A stretch of DNA of 64,000 bases from Dyadobacter sp. 676 (GTDB lineage: Bacteria; Bacteroidota; Bacteroidia; Cytophagales; Spirosomataceae): the NCBI RefSeq assembly GCF_040448675.1, contig NZ_CP159289.1, forward strand, positions 2,604,001 to 2,668,000, in the 5' to 3' direction. Position 1 is the first letter of the stretch. Each line of letters opens with the position of its first letter. Below, piece by piece: positions 1-64,000 of the stretch. Position numbers and translations under genes: made by a program. The notes beneath the pieces are model-generated. The model was not told the origin of the DNA. It ran no database searches and saw only the letters and a program-made list of their open reading frames with translations.

Positions 1-1183
1 CGATATATTGATTGAAAAAATCGGCGGGCAGGTTGTCCAGCAGTAATATTTTGCGGCGGTCGGCGACCTCAAACGCGGTATTCAACGATCCCGCGAATTC
101 ACCGGCCATAAAGCTTTTTACAGTCTGCAATTCCCCGGCACCTACCGGCTCGGTTTGCAGCCGGCGAATCTCCTTTTTGATTTCGTCGATCGTTTGCTGT
201 GTAAACTCCTTCTTCACATCCGTCCCGATCATGAGATATCCCTCGTTACGCAACGTCGCCAAATGTGACGAAATGCCGTAGGTAAGTCCTTTTTCTTCGC
301 GGATATTCTTCATCAGCCTCGATCCGAAATAGCCGCCCAGGATTTCATTCGTGACGAGCATTCTGAAATAGTCGGGATGCTGGCGGTTAAAAAGCACGCG
401 GCCCATCCGGATGGACGATTGAACGCTCTCCTGCCTCTCCACTACCGCCTCCTGTCCCTGATAAACGCCCGAAGGCGCATAGGATACCGCAGTACCGCCT
501 GTGCTAACGGCGCCCTGGCCCAATGTTGCGTTAATGAGCCGGACATCCGCCTCCGAGACCTGTCCCGCGAGCACTACCGTGAATTTGCTATTCTTTATAA
601 AACGCTCGTAATGTGCCTTCACAGCATCGATTCCCAACGCTTCGATTCCCTTCTCGCTCTGACTCTGCCCGTAAGGATGTTCATTCCCAAAAAGGCGTGC
701 CCTGAACTCCGTGGTAGCCAGGTAAGCGGTCTTTTCCTTGTTTACCTTCAAGTTCTGAAGGGTAATATTTTTTAGCTCCTGAAATTCCTTTTCGGGAAAT
801 CTCGGGCTGCCGATCAGCTTTTGGACAACCGGCAATACGTCCGGCAAAAAGCGCGACAGGCAATACACCACGACGCCGACGCGGTCAGGGGTGTGGGTCA
901 TTTCGGTAAATGCGCCCAGGCGGTCGAAAGCCTCGCTGATTTCCTGCGATGTCATCCCGCCGGCCCCTTCCGGCAACATTTTGATCGCGAAATACGATGC
1001 CGCCACCTCTCTCTCGTACCAGCTGCCTGCTTCGAAAATGCATTCCAGGCGTACAACCGGCTGCTCTCCGATATTGATCACATGCACCGCCAGGCCATTA
1101 TCCAGCGTGTAAGTTTGAGGGTCTGGCAGATTTACGGTTTGAATGACTTTGAAATCGGGGGCAATGGTACGGTCCGGCAACAT
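1..1183 (-). CDS. M16 family (insulinase-like) peptidase, inactive-type subunit, partial
   Basis: The minus-strand frame, read from an ATG at 1183, gives a protein starting MLPDRTIAPDFKV and running off the left edge after about 394 residues. The fold follows the M16 pattern: an early strand (YTLDNGLAVHVINIGEQPVVRLE), then FEAGSWYE, and a second half with GGYFGSRLMKNIREEKGLTYG. The zinc motif HxxEH should follow FEAGSWYE, but the sequence there reads ASYFAIKML, with no histidine pair. It is therefore probably the non-catalytic partner of a two-gene M16 pair, as in the mitochondrial-type alpha/beta arrangement. The active partner is not to the right and could lie beyond the left edge. The C-terminus is outside the window. 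Confidence 0.85.
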   Translation of the reverse strand, partial: MLPDRTIAPDFKVIQTVNLPDPQTYTLDNGLAVHVINIGEQPVVRLECIFEAGSWYEREVAASYFAIKMLPEGAGGMTSQEISEAFDRLGAFTEMTHTPDRVGVVVYCLSRFLPDVLPVVQKLIGSPRFPEKEFQELKNITLQNLKVNKEKTAYLATTEFRARLFGNEHPYGQSQSEKGIEALGIDAVKAHYERFIKNSKFTVVLAGQVSEADVRLINATLGQGAVSTGGTAVSYAPSGVYQGQEAVVERQESVQSSIRMGRVLFNRQHPDYFRMLVTNEILGGYFGSRLMKNIREEKGLTYGISSHLATLRNEGYLMIGTDVKKEFTQQTIDEIKKEIRRLQTEPVGAGELQTVKSFMAGEFAGSLNTAFEVADRRKILLLDNLPADFFNQYI

Positions 1184-1198
1184 GGGCAGCAATGAGTA

Positions 1199-1234
1199 TA
1201 AAAAAACGAATGACGTTGCAATAACGCCATTCGT
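1199..1234 (-). terminator. Rho-independent terminator after porV
   Basis: On the minus strand a 12-bp stem (ACGAATGGCGTT with AACGTCATTCGT, one A-C mismatch) and a 5-nt loop are followed by eight T. It lies 29 bases past the porV stop and just before the M16 start at 1183. The T run reads as hydrophobic residues in the M16 frame and mimics a signal peptide, but that stretch has no ATG. Confidence 0.8.
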
Positions 1235-1262
1235 CCTGAAAAAATTAAATTTCTGGCAGTGC

Positions 1263-2420
1263 TTAGTTTTCGCTATCGCTCACGTCTAGCTTCTCTGCTT
1301 TGTTCAATGCGAGCGACAATGTGATACGCAATGTTTGTGCCAGCGGGCTTCCCTGAGTAGTCGGGAACATGTATGCGAAGTCGACGGCATATTGATCCGC
1401 GAAACGAATACCCGCACCGGCGGTAAAAAAGCGACGGTCGCCTTTGTTTTTATTTTCCCCGAAATAACCCGCTCTCAAAGCGAAGATATTGTTATACCAG
1501 TATTCGAGCCCCGTTGCGATAGCCACCTCCTGGATTTCCTCCTTGAACCCGTCCGGAGCATCGGAGAAAGAACCGAACACGCCTTTCAGCAATGGTTTGG
1601 TATTGATATTGGTCTTACCATCGGGAGTCGGCACCATGAGTTTGCTGAAATCGATGATGAAATTGAAACGGTTCCTTCCGTCACCTGTGTAGGACAATCC
1701 GGTACCGATTTTCAGGGTAGTCGGGATAAAGTTTTCGGTTTCCGAGCCCGAACCGTAGTTGATCTTACCGCCGAGGTTGGAAAGTACCGCACCCAGCGAC
1801 CATACCAACTCGCTGCCGGTATCTTCGTTCTTGAATTCCTTTTTATAGTAAGCGCTGATATCGCCCGCAGCCACACGGGCAGGGCTCAAAGAAACGTTGT
1901 TTACCACCGCATTTCCGGCCAGGTTCGAGGAGATGTACTTCAACGTCAACCCCATCGAGAAGTTTCTTCCCAGCTGGCGCGAGTATGTTCCGTTTATTGC
2001 AAATTCGCGGGAGTTGAAGTAACCGACGTTGTCACCCGTCGCATTCCGCAAATCCAGTTCCCCATTATTGAAATAATTGAACGAAAGCGCAACAGCCTGG
2101 CGGTCGCCCAATTTCTTGTAGGCCGTAAGATAGCCGAGCCACATATCGTCGACCAGGTAACGCAGCCAAGGGGTGTAAGATGCTGAAATTCCAAAGTCTT
2201 TCGTGTTGTAAGGAAGCTTCGCCGCATTCCAGTAACTCGCATTTGCATCGGGGCTGAGCGCAACACCGGCTTCTCCTAACCCTGCACTTCTCGCATCAGG
2301 GGCAAATGTCAGAAAGGAAAGTGGCGATGCCGGAATTCTTCTCGTAGAATCCAGCTGGGCGAAAAGCGTACCTGATGTTAAAAAGAATAGTGAGGATAAT
2401 GTAACAAAAAAAAGTTTCAT
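1263..2420 (-). CDS. porV: Type IX secretion system outer membrane protein PorV
   Basis: 385-residue outer-membrane beta-barrel of the PorV/LptO (FadL-like) family. An N-terminal signal peptide ends near TLFAQ. The family-typical mature start follows, with SPLSFLTFAPDARSAGLGE and then SPDANASYWNAAKLPY, and many amphipathic strands run to the C-terminus. PorV is the shuttle protein that binds the C-terminal sorting domain of T9SS cargo after translocation and hands it to the PorU sortase complex. It directly follows porU on the same strand, the usual Bacteroidota order. A TATTTTTG box in the 104-base gap suggests it also has its own promoter, and a strong terminator follows. Confidence 0.93.
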   Translation of the reverse strand: MKLFFVTLSSLFFLTSGTLFAQLDSTRRIPASPLSFLTFAPDARSAGLGEAGVALSPDANASYWNAAKLPYNTKDFGISASYTPWLRYLVDDMWLGYLTAYKKLGDRQAVALSFNYFNNGELDLRNATGDNVGYFNSREFAINGTYSRQLGRNFSMGLTLKYISSNLAGNAVVNNVSLSPARVAAGDISAYYKKEFKNEDTGSELVWSLGAVLSNLGGKINYGSGSETENFIPTTLKIGTGLSYTGDGRNRFNFIIDFSKLMVPTPDGKTNINTKPLLKGVFGSFSDAPDGFKEEIQEVAIATGLEYWYNNIFALRAGYFGENKNKGDRRFFTAGAGIRFADQYAVDFAYMFPTTQGSPLAQTLRITLSLALNKAEKLDVSDSEN

Positions 2421-2471
2421 AGAAATTGGATTTGCGATAGGAAGTGCTTTGTATCAGCTTCTTTAAAGGGT

Positions 2472-2479
2472 CAAAAATA
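2472..2479 (-). promoter_or_regulatory. Possible porV promoter (-7 box TATTTTTG)
   Basis: On the minus strand TATTTTTG matches the Bacteroidota -7 consensus TAnnTTTG, 51 bases before the porV ATG. No clear TTG sits at the -33 position, so this is tentative. Confidence 0.4.
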
Positions 2480-2524
2480 CAATGAAAGATAGTTTTTACT
2501 AAAAATTTGATAAGTTTTATTATC

Positions 2525-5500
2525 CTAAGGATTTCGGACAAGTCTCCCGGCTTTCCGATCCGAAGAATTGTCTTTTAACGATCTGATCCGTAACTGGTAA
2601 ACGAGCGGTTCACCAAACGGTATCTTCCGCAGCAGCGGCGTCATGTCCCACATTTCCCTGATAACCGGCTCGCTATTATAATAGAGCTTTTTGTAAGTAC
2701 CCAAAGGTTGCCCATTGACAAGCAATATATTAAAAATTAATTCTACGTCATCATTTACCCGATTGTGACCAAGTTCCAGCGTAAGGTCTTTCTGAAATGG
2801 ATTGGGATAAATATTAAAGGTGTTGAGTCGTATTCCCTTGGCCGGGCCCACTAGAAACCCGAACGCTATTTCGGAGAAGTTAGTATATGTATCCCATACT
2901 TTTACGCGGACAATATATTTACCGGCCGGAAGGTTATTCAAAGGATAATTGATCGTACCCGCCTGATAATTATCCAGATCCGCTACATAATAGTCGTTCA
3001 GGACGACGGTAAGCGTATCGTTCAAAGTCATCGTAATGTCGTGGCCGATTCCCGCTTTCGAAATACTGATCCCGCTCTCATCGCTTATGCGCAACACCAG
3101 CAACGACGATGGCTCAACGGTGTCCCCGTCGCGGAAGGCAGGGGTATTCAGATAACCGGCAAGCTTTGGCGGAACGGAATCCGTTTGCTGGACCGCGCTT
3201 CCGCCCACGGTCACCGCCAGCTGCCCCGAGGCGTCTTGGGTACTGTCGGCGTTCACGGCGTAAACGCTCACCCTGCCTGTGCCTGTGCGATAATCGATGT
3301 CCTTCGGCATCTGCAGCGTACATTGCAAACGCCCGTTTTTCACCGACACATTACCATCGAAAAGCTTGCTTCTAAACTCTGTATATGTTTCAGCATCCCC
3401 TCCATTACCCAACGTACGGAATTCAATCGGCTTGTCGTAAATCACCAGCCGTGCCGTGCCGTTGAAACCCGCGTCAACTTTTTCGGTGCCCCGGTCAAAA
3501 ATCTCGGCACTGAGCGTCAGCTTTTGCAATGCACGTAAAGTATCCGGCTTCGCTGTCCATCGGATACCTTTTCTGCCGGGCGCCAGCGTCATCGACGGAT
3601 CCGCCAGCAGGGTAAAATTGCGGTTCAGGCTTCCGGCGAGCGCATTGTTTTTCGTGTAAACGAAAAAGTCGCCCACGCGCTGTTCGGGCCTGGCACTCAG
3701 TAACGCTTCATAAAATGCTTTGTTCAAGGCAAAGTTGGTGCTCGAATAAACGGGCCGGGTGGTACTGATCGCCCCTATCGCCGCTCCTTTCGGGCTCAGC
3801 ACCATCAACTCGGCCCCCGACACGACGGCCGGGTCGTCGTAACGACCGAAATCGCAGGTTGCGGTGAGCAACAAAGGCAGATTATCCATTCCGCGGCTCG
3901 AAAGCATGTCCGACAGCGTCAGTACCTGCTCTTCGGCCCAGCCGCTGACGCCCCCGTGCCCGGTATAATTCAATATCAATGTACCGTTATCGATCGCATT
4001 CCGAATGGCGTTGTTAATGGCGGGCGCTTTCTGCCCCGCATCGGTCGTGGTCTGCGGTACTTCGTCGATAAACGATCTGGCCGAAAGCATCCGGCCCCGA
4101 ATCAGGTTGGCAAGCTGGTCGGCGTGGCGCTGGTGAATATTCCCGTCCCCGTCGTCGGCCACGAACCGGACCGTGTTTTTCCATATCCCGAAGGATTTTT
4201 CGTAACGCATCAGCTTGTCGACCACGATTTTCGCTTCCTCGGCGGATTTTACGGGTAACCTTCCGATACCTATATCGACCGTGTGATCGCCGGCCGTATT
4301 CTCGTTCCATTCACCCTCGGCGGCATCCATAAAACCGAAATAGTCGTCGGAGGAATAGGTATAAACGGGGTTCAGCGACTCGCGGCTCTCGTATACCGGC
4401 ACCCAGGCCGCCCGTTGTGCTTCCGACTGGTGATTGAGCAAATTCCGGTAGTCGTATGTCGCATCACCGAACAGTAAAAGGTATTTCAACTTGCCGGGTT
4501 CCTTCCGATAAAGCTGTCTGGTGAAATCCCGTATTGCGGTAATATCGGGCCTTCCTGAGGCATATTCGTTGTAAATCTGGTGGGTCGTAACAACAAGCAC
4601 GTCGAGACCGTCATGTGTATTCCTGAAACCCGCCAGGCGGTTGGCCTCATCCGCCCAGGCGGGAGGTGTTACGATAAGCAAATCGGGCGCGGGAGCGGCG
4701 GCGATGTTCTGATTGGCGATACTTTGCCAGGCGGCGGGCGGCAATGCGTCCTCCCATTTAAAGCTAATGTACTTCTGAATATTTTTCGCGCCGCCGGAAA
4801 TCCAGGAGAATGCTCCGGCAGCGTCCTTTTGTGAAATAACCAGCGGAATGAGCGGATTGGTGATATTCCAAAGGTTGAAACCTTCGGATGAACCCGCAAA
4901 TTGATAATGCACGGTGTCGTCAGGCTGCGGCAAAAAGCGAAAGACCTGCTGGCCCTTATAATGCCTCAGCTCCCGCTTTACCTGCAAGCCGATGTAATCA
5001 AGGTAGGCTTCGGCCGAGCTTTGACCGTTGTTGTGGTAAGTTACCCGAATCGAAAAGTTGCCGGAGGCCGGCGCGTTTTTCAATATATAAGTATTCGCGG
5101 TCCGCAATGCCTTCACATCGTAAGTACCCGGGCTCACTGTTCCGATCGGCTCCTCGCCCGCCGTATTTCCGTTGACCTGCCATACAAAGCGCGTCGCTAC
5201 CTGCGCGGCACCTATGGCCGACGTCCTCAGCTTAAAATCCGACGCCGGCACGACACCGGGCATATCAACATCTATGCCGAAACCCGACGAACCACCCAGA
5301 TATTCGCCCCACCATTCACGGCCTGATTTAAGGGTATTGGAAGATTCCGATTCGTGAAACCAGTAGTCGTCGAACTGGCTCACTGTTTTGGCGGCCGTGA
5401 CGGCCAGTCCGGCACCGGGCTTTATTCTCAGCCCGTTACTTTCGGTAAAAGTGAGGAAATAGAAACTTGAATCGGAGTAGTAATTGATCTGGTGCCGGAG

Positions 5501-5869
5501 TTCCGATTTCGCGGCATCGTATTGAATCAGGTGCGGGCCTTCCGCGTAGAAGTATACGGCGTCGCCTTTATCAAACTTCCCGTCGTCTTCGCCACTAACC
5601 CAGATCGCGTTTTCCTGCAACGCATTCACATATCCCGACCTATTGGATTGCGGCAGCATTGCGCCGCCATTACCATAGATGCGGATGCCCGACGGGCGCA
5701 CGGAAGCGATATCGATACCCATTTCGGAAAGCAAATCCGCATCGACACGGTAAATCCCCGATTCCGTCACCGCCAGCTTAAACCACCGGCCTTCCGACAA
5801 CACCGATTTTTGTGCATAGGAAAAAAAGGAAACCAGCAATGCCAGAAAGCCTGGTATTGTACGGGCCAT
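2525..5869 (-). CDS. porU: Type IX secretion system sortase PorU
   Basis: Gingipain-type (C25) cysteine protease family protein that removes the C-terminal signal of T9SS cargo and attaches the cargo at the cell surface. I start it at the ATG at 5869 (MARTIPGFLALLVSF), which gives a clean signal peptide ending at SYAQ and avoids overlap with the upstream gene that stops at 5883. A longer frame to 5956 has no signal peptide at its start. Length from 5869 is 1114 residues. The catalytic pair is visible: His about residue 638 in TGHGGVSGW and Cys about residue 672 in TATCDFGRYD. The end carries a sorting-domain-like module (FNIYPNPFQKDLTLEL). It sits directly upstream of porV. Confidence 0.93.
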   Translation of the reverse strand: MARTIPGFLALLVSFFSYAQKSVLSEGRWFKLAVTESGIYRVDADLLSEMGIDIASVRPSGIRIYGNGGAMLPQSNRSGYVNALQENAIWVSGEDDGKFDKGDAVYFYAEGPHLIQYDAAKSELRHQINYYSDSSFYFLTFTESNGLRIKPGAGLAVTAAKTVSQFDDYWFHESESSNTLKSGREWWGEYLGGSSGFGIDVDMPGVVPASDFKLRTSAIGAAQVATRFVWQVNGNTAGEEPIGTVSPGTYDVKALRTANTYILKNAPASGNFSIRVTYHNNGQSSAEAYLDYIGLQVKRELRHYKGQQVFRFLPQPDDTVHYQFAGSSEGFNLWNITNPLIPLVISQKDAAGAFSWISGGAKNIQKYISFKWEDALPPAAWQSIANQNIAAAPAPDLLIVTPPAWADEANRLAGFRNTHDGLDVLVVTTHQIYNEYASGRPDITAIRDFTRQLYRKEPGKLKYLLLFGDATYDYRNLLNHQSEAQRAAWVPVYESRESLNPVYTYSSDDYFGFMDAAEGEWNENTAGDHTVDIGIGRLPVKSAEEAKIVVDKLMRYEKSFGIWKNTVRFVADDGDGNIHQRHADQLANLIRGRMLSARSFIDEVPQTTTDAGQKAPAINNAIRNAIDNGTLILNYTGHGGVSGWAEEQVLTLSDMLSSRGMDNLPLLLTATCDFGRYDDPAVVSGAELMVLSPKGAAIGAISTTRPVYSSTNFALNKAFYEALLSARPEQRVGDFFVYTKNNALAGSLNRNFTLLADPSMTLAPGRKGIRWTAKPDTLRALQKLTLSAEIFDRGTEKVDAGFNGTARLVIYDKPIEFRTLGNGGDAETYTEFRSKLFDGNVSVKNGRLQCTLQMPKDIDYRTGTGRVSVYAVNADSTQDASGQLAVTVGGSAVQQTDSVPPKLAGYLNTPAFRDGDTVEPSSLLVLRISDESGISISKAGIGHDITMTLNDTLTVVLNDYYVADLDNYQAGTINYPLNNLPAGKYIVRVKVWDTYTNFSEIAFGFLVGPAKGIRLNTFNIYPNPFQKDLTLELGHNRVNDDVELIFNILLVNGQPLGTYKKLYYNSEPVIREMWDMTPLLRKIPFGEPLVYQLRIRSLKDNSSDRKAGRLVRNP

Positions 5870-5882
5870 TAGTTTCGGGGCA

Positions 5883-6494
5883 TCAGCATGCTTCAACCAA
5901 TGCATGAGCGGGGATCGTGTAAAGACGCTGAGAGGCGTTGTCCGTACAAAGCACACGCGTGCGCCTGAGTGTGCCGCGTGTAAAAGTCCTGTTCTGGAAA
6001 ACGAAATTTGTACCCTCGTCCAGTTGGAACAGGCATACTTTGCCGGTATTCAATTCCTGCTCATCGTATTTTCTGAGCGCGTTAAAAAGTTTCTGGTCAC
6101 CGCCGGTAGACGCGGCGGGATTTTGAGCATAACGAAGCAAATGCACCAGAATGTCTCCCGGGAAAATACTTTCGTGCATCACCGGCACCAGCAGTTCGCG
6201 AAACTCGTGTTTCCATTCGGCACCATGCGGGGCCACCCGCCTGCGGCGGCCTTTATATTTATAATGAACAACGCAATGCGCCACCTCGTGCAGGTAAGTA
6301 ATCAGAAAGCTGTAAGGATTCAGATTGGCATTGACCGTAATCCGGGGAACCATGCCCGGTTTTACCGTAAAATCGCCCAGGCGCGTTCGCCGCGGGCGCG
6401 AGAGGGAAAAATCAAACCGGTGGGATCGATACAACTCCTGGCAATACCCGCTCGCCCCATCCGGCACATACGACGCCAAAGACACGTTTTTCAT
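5883..6494 (-). CDS. SprT-like zinc metalloprotein
   Basis: 203-residue protein with a SprT/SprT-like zinc motif HEVAH at about residues 69-73 and a downstream APHGAEWKHEF that could supply the third metal ligand. The C-terminal part has paired strands (VCLFQLDEGTNFVFQNRTF, then TRVLCTD) in the place of the usual zinc ribbon, though the four cysteines are not all present. I start it at 6494 because a terminator and its T tract occupy the stretch immediately upstream; a frame to 6650 would read through that hairpin and the neighbouring lipoprotein gene. The stop lies 13 bases before the porU start, so the two are probably co-transcribed. The substrate is unknown. Confidence 0.85.
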   Translation of the reverse strand: MKNVSLASYVPDGASGYCQELYRSHRFDFSLSRPRRTRLGDFTVKPGMVPRITVNANLNPYSFLITYLHEVAHCVVHYKYKGRRRRVAPHGAEWKHEFRELLVPVMHESIFPGDILVHLLRYAQNPAASTGGDQKLFNALRKYDEQELNTGKVCLFQLDEGTNFVFQNRTFTRGTLRRTRVLCTDNASQRLYTIPAHALVEAC

Positions 6495-6500
6495 ACCCGA

Positions 6501-6537
6501 ATAAAAAAAGAAAAGCCCTACTTTCATAGGGCTTTTC
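6501..6537 (-). terminator. Rho-independent terminator after the small lipoprotein gene
   Basis: Perfect 11-bp stem GAAAAGCCCTA / TAGGGCTTTTC with a 6-nt loop, followed on the minus strand by seven T. It separates the small lipoprotein gene from the SprT-like gene and fixes the latter's start downstream. Confidence 0.9.
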
Positions 6538-6561
6538 AAGATTTTCGACTTGTACGTCTGA

Positions 6562-6753
6562 TTACTTCTTAGTAGTATCAGCAGCAGCAGTATCAGTTGC
6601 AGCAGCAGCAGCTGTGTCAACGGCAGTTGTATCAACCGCAGGAGTTTCAACAGTTACAGCAGTAGTATCAGCTGATTCGTCAGCAGGTTTGCTAGTACAA
6701 GCAGCGAATGCTACCATCCCGGCAACAAACGCAAATGCAAAGAATTTTTTCAT
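6562..6753 (-). CDS. Small Ala/Thr-rich lipoprotein
   Basis: 63-residue protein with a lipoprotein signal peptide (MKKFFAFAFVAGMVAFAAC, Cys at 19). The mature part is almost entirely Ala, Thr, Asp, Val and Pro, with DTTAV/DTAAA-type repeats and no predicted fold. Such low-complexity short lipoproteins are common in Cytophagales and have no assigned role. It has its own promoter-like box and its own terminator, so it is a monocistronic unit that is probably well expressed. Confidence 0.8.
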   Translation of the reverse strand: MKKFFAFAFVAGMVAFAACTSKPADESADTTAVTVETPAVDTTAVDTAAAAATDTAAADTTKK

Positions 6754-6779
6754 TTCTTGGGTGTAATTAAGGTTCGATA

Positions 6780-6787
6780 CAAAGGTA
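6780..6787 (-). promoter_or_regulatory. Promoter box TACCTTTG for the small lipoprotein
   Basis: Minus-strand TACCTTTG is an exact match to TAnnTTTG and lies 26 bases upstream of the ATG in an AT-rich gap. The upstream TTG element is not clear. Confidence 0.5.
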
Positions 6788-6902
6788 ATAGGATCGATTT
6801 GAATATTCCTAAATTTTAAGTTTGTATTTTTCCAAGAACTTAAAATTTCCTTAGAAAATTCTTAATTCACTTTAATTTATCCTATTATTTCCCCTATTCT
6901 CC

Positions 6903-7676
6903 CTAAACGCTCAACAATTTCTCGTTGTGAGCCCGTACACACGCGGCTATTTCGGGAAGCAGTTCCTGGTTGGCCTCGATACCATTACCTACCACGATCA
7001 CATCCGCGCCCGCATGCAGCGCGGCATCGGCTTTTTCGTAGGAATCGATGCCTCCGCCTACGATGATCGGCGTGTCGACCGCCGCGCGTACGGCCGCGAT
7101 GGTTTCGCCGGGAACCGGGAACTGCGCACCGCTACCCGCATCGAGGAAAATATTTTTGAGGCCCAGGTATTCACCGGCAAGGGCCGTACATGCCACAATG
7201 CCCGGCTTGTCGCGAGGGAGCGGCGTTGTATTGCTGATGTAGGAGACGGTCGTGAGCTTACCACTTTCGATGAGCATGTAGCCCGTCGGCAACACTTCGA
7301 GGCCGCTTCTTTTCAATAATGGCGCAGCAATCACATGCTGGCCGATCAACAGTTCGGGGTTACGGCCTGAAATGAGCGACAGCAATAAAATAGCGTCGGC
7401 GGTAGGCTCTATATGCAGGCTGCTTCCGGGAAAAAGGATCGCGGGAACGTCGGTATACTCATGAATAGCGGCGATCAGCTTGTCGATGGCATAGTTGGTA
7501 ATGAGGCTTCCGCCTACGAAAAAGAAATCAACGCCATGCCCGGCCGCGTATTCGAGGAATGTCGGGAATGTAGAAAGGTTAATTTTATCCGGGTCAAGGA
7601 GAACAGCAAACGATTTCCTTTTTTCTGCTTTGCGTTCGGAAAGGAGGTCTGCGATTTGATGTTTCGCTGCTTTCAT
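6903..7676 (-). CDS. Geranylgeranylglyceryl phosphate synthase family protein (GGGPS/PcrB)
   Basis: 257-residue TIM-barrel prenyltransferase that joins a polyprenyl diphosphate to sn-glycerol-1-phosphate, forming the ether bond best known from archaeal lipids. Visible motifs are FAVLLDPDK near the N-terminus, DFFFVGGSL, ILFPGSS, LPTGYMLIESG and the phosphate-binding IIVGGGIDSYEKA and VIVVGNGIE near the end. Bacteroidota are known to carry GGGPS of the larger group II, but the physiological product there is poorly defined. The ATG overlaps the stop of the upstream membrane-protein gene by 4 bases, so the two are translationally coupled. Confidence 0.9.
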   Translation of the reverse strand: MKAAKHQIADLLSERKAEKRKSFAVLLDPDKINLSTFPTFLEYAAGHGVDFFFVGGSLITNYAIDKLIAAIHEYTDVPAILFPGSSLHIEPTADAILLLSLISGRNPELLIGQHVIAAPLLKRSGLEVLPTGYMLIESGKLTTVSYISNTTPLPRDKPGIVACTALAGEYLGLKNIFLDAGSGAQFPVPGETIAAVRAAVDTPIIVGGGIDSYEKADAALHAGADVIVVGNGIEANQELLPEIAACVRAHNEKLLSV

Positions 7677-8077
7677 TCGGTTTTACGTTCGTCTTCAATA
7701 AAATGTTTCAGCTTCTGGCGCGCCCATCCCACAGCCAATGTCCAGGCTAAACTTTGAACGGCTTGTCCGACCGCAGACTGGGTTTTGATTTTGGAGACTT
7801 CCTTTTCCACGGGCTTCACCGGCTCCACCAAAATTTCCTTTTTCTTTTTCCCTTTCGGCAGCAATGCATTCATGACCAGGAAAGTGGTCACAACGACCCC
7901 GCCGATGACCAGCGCCTGCTTGCTATATTCCGTGGCGTCTTTTTTAAGCCCGCTCCATTGTGTTTCCAGTTTTTCGCGGTACAGATCGGCGTCCTGCAAC
8001 AAACCTTCTTTGTCCTTGTCCGTATCCGATGAAAACGGCCTGGTGATTTTTACGGAAGAATCTATTGAAGAACTCAT
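7673..8077 (-). CDS. Hypothetical single-pass membrane protein
   Basis: 134 residues. A charged N-terminal region with heptad-like character (LLQDADLYREKLETQW) is followed by one membrane segment around residues 54-71 (QALVIGGVVVTTFLVMNALL), a Lys-rich stretch, and an amphipathic tail. No family recognised. The tail SAVGQAVQSLAWTLAVGWAR could be a second membrane-associated helix. It lies between a holin-X-like protein and GGGP synthase and overlaps the latter by ATGA, so it may belong to an envelope or lipid function. Confidence 0.7.
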   Translation of the reverse strand: MSSSIDSSVKITRPFSSDTDKDKEGLLQDADLYREKLETQWSGLKKDATEYSKQALVIGGVVVTTFLVMNALLPKGKKKKEILVEPVKPVEKEVSKIKTQSAVGQAVQSLAWTLAVGWARQKLKHFIEDERKTE

Positions 8078-8174
8078 TTCATATCTGTTTAAATAGTGCC
8101 TGAGATTTTTTCAAAAGGAATCCAAAAATAGCAATTCAGAGAAACTTATTGCCAAATAAGCAGCCAAAAAGCAT

Positions 8175-8513
8175 TTATTCCTCTTTCGTGCTGACAAAAC
8201 GAACGATTATTTTCCGGATCAGTTTAATCCATGTTTCCCGCCAGATAATGGTAACTGTCAGTTTGATAATGAAAACACCGAGCAATATCACGAAGCCCAG
8301 GTAATCGCTGTGCAGCCATTTGTTCAGGAATGTCCCCAGCAAAATGACCAGCAAAATCAGGATCGTAAGACCGATACAAAGCAGAATCGCGGCGTAAATT
8401 CCCATTACGACGGCCCGCTCTATCTTGTCGCGGGTCTCGATCTTGAACAGGTCGATCCGCGTTTCGAAATATTTAAAAAGGGTATCCTTGATTTCTTCGA
8501 GTTGACTCAGCAT
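8175..8513 (-). CDS. Phage holin family (holin-X-like) membrane protein
   Basis: 112 residues: an amphipathic N-terminal helix (MLSQLEEIKDTLFKYFETRIDLFKI), two hydrophobic membrane segments (about 33-60 and 70-90), and a basic C-terminal tail. This matches the small chromosomal proteins annotated as putative holin superfamily III/holin-X in Bacteroidota. Despite the name there is no phage context, and the role is unknown, probably envelope-related. Confidence 0.75.
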   Translation of the reverse strand: MLSQLEEIKDTLFKYFETRIDLFKIETRDKIERAVVMGIYAAILLCIGLTILILLVILLGTFLNKWLHSDYLGFVILLGVFIIKLTVTIIWRETWIKLIRKIIVRFVSTKEE

Positions 8514-8573
8514 AGCGGTAAATTTTCAAATCATGTGAAAACATTTTGTGCCTGACAACAGACTTTCTTCACA

Positions 8574-8909
8574 TCAATCCAAAAACATACCAAGAATTGC
8601 GGAGACGACCGAAACGATCAAACCGAAGAATAATGCGGAAATAAAACCATCGACCCGAAAGCCGTCCACCAGCGACGCAGCGAGGTAAATGATGAAGACG
8701 TTGACGACAAAATAGAACAGCCCCAGCGTCAGGATCGTGATCGGCAATGCCAGGATTTGCAGGATGGGTTTAAGGAATGTGTTCAAAATACCCAACACAA
8801 TGGCCACAACAATGGCCGTGCCCATACTCGCAACCACAACCCCGGGCACCAAATTCGCAGCGACGATGATCGCCAAAGTACTGATTACAAGACGCAGGAG
8901 TAACTTCAT
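8574..8909 (-). CDS. Phage holin family (PF04020-type) membrane protein
   Basis: 111-residue, four-segment membrane protein of the family often annotated phage holin 4-2: NLVPGVVVASMGTAIVVAI, NTFLKPILQILALPITILT, then FVVNVFIIYLAASLVDGF and a C-terminal hydrophobic segment. I start at the ATG at 8909, because the longer frame to 8951 would overlap the end of hisIE and add a polar, unrelated N-terminus. It follows the histidine operon by 13 bases and may be its last gene. Function unknown. Confidence 0.8.
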   Translation of the reverse strand: MKLLLRLVISTLAIIVAANLVPGVVVASMGTAIVVAIVLGILNTFLKPILQILALPITILTLGLFYFVVNVFIIYLAASLVDGFRVDGFISALFFGLIVSVVSAILGMFLD

Positions 8910-8922
8910 ACGATTCCGGTTT

Positions 8923-9564
8923 TTATTGGTGACGGCTACGAAGTACGTCAATTACCTCATCTAAGTCAATGTTTTTTTGTTCGAGCAAAACGAGAAGGTG
9001 GAACAGCAGATCCGATACCTCGTTCTTGAAAAGATCGTCGTCATTATCCTTCGATTCGATGACAACTTCGACTGCTTCCTCCCCCACCTTCTGTGCGATT
9101 TTATTGATCCCCTTTTTGAAAAGGCTGCTGGTATAGGACGCATCCGAGGGGTTCAGCTTTCTCTCGCGGATCACATCTTTTTGCAGGTAATTCAAAAATG
9201 CGGCGTCGCCCGCACGTGTGTCAGCAATTTCCGGCTGGCTATTTTTTTCCCCAAAACAGGTATCCGCACCGGTGTGGCAAACAGGGCCCGCGGGTGTGGC
9301 TTTGATCAGCAATGTATCGCCATCACAGTCGGCCGCGATGTCGTTTACGAACAGAAAATTGCCCGACGTTTCACCTTTTGTCCACAAGCGCTGCTTGCTG
9401 CGGCTGAAAAAAGTAACCGTGCCCTGCTGCCGGGTAACGTCCAGTGCTTCGGCGTTCATGTAGCCGAGCATCAGCACTTTACCGGTATTTACATCCTGGA
9501 TAATCGCCGGCACCAGGCCCTCGGCCGATTTATTAAAGTCAATGGTTGAAAACGTCTCGCTCAT
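8923..9564 (-). CDS. hisIE: Bifunctional phosphoribosyl-AMP cyclohydrolase / phosphoribosyl-ATP pyrophosphatase HisIE
   Basis: 213-residue fusion catalysing steps 2 and 3 of histidine synthesis in the cytoplasm. The N-terminal HisI domain (about 1-115) shows SRSKQRLWTKGETSGN, the metal-binding DCDGDT and the cysteine site CHTG...C. The C-terminal HisE domain (about 120-213) is the all-alpha NTP-pyrophosphatase fold with GEEAVEVVIE and EVSDLLFHLLVLL. It is the last his gene of the hisH-hisA-hisF-hisIE run, 92 bases after hisF. Confidence 0.95.
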   Translation of the reverse strand: MSETFSTIDFNKSAEGLVPAIIQDVNTGKVLMLGYMNAEALDVTRQQGTVTFFSRSKQRLWTKGETSGNFLFVNDIAADCDGDTLLIKATPAGPVCHTGADTCFGEKNSQPEIADTRAGDAAFLNYLQKDVIRERKLNPSDASYTSSLFKKGINKIAQKVGEEAVEVVIESKDNDDDLFKNEVSDLLFHLLVLLEQKNIDLDEVIDVLRSRHQ

Positions 9565-9656
9565 TATTTGATTGTTTCAATTAGCACATTTCCCGCCAGC
9601 CCCGCATTGTGCTTCCCGGCCGGCCGGTTCTCTGTATTTAATAAAACTCCGCGCCA

Positions 9657-10430
9657 TTACCGGGTCATCCGGATCGGCAGGTCTTTGTTTTTAAGGTATT
9701 CTTTCAAATCGGGGATATCGATTTCCCGGAAGTGGAAAATGCTGGCCGCCAGGCCGGCGTCGGCTTTCCCGGCTGTAAAGACATCGTAAAAATGTTCCAT
9801 GTTGCCTGCCCCGCCGGAAGCGATCACCGGAATATTGGCATTCCCTGAAATAACCGCCGTCAGTTCCAGTGCAAAACCGTTCTTCGTACCGTCGGTATCC
9901 ATCGAGGTCAGCAGAATTTCGCCCGCGCCACGCTCCTCCACTTCCTTCGCCCAGGGTATGGAACGGATTTCCGTCGCTTTTCTCCCCCCGTGGGTGTGCA
10001 CGATGTGCTCATGACCGTTTTCCGTTTCGATATAACGCGTATCGATGGCTACCACGATGCATTGGCTGCCGAATTCGAGCGATAGCTCATTGATCAGGTC
10101 CGGATTGCGCACAGCCGCCGAATTGATCGACACTTTGTCCGCACCCGCGTGCAGTAACGCCGACACGTCCGCAATCGAGGAAATGCCTCCGCCGACGGTA
10201 AAAGGTATATTAATGGTCTGCGCTACTCTGCGGACGAGGTCGATAAATGTCGAGCGGCCATCCACAGTGGCGGTAATATCGAGGTAAACCAGCTCGTCGG
10301 CGCCTTGCGCGGCGTACAATGCGCCCAGTTCCACGGCATCGCCAGCGTCGCGGAGGTTCACAAAATTGACCCCTTTGACGGTCCGGCCGTCTTTCACATC
10401 GAGGCAGGGAATAATTCGTTTCGTAAGCAT
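9657..10430 (-). CDS. hisF: Imidazole glycerol phosphate synthase cyclase subunit HisF
   Basis: 257-residue TIM barrel that closes the imidazole ring from PRFAR and ammonia, giving IGP and AICAR. Visible features: the N-terminal [23 protein letters not shown] with the catalytic Asp of CLDVKDG, DITAT, the phosphate site FTVGGGI, the second catalytic Asp in LTSMDTDGT, and IASGGAG. Starts 3 bases after hisA ends. HisF works as a complex with HisH, encoded two genes upstream. Confidence 0.96.
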
Positions 10431-10433
10431 ATA

Positions 10434-11156
10434 TTAAACTGAAAAACGCTGTAAATCGGCCAGGCTGATCCGGTTTTCATAAATCGCCTTACCGATGATC
10501 ACGCCGTAGATATTCATTTCCGCCAGCTTTTCCACGTCTTCGATCCCTGCGATGCCCCCGCTGGCGATGATATTCAGGTCGGGACATTTCTCTTGCAGGT
10601 TTTTGTATAAATCAAATGACGGGCCTTGCAACAAGCCGTCCTTCGCCACATCGGTGCTAATGGTGTACTTCACGCCCTTTTCCACATATTCTTCCACAAA
10701 ATCATATACCCAAATAGCGGTACCTTCCTCCCAGCCGCTCACGGCGATCTTCTCGTTTTTGGCATCCGCTCCGAGAATAATCTTGTCGCCCCCGTGGGTT
10801 TTGAGCCAATGTCCGAACAGATCAGGTTGCTTTACGGCAATGCTGCCGCCGGTAACCTGTTTCGCACCGCTTTCGAATACAATTTTCAGATCGTCATCCG
10901 ATTGTACGCCCCCGCCGAAATCGATATGCAGCGAAGTTTTGGTGGCTATTCTTTCCAGCACTTTCCAGTTGACGACCTTTTTGGCTTTCGCACCGTCGAG
11001 ATCTACCAAATGCAGCCTTTTCAGGCCCGCGTCTTCGAATTGCAGCGCTACTTCCAGGGGATTTTCATTGTAAATCTTCTTTTGACCATAATCGCCCTGT
11101 GTGAGGCGGACGCATTTGCCTTCAATCAGGTCGATAGCGGGGATAATGTGGATCAT
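10434..11156 (-). CDS. hisA: Phosphoribosylformimino-AICAR phosphate isomerase HisA
   Basis: 240-residue TIM barrel doing the Amadori isomerisation of ProFAR to PRFAR. Motifs: [19 protein letters not shown] with the catalytic Asp, [32 protein letters not shown] with the second Asp, and ASGGI...[10 protein letters not shown]. It lies between hisH (17-base gap) and hisF (3-base gap) in one operon. Confidence 0.96.
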
Positions 11157-11173
11157 GGTTGTGGGGCAGGCGG

Positions 11174-11764
11174 TTATCTGAGTTTGAGGAAATTTTCGAG
11201 GATTTGCTGACCTGCATTGCCGCTGATCTCGCAGTGGAACTGGGCGGCGTAAAAGTTGTCCTTATGCAGCATTGCGCTGAACGGCGATGCGTAATCGCAG
11301 CTGGCCACCGTGTAGTCGCAGATCGGTGCCGCATAGCTGTGAACGAAATAAACGTAGGCATTATCGGGCAGGCCTTCGGTGAGCGGTGATTGATAGCCGG
11401 TGATATTGTTCCAGCCCATATGCGGCACTTTGAAACCCGGGGCCGCAGGGAAACGTTTTACATCGACATCGAAAATACCCATGCATACGGTATTGTTTTC
11501 TTCCGAAAACCGGCACATGAGCTGCATGCCTACGCAGGTCCCGAACACGGGTTGTTTCAATGAAGGAATCACCTTATCGAGGCCCACATTGCGGAGGTAG
11601 CTCATGGTGGTGCTGGCCTCGCCTACGCCCGGGAAGATCACTTTATCGGCGGAACGGATCTCGGCTTCATCGTCGGTGTAAAGATAGCTCGCGCCAATGC
11701 GGTCGAGCGCGTACATGACCGACTGCACATTGCCTGCATTGTACTTGATAATGACGGTTTTCAT
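11174..11764 (-). CDS. hisH: Imidazole glycerol phosphate synthase glutaminase subunit HisH
   Basis: 196-residue class I glutamine amidotransferase that supplies ammonia to HisF. The nucleophile Cys is in [11 protein letters not shown], and His and Glu of the triad are in [10 protein letters not shown]. It is the first structural gene after the attenuator-like leader; the terminator hairpin ends about 25 bases before its ATG, so its transcription should depend on readthrough. Confidence 0.95.
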
Positions 11765-11788
11765 ACCAATCTGTACTTGAAATCGACA

Positions 11789-11820
11789 ATAAAAAAGCCC
11801 GATCTTGACAATCGGGCTTC
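11789..11820 (-). terminator. Attenuator terminator upstream of hisH
   Basis: Minus-strand hairpin AAGCCCGAT / ATCGGGCTT (9 bp, loop TGTCAAG) followed by six T, placed between a short His-containing leader ORF and hisH. The 5' arm plus flank (GGCTTCTGG on the plus strand, 11815-11823) can instead pair with GGCTTTCGG inside the leader ORF (plus-strand 11883-11891), which would form an antiterminator. Confidence 0.85.
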
Positions 11821-11869
11821 TGGGATACTATGTATTCAACCTTATTACAACACTACTTGCAAAAACACA

Positions 11870-11932
11870 TCACCCTAGACGTCCGAAAGCCATAAGGCCG
11901 TGATGCAAATGATATGTTTCAGCTGTTAACAT
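11870..11932 (-). CDS. Histidine operon leader peptide
   Basis: 20-codon ORF, MLTAETYHLHHGLMAFGRLG, with three His codons in four (CAT TTG CAT CAC) at positions 8-11, stopping at TGA. It lies between a consensus promoter and the terminator upstream of hisH, the classic place for an attenuation leader. Low charged histidyl-tRNA would stall the ribosome at the His run and leave the downstream GGCTTTCGG segment free to block the terminator; a ribosome reaching the stop codon would cover it. The ATG sits only 4 bases after the -7 box, so the transcript probably starts at or within a base or two of the A, with no ribosome binding site. Confidence 0.8.
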   Translation of the reverse strand: MLTAETYHLHHGLMAFGRLG

Positions 11933-11936
11933 GGCA

Positions 11937-11969
11937 CAAATGTAAGTAAAATTTACAATAACCGGTCAA
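11937..11969 (-). promoter_or_regulatory. Histidine operon promoter
   Basis: Minus-strand TTG, 22-base spacer, then TACATTTG, an exact match to the Bacteroidota -7 box TAnnTTTG. It lies directly upstream of the leader peptide ORF. Confidence 0.7.
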
Positions 11970-12044
11970 GAAAGCCGTAAATATTACATTAAAATTTGCT
12001 TAGAAAAATCTTCGTACCTTGCGGTTAACAAATGGCCCTGAACC

Positions 12045-13538
12045 ATGACGAAACCAATCATTCTGCCACTATTTTTTCTGCTCATTACCTTGATTACCGT
12101 TGATTCCCAGGCGCAAACCAAAGACCTCGCCGATCGTCTTTACCAGGCACACCAAACCTTCCGCGAACAAGCCCTTACCCAGCGCCGTTTCAAGCAAAAA
12201 GATATTCTTCCTTTGATCTCGGGACGGGAAGGCAATGCGATGTATCATATCGAAAAAGTCGGAGAGTCGTTCGAGGGCCGGCCTATTCAGATGATCAGGA
12301 TCGGGAACGGCAAGAAAAAGGTGCTGCTATGGACGCAAATGCATGGCGACGAACCGACCGCTACCATGGCAAGTTTCGATATTTTCAATTTTCTTGAAGG
12401 GAAAAACGATGGTTTCGACGAGTTCCGCAAGAAGCTGCTCGACAATACCACATTATATTTCGTACCCATGCTTAACCCCGACGGGGCGGAACGCTACCAG
12501 CGACGCACCATGCAGGGGATCGACATGAACCGCGACGCCGCCGCCGGCCAGACACCCGAAGCTCAAATCCTGAAAGGCCTTGTTGACCGCCTGAAACCCG
12601 ATTACGGCTTCAACCTCCACGACCAGAATCCCCGCTATTCCGCAGGCCGCAGCCCGAAACTGGCGACGGTCTCGTTCCTGGCGACTTCATACGACTACGA
12701 ACTGTCCGTCAACGACGTACGCCAGCGCTCAATGCAACTGATTGTGGGCATGAACAGGATTCTGCAACGATACATTCCCGGCCAGGTAGCCCGCTACGCC
12801 GACGACCACGAGCCACGCGGATTTGGCGATAATGTGCAAAAATGGGGTACCACATTGGTGCTGATCGAATCGGGAGGTTATGTAGGCGATCCTGAAAAAC
12901 AGTACATCCGTCAGCTCAATTTTATGGCTATTTTGTCCTCCCTGGATAAGATTGCGGACAATTCACTGACGAAGGAAAACCGGGAAGAGTACTACAACAT
13001 TCCCGAAAACGGCCGCTGGGTATACGACCTCGTCGTGCGCAATGCGACCGTGCGGCAATCGGGCAAGACGTTCACCGCCGACCTGGGCATTAACCGTAAT
13101 GAGGTAAGCTATTCCAATGCAACCAAATTCTTCTATTACAGCAAAATCGAGGACTTCGGTGATCTCCACCCACAATATGGCAGCCAGGAACTCGACGCAA
13201 CGGGGCTTACAATTGAAAAAGGTAAAGTTTATCCGACGGCCTATAAAAATATAAGCGAGATCAGTAAGCTCAATGCCCTGAACCTGCTCAGGGAAGGTTA
13301 CACGTACGTACGCCTGGCCCCCGACGCCAACACGCGCGCCCTTGGGCTTTACTTCACCACCGCCCCGCTACATATACTCAGGAGCGGCCAGGCCGCCCCG
13401 TCGGGTACGCCCGGATTAGGCAATACAGCCACTTTTATCCTCAAAAAAGGGGGTAAAGTGAAGTATGCCGTCGTGAATGGTTTCGTACATGATCTGGACG
13501 ATTTCAATACCGAAAAAGGACAAGGAATCGTGGAATAA
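12045..13538 (+). CDS. M14 family zinc carboxypeptidase, secreted
   Basis: 497 residues with a signal peptide (MTKPIILPLFFLLITLITV, cleavage near SQAQ). The N-terminal half is a carboxypeptidase-A-like fold. Zinc ligands are His101 and Glu104 in QMHGDEPTA and a third His about residue 192 in NLHDQNPRYS; the substrate-anchoring region MLNPDGAERYQRR and a likely catalytic Glu in VLIESGGY are also present. The C-terminal third has no recognised domain and may be a beta-rich module. Role: periplasmic or surface trimming of peptides or peptidoglycan stems. It is transcribed divergently from the his operon and is monocistronic. Confidence 0.88.
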   Translation: MTKPIILPLFFLLITLITVDSQAQTKDLADRLYQAHQTFREQALTQRRFKQKDILPLISGREGNAMYHIEKVGESFEGRPIQMIRIGNGKKKVLLWTQMHGDEPTATMASFDIFNFLEGKNDGFDEFRKKLLDNTTLYFVPMLNPDGAERYQRRTMQGIDMNRDAAAGQTPEAQILKGLVDRLKPDYGFNLHDQNPRYSAGRSPKLATVSFLATSYDYELSVNDVRQRSMQLIVGMNRILQRYIPGQVARYADDHEPRGFGDNVQKWGTTLVLIESGGYVGDPEKQYIRQLNFMAILSSLDKIADNSLTKENREEYYNIPENGRWVYDLVVRNATVRQSGKTFTADLGINRNEVSYSNATKFFYYSKIEDFGDLHPQYGSQELDATGLTIEKGKVYPTAYKNISEISKLNALNLLREGYTYVRLAPDANTRALGLYFTTAPLHILRSGQAAPSGTPGLGNTATFILKKGGKVKYAVVNGFVHDLDDFNTEKGQGIVE

Positions 13539-13601
13539 CTACCTGATTTTTAACTAAAAAGTACAATTCCGAAATAATTGACGCGTAACATAGGGTTAAC
13601 A

Positions 13602-13629
13602 TTGAGGTAACATTGGCAATCTACTTTTG
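13602..13629 (+). promoter_or_regulatory. Promoter of the TonB receptor operon
   Basis: TTG, 17-base spacer, TACTTTTG (TAnnTTTG consensus), 23 bases before the ATG at 13653. Confidence 0.65.
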
Positions 13630-13652
13630 TGTCGGAAATTTGACACCTTAAG

Positions 13653-16535
13653 ATGAAAACCAACTTACTTACATTACTGTTCACCCTCACTGCCGTCATT
13701 ACGGCGTTTGCAGACCCCGGTACGATCCGCGGGTCCATCAAAGACGCAAAAACCAAGGAGCCGCTTATCGGCGCCTCCGTTATGATAGAAGGCACTCAAA
13801 TCGGTGCCGCCGCCGACGTCGACGGAAATTTTGTACTTTCCAATGTTCCGGTCGGAAACCACAACATCATCATCTCCTTCGTTTCCTACCAAACGAAAAA
13901 TATACCGAACGTCAGGGTCGAATCCGGAAACACGACCGTTATCGACACCGAGCTGGATGAAGAAGGCAAGGCATTGCAGGAGGTTGTCGTTCGCGGAAAC
14001 CGGGCTACCAACACTGAGGTGGCTGTTATCAGCGAGGTCAAACAGTTAAAACCGATCGCGGTCGGCATTTCGGCGGCGCAGATCCAGAAATCGCAGGACC
14101 GCGACGCGGCGGCGGCGATCCGCCGGGTGCCGGGCATCAGCATTGTGGAGAACCGTTTCGTGATGATCCGGGGGTTGGGCTCGCGCTACAATGCGGTGCT
14201 GATCAACGACGTAATTACACCTTCAACCGAGGTAGACACCCGTGCTTTCTCGTTCGATCTTCTTCCCAGCAATATCATCGACCGGATGATTGTCTACAAA
14301 TCAGGATCAGCGGAGTCTCCCGGTGATTTTGCAGGTGGTGTTATTAAAATTTACACAAAACGCCGTCCGGACCAGAACTTTACAGACGGGGCCCTGACCA
14401 TAGGGTATCGCGCCAACACTACTTTCCAGAATGTGCAGACCCATTCCCGAAGCGGTGCCAACTGGCTTGGATTATGGGGAGCCGACCAGACACTTTCGAG
14501 CGCGTTTCCGAAGCGCTCCGCGGATTTCAACACGCTTAGTTCAGCTGAAAGGGCTGCCTACGGCAGGATTTTACCTAACAGCTGGGCATTGAAAAACATC
14601 AACGTTTCGCCAGACGTGCGTCTGGCGTTCAACCTCGGTCGCCGCTTCGACATCGGTAATGTGGATGTGAGCAATATCACCAACATCAACTACTCGATGA
14701 CCAACCAGTTTTCAAATATCGATTTGAAACTGTACCAAAATGGTTTGAATGCCAATGATGTTTTCGAGAAATACAACGATGCCAACTATGCACGTCAGAC
14801 ACGCATCGGCGTACTTCATAACTGGACGTTCCGCTTCTCGCCTGTTTTCAACCTTGAATGGAAGACGTTGTTTAACCAAATGGGCAATACCGAGACAGTT
14901 GCCCGTGAAGGTCAGCGTGTAATAGACGGATACGATGTCAAAAATTACTCACAGCGTTTCGAGAACCGCACCATTGTCACGACGCAGGTTTCCGGCGATC
15001 ACAAGATCGGCGATCTGACGAAACTGAACTGGATTACCGGGTTTGGTTATACCGGCCGTTGGGAGCCCGACTGGAAAAGAATCCGTTTTCAGCGCAGGAC
15101 TACCGAACCGGGAAGCGAGCCGGCCCCTTACCAGGCAGTAGCACCGATCGACCCGAATCCCATCGACCTTGGACGCTTTTATTCCAAATTGAACGAGCGC
15201 GTGGTAACCCTGGCGGTAAACGGGGAACATACGTTTGGCAACCCCGTCGATCGAGAGCCCAACAAGATCCGCTTCGGTATCTACGGCGAACGCAAGGACC
15301 GCGACTACTCTGCACGCTTCTACGGCTATACCAATGTAGGTGATGCCTCCGAAATCCTTCGCCGTGACATCGGCTCCATTTTCACGCCCCAGAATATAAC
15401 CGGAGAAAACGGAGGCCTGACGGTCAAAGACGGGACAAAGGACCTGGATTCATATAACGGTATCAACAACTACTACGCGGCATATTTAAGCGGCGATGTA
15501 AACTTCGGTTCCAGGGCAATCCTGACACTTGGCTTCCGGGGCGAGTATAACAATCAGCAGCTGCATTCGACCGTCGTGAACCAACGGCAGGAACTGGTAA
15601 ACAATATCGTGTTCATCCCGCTTCCGTCGATGAACTTCACTTACAAGCTGAGCGAAAAACAGAACCTGCGTTTGGCTTACTCATCAACCCTTAACCGGGC
15701 CGAATTCCGCGAAATGGCGCCGTTTACCTACTTTGATTTCAATCTCCTGGCCGACATCCGCGGCAATACCGCGCTGAAAACTGCAAAAATCCAGAACCTC
15801 GACACGAAATGGGAGTTTTACCCAACCCAGAATGAACTGATCTCCGTAACCGGTTTTTATAAGCATTTCAAAAACCCGATCGAAACATTCCTCATCCCTA
15901 CCGGTAACGGACTGGCTTACACCTTTATCAATGCCGGTTCAGCCCAAAGCTACGGCGTGGAGGCTGAAATCCGCAAAGGCTTCACACAGGCATCGAGCCG
16001 TTTCCTGCAAAACCTGACACTGGTAGCCAATGCGTCATTGATCAAAAGCAGCGTAGACCTTGGCCAGGTAGTTGAAGGGCCGGACCTAAGTGGTGCGATT
16101 CAAAAATACGACCTGACTGGCATTACCGATAGCAAGCGTCCAATGGCCAATCAATCGCCTTACCTGGTCAATGCGGGTGTTTACTACGCCGAACCGAGCG
16201 GCTGGCAGTGGAATATCCTTTACAATGTATTCGGACAAAGAATTTTCGCGGTGGGCAATGTCGACAATCCAACCGTTTACGAAATGCCACGCAATGTAGT
16301 AGACCTGAATATCAGCAAGAAGTTCAAGAGCAATCTGGAATTGCGCCTGGGTATCCAGGACATTTTCAACCAGCCCGTGCGCTTCTCGCAGGACTTCAAC
16401 CATGACGGGAAAATCGGTAAAGACGTGACCACCAAAGGTCCGAATGCCGACCAGGACATCCGCAAATTCAGACGCGGCAGCTATTTCACCCTCACGGCTG
16501 CTTACAATTTCGGGAGAAGAACCATTGTTCCATAA
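13653..16535 (+). CDS. TonB-dependent receptor with N-terminal carboxypeptidase-like domain
   Basis: 960-residue outer-membrane transporter. Signal peptide to about residue 21 (ITAFA). A CarboxypepD-reg-like beta-sandwich covers about 24-110 (GTIRGSIKDAKTKEPLIGAS, DGNFVLSNVPVG). The plug covers about 130-230, with AAAAIRRVPGISIVENRFV, RGLGSRYNAVLIND and AGGVIKIYTK. A 22-strand barrel ends in an aromatic-rich last strand (SYFTLTAAYNFG). Such receptors import large or scarce substrates using TonB energy. Its partner is the TIG/beta-helix lipoprotein 81 bases downstream rather than a SusD protein. The substrate cannot be read from sequence. Confidence 0.92.
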   Translation: MKTNLLTLLFTLTAVITAFADPGTIRGSIKDAKTKEPLIGASVMIEGTQIGAAADVDGNFVLSNVPVGNHNIIISFVSYQTKNIPNVRVESGNTTVIDTELDEEGKALQEVVVRGNRATNTEVAVISEVKQLKPIAVGISAAQIQKSQDRDAAAAIRRVPGISIVENRFVMIRGLGSRYNAVLINDVITPSTEVDTRAFSFDLLPSNIIDRMIVYKSGSAESPGDFAGGVIKIYTKRRPDQNFTDGALTIGYRANTTFQNVQTHSRSGANWLGLWGADQTLSSAFPKRSADFNTLSSAERAAYGRILPNSWALKNINVSPDVRLAFNLGRRFDIGNVDVSNITNINYSMTNQFSNIDLKLYQNGLNANDVFEKYNDANYARQTRIGVLHNWTFRFSPVFNLEWKTLFNQMGNTETVAREGQRVIDGYDVKNYSQRFENRTIVTTQVSGDHKIGDLTKLNWITGFGYTGRWEPDWKRIRFQRRTTEPGSEPAPYQAVAPIDPNPIDLGRFYSKLNERVVTLAVNGEHTFGNPVDREPNKIRFGIYGERKDRDYSARFYGYTNVGDASEILRRDIGSIFTPQNITGENGGLTVKDGTKDLDSYNGINNYYAAYLSGDVNFGSRAILTLGFRGEYNNQQLHSTVVNQRQELVNNIVFIPLPSMNFTYKLSEKQNLRLAYSSTLNRAEFREMAPFTYFDFNLLADIRGNTALKTAKIQNLDTKWEFYPTQNELISVTGFYKHFKNPIETFLIPTGNGLAYTFINAGSAQSYGVEAEIRKGFTQASSRFLQNLTLVANASLIKSSVDLGQVVEGPDLSGAIQKYDLTGITDSKRPMANQSPYLVNAGVYYAEPSGWQWNILYNVFGQRIFAVGNVDNPTVYEMPRNVVDLNISKKFKSNLELRLGIQDIFNQPVRFSQDFNHDGKIGKDVTTKGPNADQDIRKFRRGSYFTLTAAYNFGRRTIVP

Positions 16536-16616
16536 TCCAATCGCAGCACCACCATACCGGATAAATACAGTAACAGCTCAATAAACCATCCAATTGCAAA
16601 CAAACTTGAATTCACT

Positions 16617-18290
16617 ATGATTAGCTTAAAAAACAAATTGTATTCATTGCTCCTTCTGGCAGGCCTGGTTGCAGGCATGTCGGCTTGCGACAACGACGAC
16701 GAGCCCGACACAACGCCGCAGCCGGAATTGACTGTTACCGCTATCACTCCGTCTTCCGGGCCGGTAGGGACTAAAGTGACGATTACCGGTACGAAGTTTG
16801 ACCCTACTCCGGCAAACAATACCGTGTTGTTCAATACCACGCAGGCAACCGTGACCGCAGCGACCGCGACTTCACTGGAAGTGACCGTTCCTGCTGGCGC
16901 TACCAATGGGGTAATATCCGTAACGGTAGGTGGCGTAACTGCGAAAAGCACGACAAGCTTCACAGTGTCCGATCGTACAACTGTTGAAGTTAGCGGTGAA
17001 ATCAAAGCTAACACTACCTGGACAAAAGACAAGCTTTATATCCTGAAAGGCTTTGTTTATGTGACAGCGGGCACTACCCTGACCATCGAAAAAGGAACCA
17101 TCATTAAAGGCGCGGGCAAAGAAGAGGACCCTAACGCATCCGGAAAAGGTGGCGCTTTGATTGTGGAAGCAGGTGCCAAACTGATGGCCATCGGTACCCC
17201 CGAAGAGCCTATCGTATTTACTTCTGCCAAGGATCCCGGCAAACGCAGCTACGGCGACTGGGGTGGTGTAGTATTGATTGGTAAAGCTCCCAATAACCGT
17301 CCGGCCTCCACTGCATTCGAAGGTGGTATCCGCGGAACGATCGGTGCAGGAACGGATGCCAACGACAACTCGGGAACACTTCAGTACGTTCGTATCGAGT
17401 TTGCGGGTATTGCATTGAGTGCAACGCCTAACTCCGAAATCAATGGTTTGACGCTCTACTCGGTAGGTGCGGGCACCGTAATCGACCACGTACAGGTTTC
17501 TTATTCCGGCGACGACTCCTACGAATGGTTTGGCGGAACGGTAAATGCTAAAAACCTCATCGCATTCCGCGGTTACGACGATGACTTCGACACCGACTGG
17601 GGCTTTACCGGTAAAGTTCAGTATGCGCTTTCACTTCGTGATCCCCAGTTTGCTGACCAGTCGGCTTCCAACGGTTTCGAATCGGATAACTATAATCCGG
17701 GAGAACCTGCAACCGGCGCCAACAACGGTTTGCCTCTGACAGAACCCATTTTTGCCAATGTGAGCCACTTCGTAACCGACAAAACACCGTCCACCGCTCA
17801 GGCTCCTCAGGGAACCGGACCATATCAGTCGGCGATGCACCTTCGCAGAAACACTGCGATCAGCATTCTTAACTCGGTTTTCGTTGGTTCGCCGGAAGGC
17901 CTTCGTTTGGATGGTACTGCAACCGGAACCTGGAAAAACGCCCAGGACGGCAAACTCGACCTGAGAGGCATCGTATTGTCGAACAACCTGACTCCTGTTG
18001 TTGGTAAAGGTGAAATAACAAACGATCAGGCTACTACCTATTTCAATACTGCCGCACGCAAGAACGAAATAAAAGACCTGGCTTCCCTGTTGTTGAACAG
18101 TGCAAATTTCAACCTGACTGCTCCTAACTTCCTGCCGCAAGCCACTTCTCCTTTGTTGAGCGGGTCGACCTGGGAAGGCAAAGGTACAGATGCATTCTTC
18201 ACAAAAGAGACCTTCAGAGGTGCATTCGGAACTACCGACTGGACCAAAGGATGGGCTAACTGGGATCCGCAAAATACGATCTACAAATAA
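16617..18290 (+). CDS. Surface lipoprotein with IPT/TIG domain and beta-helix region
   Basis: 557 residues. Lipoprotein signal peptide with Cys24 (AGMSAC) followed by the acidic stretch DNDDEPD, which resembles the lipoprotein export signal that sends Bacteroidota lipoproteins to the cell surface. An IPT/TIG immunoglobulin-like domain follows (about 38-118: ITPSSGPVGTKVTITGTKF), then a long repetitive beta-rich region (LTIEKGTIIKGAG, GGALIVEAGAKLMAIGTPEE, HVQVSYSGDDSYEWFGG) typical of right-handed beta-helix folds. It is the second gene of the TonB receptor unit and closes it with a strong terminator, so it is likely the substrate-binding accessory of that receptor. Confidence 0.85.
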   Translation: MISLKNKLYSLLLLAGLVAGMSACDNDDEPDTTPQPELTVTAITPSSGPVGTKVTITGTKFDPTPANNTVLFNTTQATVTAATATSLEVTVPAGATNGVISVTVGGVTAKSTTSFTVSDRTTVEVSGEIKANTTWTKDKLYILKGFVYVTAGTTLTIEKGTIIKGAGKEEDPNASGKGGALIVEAGAKLMAIGTPEEPIVFTSAKDPGKRSYGDWGGVVLIGKAPNNRPASTAFEGGIRGTIGAGTDANDNSGTLQYVRIEFAGIALSATPNSEINGLTLYSVGAGTVIDHVQVSYSGDDSYEWFGGTVNAKNLIAFRGYDDDFDTDWGFTGKVQYALSLRDPQFADQSASNGFESDNYNPGEPATGANNGLPLTEPIFANVSHFVTDKTPSTAQAPQGTGPYQSAMHLRRNTAISILNSVFVGSPEGLRLDGTATGTWKNAQDGKLDLRGIVLSNNLTPVVGKGEITNDQATTYFNTAARKNEIKDLASLLLNSANFNLTAPNFLPQATSPLLSGSTWEGKGTDAFFTKETFRGAFGTTDWTKGWANWDPQNTIYK

Positions 18291-18333
18291 GCTTCTTCAA
18301 AAATCTTATATAATTGGTGTCAGAATTTGGAAA

Positions 18334-18363
18334 GGCCGGAAGCAGATGCTTCCGGTCTTTTTC
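18334..18363 (+). terminator. Terminator of the TonB receptor/TIG lipoprotein unit
   Basis: Stem GGCCGGAAGC / GCTTCCGGTC with a 4-nt loop followed by six T, 44 bases past the stop. Confidence 0.9.
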
Positions 18364-18508
18364 GTTGCATTGCCGTAAAAGTTCAATGTCGTACGTAGCT
18401 TTTTCACCAGATTGTTGATTTGCACCGTTGAAAGAGATATCTTCGGGTTTATCTATTTTGTCTTGACAACTAAAATTGTCGGGTTTCACCTGTCCTAACC
18501 CTAGTTTA

Positions 18509-19135
18509 ATGTCCGAGTTCCAGGCTTACCTCCAATTAGGTTTCAACCACATCACAGATTCCAACGGTTATGATCACATCCTCTTCATCATGGCAATCTG
18601 CTCGGTCTACACGCTGATAGACTGGAAAAAAGTAATCGTCCTCGTTACCGCATTCACGGCGGGCCATTCCATCACGCTGGCGCTATCCACACTCGGCTAT
18701 GTGGCCGTCGATCCCGACTGGATAGAGCTGCTGATCCCGATCACGATCCTGATCACCGCCTTTCTGAATTTCTTCTATAAAATTCCGAAAGGCCCGTATG
18801 CGCCCAGGGAAAAACAACCCGCGTTAAGGTACCCGCTCGCATTGGGTTTCGGATTGATCCACGGACTGGGTTTCTCGAACTACCTGAGAGCGCTGCTGGG
18901 CAAGGAGGCGGATATCTTCAATCCGCTGCTTGGATTTAATGTAGGGCTCGAATTGGGGCAACTCATCATCGTGTTTATTATATTAGTCATTGCGTTCGTG
19001 ATAATCGAGCTGATGAAGGTCCCGAAACCAAGCTGGATACAGATATTATCCGGCATCATTTTCGGCATGGCCCTCTCGCTGATCCTGAACAACGAACTAT
19101 TCCGCACACTCACAGGCATGGCCACCGACTCATGA
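18509..19135 (+). CDS. HupE/UreJ family membrane protein
   Basis: 208 residues from the ATG at 18509; a frame opening at 18476 would add a polar, unrelated N-terminus. Six or so membrane helices. The family motifs are clear: GFNHITDSNGYDHILFI near the start, FTAGHSITLALS, and GFGLIHGLGFSNYL. The conserved histidines of HupE/UreJ proteins are thought to bind metal (nickel in the urease/hydrogenase members). Here the gene precedes an M1 metallopeptidase by 27 bases, so a role in metal delivery to that enzyme is possible but is an inference. Confidence 0.88.
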   Translation: MSEFQAYLQLGFNHITDSNGYDHILFIMAICSVYTLIDWKKVIVLVTAFTAGHSITLALSTLGYVAVDPDWIELLIPITILITAFLNFFYKIPKGPYAPREKQPALRYPLALGFGLIHGLGFSNYLRALLGKEADIFNPLLGFNVGLELGQLIIVFIILVIAFVIIELMKVPKPSWIQILSGIIFGMALSLILNNELFRTLTGMATDS

Positions 19136-19162
19136 CAACCAACTATTTATGACCAACCAATT

Positions 19163-21544
19163 ATGAAAAAAGCGCTGCTCCCGTTACTATTTCTTCTGCT
19201 GGCACTCAGTGGCATGGCACAGCAATTACCCACTTCACCCAACTATCAGGCCAACGATCGTTTTGAACAATTGGGTACCGTTTTGCCCACTCCCAATACT
19301 TACCGGACCGCTTCCGGTGCTCCCGGTAAAGAGTACTGGCAACAACGTGCCGACTACGATATCAAAGCCGAACTGGACGACGAAAACCGCCGTATCATCG
19401 GAACCGAAACCATTACTTTCTTCAACAATTCCCCGGACGACCTGAAATACATTTGGATGCAGCTCGACCAGAACCTGTTCAAAAAGGACGGCATAGCGGC
19501 CATGTCGCGTACGGGCACTATCAGTGAAAAAGGCATGAGTACGGCGCAGCTGGCGGCATTGAACACCGGCCGCGGCTCGTCGCTGGATCCGGCGGTCGAA
19601 TATGGTTACAATATCACCGCGGTAAAGGACAAGGCGGGCAAGGCGTTGCCGCACACCATTAACGGTACCATGATGCGCATTGACCTCCCGGCCGTCATGA
19701 AGCCTGGCACAAGCTTCGTATTCAGTGTGGACTGGAATTATAACATCACGGAATATTACGGCCGCAGCGGTTACGAGTATTTTCCCAAAGACGGTAATTA
19801 CAACTACTTCATCGCGCACTGGTTCCCGCGCATGGCCCCGTACGACGACGTGAACGGCTGGAACCACAAGCAGTTTCTGGGCCAGGGCGAGTTTGCATTG
19901 ATTTTTGGAAATTACAAAGTCGCCATCACCGTTCCCGCCGACCACATCGTGGCCGCCAGCGGCGAATGCCAGAATTATGCGCAGGTATTGACCGCCACTC
20001 AGAGACAACGCCTCAAACAAGCCGAAACTTCGAAAACACCCGTCATGATCGTGACGCAGACGGAAGCGGAAAAGGCTGAAAAACGCGAAAACAAAAATCC
20101 GGGCAAAAAAACCTGGATTTACAAGGCCGATAATGTGCGCGACTTCGCATTCGTAAGCAGCCGGAAGTTCATCTGGGACGCGATGCAGAGCGATGTTTAC
20201 AAAAACGGCCGCAAGATCTGGTGTATGTCGGTTTACCCCAAGGAAGGCAACCCGCTTTGGGAGCAATACTCTACCCGCGCCGTGGAACATACCCTGAAAT
20301 CCTACGGCGCACGCACCTTTGAATATCCTTACCCCGTTGCGATTTCATGCCATGCGGTAGCCGGCGGCGGTATGGAATACCCGATGATCAGCTTCAACGG
20401 CGGTCGCCCGGAGGAAGACGGAACTTACACCGAAGCGGTAAAATATGGCATGATCGGGGTGATCATCCACGAGGTAGGGCACAACTTCTTCCCCATGATC
20501 GTGAACTCCGACGAACGTCAATGGGCGTGGATGGACGAAGGTTTGAACACTTTCTGCCAGTACCTGGCCGAGAAAGAATGGGATTACAACTTCCCTACCC
20601 GGCGCGGAGAACCTAACCAGATTACGGAATATATGTCGTCGGACAAATCGGTGCTCAGCCCGATTATGGCTTCGGCGGAAAACGTCATCGGCCTCGGCCC
20701 CAATGCTTACGGCAAACCCGCAACCGCATTGAACATCCTCCGCGAAACCGTAATGGGCCGCGAGTTGTTCGACCACGCGTTTAAGGAATATGCCAACCGC
20801 TGGCGCTTCAAAAGCCCTACCCCGGCCGATTTCTTCCGCACCATGGAAGATGCCTCCGGCGTGGATCTCGATTGGTTCTGGAAAGGCTGGTTTTACGGTA
20901 CCGAGCCTGTGGATCAGGATCTGGTGACGGTCGACTGGTTTAACATCGACACCCAGGACCCGGCTATCGAAAAGGAAATCGCCCGCCAGGAAGACGCCCG
21001 CAGGAAACTGACCATGAGTAAAATACAGGACGCCAAAACCAAAGACAAAACCGTTGTCGCGCAGGATTCGACCATGGCCGATTTCTACAACCGCTATGAT
21101 CCGTTCAAGGTTACCGATGCCGATAAGCAGAAATACGAGCAATACCTGGCAACGCTGTCGGAAAGCGAGCGCCAGCTGATCCGGGACAATACCAATTTTT
21201 ACACATTGTCTGTCAGAAACAAAGGGGGCTTGCCTATGCCCGTGATCGTGAAAATGGACTTTGAAGACGGTACCGATTCCGTGGCGGTATTCCCCGCAGA
21301 GATTTGGCGTTTCAACGATCAGCAGGTTAACAAGGTAATTTCCACCAGGAAAAAAGTCGTTCAATGGACGCTCGACCCCTACCAGCAAATCGCCGATATC
21401 GACACGGAGAATAACTCGTTCCCGCGCATCGCGAAACCAACCCGGTTCCAGATTTTCAAGCAGCAACAGCAGAAAAAAGCACCTAACCCCATGCAAATGC
21501 AGGGTACAGGTGCCGGAAAGATCAGTACAGACCCCAAAAATTAG
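19163..21544 (+). CDS. M1 family metallopeptidase (aminopeptidase N-like), secreted
   Basis: 793 residues with a signal peptide (MKKALLPLLFLLLALSGMAQ). The zinc site HEVGH lies at about residue 436, followed 18 residues later by Glu in WAWMDEGLN, and the exopeptidase motif is present as AGGGMEYPM. The N-terminal domain is the beta-saddle of M1 enzymes (RIIGTETITFFNNSPDDL). The C-terminal region after about 600 is charged and of unknown role. It is co-directional with the HupE-like gene just upstream and followed by a terminator. Confidence 0.92.
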   Translation: MKKALLPLLFLLLALSGMAQQLPTSPNYQANDRFEQLGTVLPTPNTYRTASGAPGKEYWQQRADYDIKAELDDENRRIIGTETITFFNNSPDDLKYIWMQLDQNLFKKDGIAAMSRTGTISEKGMSTAQLAALNTGRGSSLDPAVEYGYNITAVKDKAGKALPHTINGTMMRIDLPAVMKPGTSFVFSVDWNYNITEYYGRSGYEYFPKDGNYNYFIAHWFPRMAPYDDVNGWNHKQFLGQGEFALIFGNYKVAITVPADHIVAASGECQNYAQVLTATQRQRLKQAETSKTPVMIVTQTEAEKAEKRENKNPGKKTWIYKADNVRDFAFVSSRKFIWDAMQSDVYKNGRKIWCMSVYPKEGNPLWEQYSTRAVEHTLKSYGARTFEYPYPVAISCHAVAGGGMEYPMISFNGGRPEEDGTYTEAVKYGMIGVIIHEVGHNFFPMIVNSDERQWAWMDEGLNTFCQYLAEKEWDYNFPTRRGEPNQITEYMSSDKSVLSPIMASAENVIGLGPNAYGKPATALNILRETVMGRELFDHAFKEYANRWRFKSPTPADFFRTMEDASGVDLDWFWKGWFYGTEPVDQDLVTVDWFNIDTQDPAIEKEIARQEDARRKLTMSKIQDAKTKDKTVVAQDSTMADFYNRYDPFKVTDADKQKYEQYLATLSESERQLIRDNTNFYTLSVRNKGGLPMPVIVKMDFEDGTDSVAVFPAEIWRFNDQQVNKVISTRKKVVQWTLDPYQQIADIDTENNSFPRIAKPTRFQIFKQQQQKKAPNPMQMQGTGAGKISTDPKN

Positions 21545-21563
21545 CGTTATTCCGATAATCCTT

Positions 21564-21599
21564 AAAGCCCTTCCGAGCGTCATTCGGAGGGGCTTTTTT
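21564..21599 (+). terminator. Terminator after the M1 peptidase gene
   Basis: Long stem AAAGCCCTTCCGA / TCGGAGGGGCTTT, 7-nt loop, followed by a T run; 19 bases after the stop. Confidence 0.9.
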
Positions 21600-21600
21600 C

Positions 21601-21688
21601 ATGTAAATTCAGAACAGAGTCTATGCAATTTCAAAGTAAGATTTATGTAATTTCAAAATTAACGTCATGTAAATTCAAAATAGGGTTC
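21601..21688 (+). repeat. Four 22-bp degenerate tandem repeats, probably an IS21-type end
   Basis: Units start at 21601, 21623, 21645 and 21667, each with the core ATGTAAATTCAAAA or a close variant (ATGCAATTTCAAAG, ATGTAATTTCAAAA). The first half of each unit is conserved and the rest is not, like spaced protein-binding sites. Multiple internal repeats near the end are a hallmark of IS21-family termini; no IS21 genes are present here, so this would be a remnant. Confidence 0.6.
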
Positions 21689-21692
21689 AAAC

Positions 21693-21906
21693 TGCCACGA
21701 GGTCGATCTGCTGACTCAGAATGGCAAACCCGTATGATATTTTTGAAATCAAATCCACCCAAACCATTATGCCCGGGCATTTTGCAGGGCCTGATTATTT
21801 CAATGAGATCTCGGAGAACAGCACGGGCAAAAAAACTTTAATATATGGCGGTAGTATCAACCAGTCGCGAACGCAGTACATCGTAACAGGCTGGAAAAAC
21901 ATTTAA
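21693..21906 (+). pseudogene. C-terminal remnant of a DUF4143-type AAA ATPase
   Basis: The frame from about 21699 reads EVDLLTQNGKP. After a one-base shift in the CCC run near 21733, the next frame continues YDIFEIKSTQTIMPGHFAG and ends KTLIYGGSINQSRTQYIVTGWKNI before a stop. EVDLL plus EIKS is the nuclease-like C-terminal signature of DUF4143 ATPases. The ATPase domain and the whole N-terminus are missing; the remnant begins right after the 22-bp repeats, as if an insertion and deletion removed the rest. Confidence 0.65.
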
Positions 21907-21916
21907 ATATAAACTT

Positions 21917-22864
21917 ATGAACATCGTAATTCTCGACGGATATACTTTGAACCCCGGCGACCAGGACTGGGCGCCCATTCGGAAGCTGGGAAACGTAACC
22001 ATTTACGACCGCTCCGCGAAAGAAGAAATCGTTGGTCGCGCCCACGACGCGGAAATATTGCTGGTCAATAAAGTGGTGCTTTCGGCGGAGACGCTGGCGC
22101 AGCTGACGAAGGTCAAATATATCGGGGTGATGGCAACAGGCTTCAATAATATCGATATCGAAGCGGCCCGGAAACAAGGTATCACGGTAACGAATGTGAA
22201 AGCCTACGGCCCGGCGTCGGTTGCCCAGCAGACCTTCGCATTGCTGCTGGCCATTGTGAACCGCGTGGAAACGCATAGCCAGAGTGTGTTTGCGGGGGAC
22301 TGGGTGGCTTCACCGGATTTTTGCTACTGGAAAACGCCGCTGAACGAGCTCGCAGGAAAAACAATGGGACTGATCGGGCTAGGCGATATCGGCTCTCAGG
22401 TGGCGAAGATCGCGCTGGCGTTCGGGATGAGCGTCATTGCACACAGGAAACATCCGGTGCCAATGGATAACATCGAAATGGTCTCGCTCGACGCTATTTT
22501 CACGCAAAGCGACGTAATCAGCCTGCATTGCCCGCTTACGGAAGAGACTCGGGAAATCATCAACCGGGAAAGCCTTTCTAAAATGAAGGCAGGGGCCATT
22601 ATCCTGAATACCGGCCGTGGACCGCTCATCCACGAGGCCGATCTGGCCGATGCCCTGCGAAACGGCACAATCGCCGCGGCCGGCCTGGATGTGCTCTCCG
22701 TGGAGCCGCCAAAACCCGATAACCCGTTACTTTCCGCTCCGAACTGCGTGATCACACCGCATGTAGCCTGGGCGACTTTCGAGGCACGCCGGCGGTTGCT
22801 GCAAATGGTGGCCGGCAATCTGGAGAGTTTTCAGAAAGGCGCCCCGCAAAATGTAGTTTCGTAG
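21917..22864 (+). CDS. D-2-hydroxyacid dehydrogenase (NAD-binding, glycerate dehydrogenase-like)
   Basis: 315 residues, two Rossmann-like domains. NAD-binding motif GLIGLGDIGSQVA at about residue 152. The catalytic set is Arg in LNTGRGPLI, Glu in LDVLSVEPP and His in ITPHVAWAT. This arrangement is typical of hydroxypyruvate/glycerate dehydrogenases. It reduces a 2-keto acid to the D-2-hydroxy acid; the exact substrate is not determined by sequence. It starts 10 bases after the DUF4143 remnant and has no obvious partner genes. Confidence 0.88.
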   Translation: MNIVILDGYTLNPGDQDWAPIRKLGNVTIYDRSAKEEIVGRAHDAEILLVNKVVLSAETLAQLTKVKYIGVMATGFNNIDIEAARKQGITVTNVKAYGPASVAQQTFALLLAIVNRVETHSQSVFAGDWVASPDFCYWKTPLNELAGKTMGLIGLGDIGSQVAKIALAFGMSVIAHRKHPVPMDNIEMVSLDAIFTQSDVISLHCPLTEETREIINRESLSKMKAGAIILNTGRGPLIHEADLADALRNGTIAAAGLDVLSVEPPKPDNPLLSAPNCVITPHVAWATFEARRRLLQMVAGNLESFQKGAPQNVVS

Positions 22865-22998
22865 GTCCTGATATGGAAAATCGGCGAATCAGGCACGTAC
22901 ACTAACAAATCCTGTTCGCCGCTCAAATAAACGCGTACCTTTACAGCGCCAAAACTGGCCTAGATTCTGATATTTCCTGGTTCGTTTTCAATTCACGT

Positions 22999-25164
22999 AT
23001 GGGTATTTGTTTACTCCCGATTTCGTTTGCCTGTATTTTTACGATCTTTTTCCTGCGCTCTTCGGGAGCGGGAGTTTATACCAATCTGCGGCGGTCGCTC
23101 CTGCTGTCGCTTGTTACCAATGCATTTATTGTCTTTGCTTTTAACGAAACAGCCTCCTTTTTCAACGCAGTAAATACCACGTCGGCGCTCGCTTTCTGGA
23201 CATTGGAGGCAATGGGCGTATCGGGATTGGTTTACTACCTGCATCGCTGGGGGAAAATAGACCTGGCCAGGCTCGGCGCGTTGAAAACTGCATTACGCCT
23301 GGACGGATTCGGTACAACACATCGAGCGGTGATTGTATTCGTGGTGTTGTTTTACATGCTGCCGCTGCTGTTCCTGGCGTTTTACGCCGCGCCCAACAAC
23401 TTCGATACGCACATGTACCATTTGAACCGGATCCTGATCTGGACCTACAATGGCAACCTGGATCATTTTCCTACCATGCATTTGCAGCAGTTGTATCTCA
23501 ATGTATTCGCGGAATATCTCGTGCTGGATACCGTACTGCTCGCCGGTTCCGATCAGTTTGCAGGGCTGATCCAGTACGGTGCATTCATAGGGTCGATCTG
23601 CGGGATCGGGCTGATCGCGAAAAAATTCGGACTGGGCAAGGATGGGCAATTGCTCGCCTCGATCTGCTTCCTCACGTTGCCGATCGGCATTTTTGAAAGC
23701 ACCAGCACACAAGTGGACCTTTGCGCCTGTTTCTTTTTTATCGCATTCATTTATTTCGGTTTCGAATTGCTGGAACGCAAATCGGCGCTGGCCCTCGTGA
23801 TGATGATGCAATCGCTCGCTTTCGGCGGCTTTTCCAAATACACCATCCTGATATTCGCCATTCCTTTCGCTGTCTATTTCGCCGTGCGGATACTGTGGCG
23901 ATATCGCCTGGCCTACGCGGCGAAGGTGCTGGCGGTGGCGCTTGTGCTGATGGCCGTGACGTTTTCTCCTTTCTTTTATCGTAACTACGCCATTTTCGGG
24001 CACATCATGCATCCGCTCCGCGGCACGGTGTTCGCTTCCGAAGAACTGCCGGCCAATAAGCATTCGGTACTTTTTACATTGTCCAACGTAATCAAAAACG
24101 CAGGGTTGAACGTCGGCTTGCCCGTTACCAGCTTCAACCGCGCACTCGACGACAAAATCCGCTCGTTTCACCAGGCGATCGGCGTCGATATCGACGACCC
24201 GGATTTAAGTATCGACCCGTTTTCGGTGAAGTATTCCGTGCATGAGGACATGATACCGAACACGGTCCATTTCTGGCTTATTATCGCTGGGGGGATTTTG
24301 CTGCTTTTTGCGCCTCTGAATGCGGAGGTGAAATGGTTCTGGACCTGCTCGGCAATGGGTTTCCTGCTTTTTTGCACGTTAATGAAATTTCAGCTCTGGA
24401 GCACGCGCACGCAAATGCCGCTGTTTGCCATGGGCGCCATTATGGTAGCCTGCGTATACTCGCTGAAATTGCGGTGGGAAAGTATCTACCTGGTGATCTC
24501 CCTTCTGTTGCTATCCCTGCCGTTCGTATACGGTAATCCCAGCAAGGAGCTTGTTCCCATCAATTTCGTAACGCGGAAAGCATTGGGCCACATCCCGATT
24601 GCGATTTGCGAGAGCAACGCCGAGGCAGGCAAAATTTACCAAAAATACCTGAGCGACTATTACGAGTTCCCGGGCAAGGACAATTGTCACCCGTTGAAAG
24701 GCTGGCCGGACTATGCCGAAAGGCGGAAAGTCTTCGCACTGCTCGAAAAAGCGGGCTACTATGACCACGACCTTACATCCAATATCATTCACATGAAACG
24801 CGAGAGGGCCTATTTCCTGAGCAATCCGGATAATTACCTCAGTTATAAAAAACTGCTTCCCCACATCCCGGCCGACCGCAACGTAGGCGTAATGTTCCGC
24901 AGGAATGTGGGCTATTACCACTTCTGGAGCGCTACAAGCAATCGAATCGGGCGCGCCGGCCAGATGGATTATATCCGCTATATGAAGGAACTTTCCCCTC
25001 TCAAAAACGCACGGAGGGAATTTTGTTACGACTACATTCTTTCCGACGACCTGCCGCTCATTCATTCATCCGTTCCAAAAGAAAACATTGCCCACATTTA
25101 TTCCAGCGAGCTGTTGTATCTGGTGAAACTTAAAAGGACGAGTTGCGAAAAGCATCTGTTCTAG
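22999..25164 (+). CDS. Multi-spanning membrane protein, probable GT-C type glycosyltransferase
   Basis: 721 residues with about 11-13 membrane segments in the first 510 and a soluble C-terminal region of about 200 residues. The first large loop after the third or fourth helix carries NNFDTHMYHLNRILIWTYNG with an Asp, where GT-C glycosyltransferases (PMT/ArnT/GT39 type) keep their catalytic acid. A second loop has FFYRNYAIFGHIMHPL. These suggest transfer from a polyprenyl-phosphate sugar on the periplasmic side, but family membership is inferred from layout only. It stands alone between a dehydrogenase and a convergent gene. Confidence 0.65.
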   Translation: MGICLLPISFACIFTIFFLRSSGAGVYTNLRRSLLLSLVTNAFIVFAFNETASFFNAVNTTSALAFWTLEAMGVSGLVYYLHRWGKIDLARLGALKTALRLDGFGTTHRAVIVFVVLFYMLPLLFLAFYAAPNNFDTHMYHLNRILIWTYNGNLDHFPTMHLQQLYLNVFAEYLVLDTVLLAGSDQFAGLIQYGAFIGSICGIGLIAKKFGLGKDGQLLASICFLTLPIGIFESTSTQVDLCACFFFIAFIYFGFELLERKSALALVMMMQSLAFGGFSKYTILIFAIPFAVYFAVRILWRYRLAYAAKVLAVALVLMAVTFSPFFYRNYAIFGHIMHPLRGTVFASEELPANKHSVLFTLSNVIKNAGLNVGLPVTSFNRALDDKIRSFHQAIGVDIDDPDLSIDPFSVKYSVHEDMIPNTVHFWLIIAGGILLLFAPLNAEVKWFWTCSAMGFLLFCTLMKFQLWSTRTQMPLFAMGAIMVACVYSLKLRWESIYLVISLLLLSLPFVYGNPSKELVPINFVTRKALGHIPIAICESNAEAGKIYQKYLSDYYEFPGKDNCHPLKGWPDYAERRKVFALLEKAGYYDHDLTSNIIHMKRERAYFLSNPDNYLSYKKLLPHIPADRNVGVMFRRNVGYYHFWSATSNRIGRAGQMDYIRYMKELSPLKNARREFCYDYILSDDLPLIHSSVPKENIAHIYSSELLYLVKLKRTSCEKHLF

Positions 25165-25248
25165 TTATGGCAGCCCTTATTTTTGATTAATTTATCCAGG
25201 AATAATGAATTTACACTGGTCAAACACCTAATTTTAAATAACACTTTC

Positions 25249-25716
25249 TCAATACCATTCGGGACGCCGGTCCTTTTCAGTCCAGAAAAGCGCTGCCTGT
25301 CCCCAGATTTCTCCCGCCGCGCTTCGCAGTTGCCAGACGGCCCCGTCATAGATCATAAAACTGTTCCCGAACTTGTCGACCCTCGGGCCCGAATAGTTGT
25401 ACACAATTCCGTCGCGGACGACAATCTCCAACATCGCGGCGCGCTGCGGCCGGTCCTGCGCGGAAGCACTCAGCCTGGAATGCACGGAAAGAATTTCGTC
25501 GGGCGAATATTTAAAACAAGACAAAGCATAATTGTTGGCATAAATGAAACATGGGTCCGCCTCCGCATTATGGGCCAATATCGCGTACGGCGCTTCCTCG
25601 TGAAGCCACCGATAGACATCCGAAATGCCCGGCGGTGCGTAAAGCGGCCTTCCGGCCAACTGGTGAAAGCAGTCGCTTATCTGCCTGATTGATATATCGT
25701 TTTGAACAGGTGCCAT
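25249..25716 (-). CDS. MEKHLA domain protein
   Basis: 155 residues covering nearly a whole MEKHLA domain: AILAHNAEADPCFIYANNYAL, FKYSPDEILSVHSRLSAS, RAAMLEIVVRDGIVYNYSGPR and the closing VWQLRSAAGEIWGQAALFW. MEKHLA is a PAS-like domain found alone in bacteria and fused to HD-ZIP regulators in plants; its ligand is unknown. It starts 9 bases after the stop of the ThDP enzyme on the same strand, so the two form a tight two-gene unit. Confidence 0.85.
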   Translation of the reverse strand: MAPVQNDISIRQISDCFHQLAGRPLYAPPGISDVYRWLHEEAPYAILAHNAEADPCFIYANNYALSCFKYSPDEILSVHSRLSASAQDRPQRAAMLEIVVRDGIVYNYSGPRVDKFGNSFMIYDGAVWQLRSAAGEIWGQAALFWTEKDRRPEWY

Positions 25717-25725
25717 TGCGATTTT

Positions 25726-27490
25726 TTATAAATTTTTGAGACGCGGGTTCTTTCCTAAAACCTGGTTCGGGTCAACCGGCACTTCGATCAGCAGGGAACG
25801 GGACGATTTGTTGGTCGCTCTGTCCAGTGCCTCGTCCAGATTGCCAAGGTCCGGGGCCAGGCGTATCGCATCCCAGTTGTTCGCCCTGGCTATTCCGCAG
25901 TAATCAACCGCGTCGAGCCGGGAATGGTAATGTGCTGTTCCCACGTAAGGTAGAACCTTCCTTAATCCCTGTTCGACAATGCCAAACGTTTCGTTATTGA
26001 GCAGAAAAACGACCAATCCCAGGTTACTTACTTCCCCCAGCGAGCCGGAAAACAGGCGAAAGCAACCGTCGCCTGTGAACAGGAAAACCGGCCTTCGGGG
26101 CGCGGCGAGTTTTGCGCCTACGGCAACACCAAATGCGCCGCCCATTGCCGAACCACGGTAAAGGGAGTAAAAAAGGATATTGTTATTAGGCCGCTGGGTT
26201 ACGTACTGGCGGTCCTTGTAAGCCAGACAGGTATCGTCGATTCCGATTGAGCCTTCGGGCCACCACCGGTCCAGCCGTTGATACAGCCCGGCCATATTTA
26301 CGAAGTTCCCGTCGGCGCCCGCGAAAGGCAAATCGTTCAGGTCGGCGGGCGCTTTGTCCATAGGCACGTTGAAAAACGGACGTTCGCAGGCAGCGTCGAT
26401 GAGCGTTTGCACCAGCAAGTCCAGGGGGGGCATTCAACTGATAGTACCTACCCGCGACGGCATGCCGCAGGCTGCTACCGACGAACCCGTATGCCTGAGG
26501 AATATTGCTGAGGTGAAATGTTACCGAAGCCGCTATCTTCCCGAAATTAACCGTGTACTCATCGGGACATGCGCCTATCATCAGCATTACGTCGTCCTCA
26601 CCGAGTGAATTGTACAACGAAACCGCCCTGTCGTTCCCACCGAAAGAAATATAACCGTAACCGTAGGGATTTTCACGGCTAACGGCATTCGCGCCGTTGA
26701 TACTCCATATGGTGGCCGCGCGGAGCGCTTCGCTGAGCCGGGTCGTCAGCGTACCGGCGCCGGGATATCTCGACATTTCTTCGCCAACAAAAATCACGAC
26801 ACGTTTGCCAGCGGTTTCCCGCCGGAATGTGGCCACGAACGCGCCTGAATGGAGATTCTCCCTCACCGGCCTCCTGGTAAGAGCGGGGGCGGGGTACCAG
26901 TCCATCTGGGCAGTACTTAGCCCCTCATTGTCTAAAACCAGTACCACGGGCTTCGAACGGTCCAATTGGTCTTTTGCCCGCGCGAGCTGATCGCTGATAG
27001 TCAACTTATTATCCAGCACAAACACCGAATCCGGCAACTCGGCCCGGAGCTGCGTCAGTATATTGCTGCCGTATTCGCTGGTATCCTGCAACGGGGCGAA
27101 GCCCGTCGTGCTTCTGTTTGAAACCGGAACGATATAGACAGCGGGAATATCGTGCAATTTCGCGTCGCTTAATCCGCAGCAGATGAGCTTCGTTGCGGCG
27201 CCTGTTGTGGCCACCGACACCGCGACCTTCCCGCTCGCCAGGTAATAGCCCAGCGGAATAAACCCTGCCGTATATTCGCCGATCGTCAGGAAAGAAGGAA
27301 TTTCTGCACCTCCCTCATAGAGTGGGTCCAGGTATTTAAGCAGGTGGATAACTCCACCGCCGTTCACACCGGCATACAAATTGATCCCCCAGTCGCTGAG
27401 TGTATCGATGATAATCTGATAGCTATCCGGACCATATTGTTCTTCAAGGCTACTGATATAAGGGAAGGTTTCGCCTGCTTCAAGATTCAT
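25726..27490 (-). CDS. Thiamine diphosphate-dependent enzyme (acetolactate synthase/decarboxylase-like), one frameshift
   Basis: Two overlapping frames (27490-26186 and 26433-25726) join into one ThDP enzyme of about 587 residues if one base of the run of seven G (plus strand 26424-26430) is removed: the first frame reads QLNAPP up to the run and the second continues LDLLVQTLIDA. The N-terminal PYR domain has the ThDP-activating Glu in FLTIGEYTAGF. A middle domain carries KRVVIFVGEEMS. The C-terminal PP domain has the Mg/ThDP motif FTGDGCFRLFS...LLNNETFG. Such enzymes decarboxylate or ligate 2-keto acids; nothing fixes the substrate. It is operonic with the MEKHLA gene. The frameshift may be real or a sequencing error. 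Confidence 0.8.
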
Positions 27491-27619
27491 GATGTTGTTT
27501 TTGTTGAGTCAAATGTTGTTGCAAACCTCTGCCCATACCTGTGGCGGGCTGTTAAAAATTCTAAATCAGAGTGCGGTGGCCACCTGACTGTTTCTGATCG
27601 GTTCCGAATCGGTTGCGCA

Positions 27620-27627
27620 CAAATGTA
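27620..27627 (-). promoter_or_regulatory. Promoter box TACATTTG of the ThDP/MEKHLA unit
   Basis: Exact TAnnTTTG match on the minus strand, about 130 bases upstream of the ThDP enzyme ATG, with a TTG 24 bases further upstream (within the first inverted repeat). It implies a long 5' untranslated region of about 120 bases. Confidence 0.45.
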
Positions 27628-27630
27628 GAA

Positions 27631-27659
27631 ATAGTTTGAGACATTATTTATCAAACTAT
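27631..27659. promoter_or_regulatory. Inverted repeat ATAGTTTGA-N11-TCAAACTAT, putative operator
   Basis: Perfect 9-bp inverted repeat with half-site centres 20 bp apart (two helical turns). It covers the -33 region of the predicted promoter and lies next to its -7 box, the position expected for a dimeric regulator. Confidence 0.5.
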
Positions 27660-27671
27660 TATTATTAAATG

Positions 27672-27689
27672 TGTAGATATTAGTCTACA
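27672..27689. promoter_or_regulatory. Palindrome TGTAGATATTAGTCTACA upstream of the ThDP enzyme
   Basis: Perfect 6-bp arms TGTAGA / TCTACA around a 6-bp AT-rich centre. It lies just upstream of the first inverted repeat in the 325-base gene-free gap 27491-27815. No RNA gene or further ORF is apparent in that gap. Confidence 0.45.
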
Positions 27690-27815
27690 AATATCTCTAC
27701 TCCTACGTATTAGCTAAAAGTGGGGGTATGCTGGTACGACCTCAGTCATACCGCTGAAAGAAAAACAGAGAGGATTCCCGATTGGCCTTTTAAATCACGG
27801 CTTTCTCTTCCTTAC

Positions 27816-29531
27816 TTATAAATTCTGCCGTTTTAACTCCGCCACGGCATAATCAGCCGCTCTGGCCGTCATGGCCATGTAGGTAATGGATGGGTTCACA
27901 CAGGCGGAGGATACCATTGCCGCGCCATCGGTGACGAACACATTTTTGCAGGCATGCACCTGGTTGAATTTATTCAGCACGGAGTTTTTCGGGTCCTTAC
28001 CCATACGTGCCGTGCCCATGTCGTGTATGCCCAGGCCCGGATGCGTGTCGGAGCGGTTAAACCCGGTAACATTCTTAAAACCGGCGACTTCGAGCATTTC
28101 CACGGCCGAGGCCATCATATCCTTGCGCATTGCCAGCTCGTTTTCACCGAATGCGGCGTCGAAAACGATCAACGGAATGCCCCATTTGTCTTTTTTGTCT
28201 TTGTCGAGGAACATCCGGTTAGACGGATCGGGCAGGATTTCCCCGAAGCCGCCGAATCCCATTGTCCAGGTGCCGGGACGCGACATATCCTCCTTGAAAC
28301 TGGCGCCAAAACCATTCATCGTGATCCCCCGCTTCCAATCCGACTTGCTTGCGCCTCCCTGATATCCGTAGCCGCGCAGGAAGTCCTTTTTGTCGGTTCC
28401 CCAGTTCCTGAAACGCGGGATGTATAGTGCATTAGGCCTTTGGCCAAAAATATAGTCGTTTTCAAAGCCCTCGACCGTCGCATTCGCGCCCACGCCCAGG
28501 TGATGGTCCATGATATTCCTGCCCACCTGGTCGCTGTCGTTACCAAGCCCTGTGGGAAAACGGTTGGACTTCGAATTCAGCAAAAGCGCCGCGGTGTTCA
28601 TCGAACCGGCATTCAGGAATATGATTTTCGCAAAAAACTCCTCTACGGCCATCGTATGCTGATTGATCACACGGACCCCTTTGGCGCGATGCGTTTTTTC
28701 GTCGTAAATAACCTCGCTGGCAATGGTATCGTGCAAGACCGTCAGTCTGTTCGTCTTGCGCGCTGCTGGTATGGAGCCCGACAATGAGCTATAATAACCA
28801 CCATAAGGGCATCCACGGGCGCATTTGCTGCGATACTGGCACGACGCCCGCCCGAGATCCGTGTGCCAGGGCTGCGGCCTGGTGAGATTGGCGACGCGGC
28901 CGATCGTGACCGGCCGTTTCAGCTTTTTCATCATCGTCTCCCTGAAATACCGCTCCGGGGCGCTCATCGGCATCGCCGGCAGATAGTGGCCGTCCGGCAA
29001 AACTTCCCAGCCCTCGGCCTGACCGCTGATACCGACAAACTTTTCGACATGCGTATACCAGGGTTCCAGGTCCTCATACCGGATCGGCCAGTCGATGGCG
29101 ATGCCTTCTTTCGCATTCGCCTCGAAATCCTGCCGGTTCATCCGGTACGATTGCCGGCCCCAGTGCATCGACTTCCCGCCTGTATGATATGCCCTGATCC
29201 AGTCGAAAGGGCGTTTTTCTATATAGGGGTTCTGTTTATCGTCGGTAAAGAACGGACCGGTTTCCTCATTGGCCAGCGTCCCGAAACGGTTGTTCGCCCA
29301 ATATTCTTCTGCCGAATGGATCGACACCCTTCCCCTGTGCTCAAACTCCCACGGGCCTTTCGTGGCTGTGTCGTAATCTTCGATGTGCTTCACTTCGCGT
29401 CCGCGCTCGATCATCAGCACCTGCAGGCCTTTTTCGGTCAATTCTTTGGCGGCCATTCCGCCCGTCATTCCCGAACCGACCACAATCGCGTCGAATGTAT
29501 GTGCTTTATCCGATTTTAAATTCAAGTTCAT
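27816..29531 (-). CDS. GMC family oxidoreductase (FAD-dependent)
   Basis: 571 residues. FAD-binding Rossmann motif VVGSGMTGGMAAKEL at about 18-32, then LMIERG. A cysteine-rich insert (CQYRSKCARGCPYGG) is characteristic of the gluconate/2-keto-gluconate dehydrogenase-like GMC group that pairs with a subunit-3 protein and a cytochrome. The C-terminal part has the catalytic His/Asn region (THPGLGIHDMGTARMG, ACVNPSITYMAM). It oxidises a sugar or alcohol at the periplasmic side; no signal peptide of its own is visible, so it may be exported with its Tat partner encoded 13 bases upstream. Confidence 0.9.
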   Translation of the reverse strand: MNLNLKSDKAHTFDAIVVGSGMTGGMAAKELTEKGLQVLMIERGREVKHIEDYDTATKGPWEFEHRGRVSIHSAEEYWANNRFGTLANEETGPFFTDDKQNPYIEKRPFDWIRAYHTGGKSMHWGRQSYRMNRQDFEANAKEGIAIDWPIRYEDLEPWYTHVEKFVGISGQAEGWEVLPDGHYLPAMPMSAPERYFRETMMKKLKRPVTIGRVANLTRPQPWHTDLGRASCQYRSKCARGCPYGGYYSSLSGSIPAARKTNRLTVLHDTIASEVIYDEKTHRAKGVRVINQHTMAVEEFFAKIIFLNAGSMNTAALLLNSKSNRFPTGLGNDSDQVGRNIMDHHLGVGANATVEGFENDYIFGQRPNALYIPRFRNWGTDKKDFLRGYGYQGGASKSDWKRGITMNGFGASFKEDMSRPGTWTMGFGGFGEILPDPSNRMFLDKDKKDKWGIPLIVFDAAFGENELAMRKDMMASAVEMLEVAGFKNVTGFNRSDTHPGLGIHDMGTARMGKDPKNSVLNKFNQVHACKNVFVTDGAAMVSSACVNPSITYMAMTARAADYAVAELKRQNL

Positions 29532-29544
29532 GGTGAGCTGGCGG

Positions 29545-30153
29545 CTAGTATGCGAAAGATTTCTGATTGGGCTTCATTTGGATCATTTCCAGCTTTCCGG
29601 GAATCGGGACGTATTCAAAGGACGATTTGATCCCTTGCTCGGAAGTGAAGTAACCCAGCATCGTGAGCTCCTTTATCAACCGCCAGAACGGTAATCCTTT
29701 CGCCTGCGCCGCCATCTGCTCGCGGTCTTCATTATCCCCCATTTTGGTCTGCTGTACCTGATAGGCTTTCATTTCCTCGACGGAATCGTTCTCGACCTGC
29801 TTCAAGACTGTCGTTTTTTGCTCCGTATTCAGGTTCAGGAATTGCTTCTTTTCCAGATTACCCAGTCCTTCCAGAAAACTCTTGTGCTCGGGTGTTTTAT
29901 AACAATCCTGCAACATCATCACGATGAACGCCGGAACGCCCACATCCTTCGCGCCGGGTGTCGCCGTCTTTGGAATGATCATTTCAGCCACCTCCGCGAC
30001 GATCAGCTTTTGGTTTTCGGTCAAAGTAAAATCCGTCCCAAAAGACGGAGACTGCTCATAGTCTTCCCACCGTTTCATGGCCAGCAAAGTCGGTGCGGAA
30101 AACGCCCCTCCGAGCATGGCCGCAACCTGTGTAATAGCAGTTCTTCTGTTCAT
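29545..30153 (-). CDS. Gluconate 2-dehydrogenase subunit 3 family protein, Tat-exported
   Basis: 202 residues. N-terminal twin-arginine signal MNRRTAITQVAAMLGGAF, then the family region FTLTENQKLIVAEVAEMIIPKT and GVPAFIVMMLQDC. In characterised systems this small subunit pairs with the GMC flavoprotein and guides it across the membrane by the Tat pathway. It is the first gene of the unit; the GMC gene follows after 13 bases. A cytochrome c subunit is not present in this window, so the electron acceptor is unknown. Confidence 0.88.
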   Translation of the reverse strand: MNRRTAITQVAAMLGGAFSAPTLLAMKRWEDYEQSPSFGTDFTLTENQKLIVAEVAEMIIPKTATPGAKDVGVPAFIVMMLQDCYKTPEHKSFLEGLGNLEKKQFLNLNTEQKTTVLKQVENDSVEEMKAYQVQQTKMGDNEDREQMAAQAKGLPFWRLIKELTMLGYFTSEQGIKSSFEYVPIPGKLEMIQMKPNQKSFAY

Positions 30154-30347
30154 TGATCCGTTCCGGCGGGGATGATTGAGTAAAATGCAAAGCGAACGAC
30201 CTTAAAAGCTTCGCGTTCCTGACGTTTACCCATATTGGTCCAAGCTAAATCTCCCGCCCGGCCCTGGACCCCGAATGCGCTACAATGTAATTTATTGCAT
30301 ATATTTCAAGACAATTCAGACATTCTAAAACCTAAAATCAGCTAGTC

Positions 30348-30773
30348 ATGAAGTTCAAACTCATTTTATCGCTTTTGCTTTTGACCACTTGTTTTGTCGC
30401 GTTCAGTGGGGAAAAGCAATCCGGAAAACCTGAAACACACGCCAATGCCGAGGAAAAAGGCCTAATTAAAATATCCGTCATGTACCCTTATGCCGAGGGC
30501 AAGACCTTCAATATGGAGTATTACGAGACGAAGCACATGCCCATGGTGGCCGGTTATTTGGGCTCGAACCTGGTAAAGTACACCATTGAAAAGGGCCTTT
30601 CCAGCGGTATCCCGAACCAACCCCTGCCTTATATGGCGATCGGCACGTTCTATGTAAAAAATTTGAGTGAATACCAAAAAGCCCTTGCTCCAAACAGGGA
30701 CGCCATCCGGGCGGACTTTGCGAATTATACTGATGTAGTGCCGGTGATTTTGGTGAGCGAGGTGGTACGGTAG
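30348..30773 (+). CDS. Secreted EthD family protein
   Basis: 141 residues. A hydrophobic signal peptide (KLILSLLLLTTCFVAFSG) precedes an EthD-type ferredoxin-like domain: IKISVMYPYAEGKTFNMEYYETKHMPMV, PLPYMAIGTFYV, and a closing strand VVPVILVSEVV. The conserved YYxxKHMP-type motif is intact. EthD proteins are usually cytoplasmic; a signal peptide is uncommon, and Cys15 in the hydrophobic core is not in a convincing lipobox. It is divergent from the GMC unit across a 194-base gap, and shared regulation is possible. Confidence 0.8.
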   Translation: MKFKLILSLLLLTTCFVAFSGEKQSGKPETHANAEEKGLIKISVMYPYAEGKTFNMEYYETKHMPMVAGYLGSNLVKYTIEKGLSSGIPNQPLPYMAIGTFYVKNLSEYQKALAPNRDAIRADFANYTDVVPVILVSEVVR

Positions 30774-31175
30774 CTTTTTCGAATTTACGTGTCATGCCGG
30801 TAAAATATCCGGCGACTTCAATACTTCATAAAAAATGGTTAAGTGAAAAAAAGTCTAGGGCGCATCCGGGTGAGCGTCGAGCCGTTATCAAACTCCTTAT
30901 CGTCTTCAGCTTTTGCCAATGGCTTGGATGCTAATGTTTTGCTTGTTTGGTCTGCGAGAATGAAAAGTTGCTTATCAGGATGAAAACAACAAATATCAAC
31001 TGTTTCATAATGACTTCCATTTATAACTGGCTTCTGCGCATTATCCCGGTTAAGCCATTGCGGTGGTACGGGAAAATACCAAAATTAATAGCTATCCATA
31101 CATTCTTCCCGGGGCGGCACCAACTAGGACCTCGGGACGAACTAATATCGGAGTGAAACCCTATCAGAATTTCAG
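30774..31175. other. Gene-free stretch
   Basis: 402 bases without a convincing gene. A short hairpin GCCGG-TAAAATAT-CCGGC lies at about 30795-30812, but no T run follows. The open frames here have no signal, no family match and no good start. Confidence 0.5.
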
Positions 31176-32588
31176 CTACAAAATGTCGCCGTTCTCATTT
31201 ACCCTGACAAGATACATGGAGCTTTCTTGGTCATTTGGACAATCTTTGTAGCTGATGCCAACGAATAAAATTGAGTTGTCTTTCAACTGAGAAGCGAAAG
31301 TGCCGAATCCACGTTCCGGGAAACATGTTTTGTTGCGTCTTCCCAAGCGTTTAGTCCATTTCATGACTCCTTTTTCATCAAAAAGCGTCAGCAGTAAGCC
31401 ATTCCAATGCGTAAATCCTGAACCGGTAACAAAGTGTCCGGTTGAAGTACTGCTTACCCAATTTGAATGGTCTGAAGGCATTGGGAATTCATTTGAAAAC
31501 TTTCCGTCAGCATTCAGTAATGTGAATGTAGGGCCGGGACCGTTGGTAAATATATAGTTTTCAGTCGCTGCTATACAGGTACCGCCGACCGAGCTCATTG
31601 GCTCACGTAGCCTGGATTTACGAAATGTGAGCTTGCCCGAGAAATCGGTTTTCAAAACGACCAAAGAATCATAACAGTTGGCGCAACCATTTAAACTGGT
31701 GCCTGATGCGGCAAACTGGTATCCGTCGGACAGTGGAAGAATATTTCCTGCGCCAAATACGCGCTCCTCATTGAAAATTTTTCTCCACGAAAGGGCTCCA
31801 TCGGCATTTAGTTTAATCATGGATGTAAAACCCATTTCAATGCCGTAACCTTCTAGTTCACCTTGCTCCTCGGCAATAACAACAAGTCCTCCGTCGGAAG
31901 TACTCCGTATATCAATAGATACACCCTGATTCAGTGGGTACGATTTCGTCCATTTAACATTTCCGGCACTGTCGGTTTTCATAATGCGTAGCGGCCCCCG
32001 ATAATCGTATTCATCCCAACTTCCAGCCATTAAAAGTCCTCCGTCGAGCGCGACATCGATTTTGCGATAGACGATACTATGATTATCTGACCAGTATTTT
32101 GTCCATCGTAGTCTCAGGTTTTTATCGAATTTGGATAGATACAGCTTTGCCTCCGTCTTACTATTTGTATTGCCTATCACGTAAATCGAACCATCCGGAG
32201 CCTCGACAAAATCTGTTGGCCTGGTAACCGAAAGCAGATCGACATAACGTTCCTTGATCCGTACCGTGATCTTTTTGTTAAGCACGACCGGAGTTGTTCC
32301 TGGCCTGGATACAGTCAGTTTGATTTCGTATTCCCCGGGTTCGGCGTAGGCATGTTTTTCGTGCCTGCTGCTACTCGTGTTACCGTCTCCAAAATTCCAT
32401 TCGTAGGTTACATCAATCGAATCAGAGCAGTTTGTAAAAGTGATCAGTGAGTCGATTGTAAAGTCCTCGACTGGTGAAAGATTAAAGCAAACTGATACTT
32501 TTTCTTGGAAAGGGACCGGTATTTGCTTGTCTTTTTTACAGGATGGAATGATTGTAGCAAGAAGCAGAACAACGCTAATATAACGCAT
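31176..32588 (-). CDS. PKD-domain lipoprotein
   Basis: 470 residues. Lipoprotein signal MRYISVVLLLATIIPSC with Cys17 followed by KKDKQ. A PKD domain spans about 35-110, with the signature TYEWNFGDGNTSSS and HAYAEPGEYEIKLTV. The remainder consists of roughly 45-residue beta-rich repeats (DGSIYVIGNTNS, DGGLLMAGSWDEYD, DGGLVVIAEEQGE), suggesting a beta-propeller similar to delta-60/Kelch-like surface proteins. Its base composition is more AT-rich than that of the neighbouring genes, which fits accessory DNA. Function unknown, probably surface binding. Confidence 0.75.
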   Translation of the reverse strand: MRYISVVLLLATIIPSCKKDKQIPVPFQEKVSVCFNLSPVEDFTIDSLITFTNCSDSIDVTYEWNFGDGNTSSSRHEKHAYAEPGEYEIKLTVSRPGTTPVVLNKKITVRIKERYVDLLSVTRPTDFVEAPDGSIYVIGNTNSKTEAKLYLSKFDKNLRLRWTKYWSDNHSIVYRKIDVALDGGLLMAGSWDEYDYRGPLRIMKTDSAGNVKWTKSYPLNQGVSIDIRSTSDGGLVVIAEEQGELEGYGIEMGFTSMIKLNADGALSWRKIFNEERVFGAGNILPLSDGYQFAASGTSLNGCANCYDSLVVLKTDFSGKLTFRKSRLREPMSSVGGTCIAATENYIFTNGPGPTFTLLNADGKFSNEFPMPSDHSNWVSSTSTGHFVTGSGFTHWNGLLLTLFDEKGVMKWTKRLGRRNKTCFPERGFGTFASQLKDNSILFVGISYKDCPNDQESSMYLVRVNENGDIL

Positions 32589-32750
32589 ACAGAGGTGAGG
32601 TGTTTTCAGTAAACAAAACTATGGAAACTGGTAGTCACCGCAAAACACATTTCTATTAAAAGCTCGGGCAAACCGCCACTTTCGTGCTTACGATTACATG
32701 GCCTCACCAAATGCCTGCGAAAACGTGTATTTTTTGACATTTTTGGCAAA

Positions 32751-32780
32751 CAAAAAGCGCCAATCTCACGAAAGGCGCTT
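32751..32780 (-). terminator. Terminator of tRNA-Arg
   Basis: Minus-strand stem AAGCGCC / GGCGCTT with a 12-nt loop, followed by T-rich sequence, 8 bases past the tRNA 3' end. Confidence 0.8.
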
Positions 32781-32787
32781 AATTCTG

Positions 32788-32861
32788 TGGTCTCGTAGGG
32801 ATTCGAACCCCAAACCTTCTGATCCGTAGTCAGATGCTCTATCCAATTGAGCTACGAAACC
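32788..32861 (-). tRNA. tRNA-Arg (anticodon ACG)
   Basis: 74 bases on the minus strand. The acceptor GGTTTCG pairs with CGAGACC, allowing one G-T; the D arm has GCTCAATTGGATAGAGC; the anticodon stem TCTGA/TCAGA encloses loop CTACGGA with anticodon ACG; the T loop is TTCGAAT. CCA is not encoded. ACG is read as ICG for arginine CGN codons. Confidence 0.97.
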
Positions 32862-32878
32862 ATTTCCGAATCGGACTG

Positions 32879-32909
32879 CAAAGGTAGGTGATGACTTTTG
32901 CAGTAACAA
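32879..32909 (-). promoter_or_regulatory. tRNA-Arg promoter
   Basis: Minus-strand TTG, 20-base spacer, TACCTTTG, 17 bases upstream of the tRNA 5' end. Near-ideal Bacteroidota promoter. Confidence 0.75.
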
Positions 32910-32966
32910 ATTCTGACGGGTAAATTTAGGAAAAAAATTTGGAATACTGCTTAAATGCCCTGAAAA

Positions 32967-33731
32967 TCAGCCTTCCTTTTCTCCAAAAAAAGCGGCAATC
33001 CCTTCTTTCACATCCTGCGTCCCGAACAACATTTCCTGACTTTCCCGCTCGTTTTCTAACATTTGTGGCAGGTTCGAATGCATCGATTGGTTGAATGCAT
33101 GCTTCATGGCGCCGATGGCCTTCGTCGGGGCGTGGCGGTAGTGCTGGAGTTGCTTTTCCACCAGGGCGTCCAGGCCTTCTCTTTCCACGCATCTGGCGAT
33201 CAGGCCGATGTCGTGCGCGTGGCTGGCGTAAATGCGCTGGGCGTTCGTGGCGAGGTCGAAGCTGCGGGCCAGACCGATCAATCTTGGCAGGAAAAATGTC
33301 GCCCCGGCGTCGGGCATCAGACCGATTTGTACGAATGCGAAACTTAAATAAGCATCGTCGGCCGCAATCACCATGTCACAGGCCAGCGCCAGTGAGCAGC
33401 CGGCGCCTACGGCCAACCCGTTCATGCGACAGAGCACAGGTTTGGGAATGTCGCGGATGGCGGTGATCATCGGCTCGTAATAGTCGCGGAGGATTTCGGC
33501 GGCGCTTTGGCCTGAGGCGACGGCTTCTTTGAGGTCGGCACCGGAGCAGAAGGCCTTTTCGCCGGTGGCGGTAAGAAGTACTACACGTACGGAATCGTCG
33601 TTGGAGGCGATCCGGACGGCGCTGGTAATTTCACTAATGAGGGTCGGACTCAATGCGTGAAAAACGTCCGGGCGGTTGAGCGTGATGCGGACGACGCCGT
33701 CGCTGTTATCGAAAATAAGGTTTTGATACAT
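32967..33731 (-). CDS. Enoyl-CoA hydratase/isomerase family protein
   Basis: 254-residue crotonase-fold protein. The first oxyanion-hole segment is KAFCSGADLKE and the second GLAVGAGCSLALACDMVIA. The catalytic segment reads FVQIGLMPDAGATFFLPRLIG, where the acid is Asp rather than the paired Glu of classical hydratases; this pattern is shared with PaaG-type ring-epoxide isomerases, so an isomerase rather than hydratase role is plausible. No other fatty-acid or phenylacetate genes are nearby. It ends 105 bases from tRNA-Arg. Confidence 0.85.
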   Translation of the reverse strand: MYQNLIFDNSDGVVRITLNRPDVFHALSPTLISEITSAVRIASNDDSVRVVLLTATGEKAFCSGADLKEAVASGQSAAEILRDYYEPMITAIRDIPKPVLCRMNGLAVGAGCSLALACDMVIAADDAYLSFAFVQIGLMPDAGATFFLPRLIGLARSFDLATNAQRIYASHAHDIGLIARCVEREGLDALVEKQLQHYRHAPTKAIGAMKHAFNQSMHSNLPQMLENERESQEMLFGTQDVKEGIAAFFGEKEG

Positions 33732-33749
33732 GCCGTGAAGTGTTTTTCG

Positions 33750-34454
33750 TCAAAAGAAGAAATAAACCGTGCCGCTACTGACGAGCAGGCCGCAAAAGAT
33801 ACCGGCGAGGAGCTGCGACGGCGTATGTGCGTTCAGTTGCAGGCGCGCGCTCATGAGCCAGCCACCGATCAGGATAGTCATCAGCAACGGCGCAAGCAAC
33901 GCATTTTCATCGAAACGGATTATCAGGCCCGACAGCATCCCGATTACGCCGCCGATACCGGTAGCATGTGCGCTGATCTTCCAGAAATAGCTCACCATCG
34001 TAACCACGACGAGGGAAAGGGTCACACCGGCCAGAATGACGGATATCTGCGGCGCCAGCTCGCCGATTGGCTGCAACTGCCAGCCAAACAGATAAGTGGC
34101 GAGCCCGTAAATGATCACGCAAGCGAGATAGGGAATGCGGCGCTCGGTGGCATCTTCCACGTACAGCGAGGTAATCATGCCCATCTTCTTGAAATAAAAC
34201 ATCATAATGGCCGGCGCAATGAAGGTATTCAGCCAAAGGAGCAGCAGCAGGCTCCCCAGCGCCGGCATTTCGAACGCGCTCACGCCTACCAGGTCGGGGA
34301 CCAGGAAAAAGAGCAATGCAAACAGGTATGTAGTGAGTATCAGCGGGTGGAAAACCACCGACAATAGGATGGCAAGTCGGTTATTCAAAGTAATCGGGTC
34401 TTTAATCAGGATGATGCGGGCAAAATTACGTTGAAAACCAGACTGTACAATCAT
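33750..34454 (-). CDS. PAP2-like membrane protein
   Basis: 234 residues from the ATG at 34454; a frame to 34487 would run into the asnS promoter region. About six membrane segments. The C-terminal half shows a reduced phosphatase signature: KISAHATGIGG and ARLQLNAHTPSQLLAG, matching the SxHxxG and RxxxxxHxxxQ parts of PAP2 motifs, while the first motif (KxxxxxxRP) is not clear. It could be a lipid-phosphate phosphatase or a non-catalytic relative. It ends 18 bases before the crotonase-family gene starts, on the same strand. Confidence 0.7.
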   Translation of the reverse strand: MIVQSGFQRNFARIILIKDPITLNNRLAILLSVVFHPLILTTYLFALLFFLVPDLVGVSAFEMPALGSLLLLLWLNTFIAPAIMMFYFKKMGMITSLYVEDATERRIPYLACVIIYGLATYLFGWQLQPIGELAPQISVILAGVTLSLVVVTMVSYFWKISAHATGIGGVIGMLSGLIIRFDENALLAPLLMTILIGGWLMSARLQLNAHTPSQLLAGIFCGLLVSSGTVYFFF

Positions 34455-34511
34455 TGCGTTCCCCAGAAAAGTAAGTTCCGGTCCCACAATAGGTTTTCGG
34501 GGCCGAATTTG

Positions 34512-34519
34512 TAATTTTG
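34512..34519 (+). promoter_or_regulatory. asnS promoter box TAATTTTG
   Basis: Exact TAnnTTTG match 60 bases upstream of the asnS ATG; no clear TTG at the -33 position. Confidence 0.45.
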
Positions 34520-34579
34520 CGCCTCATTCGTAAAAAACCGGGTATTGACCGGCTTACATTTTAAAGATTGAATTGAAAA

Positions 34580-36016
34580 ATGGGACCGTTGCAAATCAAA
34601 GACATTTTACAAACTGCGCCTGACAACCAATCCGTTGTTGTAAAGGGCTGGGTAAGAACAAAAAGAGAAAGCAAAAACGCGATCTTTATCGCGTTGAATG
34701 ACGGCTCGACCATTCATAATATCCAGGCAGTGGCTGAGCCCGGTCAGTTTTCTGCCGAATTACTGTTGACAGTAACCACCGGTGCATGCCTTAAAATAAC
34801 CGGCCAGCTCATCGCATCGCAAGGCTCGGGGCAAACGGTGGAAGTCAAAATCTCCGACATCGAAGTTTACGGAACCGCCGACCCGGAGCAATATCCGTTG
34901 CAACCCAAAAAGCACTCGCTGGAATTCCTGCGCGAGATCGCCCACCTGCGTCCACGCACGAATACATTCGGCGCGATCCTCCGCATCCGCCACGCGCTGG
35001 CATTCGCCGTGCACCAATATTTCAATGAAAAAGGCTTTTTCTACCTGCACACGCCCGTAATTACAGCTTCGGATGCGGAAGGTGCGGGAGAAATGTTCCG
35101 GGTGACGACGCTCGACCTGAACAACCTGCCGCGTACAGACGACGGTGCGATCAATTTCAAGGAGGATTTTTTCGGCCGGGAGGCCAACCTCACCGTTTCC
35201 GGGCAGCTCGAAGGCGAGCTGGGCGCGATGGCGCTTTCGAAGATCTACACCTTCGGGCCGACGTTCCGTGCCGAAAACTCGAACACGACGCGCCATTTGG
35301 CCGAATTCTGGATGATTGAGCCTGAAATGGCGTTTTTCGAGCTGAAAGACAATATGGACCTGGCGGAAGATTTTGTCAAAAAAGTGATCACCTATGCGCT
35401 GGTGAATTGCAAGGATGATCTGAGTTTCCTGCAAAACCGTTTGGCGGAAGAAGAAAAAAACAAGCCGCAAAACGAGCGCTCGCTGCCATTGCTGGAAAAA
35501 CTGGCATTCGTGGTCGACAATCCGTTCGAGCGACTGACCTATACCGAGGCCATCGATATCCTGTTGAAATCGAAGCCGCATAAGGAGGGCAAATTCCAGT
35601 TCCCGGTGGGCTGGGGCATCGATTTGTCGAGCGAGCATGAGCGTTACCTCGTCGAGAAGCATTTCAAAAAACCGGTGATCCTGACCAACTATCCACGCGA
35701 GATCAAGTCGTTCTATATGAAACTCGATGATGACGGTAAAACGGTACGGGCAATGGACGTGCTCTTTCCGGGAATTGGCGAGATCATCGGCGGCAGCCAG
35801 CGCGAAGAAAATTACGATAAGCTGCTGGGCCGCGTGAAGGAAATCGGTATCGATCCTGAAAACCTGTGGTGGTACCTCGAAACCCGCAAATTCGGTACCG
35901 CGCCGCATTCGGGCTTCGGGCTGGGCTTCGAGCGCCTCGTGCAGTTCGTAACCGGCATGGGTAATATCCGTGACGTAATTCCGTTCCCGCGTTATCCCAA
36001 AAGCGCAGAATTTTAA
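34580..36016 (+). CDS. asnS: Asparaginyl-tRNA synthetase
   Basis: 478-residue class IIb synthetase charging tRNA-Asn. The N-terminal OB-fold anticodon-binding domain covers about 1-105 ([21 protein letters not shown]). The catalytic core has motif 2 in [21 protein letters not shown] and motif 3 in [15 protein letters not shown]. The long insert around 290-330 is typical of bacterial AsnRS. It is a housekeeping gene with no operon partner. Confidence 0.96.
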
Positions 36017-36097
36017 TTCTACAAGCTGTTACCTTTTTCATGGCTTTACGTAAAGAGTAAAGCAGTTAGTGTAAGTTTTATTTAAACCAACACGCAC

Positions 36098-37231
36098 ATG
36101 AAAAAGACAATACAATTCTTGCAAAGCAGTATTGTGGCCATGGCCGCGATGCTGCTTTTTGTTTTTAATGCCCACGCGCAGGAGCCGTTCCATGTCAAAT
36201 GGGCGATGGATTACACCCAGGCCGGCGTTTCGGACCATGCCAATTTCACTCCAACCGACGCGTTACTTGCCGGCGGGCCCAACGACTTTACATTACCGAC
36301 AGTTTACAGCGCAATTGGCGGAGCTATTGTAGTCGGCTACACCACAAGGCCATGGCCGGTGAGTTTTTCGGCCTCGCGTTATATGGAATTCTCATTGACA
36401 GCGAATTCATTTAAATATAATATCACCTCCATTTCTTTCCGCCTCCGCCGCTCAAACAACGGCCCGTCCAATGTCAAAATCCGGACAAGCATTGACGGCT
36501 TCGCGAGCGATCTGAGTGCGTTTGCGATCGGCAGTAGCGGGATGTTCACCAACTGCAACATTCCGGTAAGCTACAACAACCTTTCCAACAACACTTTCTC
36601 GTTCAGGGTTTATGGCTATAATTCGGTGGATATTCACGGCACATTCGGATTTGATGAAATCTCAGTCAACGGCAATGTTCTGGCTATTATTTTACCCGTA
36701 GACATTGCCTATTTCAAGGGCCATTCGGAAAACGGGCGCATTGCATTGGACTGGGAAACCACATGGGAAAAGAACACCCGCGAATTCATAATCCAGCGCA
36801 GCGGAGACATGAAGACGTTCACAACGATCGGAGTAGTCGGGGCTTCGGGGGAAACCGCCGGACGGACGCCGTATTCATTTGTTGACAATGATCCGCCGGT
36901 CGGTATAAGTTATTACAGGTTGAAGCTCGCCGATAAAGATTCGGGCTTCACCCTCTGCAAACCCATTGCGGTTGACAATACCGAAACCTCCGGCATCAGG
37001 GTCGCGCCCAATCCGGCTTCTTCCCGGATCATTTCTTTGACCGCTCGCCATACCGGCAATCTATTCCTTGCATTGTACGATGCATCGGGCACCCCCATCC
37101 CCTTCCGGCGCGAAAACGATGCGTGCGGACGCATCAGGCTATTGCCTTCCCGGCCGCTCCCTTCTGGCATTTATTTTGTAGTATACGTAGAGAATGGCCG
37201 AAAAGAACATCTGAAAGTATTGGTTCCGTAA
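36098..37231 (+). CDS. Secreted protein with T9SS type A sorting domain
   Basis: 377 residues. Signal peptide ending near NAHAQ. The N-terminal 200 residues form a beta-rich, jelly-roll-like region without a recognised family (SISFRLRRSNNGPSN, GFDEISVNG). A fibronectin-like linker follows (LDWETTWEKNTREFIIQRS, the usual module before the sorting domain), then the C-terminal sorting domain, about 300-377, with VAPNPASSRI and the final LPSGIYFVVYVENGRKEHLKV. It should be exported by the type IX system and processed by PorU/PorV encoded in this window. Confidence 0.85.
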   Translation: MKKTIQFLQSSIVAMAAMLLFVFNAHAQEPFHVKWAMDYTQAGVSDHANFTPTDALLAGGPNDFTLPTVYSAIGGAIVVGYTTRPWPVSFSASRYMEFSLTANSFKYNITSISFRLRRSNNGPSNVKIRTSIDGFASDLSAFAIGSSGMFTNCNIPVSYNNLSNNTFSFRVYGYNSVDIHGTFGFDEISVNGNVLAIILPVDIAYFKGHSENGRIALDWETTWEKNTREFIIQRSGDMKTFTTIGVVGASGETAGRTPYSFVDNDPPVGISYYRLKLADKDSGFTLCKPIAVDNTETSGIRVAPNPASSRIISLTARHTGNLFLALYDASGTPIPFRRENDACGRIRLLPSRPLPSGIYFVVYVENGRKEHLKVLVP

Positions 37232-37327
37232 GGCATTCTGCGCTTAATTTGTAATGGTAAAGTATAAAAAGTGCTTTCGATGTGTCGTTAGCATAGCAAC
37301 GTTCTGATTATTAAAGGCCAAAAGCCT

Positions 37328-38539
37328 ATGTTGAAAAAAGTGCAGCCGAAAGTGTGGTGGACGGGCATTGCCGTCCTGGTGATTTTGTTGGTTTCCTGGG
37401 GGTTAGTCAGAAAAAGCAAAACCGATTCCCCGGACGTGGCCGTGTCTGGCAAAGCTGTCAAAAATCTCGATCCCGTGCCGGTAACGAACCCTGATGCCGA
37501 AACTGCCGAAAAAATTGCGAAGATCGAGGATATTTTCAGGCGAAAAAGGAACGCCGGGTTCAACGGCAATGTGCTGGTGGTCCAAAAAGGCAGGATACTT
37601 TATCAGAACTCCTTCGGTTTCGCGCATATGAAGGCGAAGGATACGCTCACGGCCGATTCCCGTTTCCAGCTTGCGTCGCTGTCGAAGCCATTTACAGCGG
37701 TAGCGGTTTTGAAACTGATCCAGGAAGGACGCGTGGCGCTCGACGATTCGGTGCAGCGCTTTTTCCCCGATTTCCCATATCACGGGGTGAAAGTCGATAT
37801 GCTGCTGAGCCACCGCAGCGGGTTGCCCAATTACATTTATTCGTTCAACGACAGCGTCCGTCATGGCAGGAAATACCCTGATAACCTCGATATCATGGAT
37901 TGGTACGCCAAGGTGGTGCCAACCCCGCAGCCATATAACCGCCCGGGCCGCTCATTCAATTACTGCAATACCAACTACTGCGTTCTCGCCGCGATCGTCG
38001 AGAAGGTAACGGGCGACTCATTCGGTAAATACCTGAACAGCCAGATTTTTACGCCGCTCGGAATGCAGAACACCTACCTGGTGACCGACACAACCATCGC
38101 CGCGATGAAAAACCGCACCGACGGGCATCAGTACGGGCGCCGGCTGGAAAAGGATTATTACGATGAAGTGGTAGGAGATAAAGGCCTCTATTCGACCACA
38201 ATGGACATTTACCGGTTCTACAACGGCCTCACAAAAGGGCTGATCATCGAAAAAAAGCTGCTCGATGAGGCATTCAAGCCCCGCAGCTTCGAGCGCGATG
38301 GTATCCGCAATTACGGTTACGGATTCCGGATGCACATCAAGGAGGATCACACTCCACGGTTTATCTACCACGGTGGCTGGTGGAAGGGGTACAATACGAT
38401 GCTATGGGTGTGCCCCGAAGACGATGCGGTGATCATTGTTCTCGGTAATACGTATAACCGCTCGACGTACGACCTCAGGGAACTGCTGGAGGTAATACAC
38501 GGTTCAGTGAAGATAGACGACATCGAGAAAGACATCTAG
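37328..38539 (+). CDS. Membrane-anchored serine hydrolase (beta-lactamase/PBP-like)
   Basis: 403 residues. An N-terminal membrane anchor (about 12-29) precedes a class C beta-lactamase-like domain. The nucleophile motif SxxK is S117-L-S-K120, the second motif is YCN in SFNYCNTNYC, and a C-terminal HGGW replaces the KTG triad, the pattern of esterase/DD-peptidase-like members. It could act on D-amino-acid peptides or esters in the periplasm. It stands alone upstream of nuoL. Confidence 0.85.
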   Translation: MLKKVQPKVWWTGIAVLVILLVSWGLVRKSKTDSPDVAVSGKAVKNLDPVPVTNPDAETAEKIAKIEDIFRRKRNAGFNGNVLVVQKGRILYQNSFGFAHMKAKDTLTADSRFQLASLSKPFTAVAVLKLIQEGRVALDDSVQRFFPDFPYHGVKVDMLLSHRSGLPNYIYSFNDSVRHGRKYPDNLDIMDWYAKVVPTPQPYNRPGRSFNYCNTNYCVLAAIVEKVTGDSFGKYLNSQIFTPLGMQNTYLVTDTTIAAMKNRTDGHQYGRRLEKDYYDEVVGDKGLYSTTMDIYRFYNGLTKGLIIEKKLLDEAFKPRSFERDGIRNYGYGFRMHIKEDHTPRFIYHGGWWKGYNTMLWVCPEDDAVIIVLGNTYNRSTYDLRELLEVIHGSVKIDDIEKDI

Positions 38540-38604
38540 CATTGTTTGAATTCGGTCGCGAATTCAGGATATTTGCCGAAATTTAAACGAATTCCCCGCA
38601 CCTT

Positions 38605-40561
38605 ATGCCCGATACCGCATACCTATTACCTGCTTATCTGCTATTAGGCTTGCCGTTTTCGTGCTTTTTATTGCTATGGCTGGGTGGAAAAAGTCTAAAT
38701 AAATCCGCGGGCTGGATTGGCGTGCTGTGCACGGCCGTGGGGTTGGTCGTCAGCGTTATCAACGCCGATCCGGGTTCCGACCACTTCATTCGTTTTCAGT
38801 GGGTTACTATCGGCAGTCATTCTGTTGAGCTTTCGTTCCGTTTCGATACGCTTTCGGTCCTGATGCTCGTCATTGTGCATTTCGTGGCGTTGCTCGTACA
38901 GCTGTTTTCCACAGCTTACATGCACGACGACCGGAATGTGAACCGCTATTTTGCATTCATTCAGCTCTTTCTTTTTTCGATGCTTGGAATTGTGCTCGCG
39001 GGCAGTTTGCTGGTGATGTACATATTCTGGGAGCTGGTGGGGCTGTCGTCATACCTGCTGATCGGTTTTTGGTATACTAAAAAAGCGCCCCGTTTGGGCA
39101 GCGCAGAAGGCATTTGTGCTCAACCGCATCGGCGATGCCGCTTTTCTGACGGGTATTTTAATGCTCTTCTACTATATTGGTTCTACGGATTTTGACGTGC
39201 TTTCCCAGCTGAAAGTAGGAATGATTCCTGACAAAATGCTGACGGCTATCGGCATTTGTCTGTTTGGTGGTTGTGTAGGTAAATCTGCGCAATTCCCGCT
39301 CTCGGGCTGGCTGCCTGATGCGATGGAAGGCCCTACGCCGGTATCGGCGTTGATCCACGCGGCTACGATGGTGGCGGCAGGTATTTTTTTACTGGCCAGA
39401 ATATCCTTTTTGCTAACCGTCGACGCGCGTTTTGTAATACTCGTTATCGGAGCCATTACCATGTTTACCGGTGCTGTAAAGGCCTTGAAAGGTTGGGATA
39501 TTAAAAAGGTCCTGGCGTATTCGACGATGTCGCAACTGGGGCTCATGGTGATGGCGGTCGGGTTCGGGAGCTGGCAAACGGCATTGTTCCATCTCGCAAC
39601 GCACGCATTCTTTAAAGCGGGATTGTTCCTTTCGGCCGGCTCGGTGATCCACGCGGTAACTCCGGGCAACGAACTGCCTGGTTATGATCCGCAGGATATG
39701 CGCAGAATGGGCGGCCTGCGCAAGGCATTGCCCATTACATTCATTTGCTTTTCGGTTTGCGCGGCTGCTCTGGCGGGATTACCATTCTTTTCAGGCTTCC
39801 TTTCCAAAGACGCGATTATTACCGAAGGCTTTTTGTGGGCTTCGGAATATGGAACGTTGGGCTACCTATTCCCCGTATTGGTGATTCTATCCGCCGGGTT
39901 AACTGCTTTTTATATGACACGCCAGGTCTGGCTGGTATTCTTTGGAGAGACGCGTTCCCCTGCAAGCGTACACCCGCACGAGTCGCCGGTGGCGATGTGG
40001 CTGCCGATGGTATTACTTTCCGTATTGTCGTTGTTCTTCTGGTTTTCGGTTAATCCTTTTAATGCGGAGGGGTGGTTCCTGCATTGGATCGGAAAGGAGT
40101 ACGGCGCGCATTTAATATGGGTACCGTTTGCGGCAAGTGCCGTTACATTCGTTTCGATTTTTCTGGCCTATCGTGAAACGGGCGCCGAAAATCCATTTAA
40201 GGTAAATGACCCCATTCCGGTTGGCGAACCCTTTCAGAGTCCATGGAACTGGCTGCGCGGTTATTCCAATGAAAAGTATTTCCTCATTCCATTTGAAATG
40301 GTCGCGGAGTCGCTCAAAGCCTTCGAAAAAAATATTGTCGATGCCCTTGTCGACCTGGTTGCGAAAGGCAGCCTTGTGTTTGGGCATTTTATCGCCTGGT
40401 TCGACAGGATGTTCGTCGACGGTGCGGTACATCTCACCGCTTTCTCGATCCGTTCGGCGGGGCAGGCAGCGCGGAACGTACAGAGCGGCCGGATACAGTC
40501 GTACTACGTCGTAGCGGTAATGGGCGTCCTTTTGTTGATATTGTGGCTGGTTGCGATATAA
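38605..40561 (+). CDS. nuoL: NADH-quinone oxidoreductase subunit L (NuoL), one frameshift
   Basis: Two overlapping frames make one antiporter-like subunit of about 650 residues. Frame one ends its conserved part at LIGFWYTKKAP; the next frame continues WAAQKAFVLNRIGDAAFL if one base is removed from CCCCGTTTGGG (39088-39098). Conserved residues for proton transfer are present: Glu in WELVGLSSYLLIGFW, Lys in GKSAQFPLSGWLPDAMEGPTPVSALIHAATM, and the lateral-helix region near the C-terminus. It is followed 29 bases later by nuoM. No nuoK or nuoN is adjacent. The frameshift may be a sequencing error. Confidence 0.88.
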
Positions 40562-40590
40562 TGTAGCGCGGCCGATTAAATTAATGCTTG

Positions 40591-42258
40591 ATGATCGATC
40601 ATATACTCACCTTTTTAATAGCCATACCATTACTCGGTGCCGCGGCCGTCGCATTCTGGCCGGTCGACAGCCCGCATAACTTCCGCCTCATCGCGCTGGT
40701 AGCATTGCTGCTGGAAGTGATCGTTACCGCGGTATCCTATTTGTCATTTAATAATCAGGACGCTGTGCTGCAACTTTCCGAAGTAAGGGAATGGATCACG
40801 CTGCCGATTGGCTCGCTGGGTGTTGTTTCGATTGATTATGCACTGGCGGTGGATGGGATCAGCTTCCCGCTCGTGCTGCTGGCCGTGGTGGTGCTGCTGG
40901 TGGGCGTGGTGAGTTCATGGAACATCAATCACAAATCGAGGGCCTATTTCGGGTTGTATTTGCTGCTGAGCGGCAGCGTCATGGGTTGCTTTCTCGCGCA
41001 GGACTTCTTCCTGTTCTATTTATTCTTTGAATTCATGCTTTTGCCGATGTACTTCCTCATCGGTCTTTGGGGCGGTCCGCGGCGGGAATATGCGGCCTTG
41101 AAATTCTTCATTTACACATTTCTAGGCTCATTGCTGATCCTGATCGTGATGATCGGCCTGTACCTTTCGGTGATCGACCCGGTGGAAACGGCGCGTGCGG
41201 TCGGCCTTATCGGCCCCGAAGATGCGGTCCATCCCGACATGATCCCGCAGATCCAGCAATGGCTTTTCGATGGTAAAATCGCCCCCGAACAGCTCATTCA
41301 CACATTCCGTTTCACATACCTCGCTGATCCGGGCAACTACATTCCGGGTTCGGTCCTTAACGCGGTATCCGAATTTTTCATCGCCGATATTCCGGTGCGC
41401 TTGCTCGCATTCTGGTTCCTGTTCATCGGCTTCGCCGTGAAACTGCCCGTCGTGCCCGTGCATACGTGGTTGCCCGACGCGCACGTGGAAGCGCCCACGC
41501 CCATATCCGTTGTGCTCGCGGGTATCTTGCTGAAAATCGGTGGTTACGGTTTCATCCGGATCGTCGATGGTTTCTTCCCTGCCGAAGCGTTGTACAGCGC
41601 CATTCCGCTCGCCATTCTCGGTATGATCTCCATCGTTTACGGCGGTTTCAATGCATTGGGGCAAAGCGATTTGAAGAAAATGATCGCCTACTCGTCGGTT
41701 TCGCACATGGGCTTCGTGCTCCTAGGAATCGCCGCATTCACGCCAGAGGGCTTCAACGGCGCCATTTACCAGATGGTCAGCCACGGCATTCTGTCGGCAA
41801 TGCTCTTTTTGCTTACCGGCGTCCTCTACGACCGTACCCACGACCGCCGCATCGACCACTATCGCGGCCTGATCGCCGTCATGCCCCAATACACGGTTAT
41901 TACGGGCATCGCATTCTTTGCATCGCTCGGCTTGCCGGGCTTCTCGGGCTTCGTCGGAGAATTGTTCACGCTCATGGGCGCATTTCAGTCGGACGCGCTG
42001 CCCGTCTGGATCCCGGCGGTTTCCACACTCGGCATCGTGCTCGCGGCCGGCTATTTCCTCTGGACCTATCAGCGGATGTTTTTCAGCTCGTTCTGGTACA
42101 AAAACGGGACCACACAAGTGCTTACGGATCTTACGCGCCGGGAAACGCTTATGCTTGTGCCGTTGGTGCTCCTTACCATTCTGGTGGGTATCCTGCCGGG
42201 GCTGCTGTTTGATTTGTCAGGGCCGACGGTCGAGGCTTGGTTGGAGGGGTTGAAGTGA
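40591..42258 (+). CDS. nuoM: NADH-quinone oxidoreductase subunit M (NuoM)
   Basis: 555-residue, roughly 14-helix antiporter-like subunit of complex I. I prefer the ATG at 40591 to the TTG three bases earlier. Conserved elements: FFEFMLLPMYFLIGLWGG with the key Glu, KLPVVPVHTWLPDAHVEAPTPISVVLAGILLKIGGYG, KKMIAYSSVSHMGFVLLG and GLPGFSGFVGE. A hydrophilic insert of about 60 residues (PEDAVHPDMIPQIQQW to EFFIADIP) after the fifth helix is longer than in E. coli NuoM. The usual third member, nuoN, does not follow; the next gene is convergent. Confidence 0.93.
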   Translation: MIDHILTFLIAIPLLGAAAVAFWPVDSPHNFRLIALVALLLEVIVTAVSYLSFNNQDAVLQLSEVREWITLPIGSLGVVSIDYALAVDGISFPLVLLAVVVLLVGVVSSWNINHKSRAYFGLYLLLSGSVMGCFLAQDFFLFYLFFEFMLLPMYFLIGLWGGPRREYAALKFFIYTFLGSLLILIVMIGLYLSVIDPVETARAVGLIGPEDAVHPDMIPQIQQWLFDGKIAPEQLIHTFRFTYLADPGNYIPGSVLNAVSEFFIADIPVRLLAFWFLFIGFAVKLPVVPVHTWLPDAHVEAPTPISVVLAGILLKIGGYGFIRIVDGFFPAEALYSAIPLAILGMISIVYGGFNALGQSDLKKMIAYSSVSHMGFVLLGIAAFTPEGFNGAIYQMVSHGILSAMLFLLTGVLYDRTHDRRIDHYRGLIAVMPQYTVITGIAFFASLGLPGFSGFVGELFTLMGAFQSDALPVWIPAVSTLGIVLAAGYFLWTYQRMFFSSFWYKNGTTQVLTDLTRRETLMLVPLVLLTILVGILPGLLFDLSGPTVEAWLEGLK

Positions 42259-42263
42259 TTTTT

Positions 42264-42334
42264 GGTCAGGTATTGTCAAGTGTTGTCAGGAATGGTCAAG
42301 TGTTGTTCAGGAATAGTCATGTGTTGTCATTAAG
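42264..42334 (+). repeat. 10-bp-period repeats (first cluster)
   Basis: About seven units of roughly 10 bp, consensus KGTCAGGWAT / KGTCAAGTGT, immediately after the nuoM stop. Related to the larger cluster at 44202-44354. Confidence 0.7.
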
Positions 42335-42387
42335 TAACCGGCATTTCTAATATTTCAGGATTATGATGATTTGGGGCTTCCTGAAAA

Positions 42388-42840
42388 CTACCGCCCAAAC
42401 AGCTGATCCAAACTAAACCTGCCTTTCTTCGACAATGCTTCCAGCGTCTGCTGCTGCTCCGGCGTTAATACCTCGATAATTTCAATGCGCTTTTCCTCGG
42501 CCAGGCGTTTGCGGTCGCTTCTTTTATTGTCACCCCGGCGCTTCATTTTCCTTTCCATTCTCGCATAACGCCTGTCTATCTTTCTGAGCTGTTTCTGCTG
42601 CCGCTTTGTAAGGTAGAGCTGGTCGGCGTACTTGTCCATGTTCTTTTCAAGCCGCCGGTTGTTGAGCTTGCTATTGGTTGCAGCGTCATTTTGGAAACCG
42701 TCGTCATCGCGTCGAACGTCGCTACGTCGGGCGTCGCCACGCCGACTGTCGTTCCGATCGCTCTGCGCGAATGAAGTGGAGGCGGTAAAACCGCTCAATA
42801 GGAGCCCGAGGGCGAAGGTCAGCGTCAGGATTCTTTTCAT
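42388..42840 (-). CDS. Secreted Arg/Asp-rich, helix-rich protein (Spy-like)
   Basis: 150 residues with a signal peptide (cleavage near TSFAQ), a linker very rich in Arg and Asp (SRRGDARRSDVRRDD), and a helical region LTKRQQKQLRKIDRRYARMERKMK ... VLTPEQQQTLEAL. The LTxxQ-type repeats near the middle and end resemble LTXXQ/CpxP-Spy periplasmic proteins. A chaperone or stress-sensing role is possible but unproven. Confidence 0.7.
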   Translation of the reverse strand: MKRILTLTFALGLLLSGFTASTSFAQSDRNDSRRGDARRSDVRRDDDGFQNDAATNSKLNNRRLEKNMDKYADQLYLTKRQQKQLRKIDRRYARMERKMKRRGDNKRSDRKRLAEEKRIEIIEVLTPEQQQTLEALSKKGRFSLDQLFGR

Positions 42841-43071
42841 GGGGCGATAACGGGTTAAAAATTCGATGCATATAACGGCATTTCGCTCCTGTGTTATATG
42901 CGCGCCGAGTTTTTAACTATCCGCGAGAGTTATTGGCTTATTCAAATAATTATAGTTTTACACGAATGCACGGATGGTATTTTTTACAATCTTTACAGTA
43001 GTTGTTGTTAGTTTTATTCCAAACTCCATTCTATTTTCCAAATTTTATTTTCCTACACCCTGTTTTATCAG

Positions 43072-44187
43072 ATGAAAGATAGTGCTCCTTCACAAAGGTT
43101 GTTGTCCCTGGATACATTGCGTGGTTTCGATATGTTCTGGATTTCGGGCGGCGAAGAGATTTTCCATGTACTCGCGAAAGCGACCGGCTGGTCGTGGGCG
43201 GTATTCCTGGCTCACCAGTTCACCCATCCCGACTGGAATGGTTTCCGGGCATACGACCTGATTTTCCCGACATTCCTTTTCATGGCCGGCGTCTCGACGC
43301 CATTCTCGCTCGGGAGCCGCCTCGAAAAAGGAGTCCCGCCATCGCAGCTCATCCGTAAGGTGATCCAGCGCGGCATTATCCTCGTCATTTTAGGGATCAT
43401 CTACAACAACGGCCTCTTCCAAACGGAATGGTCGCAAATGCGTTACCCGAGCGTGCTCGCGCGCATCGGGCTCGCGGGAATGTTCGCGCAGATCATCTAC
43501 CTCTATTTCGGTTACCGTGCGCGTTGGGTCTGGTTTGGCGGGCTGCTCATCGGCTATTATCTCTTTATGATGTTCTACCCCGTGCCGGGCTGCGGCGCCG
43601 GGTTATTGACGATCGACTGTAACCCAGCCAGCTACATCGACAAAATGCTGATCCCGGGCCGTCTGCACCTTACCATTCACGATCCGGAAGGGCTCGTCTC
43701 GACGATTCCGGCCATTGCCACCGGTCTGATGGGTATTTTCGCAGGCGAGCTGCTCCGAACCAGCCACGAAATCATTTCCCAAAAAAACAAAGTCATTTAC
43801 CTCACATTCGCGGGGATAGTAAGCCTACTGCTCTGTCTGGTGTGGGATTATTTTTTCCCCATTAACAAAAACCTCTGGACCAGTTCCTTCGTACTCTGCG
43901 CAGGCGGGTTCAGCACCTTGTTGCTCGCATTGTTCTACTGGATCGTAGACGTGCTGAATTACCGCAAATGGACGCTGTTTTTTGTGGTAATAGGCATGAA
44001 TTCGATTGTAATTTACATGATCGGCGGGTTTATCGACTTCGGCTACACAGCCCGCGCGTTGTTCGGTGGAATACTCAGTTACTTCCCGCATCCGGTAGAG
44101 GCAGTCGGCGAAGTAATTGCATTTATCGCCGTACAATGGGCATTTATGTATTTACTTTACAAAAATAAGTTATTCCTGAAAGTGTAA
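43072..44187 (+). CDS. DUF5009 / heparan-alpha-glucosaminide N-acetyltransferase-like membrane protein
   Basis: 371-residue integral membrane protein with about 10 helices. Hallmarks: RLLSLDTLRGFDMFWI at the start (LDxxRG motif), AYDLIFPTFLFMAGVSTPFSL, RYPSVLARIGLAGMFAQI, and STIPAIATGLMGIFAGELLR. The family is related to HGSNAT and bacterial NagX; it transfers acyl groups from cytoplasmic acyl-CoA to extracytoplasmic sugars, probably peptidoglycan or polysaccharide. The neighbouring GH3/beta-lactamase gene would fit cell-wall sugar recycling. Confidence 0.87.
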   Translation: MKDSAPSQRLLSLDTLRGFDMFWISGGEEIFHVLAKATGWSWAVFLAHQFTHPDWNGFRAYDLIFPTFLFMAGVSTPFSLGSRLEKGVPPSQLIRKVIQRGIILVILGIIYNNGLFQTEWSQMRYPSVLARIGLAGMFAQIIYLYFGYRARWVWFGGLLIGYYLFMMFYPVPGCGAGLLTIDCNPASYIDKMLIPGRLHLTIHDPEGLVSTIPAIATGLMGIFAGELLRTSHEIISQKNKVIYLTFAGIVSLLLCLVWDYFFPINKNLWTSSFVLCAGGFSTLLLALFYWIVDVLNYRKWTLFFVVIGMNSIVIYMIGGFIDFGYTARALFGGILSYFPHPVEAVGEVIAFIAVQWAFMYLLYKNKLFLKV

Positions 44188-44201
44188 TTTGGGGCAAGAA
44201 T

Positions 44202-44354
44202 GGTCAGGTGTAGTCATGAATAGTCAGGTATAGTTACGAATAGTCATGATAGTCATGAATAGTCAGGTATAGTTGAGAATAGTCATGATAGTCAGGTATA
44301 GTCAGGTATAGTCAGGTATAGTTGAGAATAGTCATTGCGTCAGGAATAGTTCAG
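44202..44354 (+). repeat. 10-bp-period repeats (second cluster)
   Basis: About fifteen consecutive units, mostly exactly 10 bp: AGTCAGGTAT, AGTCATGAAT, AGTTGAGAAT and a 9-bp variant AGTCATGAT, ordered as a higher-order pattern. It sits between the acyltransferase-like gene and the gldA-like gene. Confidence 0.85.
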
Positions 44355-44401
44355 CATTCAATCATTCAAAATTCACACAATCACTCATTCAAAATTAAAC
44401 C

Positions 44402-45115
44402 ATGTCCATCCAGGTCACCCATCTCACGAAGGTTTACGGAACGCAGCGCGCGGTCGACGGGATTTCATTTACCCTTAAAAAAGGCGAGATCGTGGGTTTT
44501 CTCGGCCCGAACGGTGCGGGGAAATCGACCACGATGAAAATCCTGACGGGTTACCTCAAACCTACCGAAGGGACCGCAAAGGTTTCGGACTTCGATGTGA
44601 TACAGCAGCCCATGCCCGCACGCCGGGCGATCGGCTACCTGCCTGAGCATAATCCGCTGTACCTGGATATGTACGTGACGGAGTTCCTGCTTTTTTCGGG
44701 CAAACTATATGGAATGGGTGGCGCCGCATTGAAAGCGCGGGTCGACGAGGTGATCGCGATGTGCGGCCTCGGACCGGAGCGGTGCAAGAAGATCGGCCAG
44801 CTCTCGAAAGGTTACCGCCAGCGGGTTGGACTAGCGCAATCTTTTTTACACAATCCCGATGTGCTGATCCTCGACGAACCTACGACGGGCCTCGATCCCA
44901 ACCAGATCCAGGAAATCCGCGAGGTGATCCGCACGGCCGGGAAGGATAAAACTGTGCTTTTTTCGACCCACATTATGCAGGAAGTAGAAGCATTGTGCGA
45001 CCGGGTTATTATCATTAATAAAGGTAAGGTGGTCAGCGACAGTTCCCTGTCGGCACTCCGCGGAACCGGCGATTCGCTGGAAGACATTTTCAGGAAGCTC
45101 ACACAGCAGGCCTGA
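44402..45115 (+). CDS. gldA: ABC transporter ATP-binding protein, GldA-like
   Basis: 237 residues, a single nucleotide-binding domain. Walker A GPNGAGKST at about 37-45, Q-loop in YLPEHNPLYLDMYV, signature QLSKGYRQRVGLAQSF, Walker B VLILDEPTTGLDPNQ, and switch His in STHIMQEVEALCD. The PEHNPLYLDMYVTEFL segment is typical of gliding-motility GldA and of other ABC-2-type exporters. No gldF or gldG follows, so the assignment rests on similarity and could equally be another ABC-2 exporter ATPase. Confidence 0.7.
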   Translation: MSIQVTHLTKVYGTQRAVDGISFTLKKGEIVGFLGPNGAGKSTTMKILTGYLKPTEGTAKVSDFDVIQQPMPARRAIGYLPEHNPLYLDMYVTEFLLFSGKLYGMGGAALKARVDEVIAMCGLGPERCKKIGQLSKGYRQRVGLAQSFLHNPDVLILDEPTTGLDPNQIQEIREVIRTAGKDKTVLFSTHIMQEVEALCDRVIIINKGKVVSDSSLSALRGTGDSLEDIFRKLTQQA

Positions 45116-45298
45116 TGTAACGACATTAATTAACAGGACGACATTCGGCAAGGCAAATATTAGAATTGCATTAAAACGATATTTTGCAGGATTTAAAGTG
45201 CGTAAAAATTGTTATTATTGTAACTTTTGATAAACTCCAATATCAGTTGTTCAAGTTTTTTAACCTAACATTCCCTCGTTAAGTCAGTGTTTCCAGGT

Positions 45299-48200
45299 AT
45301 GAAAAATTGGTGGTTCGGCCGGTTTCGTTTTGTAGTGATTGTAATGGCGCTGGTAGTGCTTACTTCCATGGCATCCGTGGCGTGGAAAATGATGGCGGTA
45401 AAACCGGAAGCTGTCAAAACCAGGGCTGCGGCAATTACCGAACCAAAACATAAGGCGCCCCGAAAACGCCATGATCCGGTGGTTGTGCTGCCCGAAAATC
45501 AATGGGTCGACAGTACGCTCAAATCGCTGACAATCGAACAGAAGATCGGCCAGCTTTTTATGGTCGCGACGTTTTCCAACCGCGACGAATCCCATTACAG
45601 ATACATCGACAAGCTGATCAACGATTACCAGATCGGTGGCCTGATATTCTTCCAGGGCGGCCCGGTGGGCCAGGCGCAGCTTACGAACCGCTATCAGTCG
45701 CACTCCAATATCCCGCTGTTTATCGGTATCGACGGCGAATGGGGCCTCGGCATGCGGCTCGACAGCACCATTTCTTTCCCGAAGCAGATGGTACTCGGCG
45801 CGATACAGGACGATCGGCTGATTTATCGCATGGGCGACGACATTGCACGCCAATGCAAGCGCCTCGGAATCCATATCAATTTCGCGCCTGTATCCGATGT
45901 AAACAGCAATCCGGCGAATCCGGTAATCGGTATACGTTCGTTCGGCGAAGACCGCGAAAATGTGGCGCGGAAATCGATCGCCTACATGAAAGGCCTGCAG
46001 CATAACCGCATTATCGCCACCGCCAAGCATTTTCCCGGGCATGGCGACACGGATGCCGATTCGCATTTCACATTGCCCGTTCTGACGCATTCTTTGGAAC
46101 AGCTCAACGACACCGATCTGTATCCTTACCGGGAAATGATAGCAGACAGCCTCATGGGCGTTCTGAATGCACATTTGTACATTCCTGTATTAGACAATAC
46201 GCCGAATCAGGCCAGCTCGCTTTCCGACAAGGTAGTGAATGGCCTGTTGCGTAAGGACCTCGGCTTCCGCGGACTGGTATTTACCGATGCCATGAATATG
46301 CGCGGCGTGCTCAAAAATGGCAAGGCCGCCGATGTGAACTTCAAAGCGCTGGTAGCCGGCAACGATGTACTCCTCTACCCCGAAAGCATTGCCGAGACCG
46401 TGGCCCGCATCAAAGACGCCATCAACCAGAAACTGATCAGCGAAAAGATCATCGATGACAAGGTAAAACGAATTTTGCAGGCCAAGTACTGGGCCGGACT
46501 GAGCCGGTACAAGCCCATCGACATCCACAATCTTTACAACGACCTCAACAGCGAGACAAGCAAAGAGCTCTACTGCGAACTTTGCGAGGCTTCCGTTACC
46601 GTCGTGAAAAATGACAACAACCTGCTGCCGATCGGTTCGGTGCTGGATAATAACCTGGCGTCGGTAAGCATTGGCGAGGGTAGCAGCGTAGCATTCCAGA
46701 AAATGCTCTCGACCTACAAGCCGATGCGCAGCTACTCCTTTTACGATGCGCCGTCGTCGCAGGAGCAGATCACCGAAATGCTGGGGTATTTGCAACCTTA
46801 CAACACGGTCATCGTGGCCGTGCATGGTATCAGTTCCAAACCGGGCCGCAACAACGGGATTACACCCGCCATGGCCGACTTCGTGAACCAGCTCAAACAA
46901 CAGAACAAAAAGGTAATTCTTTGCCTGTTCGGTTCGCCATACAGCATTCAGTTTTTCCCCGAAACAGATGTGATAATCTGTGCGAATCAGGACGGAAAGG
47001 ACCAGCAGGAAATCGTTCCGCAGATCATTTTCGGTGCCCTCGGCTCGAAGGGGCGCCTGCCGGTGTCGGTGCAGCCCTACAAGGCGGGTAGCGGCGTGAA
47101 TACGGCTTCCATTAACCGCATTGCATTCGGCACGCCGGAAAGTGTGGGAATGGATGGCATAACATTGAAAAAAATCGATGAAATCGCGATGTCGGCGGTA
47201 AACGATCATGTTTTCCCCGGCTGCGAAGTGCTAGTGGCGCGGCAGGGCAAAATCGTTTACGAGAAACAGTTCGGCGGACTGAGCTATCGAACCAACGAGC
47301 GGGTAACGCCGGAAACGATTTATGACCTGGCATCCCTTACCAAAGTGTCGGCCACATTGCAGGCTGTGATGCTGCTTTACGACCGGAAACAAATCAATCT
47401 GGACGACAAGGCATCGAAATACCTGCCCGAACTCGCCGGTACCAACAAACAGAACTTCACTATCCGCGACCTGTTACTCCACCGTTCGGGGCTCATTTCA
47501 TTCTATCCATCGCTTTGGGACAGGACCAAAACCAGCGCGGGAGGCTTGCTGCCCGAATATTATAGCTCCAAACAGGATACCACCTACTATCTGCAAGTGG
47601 CGCCGAAGCTTTTTGCTAAGGGTGCGTTACGCGACTCGGTTTGGAAATGGGTCGTGGAATCGCCCATGAACAACCGCCGCGACCGTGCAGGCAATTACGG
47701 TTATCTGTACAGCGACCTCGGCTTCTTGACCTTGCAAAAGATCGTGGAAAGAGTAGTCGGCCAGCCGCTCGACATTTTCCTGGCCGCCAACATTTACGAA
47801 CCGCTCGGGCTGCCTTACCTGGGCTTCAACCCGCTGCGCCGTTTTTCCGAAAAACAGATTGCACCTACGGAACAGGATTACCGTTTCCGCGGGCAGCTGC
47901 TGCAAGGCACGGTGCACGACCAGATGGCAGCCATTGTAGGCGGCGTTTCAGGTCACGCTGGGCTGTTCGGTACCGCCCGCGACCTTGCCGTTTTATTGCA
48001 AATGAACCTCTGGAAAGGCAATTATGCCGGAAAGCGCTATTACGAACAAGCCACCGTTCCGTTCTTCTCGCGCATGTACGACGAATCGCACCATCGCGGA
48101 CTCGGCTGGGACAAGGCGCCGGCGGACGGCAATAGTTCCTACGTGTCGCCCCAGGCGTCCATCAACTCGTTCGGCCACACCGGTTTCACGGGTACGATGG

Positions 48201-48358
48201 TGTGGGTCGACCCCGAGGAAGATCTGATATTTGTATTCCTTTCAAACCGCGTAAACCCCGATCCGGAAAACACGGCTATCACCACCCAGCGTACACGAAG
48301 AAAAATCCAGGACGTTGTGTACAGTTCATTGATTCAACGGAAAAACCAGCTTCCTTAA
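45299..48358 (+). CDS. GH3 beta-N-acetylhexosaminidase fused to beta-lactamase-like serine hydrolase
   Basis: 1019 residues from the ATG at 45299 (the GTG at 45287 adds only four residues). An N-terminal membrane anchor or signal (FVVIVMALVVLTSMASVAW) precedes the NagZ-like GH3 barrel, with TIEQKIGQLFMVA, KHFPGHGDTDADSH at about residue 243 (the His/Asp catalytic loop) and FTDAMNMRGV. A Rossmann-like linker follows, then from about residue 610 a class C beta-lactamase fold with S679-L-T-K682, YSDLGF and HTGFTG. The combination suggests one periplasmic protein that removes GlcNAc and then cleaves a peptide or ester bond, plausibly on muropeptides. Confidence 0.9.
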   Translation: MKNWWFGRFRFVVIVMALVVLTSMASVAWKMMAVKPEAVKTRAAAITEPKHKAPRKRHDPVVVLPENQWVDSTLKSLTIEQKIGQLFMVATFSNRDESHYRYIDKLINDYQIGGLIFFQGGPVGQAQLTNRYQSHSNIPLFIGIDGEWGLGMRLDSTISFPKQMVLGAIQDDRLIYRMGDDIARQCKRLGIHINFAPVSDVNSNPANPVIGIRSFGEDRENVARKSIAYMKGLQHNRIIATAKHFPGHGDTDADSHFTLPVLTHSLEQLNDTDLYPYREMIADSLMGVLNAHLYIPVLDNTPNQASSLSDKVVNGLLRKDLGFRGLVFTDAMNMRGVLKNGKAADVNFKALVAGNDVLLYPESIAETVARIKDAINQKLISEKIIDDKVKRILQAKYWAGLSRYKPIDIHNLYNDLNSETSKELYCELCEASVTVVKNDNNLLPIGSVLDNNLASVSIGEGSSVAFQKMLSTYKPMRSYSFYDAPSSQEQITEMLGYLQPYNTVIVAVHGISSKPGRNNGITPAMADFVNQLKQQNKKVILCLFGSPYSIQFFPETDVIICANQDGKDQQEIVPQIIFGALGSKGRLPVSVQPYKAGSGVNTASINRIAFGTPESVGMDGITLKKIDEIAMSAVNDHVFPGCEVLVARQGKIVYEKQFGGLSYRTNERVTPETIYDLASLTKVSATLQAVMLLYDRKQINLDDKASKYLPELAGTNKQNFTIRDLLLHRSGLISFYPSLWDRTKTSAGGLLPEYYSSKQDTTYYLQVAPKLFAKGALRDSVWKWVVESPMNNRRDRAGNYGYLYSDLGFLTLQKIVERVVGQPLDIFLAANIYEPLGLPYLGFNPLRRFSEKQIAPTEQDYRFRGQLLQGTVHDQMAAIVGGVSGHAGLFGTARDLAVLLQMNLWKGNYAGKRYYEQATVPFFSRMYDESHHRGLGWDKAPADGNSSYVSPQASINSFGHTGFTGTMVWVDPEEDLIFVFLSNRVNPDPENTAITTQRTRRKIQDVVYSSLIQRKNQLP

Positions 48359-48435
48359 ATCACCATCGGCGTATTTGAAAAATATCTCTAACTTTACCAG
48401 TCAAAAGGTTAGCGGAAAGATATTTAGACAGATAC

Positions 48436-51400
48436 ATGAAAAAAACATTTATTAAAGAGAGTTTACTTACCATTTTCGCCACGGTATTCTGCCTGGCATT
48501 TTCTTTTGGACAGACTACGATTACCACCGGGACAATCACCCCGTCGCCGGCTTGCGTGGGAGGCGATCTTTCGGTACCATTCACAACCACAGGTACAGTG
48601 GCGCCAGCCGTGGTTTTCGTTGCACAGTTATCCGATGCCGCAGGTGTCTTTAGCGCGACTCCAACAGAAATCGGAACTTCCGCGGCGTCGCCAATTGCAG
48701 CAACTATTCCAACCTCAACGACCGCCGGAGCCGGCTATAAAATTCGCGTAGTTTCCAAGCTTGCAGCAGTAATTAAGATTACAGGTTCTGAAAGTGTCGC
48801 CATCACAATCAATGCGGTTCCTGCAACTCCTACCGTAACCACGCCTGTCAACTATACGCAAGGAGACACGCCCACTGCACTTACGGCCACACCTGCAACG
48901 GGGCTTTTGTGGTACTCCTCCGCATCTGGCGGCAGTGGCTCCGCAACAGCGCCTACACCATCAACAGCTATCGCCGGAACTACAAGTTACTGGGTATCTC
49001 AAAAGATAACAGGATGCGAAAGTGAGCGAGCCAAAATTGATGTGGTCGTAGCTCCATGTACACCTCCGGCCGCCCCGGCAGTTACCAACAAATCTTACAC
49101 AGTTGGAGACGCTTCAACCCCATTGACTGCTACCGGCGCGGCAGGTGCAACTTTTAAATGGTATTCGGCTGCCACAGGTGGAACCGGTTCCGCAACAGCG
49201 CCTACACCATCGACAGCCACAGCTGGAACGACCAGCTATTTTGTATCCCAAACCGTAGGAGGATGTGAAAGCGCCCGCGCTGAAATCGTTGTAACGGTAA
49301 GTGCATGCACACCGCCCGCAGCACCGACCGTCGCTAACAAATCATACACAGTGGGCGATGCGGCGGCTCCATTAACCGCAACTGGATCAAATTTGAAATG
49401 GTATTCGGCCGCCACAGGTGGAACCGGTTCTACAACCGCGCCTACACCTTCAACGGCGGCAGCAGGTACAACCAGCTATTTTGTATCCCAAACCGTAGGA
49501 GGATGTGAAAGCGCCCGCGCTGAAATCGTTGTAACGGTAAATGCCTGTACACCGCCGGCGGCGCCAACGGTCGCTAATAAATCATACACAGTGGGCGATG
49601 CGGCGACTCCATTAACCGCAATAGGTACAAATTTGAAATGGTATTCGGCCGCCACAGGTGGAACCGGTTCTGCAACCGCACCTACTCCGTCGACCGCCGC
49701 TCCCGGGACAACCAACTATTACGTTTCTCAAACGGTCGGTGGCTGTGAAAGTGCAAGAGCTCAAATTGTGGTAACCGTAAGTGCTTGTACGCCGCCAGCA
49801 GCGCCGGGTGTAAGCAATGTTTCATATTGTATAGGAGCCGCAACCACCGCGCTTACCGCTACCGGTTCCAATCTGAAATGGTACACCCAGTCATCAGGCG
49901 GTACTGGCTCGTCAACCGCACCTAAACCTTCGAGCGCAACAGCGGGCGTTACGAGCTACTACGTGTCTCAAACCGTAGGTGCTTGCGAAAGCGCGAGGGC
50001 CGAAATTAAGGTAACAATCCGCGAAACTCCTGCTCCCAATGCCACATCACCTGTCGAATATTGCCTGAACGAAAAAGCTTCACCGTTAACTGCCGACGGC
50101 GAGAACCTGAAATGGTATATGTCGTCAACCGGCGGAACCGCCTTGTCGGGAACCCCCACACCCGTTACAACCGCTGCTGGAACGACGCGCTATTATGTTT
50201 CCCAAACAGTGAATGGGTGTGAAAGCCAGGCCAGAAAGGAAGTAGCTGTGGTTGTAAAGAACCCATCTACTGCCCCGGCTGTTACTGCAACGGTGAACCT
50301 TTGCCAAAACTCAACGGCAACTGCCTTGACTGCCACCGGAACCGCCCTTAAATGGTACACTACCGCAAGCGGAGGCACCGCATTAGCTGGCGCGCCGGTA
50401 CCAGTAACAACAACTGTGGGCACTACCAGCTACTACGTCAGCCAAACAACCGCAGGACTGTGTGAAGGTCCGAGAGCAAAAATCGATGTGATAATTAAAG
50501 ATACCCCCGCGGCACCAACTGTTAAACCTGTTGATTATTGCGTTGGCGAAAAACCCATCGCATTGACCCCTTCCGGACCGGTTTACAAATGGTACACCGT
50601 ACCGACCGGCGGTTCAGGATCGACCACAGCTCCAACGCCAACTGCGACGACTGTCGGTACGACGTCCTATTATGTTACCCAATCCACGACTTATGGAAAC
50701 CTCACGTGCGAGAGTACACGCTCGAAGCTGGATGTGACTATCAATGCTACGCCTGCGAATGTGACGGCATTGTCGGAAGCATTCTGTCAGGAACGTGCGG
50801 ATAAAAATTACACTTTTCCTACACAGGCGTCGGCGGGCAATACTTTGAACTGGTATGCGGCCGCAACCGGCGGAACAGCCAGCAAAACGGCACCCTCCAT
50901 TAACCTGAAAGACGCAAAAGAAACGACTTACTATGTAACGCAGGTCACGGGCAAAGGCTGCGAAAGCACCACGCGCATTGCACAGAAAATTCTCGTAAAA
51001 CCTCTTCCCGGCCTCCCCGGCATTCCACAACCGCTGATCGAATATTGCCAGTTCGTAGCTGCAAAGCCATTGGAAGCGACGGCTGTTACGAATGCGACGC
51101 TGGATTGGTATGGAACTAACGCGACAGGCGGCACGGCAAGCCCCAATCCACCGACCCCGTCAACGGCGGAAGGTGGAACTACGTCCTACTATGTCGGACA
51201 AACGCTGGCCGGATGTGCTGGCGACCGTGCGAAAATCGATGTGAAAATCAATACCACACCGAAACCATCGACCAAGACATACCTCGAATATTGCCAGAAC
51301 GACAAAGCCCCGGCACTCGACGCCACCGGAACTGTTTTGAAATGGTACCGCGGTGCAAACGACACCGAATTTCAAGGCGTTCCTTTCATTCCGTTTACCG

Positions 51401-52572
51401 AAAAGGTTCAGGATTATTCGTTCTATGTAACGCAAACAGGAACAAACGGCTGCGAAAGCCCCAAGGAGGAGATCAAAATTCATATCAAGGCATTGCCCTC
51501 CGCGACGATTTCCGGTAACTCCACCATCGATCTCGGGCAGTCGGCGACCATTAACATCAAGTTTACCGGCGACGGGCCGTGGAAATATATTCTGTCCAAC
51601 GGCGATACCGCAACGACCGACCAGGCTAACCACCAGGTGGAAGTTAAACCGAATACTACAACCAGCTACCTCCTCACCGAAGTTTCCAACGCTTGCGGCA
51701 AAGGTACCATTAACGGTCTGGCCGTTGTTACGGTGAAAGTTCCGACCATCAACTCGGGAAGCCCCTCCGTTTCGGAAATTTGTGCCGGGAAGCCGTTCAC
51801 AGTGCCATTCCAGCAGTCGGGCGATTTCCCTGCCGGCAATACCTTCAAGTTGCAGGTGGCGACCGAGAATGCGGATGCCAAATTCTATACGATCCCGTCG
51901 ACTGCCACCGCAAACACCGTGTCGGCCACATTCCCCGATACAACCAGGGGAGGCGCTTACTTCGTGCGGGTGATCAGCTCGGGCACGAATCCCGACTTTA
52001 CCGTAAAAGGAAGCGTAAGTCCGATCACGATCAACGCAAGTCCGCTGCCTGTGGCCACGCTGACAGGCACTCAAACGATCGTGGTTGGAGAAACGGCGGA
52101 GCTCAAAGCGGAAATTACCGGAAAATCGCCCTGGGTGATTACGCTGAACAATGGGACCAAAGACACGCTCATCAACGCGAACGCGACCCCGTTTGTTTTC
52201 AAACTGGCTCCCAAAGTAACCACCACCTACGCCATTACCAAAGTAACCAACGGCTGTGGTATCGGCAGGGGCGTAGGCACCGTAAGGGTGCAGGTTGATC
52301 CGATTCTGGGCGTGGAGCCACCCGCGCCGGCAAACTGGGCGAAGGTTTACCCCACGGTGATCAACGGCAAATGTACCGTCGAAGTGACGGGCACTATTTC
52401 TCCGAAACAGGCGAAAATCGAAGTCGTGGACCTCAACGGCCGTCCGCGCGCGAGCCAGGCGATCAAACAGCAAAAGACGGAAGTCGATTTCGCCAATTAT
52501 CCTTCGGGACTTTACCTGCTGCGCATTCAAAATGGTAATCTGAGCACCGTGCAGCGCGTGATAAAACCCTGA
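48436..52572 (+). CDS. Giant secreted Ig-like repeat protein with T9SS sorting domain
   Basis: 1378 residues. Signal peptide ending near FSFGQ. After an N-terminal beta domain come eleven Ig-like repeats of about 75-90 residues (about 130-1010), each with a Tyr/Cys-containing first strand, LTATG-NLKWY, a GGTGS-type turn, GTTSYYVSQT and a closing CES-R-I-V motif. Early repeats lack the first-strand Cys; from the fifth onward it reappears (VSYCIG, VEYCLNE), giving a likely disulphide with the CES Cys. Further beta domains follow, then a sorting domain (VYPTVINGKCTVEV ... SGLYLLRIQNG). Probably a surface adhesin or spacer exported by T9SS. Confidence 0.88.
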   Translation: MKKTFIKESLLTIFATVFCLAFSFGQTTITTGTITPSPACVGGDLSVPFTTTGTVAPAVVFVAQLSDAAGVFSATPTEIGTSAASPIAATIPTSTTAGAGYKIRVVSKLAAVIKITGSESVAITINAVPATPTVTTPVNYTQGDTPTALTATPATGLLWYSSASGGSGSATAPTPSTAIAGTTSYWVSQKITGCESERAKIDVVVAPCTPPAAPAVTNKSYTVGDASTPLTATGAAGATFKWYSAATGGTGSATAPTPSTATAGTTSYFVSQTVGGCESARAEIVVTVSACTPPAAPTVANKSYTVGDAAAPLTATGSNLKWYSAATGGTGSTTAPTPSTAAAGTTSYFVSQTVGGCESARAEIVVTVNACTPPAAPTVANKSYTVGDAATPLTAIGTNLKWYSAATGGTGSATAPTPSTAAPGTTNYYVSQTVGGCESARAQIVVTVSACTPPAAPGVSNVSYCIGAATTALTATGSNLKWYTQSSGGTGSSTAPKPSSATAGVTSYYVSQTVGACESARAEIKVTIRETPAPNATSPVEYCLNEKASPLTADGENLKWYMSSTGGTALSGTPTPVTTAAGTTRYYVSQTVNGCESQARKEVAVVVKNPSTAPAVTATVNLCQNSTATALTATGTALKWYTTASGGTALAGAPVPVTTTVGTTSYYVSQTTAGLCEGPRAKIDVIIKDTPAAPTVKPVDYCVGEKPIALTPSGPVYKWYTVPTGGSGSTTAPTPTATTVGTTSYYVTQSTTYGNLTCESTRSKLDVTINATPANVTALSEAFCQERADKNYTFPTQASAGNTLNWYAAATGGTASKTAPSINLKDAKETTYYVTQVTGKGCESTTRIAQKILVKPLPGLPGIPQPLIEYCQFVAAKPLEATAVTNATLDWYGTNATGGTASPNPPTPSTAEGGTTSYYVGQTLAGCAGDRAKIDVKINTTPKPSTKTYLEYCQNDKAPALDATGTVLKWYRGANDTEFQGVPFIPFTEKVQDYSFYVTQTGTNGCESPKEEIKIHIKALPSATISGNSTIDLGQSATINIKFTGDGPWKYILSNGDTATTDQANHQVEVKPNTTTSYLLTEVSNACGKGTINGLAVVTVKVPTINSGSPSVSEICAGKPFTVPFQQSGDFPAGNTFKLQVATENADAKFYTIPSTATANTVSATFPDTTRGGAYFVRVISSGTNPDFTVKGSVSPITINASPLPVATLTGTQTIVVGETAELKAEITGKSPWVITLNNGTKDTLINANATPFVFKLAPKVTTTYAITKVTNGCGIGRGVGTVRVQVDPILGVEPPAPANWAKVYPTVINGKCTVEVTGTISPKQAKIEVVDLNGRPRASQAIKQQKTEVDFANYPSGLYLLRIQNGNLSTVQRVIKP
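49070..49790 (+). repeat. Near-identical tandem coding repeats (Ig repeats 2-4)
   Basis: Within the giant Ig-repeat gene three consecutive units of about 240 bases are nearly identical at DNA level. For example, the 70-odd bases from ACCAGCTATTTTGTATCCCA through the GAAATCGTTGTAACGGTAA end recur unchanged at 49231-49300 and 49471-49540. This points to recent duplication or gene conversion. Confidence 0.85.
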
Positions 52573-52592
52573 TAACTAATTCAAACAACACG

Positions 52593-52630
52593 ACGGGACA
52601 TTTGTTGCGATGCAATGAATGTCCCGTTTT
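52593..52630 (+). terminator. Terminator after the Ig-repeat gene
   Basis: Stem ACGGGACATT / AATGTCCCGT, with an inner TTGC/GCAA helix, followed by a short T run; 20 bases past the stop. It overlaps the region just before tadA, which supports the tadA start at 52643. Confidence 0.85.
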
Positions 52631-52642
52631 CTTTACCGGCAT

Positions 52643-53095
52643 ATGGATATACAGGCAGACATTACGGACCATTATTTTATGGAAGAAGCCCTGGGCCTCG
52701 CGCGCAAGGCCTACGAGGACGGCGAAATCCCCGTCGGCGCGCTTGTCGTCGCCAGGGACCGGATCATCGGGCGCGGGTACAACCAGACCGAGCGCCTGAA
52801 CGACGTCACCGCTCACGCCGAGATGATCGCAATCACCTCAGCCGCCGACCATCTCGGCTCCAAGTATCTTACGGACTGCACGCTGTACGTAACGCTCGAA
52901 CCGTGCGTCATGTGTGCCGGTGCGCTTTACTGGACGCAGATCAGGCGGGTGGTCGTGGGGGCGATGGACGAAAAACGCGGATTTTCGAGGATTGGTCAAC
53001 CACTTTTGCATCCGAAAACGAAGCTCGTAACGGGCATTATGGCCGCGGAATCGCAAGAGTTGCTCCTCAAATTTTTCAGGCAATTAAGAACATAA
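52643..53095 (+). CDS. tadA: Nucleoside deaminase, tRNA adenosine deaminase TadA
   Basis: 150 residues from the ATG at 52643; an alternative upstream start at 52619 lies inside the terminator hairpin. Zinc deaminase motifs: H58-A-E60 (TAHAEMIAI) and P87-C-V-M-C91 (LEPCVMCAGAL). TadA converts the wobble A of tRNA-Arg(ACG) to inosine; the substrate tRNA gene is itself in this window at 32788-32861. The family-typical C-terminal helix is present. Confidence 0.92.
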   Translation: MDIQADITDHYFMEEALGLARKAYEDGEIPVGALVVARDRIIGRGYNQTERLNDVTAHAEMIAITSAADHLGSKYLTDCTLYVTLEPCVMCAGALYWTQIRRVVVGAMDEKRGFSRIGQPLLHPKTKLVTGIMAAESQELLLKFFRQLRT

Positions 53096-53159
53096 AGCGG
53101 CTTTCTGCTGTTAGCCTTACTGTTAAAACAAATTTTTCAATCATTAAACTACACTAAAA

Positions 53160-53768
53160 ATGGCATTTACACTTGATCCTTTACCTTACGCAAACAATGC
53201 TCTGGAGCCACACTTCGACGCATTGACCATGGAGATACATCACGACCGTCACCACCAGGCTTACGTTACCAATCTGAATGCAGCAGTAACTGGCACTGAG
53301 CTGGAAGGCAAAACCATAGACGAACTTTTGGCCAATATCAGCAAGGCCCCTGCGGCTGTACGCAACAACGGCGGCGGGCACTGGAACCATACATTCTTCT
53401 GGAAATCGCTCTCGGCAAACGGCGGCGGCGAACCTACCGGAGAACTGGGCAAAGCCATCACCGCGAAATTCGGTTCATTCACTGCATTTAAAGACGAATT
53501 CAAAAAAGCCGCCACCGGCCGTTTCGGATCAGGCTGGGCGTGGCTGGTAGTGAAAGACGGCGGCGAGCTGGCTATCACTTCTACTCCTAACCAGGACAAC
53601 CCATTGATGGACATTGCCGAAGTAAAAGGAACTCCGGTAATCGGCCTGGACGTATGGGAGCACGCATATTACCTCAAATATCAAAACAAGCGCCCCGACT
53701 ACATCGACGCGTACTGGAACGTTGTAGACTGGAAAGCTGCTGACGCACTGTACACTGCGGCTAAATAA
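53160..53768 (+). CDS. Superoxide dismutase (Fe/Mn family)
   Basis: 202 residues. Metal ligands: His in [13 protein letters not shown], His in [11 protein letters not shown], and Asp and His in [10 protein letters not shown]. The C-terminal domain has GSGWAWLV and [10 protein letters not shown]. The Gln comes from the C-terminal domain (QDNPL), which by family rules leans toward Mn or cambialistic use, but this is not decisive. No signal peptide, so it is cytoplasmic. It stands alone before tRNA-His. Confidence 0.94.
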
Positions 53769-53823
53769 TCGGGCTTCGGCTACTGAAAGGGTTTGCGGTT
53801 TGTAAAAAATTTGTGAAAATCTC

Positions 53824-53853
53824 TTGCAAGCTGTAAACCTTTTCCTAATTTTG
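53824..53853 (+). promoter_or_regulatory. tRNA-His promoter
   Basis: TTG, 19-base spacer, TAATTTTG, ending 12 bases before the tRNA 5' end: an essentially ideal Bacteroidota promoter. Confidence 0.8.
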
Positions 53854-53865
53854 TGTCCTCAAAAC

Positions 53866-53940
53866 GGAGGTTGTAGCTCAGTTGGTTAGAGCACCAGATT
53901 GTGGTTCTGGGGGTCGCGGGTTCGAGACCCGTCTCCCTCC
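53866..53940 (+). tRNA. tRNA-His (anticodon GTG)
   Basis: D arm GCTCAGTTGGTTAGAGC, anticodon stem CCAGA/TCTGG with loop TTGTGGT (anticodon GTG), T arm GCGGG-TTCGAGA-CCCGT. Numbering back from the D arm gives the extra 5' G (G-1) expected of tRNA-His, facing C73. In this register acceptor pairs 5-68 (T-C) and 6-67 (T-T) are mismatched, which is unusual. CCA is not encoded. Confidence 0.92.
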
Positions 53941-53965
53941 CTTGAAAATAGTTCAAAGTCAAACA

Positions 53966-54006
53966 AAATGCCTGTAAATCAATGATTTACGGGCATTTTT
54001 GTTTTT
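53966..54006 (+). terminator. Terminator of tRNA-His
   Basis: Long stem AAATGCCTGTAAATCA / TGATTTACGGGCATTT followed by T-rich sequence, 25 bases past the tRNA. Confidence 0.9.
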
Positions 54007-54266
54007 CACATTGTATCAAAAAATGCAAAAATTCCCATGTTTTCCAGCGTCATTCGTGTAGTTCGACGCTTTGCGAAATAAGACGCTGAAAAATTCCCGT
54101 AAAATCCCGATTCGCAGCCTGTTCACTGCCTAACAACATTCGGTTAGGTAAATAGCCGAAAGACGAGTGAAGGCTTGCAACCGTCATATTTTGAATTGTA
54201 ACTTTCATTTGCATTGATCATAGTTTAATTTCAGCTTCCGATAACGCCTCACTTCCAAAAATCTTC
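54007..54266. other. Gene-free stretch between tRNA-His and the IS-interrupted gene
   Basis: About 260 AT-richer bases. A minus-strand frame (about 54020-54110) reads FRKASNYTNDAGKHGNFC before a stop but matches nothing I know; a decayed coding fragment is possible. An inverted repeat CAGCGTC ... GACGCTG lies at 54047-54096. Confidence 0.4.
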
Positions 54267-54338
54267 ATGAAGCATCGTGTACTTTTCTGCGTGTTTCTTT
54301 TGCTGTTGAAGCCTTACCCTAATGAGGACAGTGCACGT

Positions 54339-55136
54339 TTAGACTTTATCCATTTCTAGTTTCTTGACAAACGTTGCCGGTGCTAAGCCAGCCAGTGCTT
54401 GATGCGGATGAAATCGATTGTAATCTTCCATCCATTCGTCAGACAAAATACGAACCTGTTCAAGGGATTCAAATAAATAGGCATCTAAGACATCCTCGCG
54501 ATAAGTGCGGTTCAATCTTTCCACATACCCATTTTGCATCGGTTTTCCTGGCTGAATATAGTGGATTGCGATGCCTTTATCTTCACACCATTGCCTGAAT
54601 TTATCTGCTAGAAATTCAGGCCCATTGTCAACCCGAATTTGTTCGGGGTATGGTCTGACTAATGCTATTAGTTCCAAAACATCGATTACTTTCTGAGCAG
54701 GAAGTGAAAAATCTGCATGTGCTGCAAGTACTTCTCTGCTGCAATCATCCAGAATTGTCAGCACTCGGATCTTACGTTTATTCACCAGCGCATCAGAGAC
54801 AAAGTCCATGCTCCAACTCTTGTTTGGCTCACTGGGTACCTGTAAGGGCTGCTTGATTCGAGCTGGTAAACGCCGTTTGTGACGACGGCGATGCTTCAAA
54901 TTTAGCAGTCGGTAAACTCTTAGAACCCTTTTGCGGTTCCACACTAAACCCTCATTGCGAAGTTTCCCATAGTAGTCGTCAAAGCCTCTTGTCGGGTAGG
55001 CTTCCGCATATGCTCGTAATTTTTCAATCACTGGCTGATCATCTTTTCTGCTACGGTAGTACCACTTAGATCGATGTAACCCAACTACCCGGCAAGCCCT
55101 GCCAACGGATACTTTTTCTTCAACAGCCCACCCCAC
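54339..55136 (-). CDS. IS3-family transposase orfB (DDE integrase)
   Basis: 265 residues in the frame as it opens at a GTG; in practice it is probably made as an OrfAB fusion, since the frame is open upstream to the A-rich slip site at the end of orfA (KAVEPCRQKEL precedes). rve-type catalytic core with D in SMDFVSD, D in RVDNGPEF and E in GYVERLNRTYRE, plus the N-terminal HTH_21 region (RGFDDYYGKLRNEG). It looks intact. Confidence 0.9.
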   Translation of the reverse strand: MGWAVEEKVSVGRACRVVGLHRSKWYYRSRKDDQPVIEKLRAYAEAYPTRGFDDYYGKLRNEGLVWNRKRVLRVYRLLNLKHRRRHKRRLPARIKQPLQVPSEPNKSWSMDFVSDALVNKRKIRVLTILDDCSREVLAAHADFSLPAQKVIDVLELIALVRPYPEQIRVDNGPEFLADKFRQWCEDKGIAIHYIQPGKPMQNGYVERLNRTYREDVLDAYLFESLEQVRILSDEWMEDYNRFHPHQALAGLAPATFVKKLEMDKV

Positions 55137-55159
55137 AAGTTCCTTTTGTCGACAAGGCT

Positions 55160-55426
55160 CTACAGCTTTTTTTCGATGATGTCCTTTGCAAGTTTGTAAT
55201 CCAGGCTTAGTTCCGCATACATCTGCTTCAATCGTCGATTTTCATCCTGCAAAGCCTTCAGTTCTTTCAATTGCGCAGCTTCCATACCACTGTATCTTTT
55301 GCGCCAATTGAACAACGTTGCCTTGGAAATGCCGTATTCGCGGCAAACATCCATGGCTTCTCGGCCACCCTCATACTGTTTGAGGATCGCCACGATCTGG
55401 GTCTCTGAGTAGTTTTTCTTTTTCAT
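55160..55426 (-). CDS. IS3-family transposase orfA
   Basis: 88 residues: HTH domain (SETQIVAILKQYEGGREAMDVCREYGISKATLFNWRKRY) followed by a leucine-zipper-like helix (LKALQDENRRLKQMYAELSLDY). It ends in GAAAAAAAGCTGTAG; A7G is a likely -1 slip site for producing OrfAB. Confidence 0.9.
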   Translation of the reverse strand: MKKKNYSETQIVAILKQYEGGREAMDVCREYGISKATLFNWRKRYSGMEAAQLKELKALQDENRRLKQMYAELSLDYKLAKDIIEKKL

Positions 55427-55473
55427 GTGACAGTTAAAATTAGCTCATTTCGAGTCTAATCCTACACTGTCCT

Positions 55474-55509
55474 AAATTCGGGAAAGCCTACAAATTCGGG
55501 AAAGCCTAC
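55474..55509 (+). repeat. 18-bp tandem duplication at the IS edge
   Basis: AAATTCGGGAAAGCCTAC occurs twice back to back (55474-55491, 55492-55509), in frame as KFGKAY KFGKAY of the interrupted gene. The first copy overlaps the CTAA at the IS boundary. Confidence 0.9.
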
Positions 55510-55920
55510 AGTGGGCTTTCAGGCGACCAATATGTAATGATTACCGGGAAGAATGACATATTCACTTACAAATATTATGACCAGCAGATATGGAAAGTTC
55601 AAAAAACGATTGGAACGTCAACTTTCGCTATTTTGGACAGACGACTGCATCTATCCAACGATTTTGGAAGTTCCTGGACAAAGGTAAGTGATATGGATTT
55701 GTTAAATGTTCATTTTTTTGATACTAAATATGGCATTGGCTCCACCAGAGAAAATGTCTTCGGTGACGAAGTGATCGTTGAAACCAGAGACGGAGGAGTT
55801 ACCTGGAAAAAAATTAGAAACTTAGGTGACTTTGTCTTTTCTCTAGACATGGATTTTTCCCAAAAAAGTGGTATAATCGGTGGGGTCAGTGGGTATATGT
55901 GGAAGTATATACTGTATTAA

Positions 55921-56223
55921 AATCTTGGTTACTTGGATAGTCACCGATAGCCATATTTTGTAGTGCTAAAAAACGCTTTAACACTACTAATGGACATTAA
56001 ATTTAGCACCATCGCAGTTATCACCGCCAAAAACCACAGACATTTTCTAAACTTTGAACACTTAAACCACCTGAAAACTCATCCCCAAATCAGCGAGAAC
56101 CAAACTCCTATCAGTCAATTTCGCCAAAAGAATATGCATAACTTTTTTTGTACTTGTATCTGTCTAGTAGGCAACAAGTAAAAAATTTGTGTATACTAGT
56201 GCTTTGAAAATAGATCCTTCTCT
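55921..56223. other. Gene-free stretch
   Basis: 303 AT-rich bases after the interrupted gene. One 72-codon frame exists but has no plausible start signal, no domain and atypical composition. I see no RNA gene or terminator. Confidence 0.4.
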
Positions 56224-56631
56224 ATGCGACTCTTTATCACTTTTGCATTTACTTTTTTCGTCGTTTCGTTTTGGCCGCAAAAGTCGGTCGGGCAAATTAG
56301 GGTGACGGATGAACAGTGTGCTAAGGAACATCAGCGGATATTGAAAATGCGGAAATCGATCATTAAGACTTACACAAGGGGGAGCCGCGCGGTTAGTCAG
56401 GCCACTGCGGAAAGAATGGCAACGAACATTGAAATTACGGTTGATTCGCTGTGCGCATCAGCGGTGAGAAGAAAATTAAACACGAGTCAACTTCGTCGCG
56501 AGTACGACCGCGCAATTCTGGCAACTGCTGGTTACTCGATACACAACGAGAAGTTCGATCTGAGGGACTCGACCATCGCTGCAAACTTTTTTCGGACTGG
56601 CAAATACATTGTACAGACTGGCACCCCCTAA
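56224..56631 (+). CDS. Hypothetical secreted protein
   Basis: 135 residues with a signal peptide (MRLFITFAFTFFVVSFW, cleavage near SVGQ). The mature part is charged and helical, with two cysteines (QCAKEHQ, DSLCASA) about 55 residues apart. No family recognised. It lies among IS and restriction-gene debris, and its lower GC and isolated position suggest acquired DNA. Confidence 0.6.
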   Translation: MRLFITFAFTFFVVSFWPQKSVGQIRVTDEQCAKEHQRILKMRKSIIKTYTRGSRAVSQATAERMATNIEITVDSLCASAVRRKLNTSQLRREYDRAILATAGYSIHNEKFDLRDSTIAANFFRTGKYIVQTGTP

Positions 56632-56814
56632 CTCTGGGCGATTCTTATTTGAAAAAATTCATAAAGTGTTTCTAAAAAGTTTGCGGGGCAAATAAAGAGG
56701 AATACTCTGGTCTATAACAGGTACTTTTGACAAGTGCTGCTGTGGGGCGACGATATCATTATTATCCAACTGTTCGGACCAAAAACCCTCGGATCAATGG
56801 GATGACGCCACCTG

Positions 56815-57293
56815 ACGTCAAGGTTTTCCCACTTCCTGTCGTGTGCCAGATATACCCGTTACCCCGGTTTTGGTGAATGCAATCCATGATGGCTTTCACC
56901 GCATAAATTTGGTATGGCCGCATCACGAGCAATTTCTGTTCGCTCTCAACCAGCACCATATACTTGCTGATCATTTCACCCAGCGTGCACTTGGTCAGGG
57001 AACTTATCGGTGAAAGGTTCGAGGTGTGTGATTTTCTTGTTGTTTTCATCCGCTAGCTGGTAAATGGACAAAAACTGCTCATCTGCATTGAATGCAAAAT
57101 GCTGGCTCCTGTTATTCGCGAAATAGTATGTGTTTGTCCTGTTGCTGACAATAAACAATTGCATGAAGCAAAGCAGGGAATTACCGTAACTATTGCCCGG
57201 TCGCTTTTGTAATCCACGATCTGCTGCATAGCTTTTCGCGGTGAAATGTCAAGGCCCTTTAAGATCGTCTTCTATTTGACTTTCCTTGCTCAT
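56815..57293 (-). pseudogene. Remnant of type I restriction subunit HsdR
   Basis: From an ATG at 57293 the minus strand reads MSKESQIEDDL, then joins KGLDISPRKAMQQIVDYKSD after a large internal deletion, with further frame changes before FMQLFIVSNRTNTYYFANN, HFAFNADEQFLSIYQ, KCTLGEMISKYMVLV and MRPYQIYAVKAIMD. It ends in the helicase motif I, HTTGSGKTLT, after which unrelated sequence follows. The N-terminal nuclease region is mostly deleted and all later helicase motifs are gone. No hsdM or hsdS is nearby. Confidence 0.88.
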
Positions 57294-57452
57294 TCAGGTT
57301 CTGTTCGCGATTTGGTCAAATTTAGCCTTTTCAAGTTGGTAAGTCATTTGAAGCATTCGTAAAAATTGCTTTCTCGATATTACAGGACTGTAAGGCAAGC
57401 CAAAAATATAGAATTCGATAAATTTGCATTACTACTTTCAACCCACATCCCC

Positions 57453-57989
57453 ATGCCCATCCACGTAGCCATCACCCGCAAAGTCCTCCCCGGAAAAGAA
57501 CAAGAATTCAAAGACGCCCTGCGACGTTTTCTGGGCGACTCGTTCCTCCATGGCGGTGTCCACGGTGCAGCCATGATGACCGCTCTGCCAGGCAGCGAGA
57601 GCCGCGAAATCGGGATATTAAGAACTTTTGCCGATCAGGCTGAGCGGGATGCTTTTTACAATTCGAAGTTGTTCAAAGATTGGGAAGCCTACGCATCGAC
57701 GCTGACAGAGGAACCTGTTTATCGAGAGCTGACGGGTCTGGAAGCGTGGTTTCGCTCTCCGGTTCCTCCGCCGAGATGGAAAATGGCGGTGGCAACGCTT
57801 TGCGGGGTGTATCCTACCAGCCTGTTCCTGACTTATGTTCTTGGCCCATATATTCAGGGATTGCATCCTGCATTCAGGACCTTGATTGTGGCCGGGTGTA
57901 TGGTGGGGCTGCTGACGTGGGTGGTGATGCCGCAGATTACGAAGGTGCTGAAACCGTGGCTAGCTAGTAGCCGGCAAAGTGGCAAGTAG
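57453..57989 (+). CDS. Antibiotic biosynthesis monooxygenase (ABM) domain membrane protein
   Basis: 178 residues from the ATG at 57453. The N-terminal ABM ferredoxin-like domain (about 1-95) reads PIHVAITRKVLPGKEQEFKDAL, IGILRTFADQAERDAFYNS and LTGLEAWF. Two membrane helices follow (about 108-130 and 140-158), a layout common in DUF-type ABM proteins of Bacteroidota. Enzyme activity is unproven for this subtype. It precedes the methyltransferase gene by 59 bases. Confidence 0.8.
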   Translation: MPIHVAITRKVLPGKEQEFKDALRRFLGDSFLHGGVHGAAMMTALPGSESREIGILRTFADQAERDAFYNSKLFKDWEAYASTLTEEPVYRELTGLEAWFRSPVPPPRWKMAVATLCGVYPTSLFLTYVLGPYIQGLHPAFRTLIVAGCMVGLLTWVVMPQITKVLKPWLASSRQSGK

Positions 57990-58048
57990 GACCAGGTGAA
58001 TCAGGCTCTCAGCACAATGAAAGATGTAAAAGAAAAGTGGCCTTACGA

Positions 58049-58645
58049 ATGGACAAATCAAACGGATACGAGAACAACACGGCGACATTCATTCGCTGCC
58101 GCTCGAAGGGCGTCGATGGAGTCGGTGCGGCATCCGTTCGGCTTTGGGCAAGGTCGCTGCCGCTCCATGCCACAGTGCTGGATGTCGGTTGTGGTGCCGG
58201 TGACCCGATTACGAAGACATTGGTTGATGAAGGCCTGACCGTTTACGGGGTCGATGCGTCGCCCTCGATGGTTAGGGCATTCCGGCATAATTTTCCCGAC
58301 ATTCCGGTTGCATGTGAAGCTGCTGAGGATTCTTCATTTTTCAACCGGCAATTCGATGCTATAATTGCCTGGGGGGTAATTTTCCTTTTGCCGGAGGAGA
58401 CACAGCGTATTGTGATTCAAAAAATGGCCAATGCGCTTTACCCTGGCGGAAAGCTGCTATTTACCGCCCCTTCTCAAAAAATGAAATGGGAGGATGCCAT
58501 TACGGAAACAGAATCGATATCGCTTGGAACGGAGAGCTACGTAAAATTGCTGACCGCATCGGGACTTTCGCTCATCGAGGAATTCGAAGACGAGGGGGAT
58601 AACCATTATTATATAATACTCCCAGAAATCTGGACAGCTGCTTAA
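58049..58645 (+). CDS. Class I SAM-dependent methyltransferase, 3' end altered by an IS
   Basis: 198 residues from the ATG at 58049. SAM-binding motif I VLDVGCGAGDP, then VYGVDASPSMV, the AIIAWGVIFLLP motif IV region, and YPGGKLLFTAP. The last five codons lie inside the IS terminus (TGGACAGCTGC starts at 58631), so the native C-terminus was replaced. Little is lost if the family length is about 200. The substrate is unknown. Confidence 0.82.
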   Translation: MDKSNGYENNTATFIRCRSKGVDGVGAASVRLWARSLPLHATVLDVGCGAGDPITKTLVDEGLTVYGVDASPSMVRAFRHNFPDIPVACEAAEDSSFFNRQFDAIIAWGVIFLLPEETQRIVIQKMANALYPGGKLLFTAPSQKMKWEDAITETESISLGTESYVKLLTASGLSLIEEFEDEGDNHYYIILPEIWTAA

Positions 58646-58667
58646 ATTTCTAACTTAGTAGCTGACT

Positions 58668-58955
58668 ATGAAAAAGGAACGTAGAAAATTCAGTGCGAGC
58701 TTCAAAGCCAAAGTGGCTATTGAAGCGATTAAAGAGGTTCAGACCGTGCAGGAATTGGCCTCCAAGTACGAGATTCATCCAACACAGATAGCTGCCTGGA
58801 AGCGAGAGTTTCTGGAAAAGGCTGAATTAGTTTTCAGTAAAGAGGCACCCACCACTGGTAATGAATCCGAAAACACAAAAGAGAAGGAATTGTATTCTAA
58901 AATCGGTGAACTTCAAGTCCAAGTCGATTTTTTAAAAAAGGTCTTGGGGAAATGA
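58668..58955 (+). CDS. IS3-family transposase orfA
   Basis: 95 residues: HTH_Tnp_1 type (RRKFSASFKAKVAIEAIK, KYEIHPTQIAAWKREFLEKA) followed by a coiled-coil helix (YSKIGELQVQVDFLKKVLGK). A TTAAAAAAGG slip site lies near the end, allowing an OrfAB fusion. Confidence 0.92.
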   Translation: MKKERRKFSASFKAKVAIEAIKEVQTVQELASKYEIHPTQIAAWKREFLEKAELVFSKEAPTTGNESENTKEKELYSKIGELQVQVDFLKKVLGK

Positions 58956-59797
58956 GTGTTATGGAGAAACGCGGACTTGTTTCCCCTGAGTACCCTGAGC
59001 TAAGCGTCTCGGCACAGTGCAAATTGATTGGTTTACAGCGTAGTAGCTATTACTTTAGGCCGAGAGGTCAGTCTCTGTTAAACCAGCGATTGATGAAGGC
59101 CATTGATCGCCAGTTTCTAGAGTGCCCGTTTTATGGCGTAGAACGCATGCGTGATTACCTGATCGGACTGGGATATCCTGTTGGTGTGAAGCGGGTGAGA
59201 AGACTTTATAGACTTATGAATTTGCGCACAATTTATCCCAAGCGCAATCTAAGCAAATCCAAACCAACAGATTACAAATATCCATATTTGCTGAAGGGGT
59301 TGAAGATTGAGCGCCCCAATCAGGTCTGGCAAGCCGATATATCTTATATTCCAATGTTCAGAGGATTTATGTACATGTTCGCCATTATTGACGTTTACAG
59401 CCGTCGAATTGTGGGATGGAGTATCTCCAATACAATGAGTATGGAATGGTGCCGGGAAACGCTTTTGGATACGATCCGTACACAGGGAAAGCCCGAAATA
59501 TTCAATACCGACCAGGGTAGCCAATTCACAAGTCAGGGTTTTATTAAGCCGCTCTTAGAGAAAGGGATACAAATTTCTATGGACGGAAAAGGACGGGCCC
59601 TAGACAATGTTTTCATCGAAAGATTTTGGAGGTCGCTCAAACAAGAGTACATATACTTAAATCCTCCAAATGGCGGGATGGATTTGTATCGGGGAGTAAA
59701 AGCATATGTGGAATTTTACAACCGTCGACGCAAACACACAGGAACCGGGTACATTCCCGATGAATTGTTTTTCCAGATCAATGCAAAAGCATCCTAA
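58952..59797 (+). CDS. IS3-family transposase orfB
   Basis: 281 residues overlapping orfA by ATGA. HTH_21 region (YGVERMRDYLIGLGYPVGVKRV), then the DDE core: D in VWQADISYIP, D in IFNTDQGSQFTS, E in DNVFIERFWRSLKQEY. It appears intact and complete. Confidence 0.93.
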   Translation: MSVMEKRGLVSPEYPELSVSAQCKLIGLQRSSYYFRPRGQSLLNQRLMKAIDRQFLECPFYGVERMRDYLIGLGYPVGVKRVRRLYRLMNLRTIYPKRNLSKSKPTDYKYPYLLKGLKIERPNQVWQADISYIPMFRGFMYMFAIIDVYSRRIVGWSISNTMSMEWCRETLLDTIRTQGKPEIFNTDQGSQFTSQGFIKPLLEKGIQISMDGKGRALDNVFIERFWRSLKQEYIYLNPPNGGMDLYRGVKAYVEFYNRRRKHTGTGYIPDELFFQINAKAS

Positions 59798-59963
59798 TTA
59801 AACTTAATTTCATCCGTCGGCTGTCCAGCAAACCGGGAGTATTTCATTATCATGCGGTCAGGCTAATGAAAGAAGGCCCATTTGAAGGATCTCAGATGAA
59901 GAATATAAAGAAGATGTCACCGCACGTTATATAAGTGGTTAATCATCCTGTAACGTGTCTTCT

Positions 59964-60650
59964 ATGAAAAATTCTACGTTCTTTTATTGGCTGATTTCAG
60001 CGCTCATCTTCGTTTCGACCGCGGAGTCCCAGGCTCAATATCACGTCGGCATTCGTGCAGGTGTCAATTTCGCCAATTTCAAACCTGGTGAAATTTTTGA
60101 TTATGATACCAGGGTCGGAACAAACGTCGCAGTACTCTTCAATAAAAACTTAAACGCACGCCTGAGCATTCAGTTTGAACCAGGCTTTTCACAACGCGGG
60201 GCGCAATATGAGACTTCCGGAGAAGGCCCTTTGAACGGGTTGATACTCAAAAGTGAGGAAACAGGTAAGTTTCTGTTAAACCTGATCGAGCTTCCGGTCT
60301 TGCTGCAATGGAAATCAAGCATCGGGAAATTTACAGGCATTGTTTCGCTGGGACCCGAACTTCGCTATCGGGTTGGTAATGTGAGATTTAAGTACACGTC
60401 TAAAATTACATACGACGGTGTCGTGTCAAAGGACGAGTCCGGTGTCGTCAATATGAATGACGGTTTTGGACAAAGAGCATTTGATTATGGCGTTGCGGGC
60501 GGCTTGGGCATTGCTTATCCGGTAAAATCACTCAAGATCTTCGCCGAAGCACGTTACCACCTCGGACTCCGGCGATTGATCGGGGATCTGAAAATGTACA
60601 ACCGCGGCCCATCCGCCCACCTCGGCGTGCTGGTTCCGATGGGGAAGTAG
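59964..60650 (+). CDS. Outer-membrane beta-barrel (porin family) protein
   Basis: 228 residues from the ATG at 59964. Signal peptide ending near AESQAQ, then YHVGIRAGVNFANF and alternating amphipathic strands to a short terminal strand, as in the small OMP_b-brl_2 barrels of Bacteroidota. No enzymatic motif. It lies just downstream of the IS; the 130 bases between hold a short frame, PGVFHYHAVRLMKEGPFEG, which may be the tail of a lost gene. Confidence 0.85.
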   Translation: MKNSTFFYWLISALIFVSTAESQAQYHVGIRAGVNFANFKPGEIFDYDTRVGTNVAVLFNKNLNARLSIQFEPGFSQRGAQYETSGEGPLNGLILKSEETGKFLLNLIELPVLLQWKSSIGKFTGIVSLGPELRYRVGNVRFKYTSKITYDGVVSKDESGVVNMNDGFGQRAFDYGVAGGLGIAYPVKSLKIFAEARYHLGLRRLIGDLKMYNRGPSAHLGVLVPMGK

Positions 60651-60710
60651 GAAACTAATAACAGGGCATTTATCAAGCAGTAGTGCTCTTATCCGAGCAT
60701 CAGTAACCTG

Positions 60711-62376
60711 CTATTTCGTGGAGGACTGGCTGACGTTGACCTTCACATCCTTAAACATAAAAGCATTACTGCTAACCCTCACCGCCTTGCCGCTAGCGGT
60801 TGTAATATTCCTGAGAATAACTTCCCTGGTTCTGACATAAGGGAATTTTTCGTGATAGGAACTGTCGGTCATGTCCGGGTTGAAGTCGGCGAAAATTGCA
60901 GGGCCCTGGTAGTTTTCGGGATGCCGGGAGTCGTCGATACGGAGGTTTTCGATGGTGATCCGTTCGGGCATGTAGCACGTGTAGCCAAAGTCGTGCTGCC
61001 CCGAATAAGCGCCGCTGATGAGCGAGGCACTGACGGGCTTGCCGTTCGCCGGCACGAAAACGCAGTTACGGATCACCAAGCTCTCCCTGCCACGTACTGC
61101 CATAATCGGGACGCAGGTTAACAACGCTTCTGCCTCGGATAGTCGAGTTCTCCACCAATAACAGCCCGCTGCCAATGGCATTGATGCCCATATGCCCGAG
61201 CGTCGAGTTACGGATCGTTGCATTGGCAACTCCCTGATGCGCGTCGAACCGCGAGAGGATACAATGGTCGTAGAGAAGGTTTTTGCAGAAGTTCGAGCCG
61301 AAAATGCCCCAATACCTGTTGTCGTTAATGTCGTTGGTCTGTGTACAATGGATAAACGATACATTGAGCGCACGGTTGGCTGAAAGATCGTAAGTGCCCA
61401 TCGTTACCGGCTTGCCTGCGGCGCCGATGGTGCTGTACGTACGGTGGCCGGTAAGAATAGCATTCTTTACCGTTACATAGGCACAGTCGCCGATATGGAT
61501 GAACCCCGAATAGGGTGCGCCTTGGTCCCCTTCGCCCGTAATACGGTGTTCCAATCCTTCCAAAAGCACATTGGATCGTCTGATGGCGATATTTCGGTTA
61601 TAATAGGTGTACTTTGATTCGGCCTTGTTGGCGATGGTGGTAAAACGCCCGCCGCTGATTTTTAACGGCTTTTCATCGATAGGCATCGCGGTAATATCGG
61701 TGATCCGGTCAAAATCCCAGATGATCGGCGCATTCATGTCCACATTGCCGTTTTTGTCGACGACGAAAATGTCCGTCTGTGAAGAACCGTTGTTTTGATT
61801 GAGCCCGAACCGGATGTATTGTTTTACATTCGAATTCGTCACCGTGATCAGGCAGGACCCCGGCAACGACACATTGATTTTCGCCTGGTTTCTTTTGAGC
61901 GAAATTATCCCCTCCGGTTTGAAAGGTTCAAGACTGGAGCTAACCGTAAAAACGGAAGCGTTGCGGTTCTGAACGTCGCTGTCGTCGATGATGAAAGCTG
62001 CCTTGCCAAAATCCGTGTCGGTGCGGATTACGGCTGTGCGCTCCTTTCCGCTGATGTAATACGTAGCCCCGTCGTCGGCTTCCACCGCCAGGCCGTGTGA
62101 ATTGGCAAATGCATGGGTCGCGGCGATAGCATCTATATCATCCGTCTTACCATCGCCTTTTGCACCAAAATCGCTGTAATGTACCGATCCGGCCGCTTTA
62201 TACTTTTTGAGGTTTTGTGAAGAAACATTTACCGTCAATTCACCTTTTTCACTGGTGTACACCCGGGTTTTTCCATTCCCCGATAGAATCACCACATTGT
62301 CGGGCGCTTTTTTATCCTGTGCCTCGGCGGCAAACGCATAAATCAAACAGAGAAATAGCGGGAACGTGTACTTCAT
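60711..62376 (-). CDS. Secreted right-handed beta-helix (pectate lyase-like) protein, one frameshift
   Basis: Two minus-strand frames form one protein of about 554 residues: the first runs from the ATG at 62376 (MKYTFPLFLCLIYAFAAEAQ, signal peptide) to VNLRPDYGSTWQG, and the second continues ESLVIRNCVFVPANG to the stop at 60711. One extra base in the CCC run at about 61085-61087 explains the break. The pectate-lyase-superfamily start SVHYSDFGAKGDGKTDD and repeated short strands (VTVKNAIL, NATIRNSTLG, LLVENSTIRG, VILRNITT) mark the beta-helix. It probably binds or cleaves a polysaccharide. Confidence 0.85.
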
Positions 62377-62644
62377 GGCAGGGGTCAGGTTTGATTCTCT
62401 TTCATTTAAAAGCAGGAATCCCCGGCCGCTACTCTCCTCTCCGATGCGGAAAAGCATGATATTACGGCGTTTTCTCCTTCCCCTGCGATCGGTTTCAAAT
62501 GATAAGCCGGACAACCGGTGTTCGTAAACGGACAGCTTCGCCTGGCCAGCATATTATCTAAATTGTTAAATATCAATATATTATAAAAAATCAGAGCCAC
62601 TGGCAAGCTATTTGATCAGCAAATATGGAACTAATGACTGACCC

Positions 62645-62983
62645 ATGAACAGGGCTTACCTCGGAGAATTTGAAGAAATCGTATTACTGACCGTAGCGGC
62701 ACTCGACGGGCGGGCGTATGGCGTCGTGCTTGCGCATGAAATTACGGAACAGACCGGCCGGCCGGTGCGGCTCAACCAGGTTCATTCCGCTCTGCAGCGA
62801 CTGGAAGAAAAAGGAATGGTGCGATCGGACATGAGCGAACCGACAGCGGAGCGCGGCGGGCGGCGGAAGCGGCTGTTTTCGGTGACCGCCTATGGAGAGA
62901 GCACCTTGCAGCAAGTCCGGGAAGTACGGGAAAATCTCTGGTCGAGACTGGCAAAACCATTTAAACTCGCGGTTGACCTATGA
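62645..62983 (+). CDS. PadR family transcriptional regulator
   Basis: 112 residues, winged-helix DNA-binding protein: EEIVLLTVAALDGRAYGVVLAHEI, NQVHSALQRLEEKGMVRSD and the wing GRRKRLFSVTAYGE. The C-terminal dimerisation helix is short (subfamily s2). Its stop overlaps the next start by ATGA, the standard arrangement where a PadR protein controls the adjacent ABC permease. AT-rich palindromic sequence around 62565-62585 is a candidate operator. Confidence 0.9.
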   Translation: MNRAYLGEFEEIVLLTVAALDGRAYGVVLAHEITEQTGRPVRLNQVHSALQRLEEKGMVRSDMSEPTAERGGRRKRLFSVTAYGESTLQQVREVRENLWSRLAKPFKLAVDL

Positions 62984-64000
62984 AGCCGAACACTCCCGAA
63001 ACACCTGCGCCACCTGCGCTTGCCGACAAGCTTCTTAGCCGGATATGCGCCCCGCATTTACGCGAAAGCATTCTCGGCGACCTGCACGAAGAATTTCATT
63101 ATCAGGCGCGCAGCATAGGACCCCGAAAAGCCCGGCTGCATTACTGGCGTGAGGCATTAGGCTTCATCAAGCCCAGGTATATCCGCAGAAAAAGCCCCCC
63201 CCTATCCAGCCACTTTTCTATTCAGCTTCGATATGATCCGCAACTACTTCACCATTGCCTGGCGCACGCTGGCTTCCAACAAGATCTATTCGTTCGTTAA
63301 TGTCGTCGGCCTCAGCATTGGCCTGGCGGCCGCTATGCTGATATTGCTGTATACCAAAGACGAGGTAAGCTTTGATCAGTTCCATGCCAACAATCCGAAT
63401 ATTTACCGGATCACTAATAAATTCATATCCCCGGCGGGAAAGCAGGTAGGCGTAATGGGAAATACGGGCTATCTGCCGGGACCGAAATTTGCCGCCGGTG
63501 TGCCGGAAATCCGGGCGTTCGTGCGCTATCACTGGCATCGTAACGATATTAAAAAAGGCAATGAAATCAAGAGCACAGAGGTCTTTCGTACCGATTCCTC
63601 CTTCTTTTCCGTCTTCTCTTTTCCGTTGTCGAGCGGCGACCCCAAAACCGCATTGAAAGAGCCCAGATCGGTAGTGATTTCGGAAGAAATGGCTGAAAAA
63701 CATTTTGGCAGCACGGACGCCCTCGGGAAGACAATCCTGATGAAGGACAGCTTTGACAAAGACGCACGTTTTGAGCTGTATACCGTCACGGGTGTGGCAC
63801 GAAAATCGCCTCAAAACTCATCCATTAAGTTCGATGTCCTTATCCCGATGGTCATTGGCCCCAGCGAAATACACCGCGCCACAAACTGGTTCAACACTTT
63901 CATGAACACCTTCGTCCTGCTCGCTCCCGGCGCGGATGTGGCCCAGGTAGAGCGGAAAATGAACCTGGTTTACAATGCGGACGCCAAAGAAGCCATTAAG
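62980..64000 (+). CDS. ABC transporter permease (MacB/FtsX-like) with N-terminal prefix domain, frameshifted, partial
   Basis: The frame starting at 62980 encodes a permease-prefix domain (LLSRICAPHLRESILGDLHEEF) and runs to RYIRRKS. After a run of eight C at 63195-63202 the next frame continues YPATFLFSFDMIRNYFTIAWR, a membrane helix (FVNVVGLSIGLAAAMLILLYT), then the MacB periplasmic domain (FHANNPNIYRITNKF, KHFGSTDALGKTI). One extra C accounts for the break. The protein runs off the right edge. It is probably an exporter or mechanotransmission permease regulated by the overlapping padR. Confidence 0.88.

Follow-up and report, generated by a model that had tools for sequence, protein, structure and literature searches.

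A probable histidine attenuator with a putatively leaderless sensing peptide upstream of hisH in Dyadobacter and its relatives

The window, the whole stretch of 64,000 nucleotides of Dyadobacter sp. 676 DNA analysed here, carries on its minus strand a block of histidine biosynthesis genes that begins with hisH and is preceded by a compact leader. The genes after hisH are, as we take them to be from their translations, hisA (10434–11156), hisF (9657–10430) and hisIE (8923–9564), all on the minus strand. The parts of the locus, in the direction of transcription, are the following.

11937..11944, minus strand: sigma-A −7 box TACATTTG (TAnnTTTG), read directly
11932, minus strand: predicted transcription start, the A of the leader ATG, from the distance to the box and the published box position
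11870..11932, minus strand: leader peptide ORF MLTAETYHLHHGLMAFGRLG, 20 codons and a stop, read directly and conserved in the family
11907..11923, minus strand: segment 1, 5′ strand of the 1:2 anti-antiterminator stem, from folds and partner swaps
11900..11911, minus strand: control codons CAT TTG CAT CAC (His codons 8, 10 and 11), read directly
11864..11891, minus strand: segment 2, predicted 5′ arm of the antiterminator, from folds and register counts
11859..11875, minus strand: 3′ strand of the 1:2 stem, GGGTGATGTGTTTTTGC, from folds
11821..11858, minus strand: near-invariant Dyadobacter spacer, its 3′ part within the antiterminator arm, from alignment
11812..11836, minus strand: segment 3, predicted 3′ arm of the antiterminator, AATACATAGTATCCCAGAAGCCCGA, overlapping the terminator 5′ arm, from folds
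about 11791..11820, minus strand: intrinsic terminator (3:4) with T run, from sequence and fold
11174..11764, minus strand: hisH, first regulated gene, an ORF named from the first-pass annotation and its translation
8923..11156, minus strand: downstream genes hisA, hisF and hisIE, ORFs

Four bases (TGCC) lie between the box and the ATG. The ORF is followed by a 49-nucleotide spacer, a GC-rich hairpin (GAAGCCCGAT-TGTCAAG-ATCGGGCTTT) with its T run, and hisH, which starts with an ATG at 11764. The first-pass annotation had reported this arrangement: the 20-codon ORF with CAT TTG CAT CAC, the hairpin and T run, hisH next in line and a box ending 4 bases 5′ of the ATG are all read directly from the letters. 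Its consensus promoter stands in part, the TAnnTTTG box being in place at 11944–11937 but a −33 element not being established at the hisH leader promoter. On the single strand, the leader region folds better than its dinucleotide shuffles (z = −2.86; 2 of 200 equal or better). The comparison with Rfam His leader models that the first-pass annotation had proposed gave no match: at the gathering threshold the whole window yields two tRNAs only and no leader family, and a permissive scan of 11740–12040 (E ≤ 10) returned 7 weak sub-threshold matches, His_leader, presumably the Rfam family of the enterobacterial his attenuator, not among them. The lowest E-value in that scan belonged to Trp_leader, which was rejected because its 22.3 bits fall short of the gathering score, 41.

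The leader recurs widely in the family of the window's genome, Spirosomataceae. Of 121 family genomes, 118 gave a HisH. We examined 90 hisH upstream windows from 33 genera with a single rule: a TAnnTTTG box, 3–5 bases, an ATG and an ORF of fewer than 45 codons with at least 2 His. The rule picked out an ORF in 58 windows from 20 genera. Applied to the opposite strand of the 90 windows it picked out 0, and among 1800 dinucleotide shuffles 1, so that an ORF of this kind at this place is beyond chance; by the same rule, 32 of the 90 windows have none. The spacing from box to ATG is 4 in 55 of the 58 ORFs, 3 in 2 and 5 in 1. Each ORF holds 2 to 5 His (two only in 7 of the 58), encoded by 172 CAT and 40 CAC codons. 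The peptides range from MNSTITHHHHHLIS to MIIAETYHHFHHSHLAFGRLG and from 13 to 26 codons in length, and between genera they have hardly anything in common except the His residues. Thirteen further loci with the leader are among the best 80 of 576 named HisH loci, in Dyadobacter, Spirosoma and Siphonobacter species and in one strain labelled Cellulophaga sp. BC115SP, and several are identical to family members across the leader region. Each of the 71 leaders compared, 58 from the family and 13 from named loci, had a terminator-like hairpin called between its ORF and hisH, although in one of them, L139 of genus g9, the wrong hairpin was picked. The first-pass annotation had made its reading depend on conservation in relatives, and ORF, His codons, spacing, terminator and pairings do recur in 20 of the 33 genera. 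At two other loci of genus g9, L151 and L152, there may be His ORFs behind a box that ends in TTTA instead of TTTG, outside the search rule.

The position of the box bears on where the RNA begins. Mapped starts in Flavobacterium psychrophilum place the sigma-A box, TAnnTTTG, at −12 to −5 (PMC9723704). With 4 bases between box and ATG, the same geometry puts +1 on the A of the ATG, and the hisH leader transcript should thus start there, if the box position carries over from that other genus. Leaderless mRNAs make up 5.5% in F. psychrophilum (PMC9723704), and about 3.7% of 5′ UTRs in Bacteroides thetaiotaomicron are shorter than 10 nucleotides (PMC7366714). The genome of the window holds 99 TAnnTTTG-N4-ATG sites, counted as exact boxes with spacing 4 only, versus 56 for the reversed pattern. 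Among 70 of the 99 inspected by eye, 27 start ORFs of at least 100 codons, which suggests that leaderless starts are no rarity in this organism. A second amino-acid leader was not recognised among these 70 sites, which do not include that of the hisH leader, nor was a Phe-rich ORF upstream of the pheA-like gene of this genome. Leaderlessness is not general to its attenuators, since trpE has a leader peptide, MKLFNTIWWWRAYPSKMDK, with a box, TATATTTG, 31 bases before its ATG. This trpE leader (L333; G000:C1 near 3119100, minus strand) lies about 160 bases 5′ of trpE and is followed by a terminator-like hairpin.

Three pairings recur in the leader RNAs. In the 1:2 pairing, the first half of the ORF, as far as the control codons, pairs with RNA from the ORF end onward; in the 2:3 pairing, the segment at the end of the ORF pairs with the 5′ arm of the terminator; and 3:4 is the terminator. 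In the window, segment 2 extends from GGCTTTCGG, within the ORF, as far as GGGTGATGTGTT, at the stop codon and beyond. The 2:3 helix is GGCAGAAC/GUUCUGCC in Spirosoma types and resembles CAGGAAAGGCU/AGCCUGAUUCCUG in other types, and the outer 1:2 stem of Spirosoma types occurs in compensated variants such as AUCACAAAAAC/GUUUUUGUGAU (L121) and CAGAAAC/GUUUCUG (L113).

Pairing partners belong together across genera. We compared each sequence's own partners with partners swapped between sequences, using one sequence from each of 19 genera, which is the only correction for kinship and includes L139 for genus g9 with its mis-called terminator. Own partners pair at −17.24 versus −14.22 kcal/mol for swapped ones in 1:2 (z = −4.4) and at −15.96 versus −13.38 kcal/mol in 2:3 (z = −3.9), and 0 of 20,000 permutations did as well in either case. 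Taken singly against shuffled partners, 13 of the 19 sequences reach p 0.05 for 1:2 and 11 of 19 for 2:3. Across all 64 distinct sequences, z is −8.9 for 1:2 and −7.6 for 2:3 (0 of 5,000 as good). Swaps within clades give a strong signal for 1:2 among Spirosoma types (z = −4.8) and weak ones for their 2:3 (z = −1.4) and for both pairings among Dyadobacter types (1:2, z = −1.8; 2:3, z = −1.5).

Alignment of 24 Spirosoma-type sequences adds detail. Their outer 1:2 stem is paired in 75.4% of cells, against 42–58% in slid versions, and has 18 cells changed on both sides, a number reached by 4 of 500 shuffles; the number of pairs with a double change, 6, is unremarkable (109 of 500 shuffles). The 2:3 helix is 92.7% paired, against 24–52% when slid, and too constant for covariation testing, and the 3:4 terminator is 99.5% paired with 7 double-changed cells, as many as in 0 of 500 shuffles. 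Compensatory changes, which the first-pass annotation had proposed to look for, are present in the outer 1:2 stem and the terminator of Spirosoma types, but 2:3 shows none beyond shuffles in either the Spirosoma-type or the Dyadobacter-type alignment. The swaps across 19 genera, together with the folds, point to an antiterminator that excludes the terminator and an anti-antiterminator that covers the control codons; within most clades the signal is weak.

The particular helices first proposed for the window need adjustment. GGCTTTCGG (11891–11883) and CCAGAAGCC (11823–11815) are at the sites given for them, but they match at 8 of 9 positions, with one C·A mismatch. An alternative pairing that excludes the terminator is supported; its register is better served by a longer, shifted helix. 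Likewise, CATCAC/GTGATG is part of 1:2, but the stable stem is longer, GCTGAAACATATCATTT with GGGTGATGTGTTTTTGC. In an alignment of 19 Dyadobacter-type sequences, the earlier register (GGCUUUCGG/CCAGAAGCC) is paired in 79.4% of cells and the shifted one (UCGG/CCGA, UCU/AGA and GGGUG/UAUCC) in 91.7%, and neither covaries beyond shuffles. The shifted register is also the predicted fold once the terminator 5′ arm has been made: in the window RNA, taken through that arm and its loop, with a ribosome on the His codons, UCGG-C-UCU-GGGUGAUGUGUU pairs with AAUACAUAGUAUCC-AGA-G-CCGA at −26.9 kcal/mol, whereas the RNA left free by a ribosome at the stop codon folds at −4.1 kcal/mol. One relative, L118, uses GGCUUCGGG/CCCGAAGCC, similar to the earlier register. 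The 3′ strand of the shifted helix is part of the near-invariant spacer, whose conservation within Dyadobacter exceeds that of the ORF in the alignment, and the modelled helix would explain part of this conservation. An 18-base core of the spacer (at most 1 mismatch) has a single match per genome in 9 of 61 family genomes, just 5′ of the listed hisH in 8 of the 9 and, in G042, in a leader at a contig end. Spirosoma-type and Siphonobacter-type leaders lack the core and keep the ORF, His codons and terminator.

When the full RNA is folded to its minimum free energy, the terminator forms in all the states tried, that with a masked ribosome on the His codons included; antitermination must therefore rely on folding during transcription. 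We therefore folded the RNA that exists before the terminator 3′ arm is made, free from 9 nucleotides past a ribosome on the second His codon. Over 63 sequences, the fraction of the terminator 5′ arm paired upstream is 0.66 with the ribosome stalled versus 0.36 with the ribosome at the stop codon, and it is higher in the stalled state by more than 0.05 in 59 of the 63; for the window's own sequence the two states hardly differ (0.59 versus 0.57). With the freed segment shuffled, the arm is paired at 0.52 on average, and 16 of the 63 sequences pass p 0.1 singly. The observed folding energy is −22.8 kcal/mol, lower than the −17.5 kcal/mol obtained with that segment shuffled (median z = −2.1).

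The hisH leader is very probably a histidine attenuator of the ribosome-mediated kind, with a sensing ORF that is read from an RNA lacking a 5′ leader. Its parts, their conservation and the partner-specific pairing across genera are observed, and we infer the start site, translation and the response to histidine. Transcription would start on the A of the leader ATG, and a ribosome would load on the 5′ AUG before the adjoining 1:2 stem can close. With ample His-tRNA, the ribosome would reach the stop codon and cover the 5′ arm of the antiterminator at the end of the ORF, the terminator would form and transcription would end about 30 nucleotides before hisH. When His-tRNA is short, the ribosome would stall on the His codons and block the 1:2 stem, and the segment freed by the stall would pair with the spacer and the terminator 5′ arm, so that hisH–hisA–hisF–hisIE could be transcribed. 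If no ribosome loads, the 1:2 stem would form and termination would be the default. Termination by default, like termination with the ribosome on the stop codon, follows from the anatomy of the leader read through the E. coli model. Against this reading, the His codons of the window leader are three, not in one run, which is few.

Should the leader instead be a histidine attenuator with an ordinary short 5′ leader, its transcript beginning a little upstream of the ATG at the same promoter or a different one, the leaderless claim would fail and the attenuator would stand. This is unlikely, though three points favour it: the box of the trpE leader in the same genome, 31 bases out, the 38 of 46 boxed hisG leader ORFs outside the family with a box 7–20 bases before the ATG, and a −12 to −5 position that comes from another genus. 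Against it stands the 4-base spacing kept in 55 of 58 family ORFs, which, with the published box position, places +1 on the A.

Far less probable is a ribosome-independent RNA switch, with the ultraconserved spacer as the binding site of a protein or some other ligand and the ORF there by accident. A spacer conserved above the ORF in Dyadobacter, with a core matched once in each of 9 of 61 genomes, would suit a binding site, but the core is missing from leaders of the Spirosoma and Siphonobacter types although these retain ORF, His codons and terminator, the 3′ part of the spacer is accounted for as an antiterminator arm, and Rfam gave no match at threshold. We give the least credence of all to a working small His-rich peptide, for example a metal-binding one, beside an incidental terminator. 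Conservation of a short ORF at the same site across 20 of 33 genera could be expected of such a peptide; a sequence of 13–26 codons that shares little except His across genera, placed before His biosynthesis genes with a terminator and alternative pairing, speaks against it.

Ribosome-mediated his attenuation is a textbook mechanism. Mycobacterial polycysteine ORFs are reportedly leaderless attenuators (Canestrari 2020, by its title, cited in PMC13236596); judged by that title they are alike in being leaderless, short and amino-acid-sensing, and differ in sensing Cys. An older comparative attenuation study (Lopatovskaya 2010, cited in PMC4833913) may include Bacteroidota. The attenuator of Salmonella and E. 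coli his shares with the hisH leader a His-codon ORF, a terminator and an exclusive antiterminator upstream of his genes, with the same logic of stalling to antiterminate (PMC3896937). It differs in having 7 His codons where the window has 3, and hisG instead of hisH as the first gene; the hisH leader appears to have no 5′ leader, has no Rfam match and, in Dyadobacter, has segment 2 partly inside the ORF. The first-pass annotation had considered a sensing peptide without any 5′ leader unfamiliar in this phylum; leaderless attenuator ORFs are already known in other phyla (PMC7298713, PMC11857589). In Sinorhizobium meliloti, the trpL (rnTrpL) attenuator RNA has the ATG of its leader ORF as its first bases (PMC7298713) and is thus leaderless, but with Trp codons, in Alphaproteobacteria and at trpE(G). 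Corynebacterium glutamicum ilvBNC has a start site one nucleotide from the leader ATG and a hairpin, H1, said to shield the start (PMC11857589), and differs in its branched-chain codons and in belonging to Actinobacteria. Cys-rich candidate ORFs have been described in mycobacteria (PMC4633059).

Novelty within the phylum, also put forward in the first-pass annotation, holds for this leaderless his form, which we did not find described, but not for attenuation clues in Bacteroidota as such. In F. psychrophilum, operons for amino acids show clues to leader-peptide attenuation, and hisG is preceded by a structured 5′ element (PMC9723704); in Bacteroides, ORFs in long 5′ UTRs are reminiscent of attenuation peptides (PMC7366714). 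In the available text of a study of his genes across the superphylum, 'leader' is absent and 'attenuat' occurs once, in a general passage (PMC8305728). In the portions of the literature searched, neither a his leader peptide from Bacteroidota nor a leaderless attenuator from Spirosomataceae was described, PMC9723704 and PMC7366714 being nearest. As far as this search reaches, the strictly leaderless hisH form and its family-wide spread are apparently new, as are two results described below, the shift from hisG to hisH and the count of hisG leaders across the class. If the reading of the hisH leader is right, leaderless attenuators extend to Bacteroidota, and the family offers dozens of natural variants for testing how ribosomes load on a 5′-terminal AUG in time for termination control.

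Elsewhere in the class, the His leader sits at hisG. Among 197 genomes sampled from the class, hisG was found in 89, giving 88 upstream windows with the window's own genome excluded. A tight His cluster in a short ORF lies upstream of hisG in 69 of the 88, versus 1 of 88 and 6 of 880 in controls. No exact box is near 23 of these ORFs; for the 46 with a box, the distance to the ATG is 7–20 bases in the 38 mentioned above and exactly 4 in 3. By sequence, then, class hisG leaders would mostly carry a short 5′ leader of varying length; they resemble the hisH leader in their His-cluster ORF and differ in place and in that mostly short leader. In the family, the same rule finds a His leader in 1 of 50 hisG windows (30 of 700 bases and 20 of 611, from 58 genomes with hisG). 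That one hit is in G018, where a leaderless His ORF stands at hisG (L342) and another at hisH (L114). At hisG of the window's own genome, which sits elsewhere, after hisS, no His leader was found; a HisS motif lies upstream of hisG in 3 of 30 family loci, so this arrangement is not general. A His leader at class hisG, nearly absent from family hisG and present at hisH, suggests that the attenuator moved from hisG to hisH in the window's family, perhaps as one and the same element; this would make it a regulator that changed position within one family, beside a class-wide hisG leader. It is conceivable, if somewhat short of probable, that on moving to a separate hisH–hisA–hisF–hisIE operon it became obligatorily leaderless. 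The 1:2 stem begins 6–9 nucleotides from the leader start codon, and under obligatory leaderlessness a ribosome would have to load on the nascent AUG ahead of the appearance of the stem's 3′ strand in order to take part. A single ribosome would then test the histidine supply with neither a Shine–Dalgarno sequence nor a 5′ leader, in a phylum whose mapped species have few leaderless mRNAs. As a separate observation, the open frame of hisD seems truncated near L202:7457 (L202:6762-8300; G000:C1 near 6594761-6596300), perhaps by a frameshift in the gene or in the assembly.
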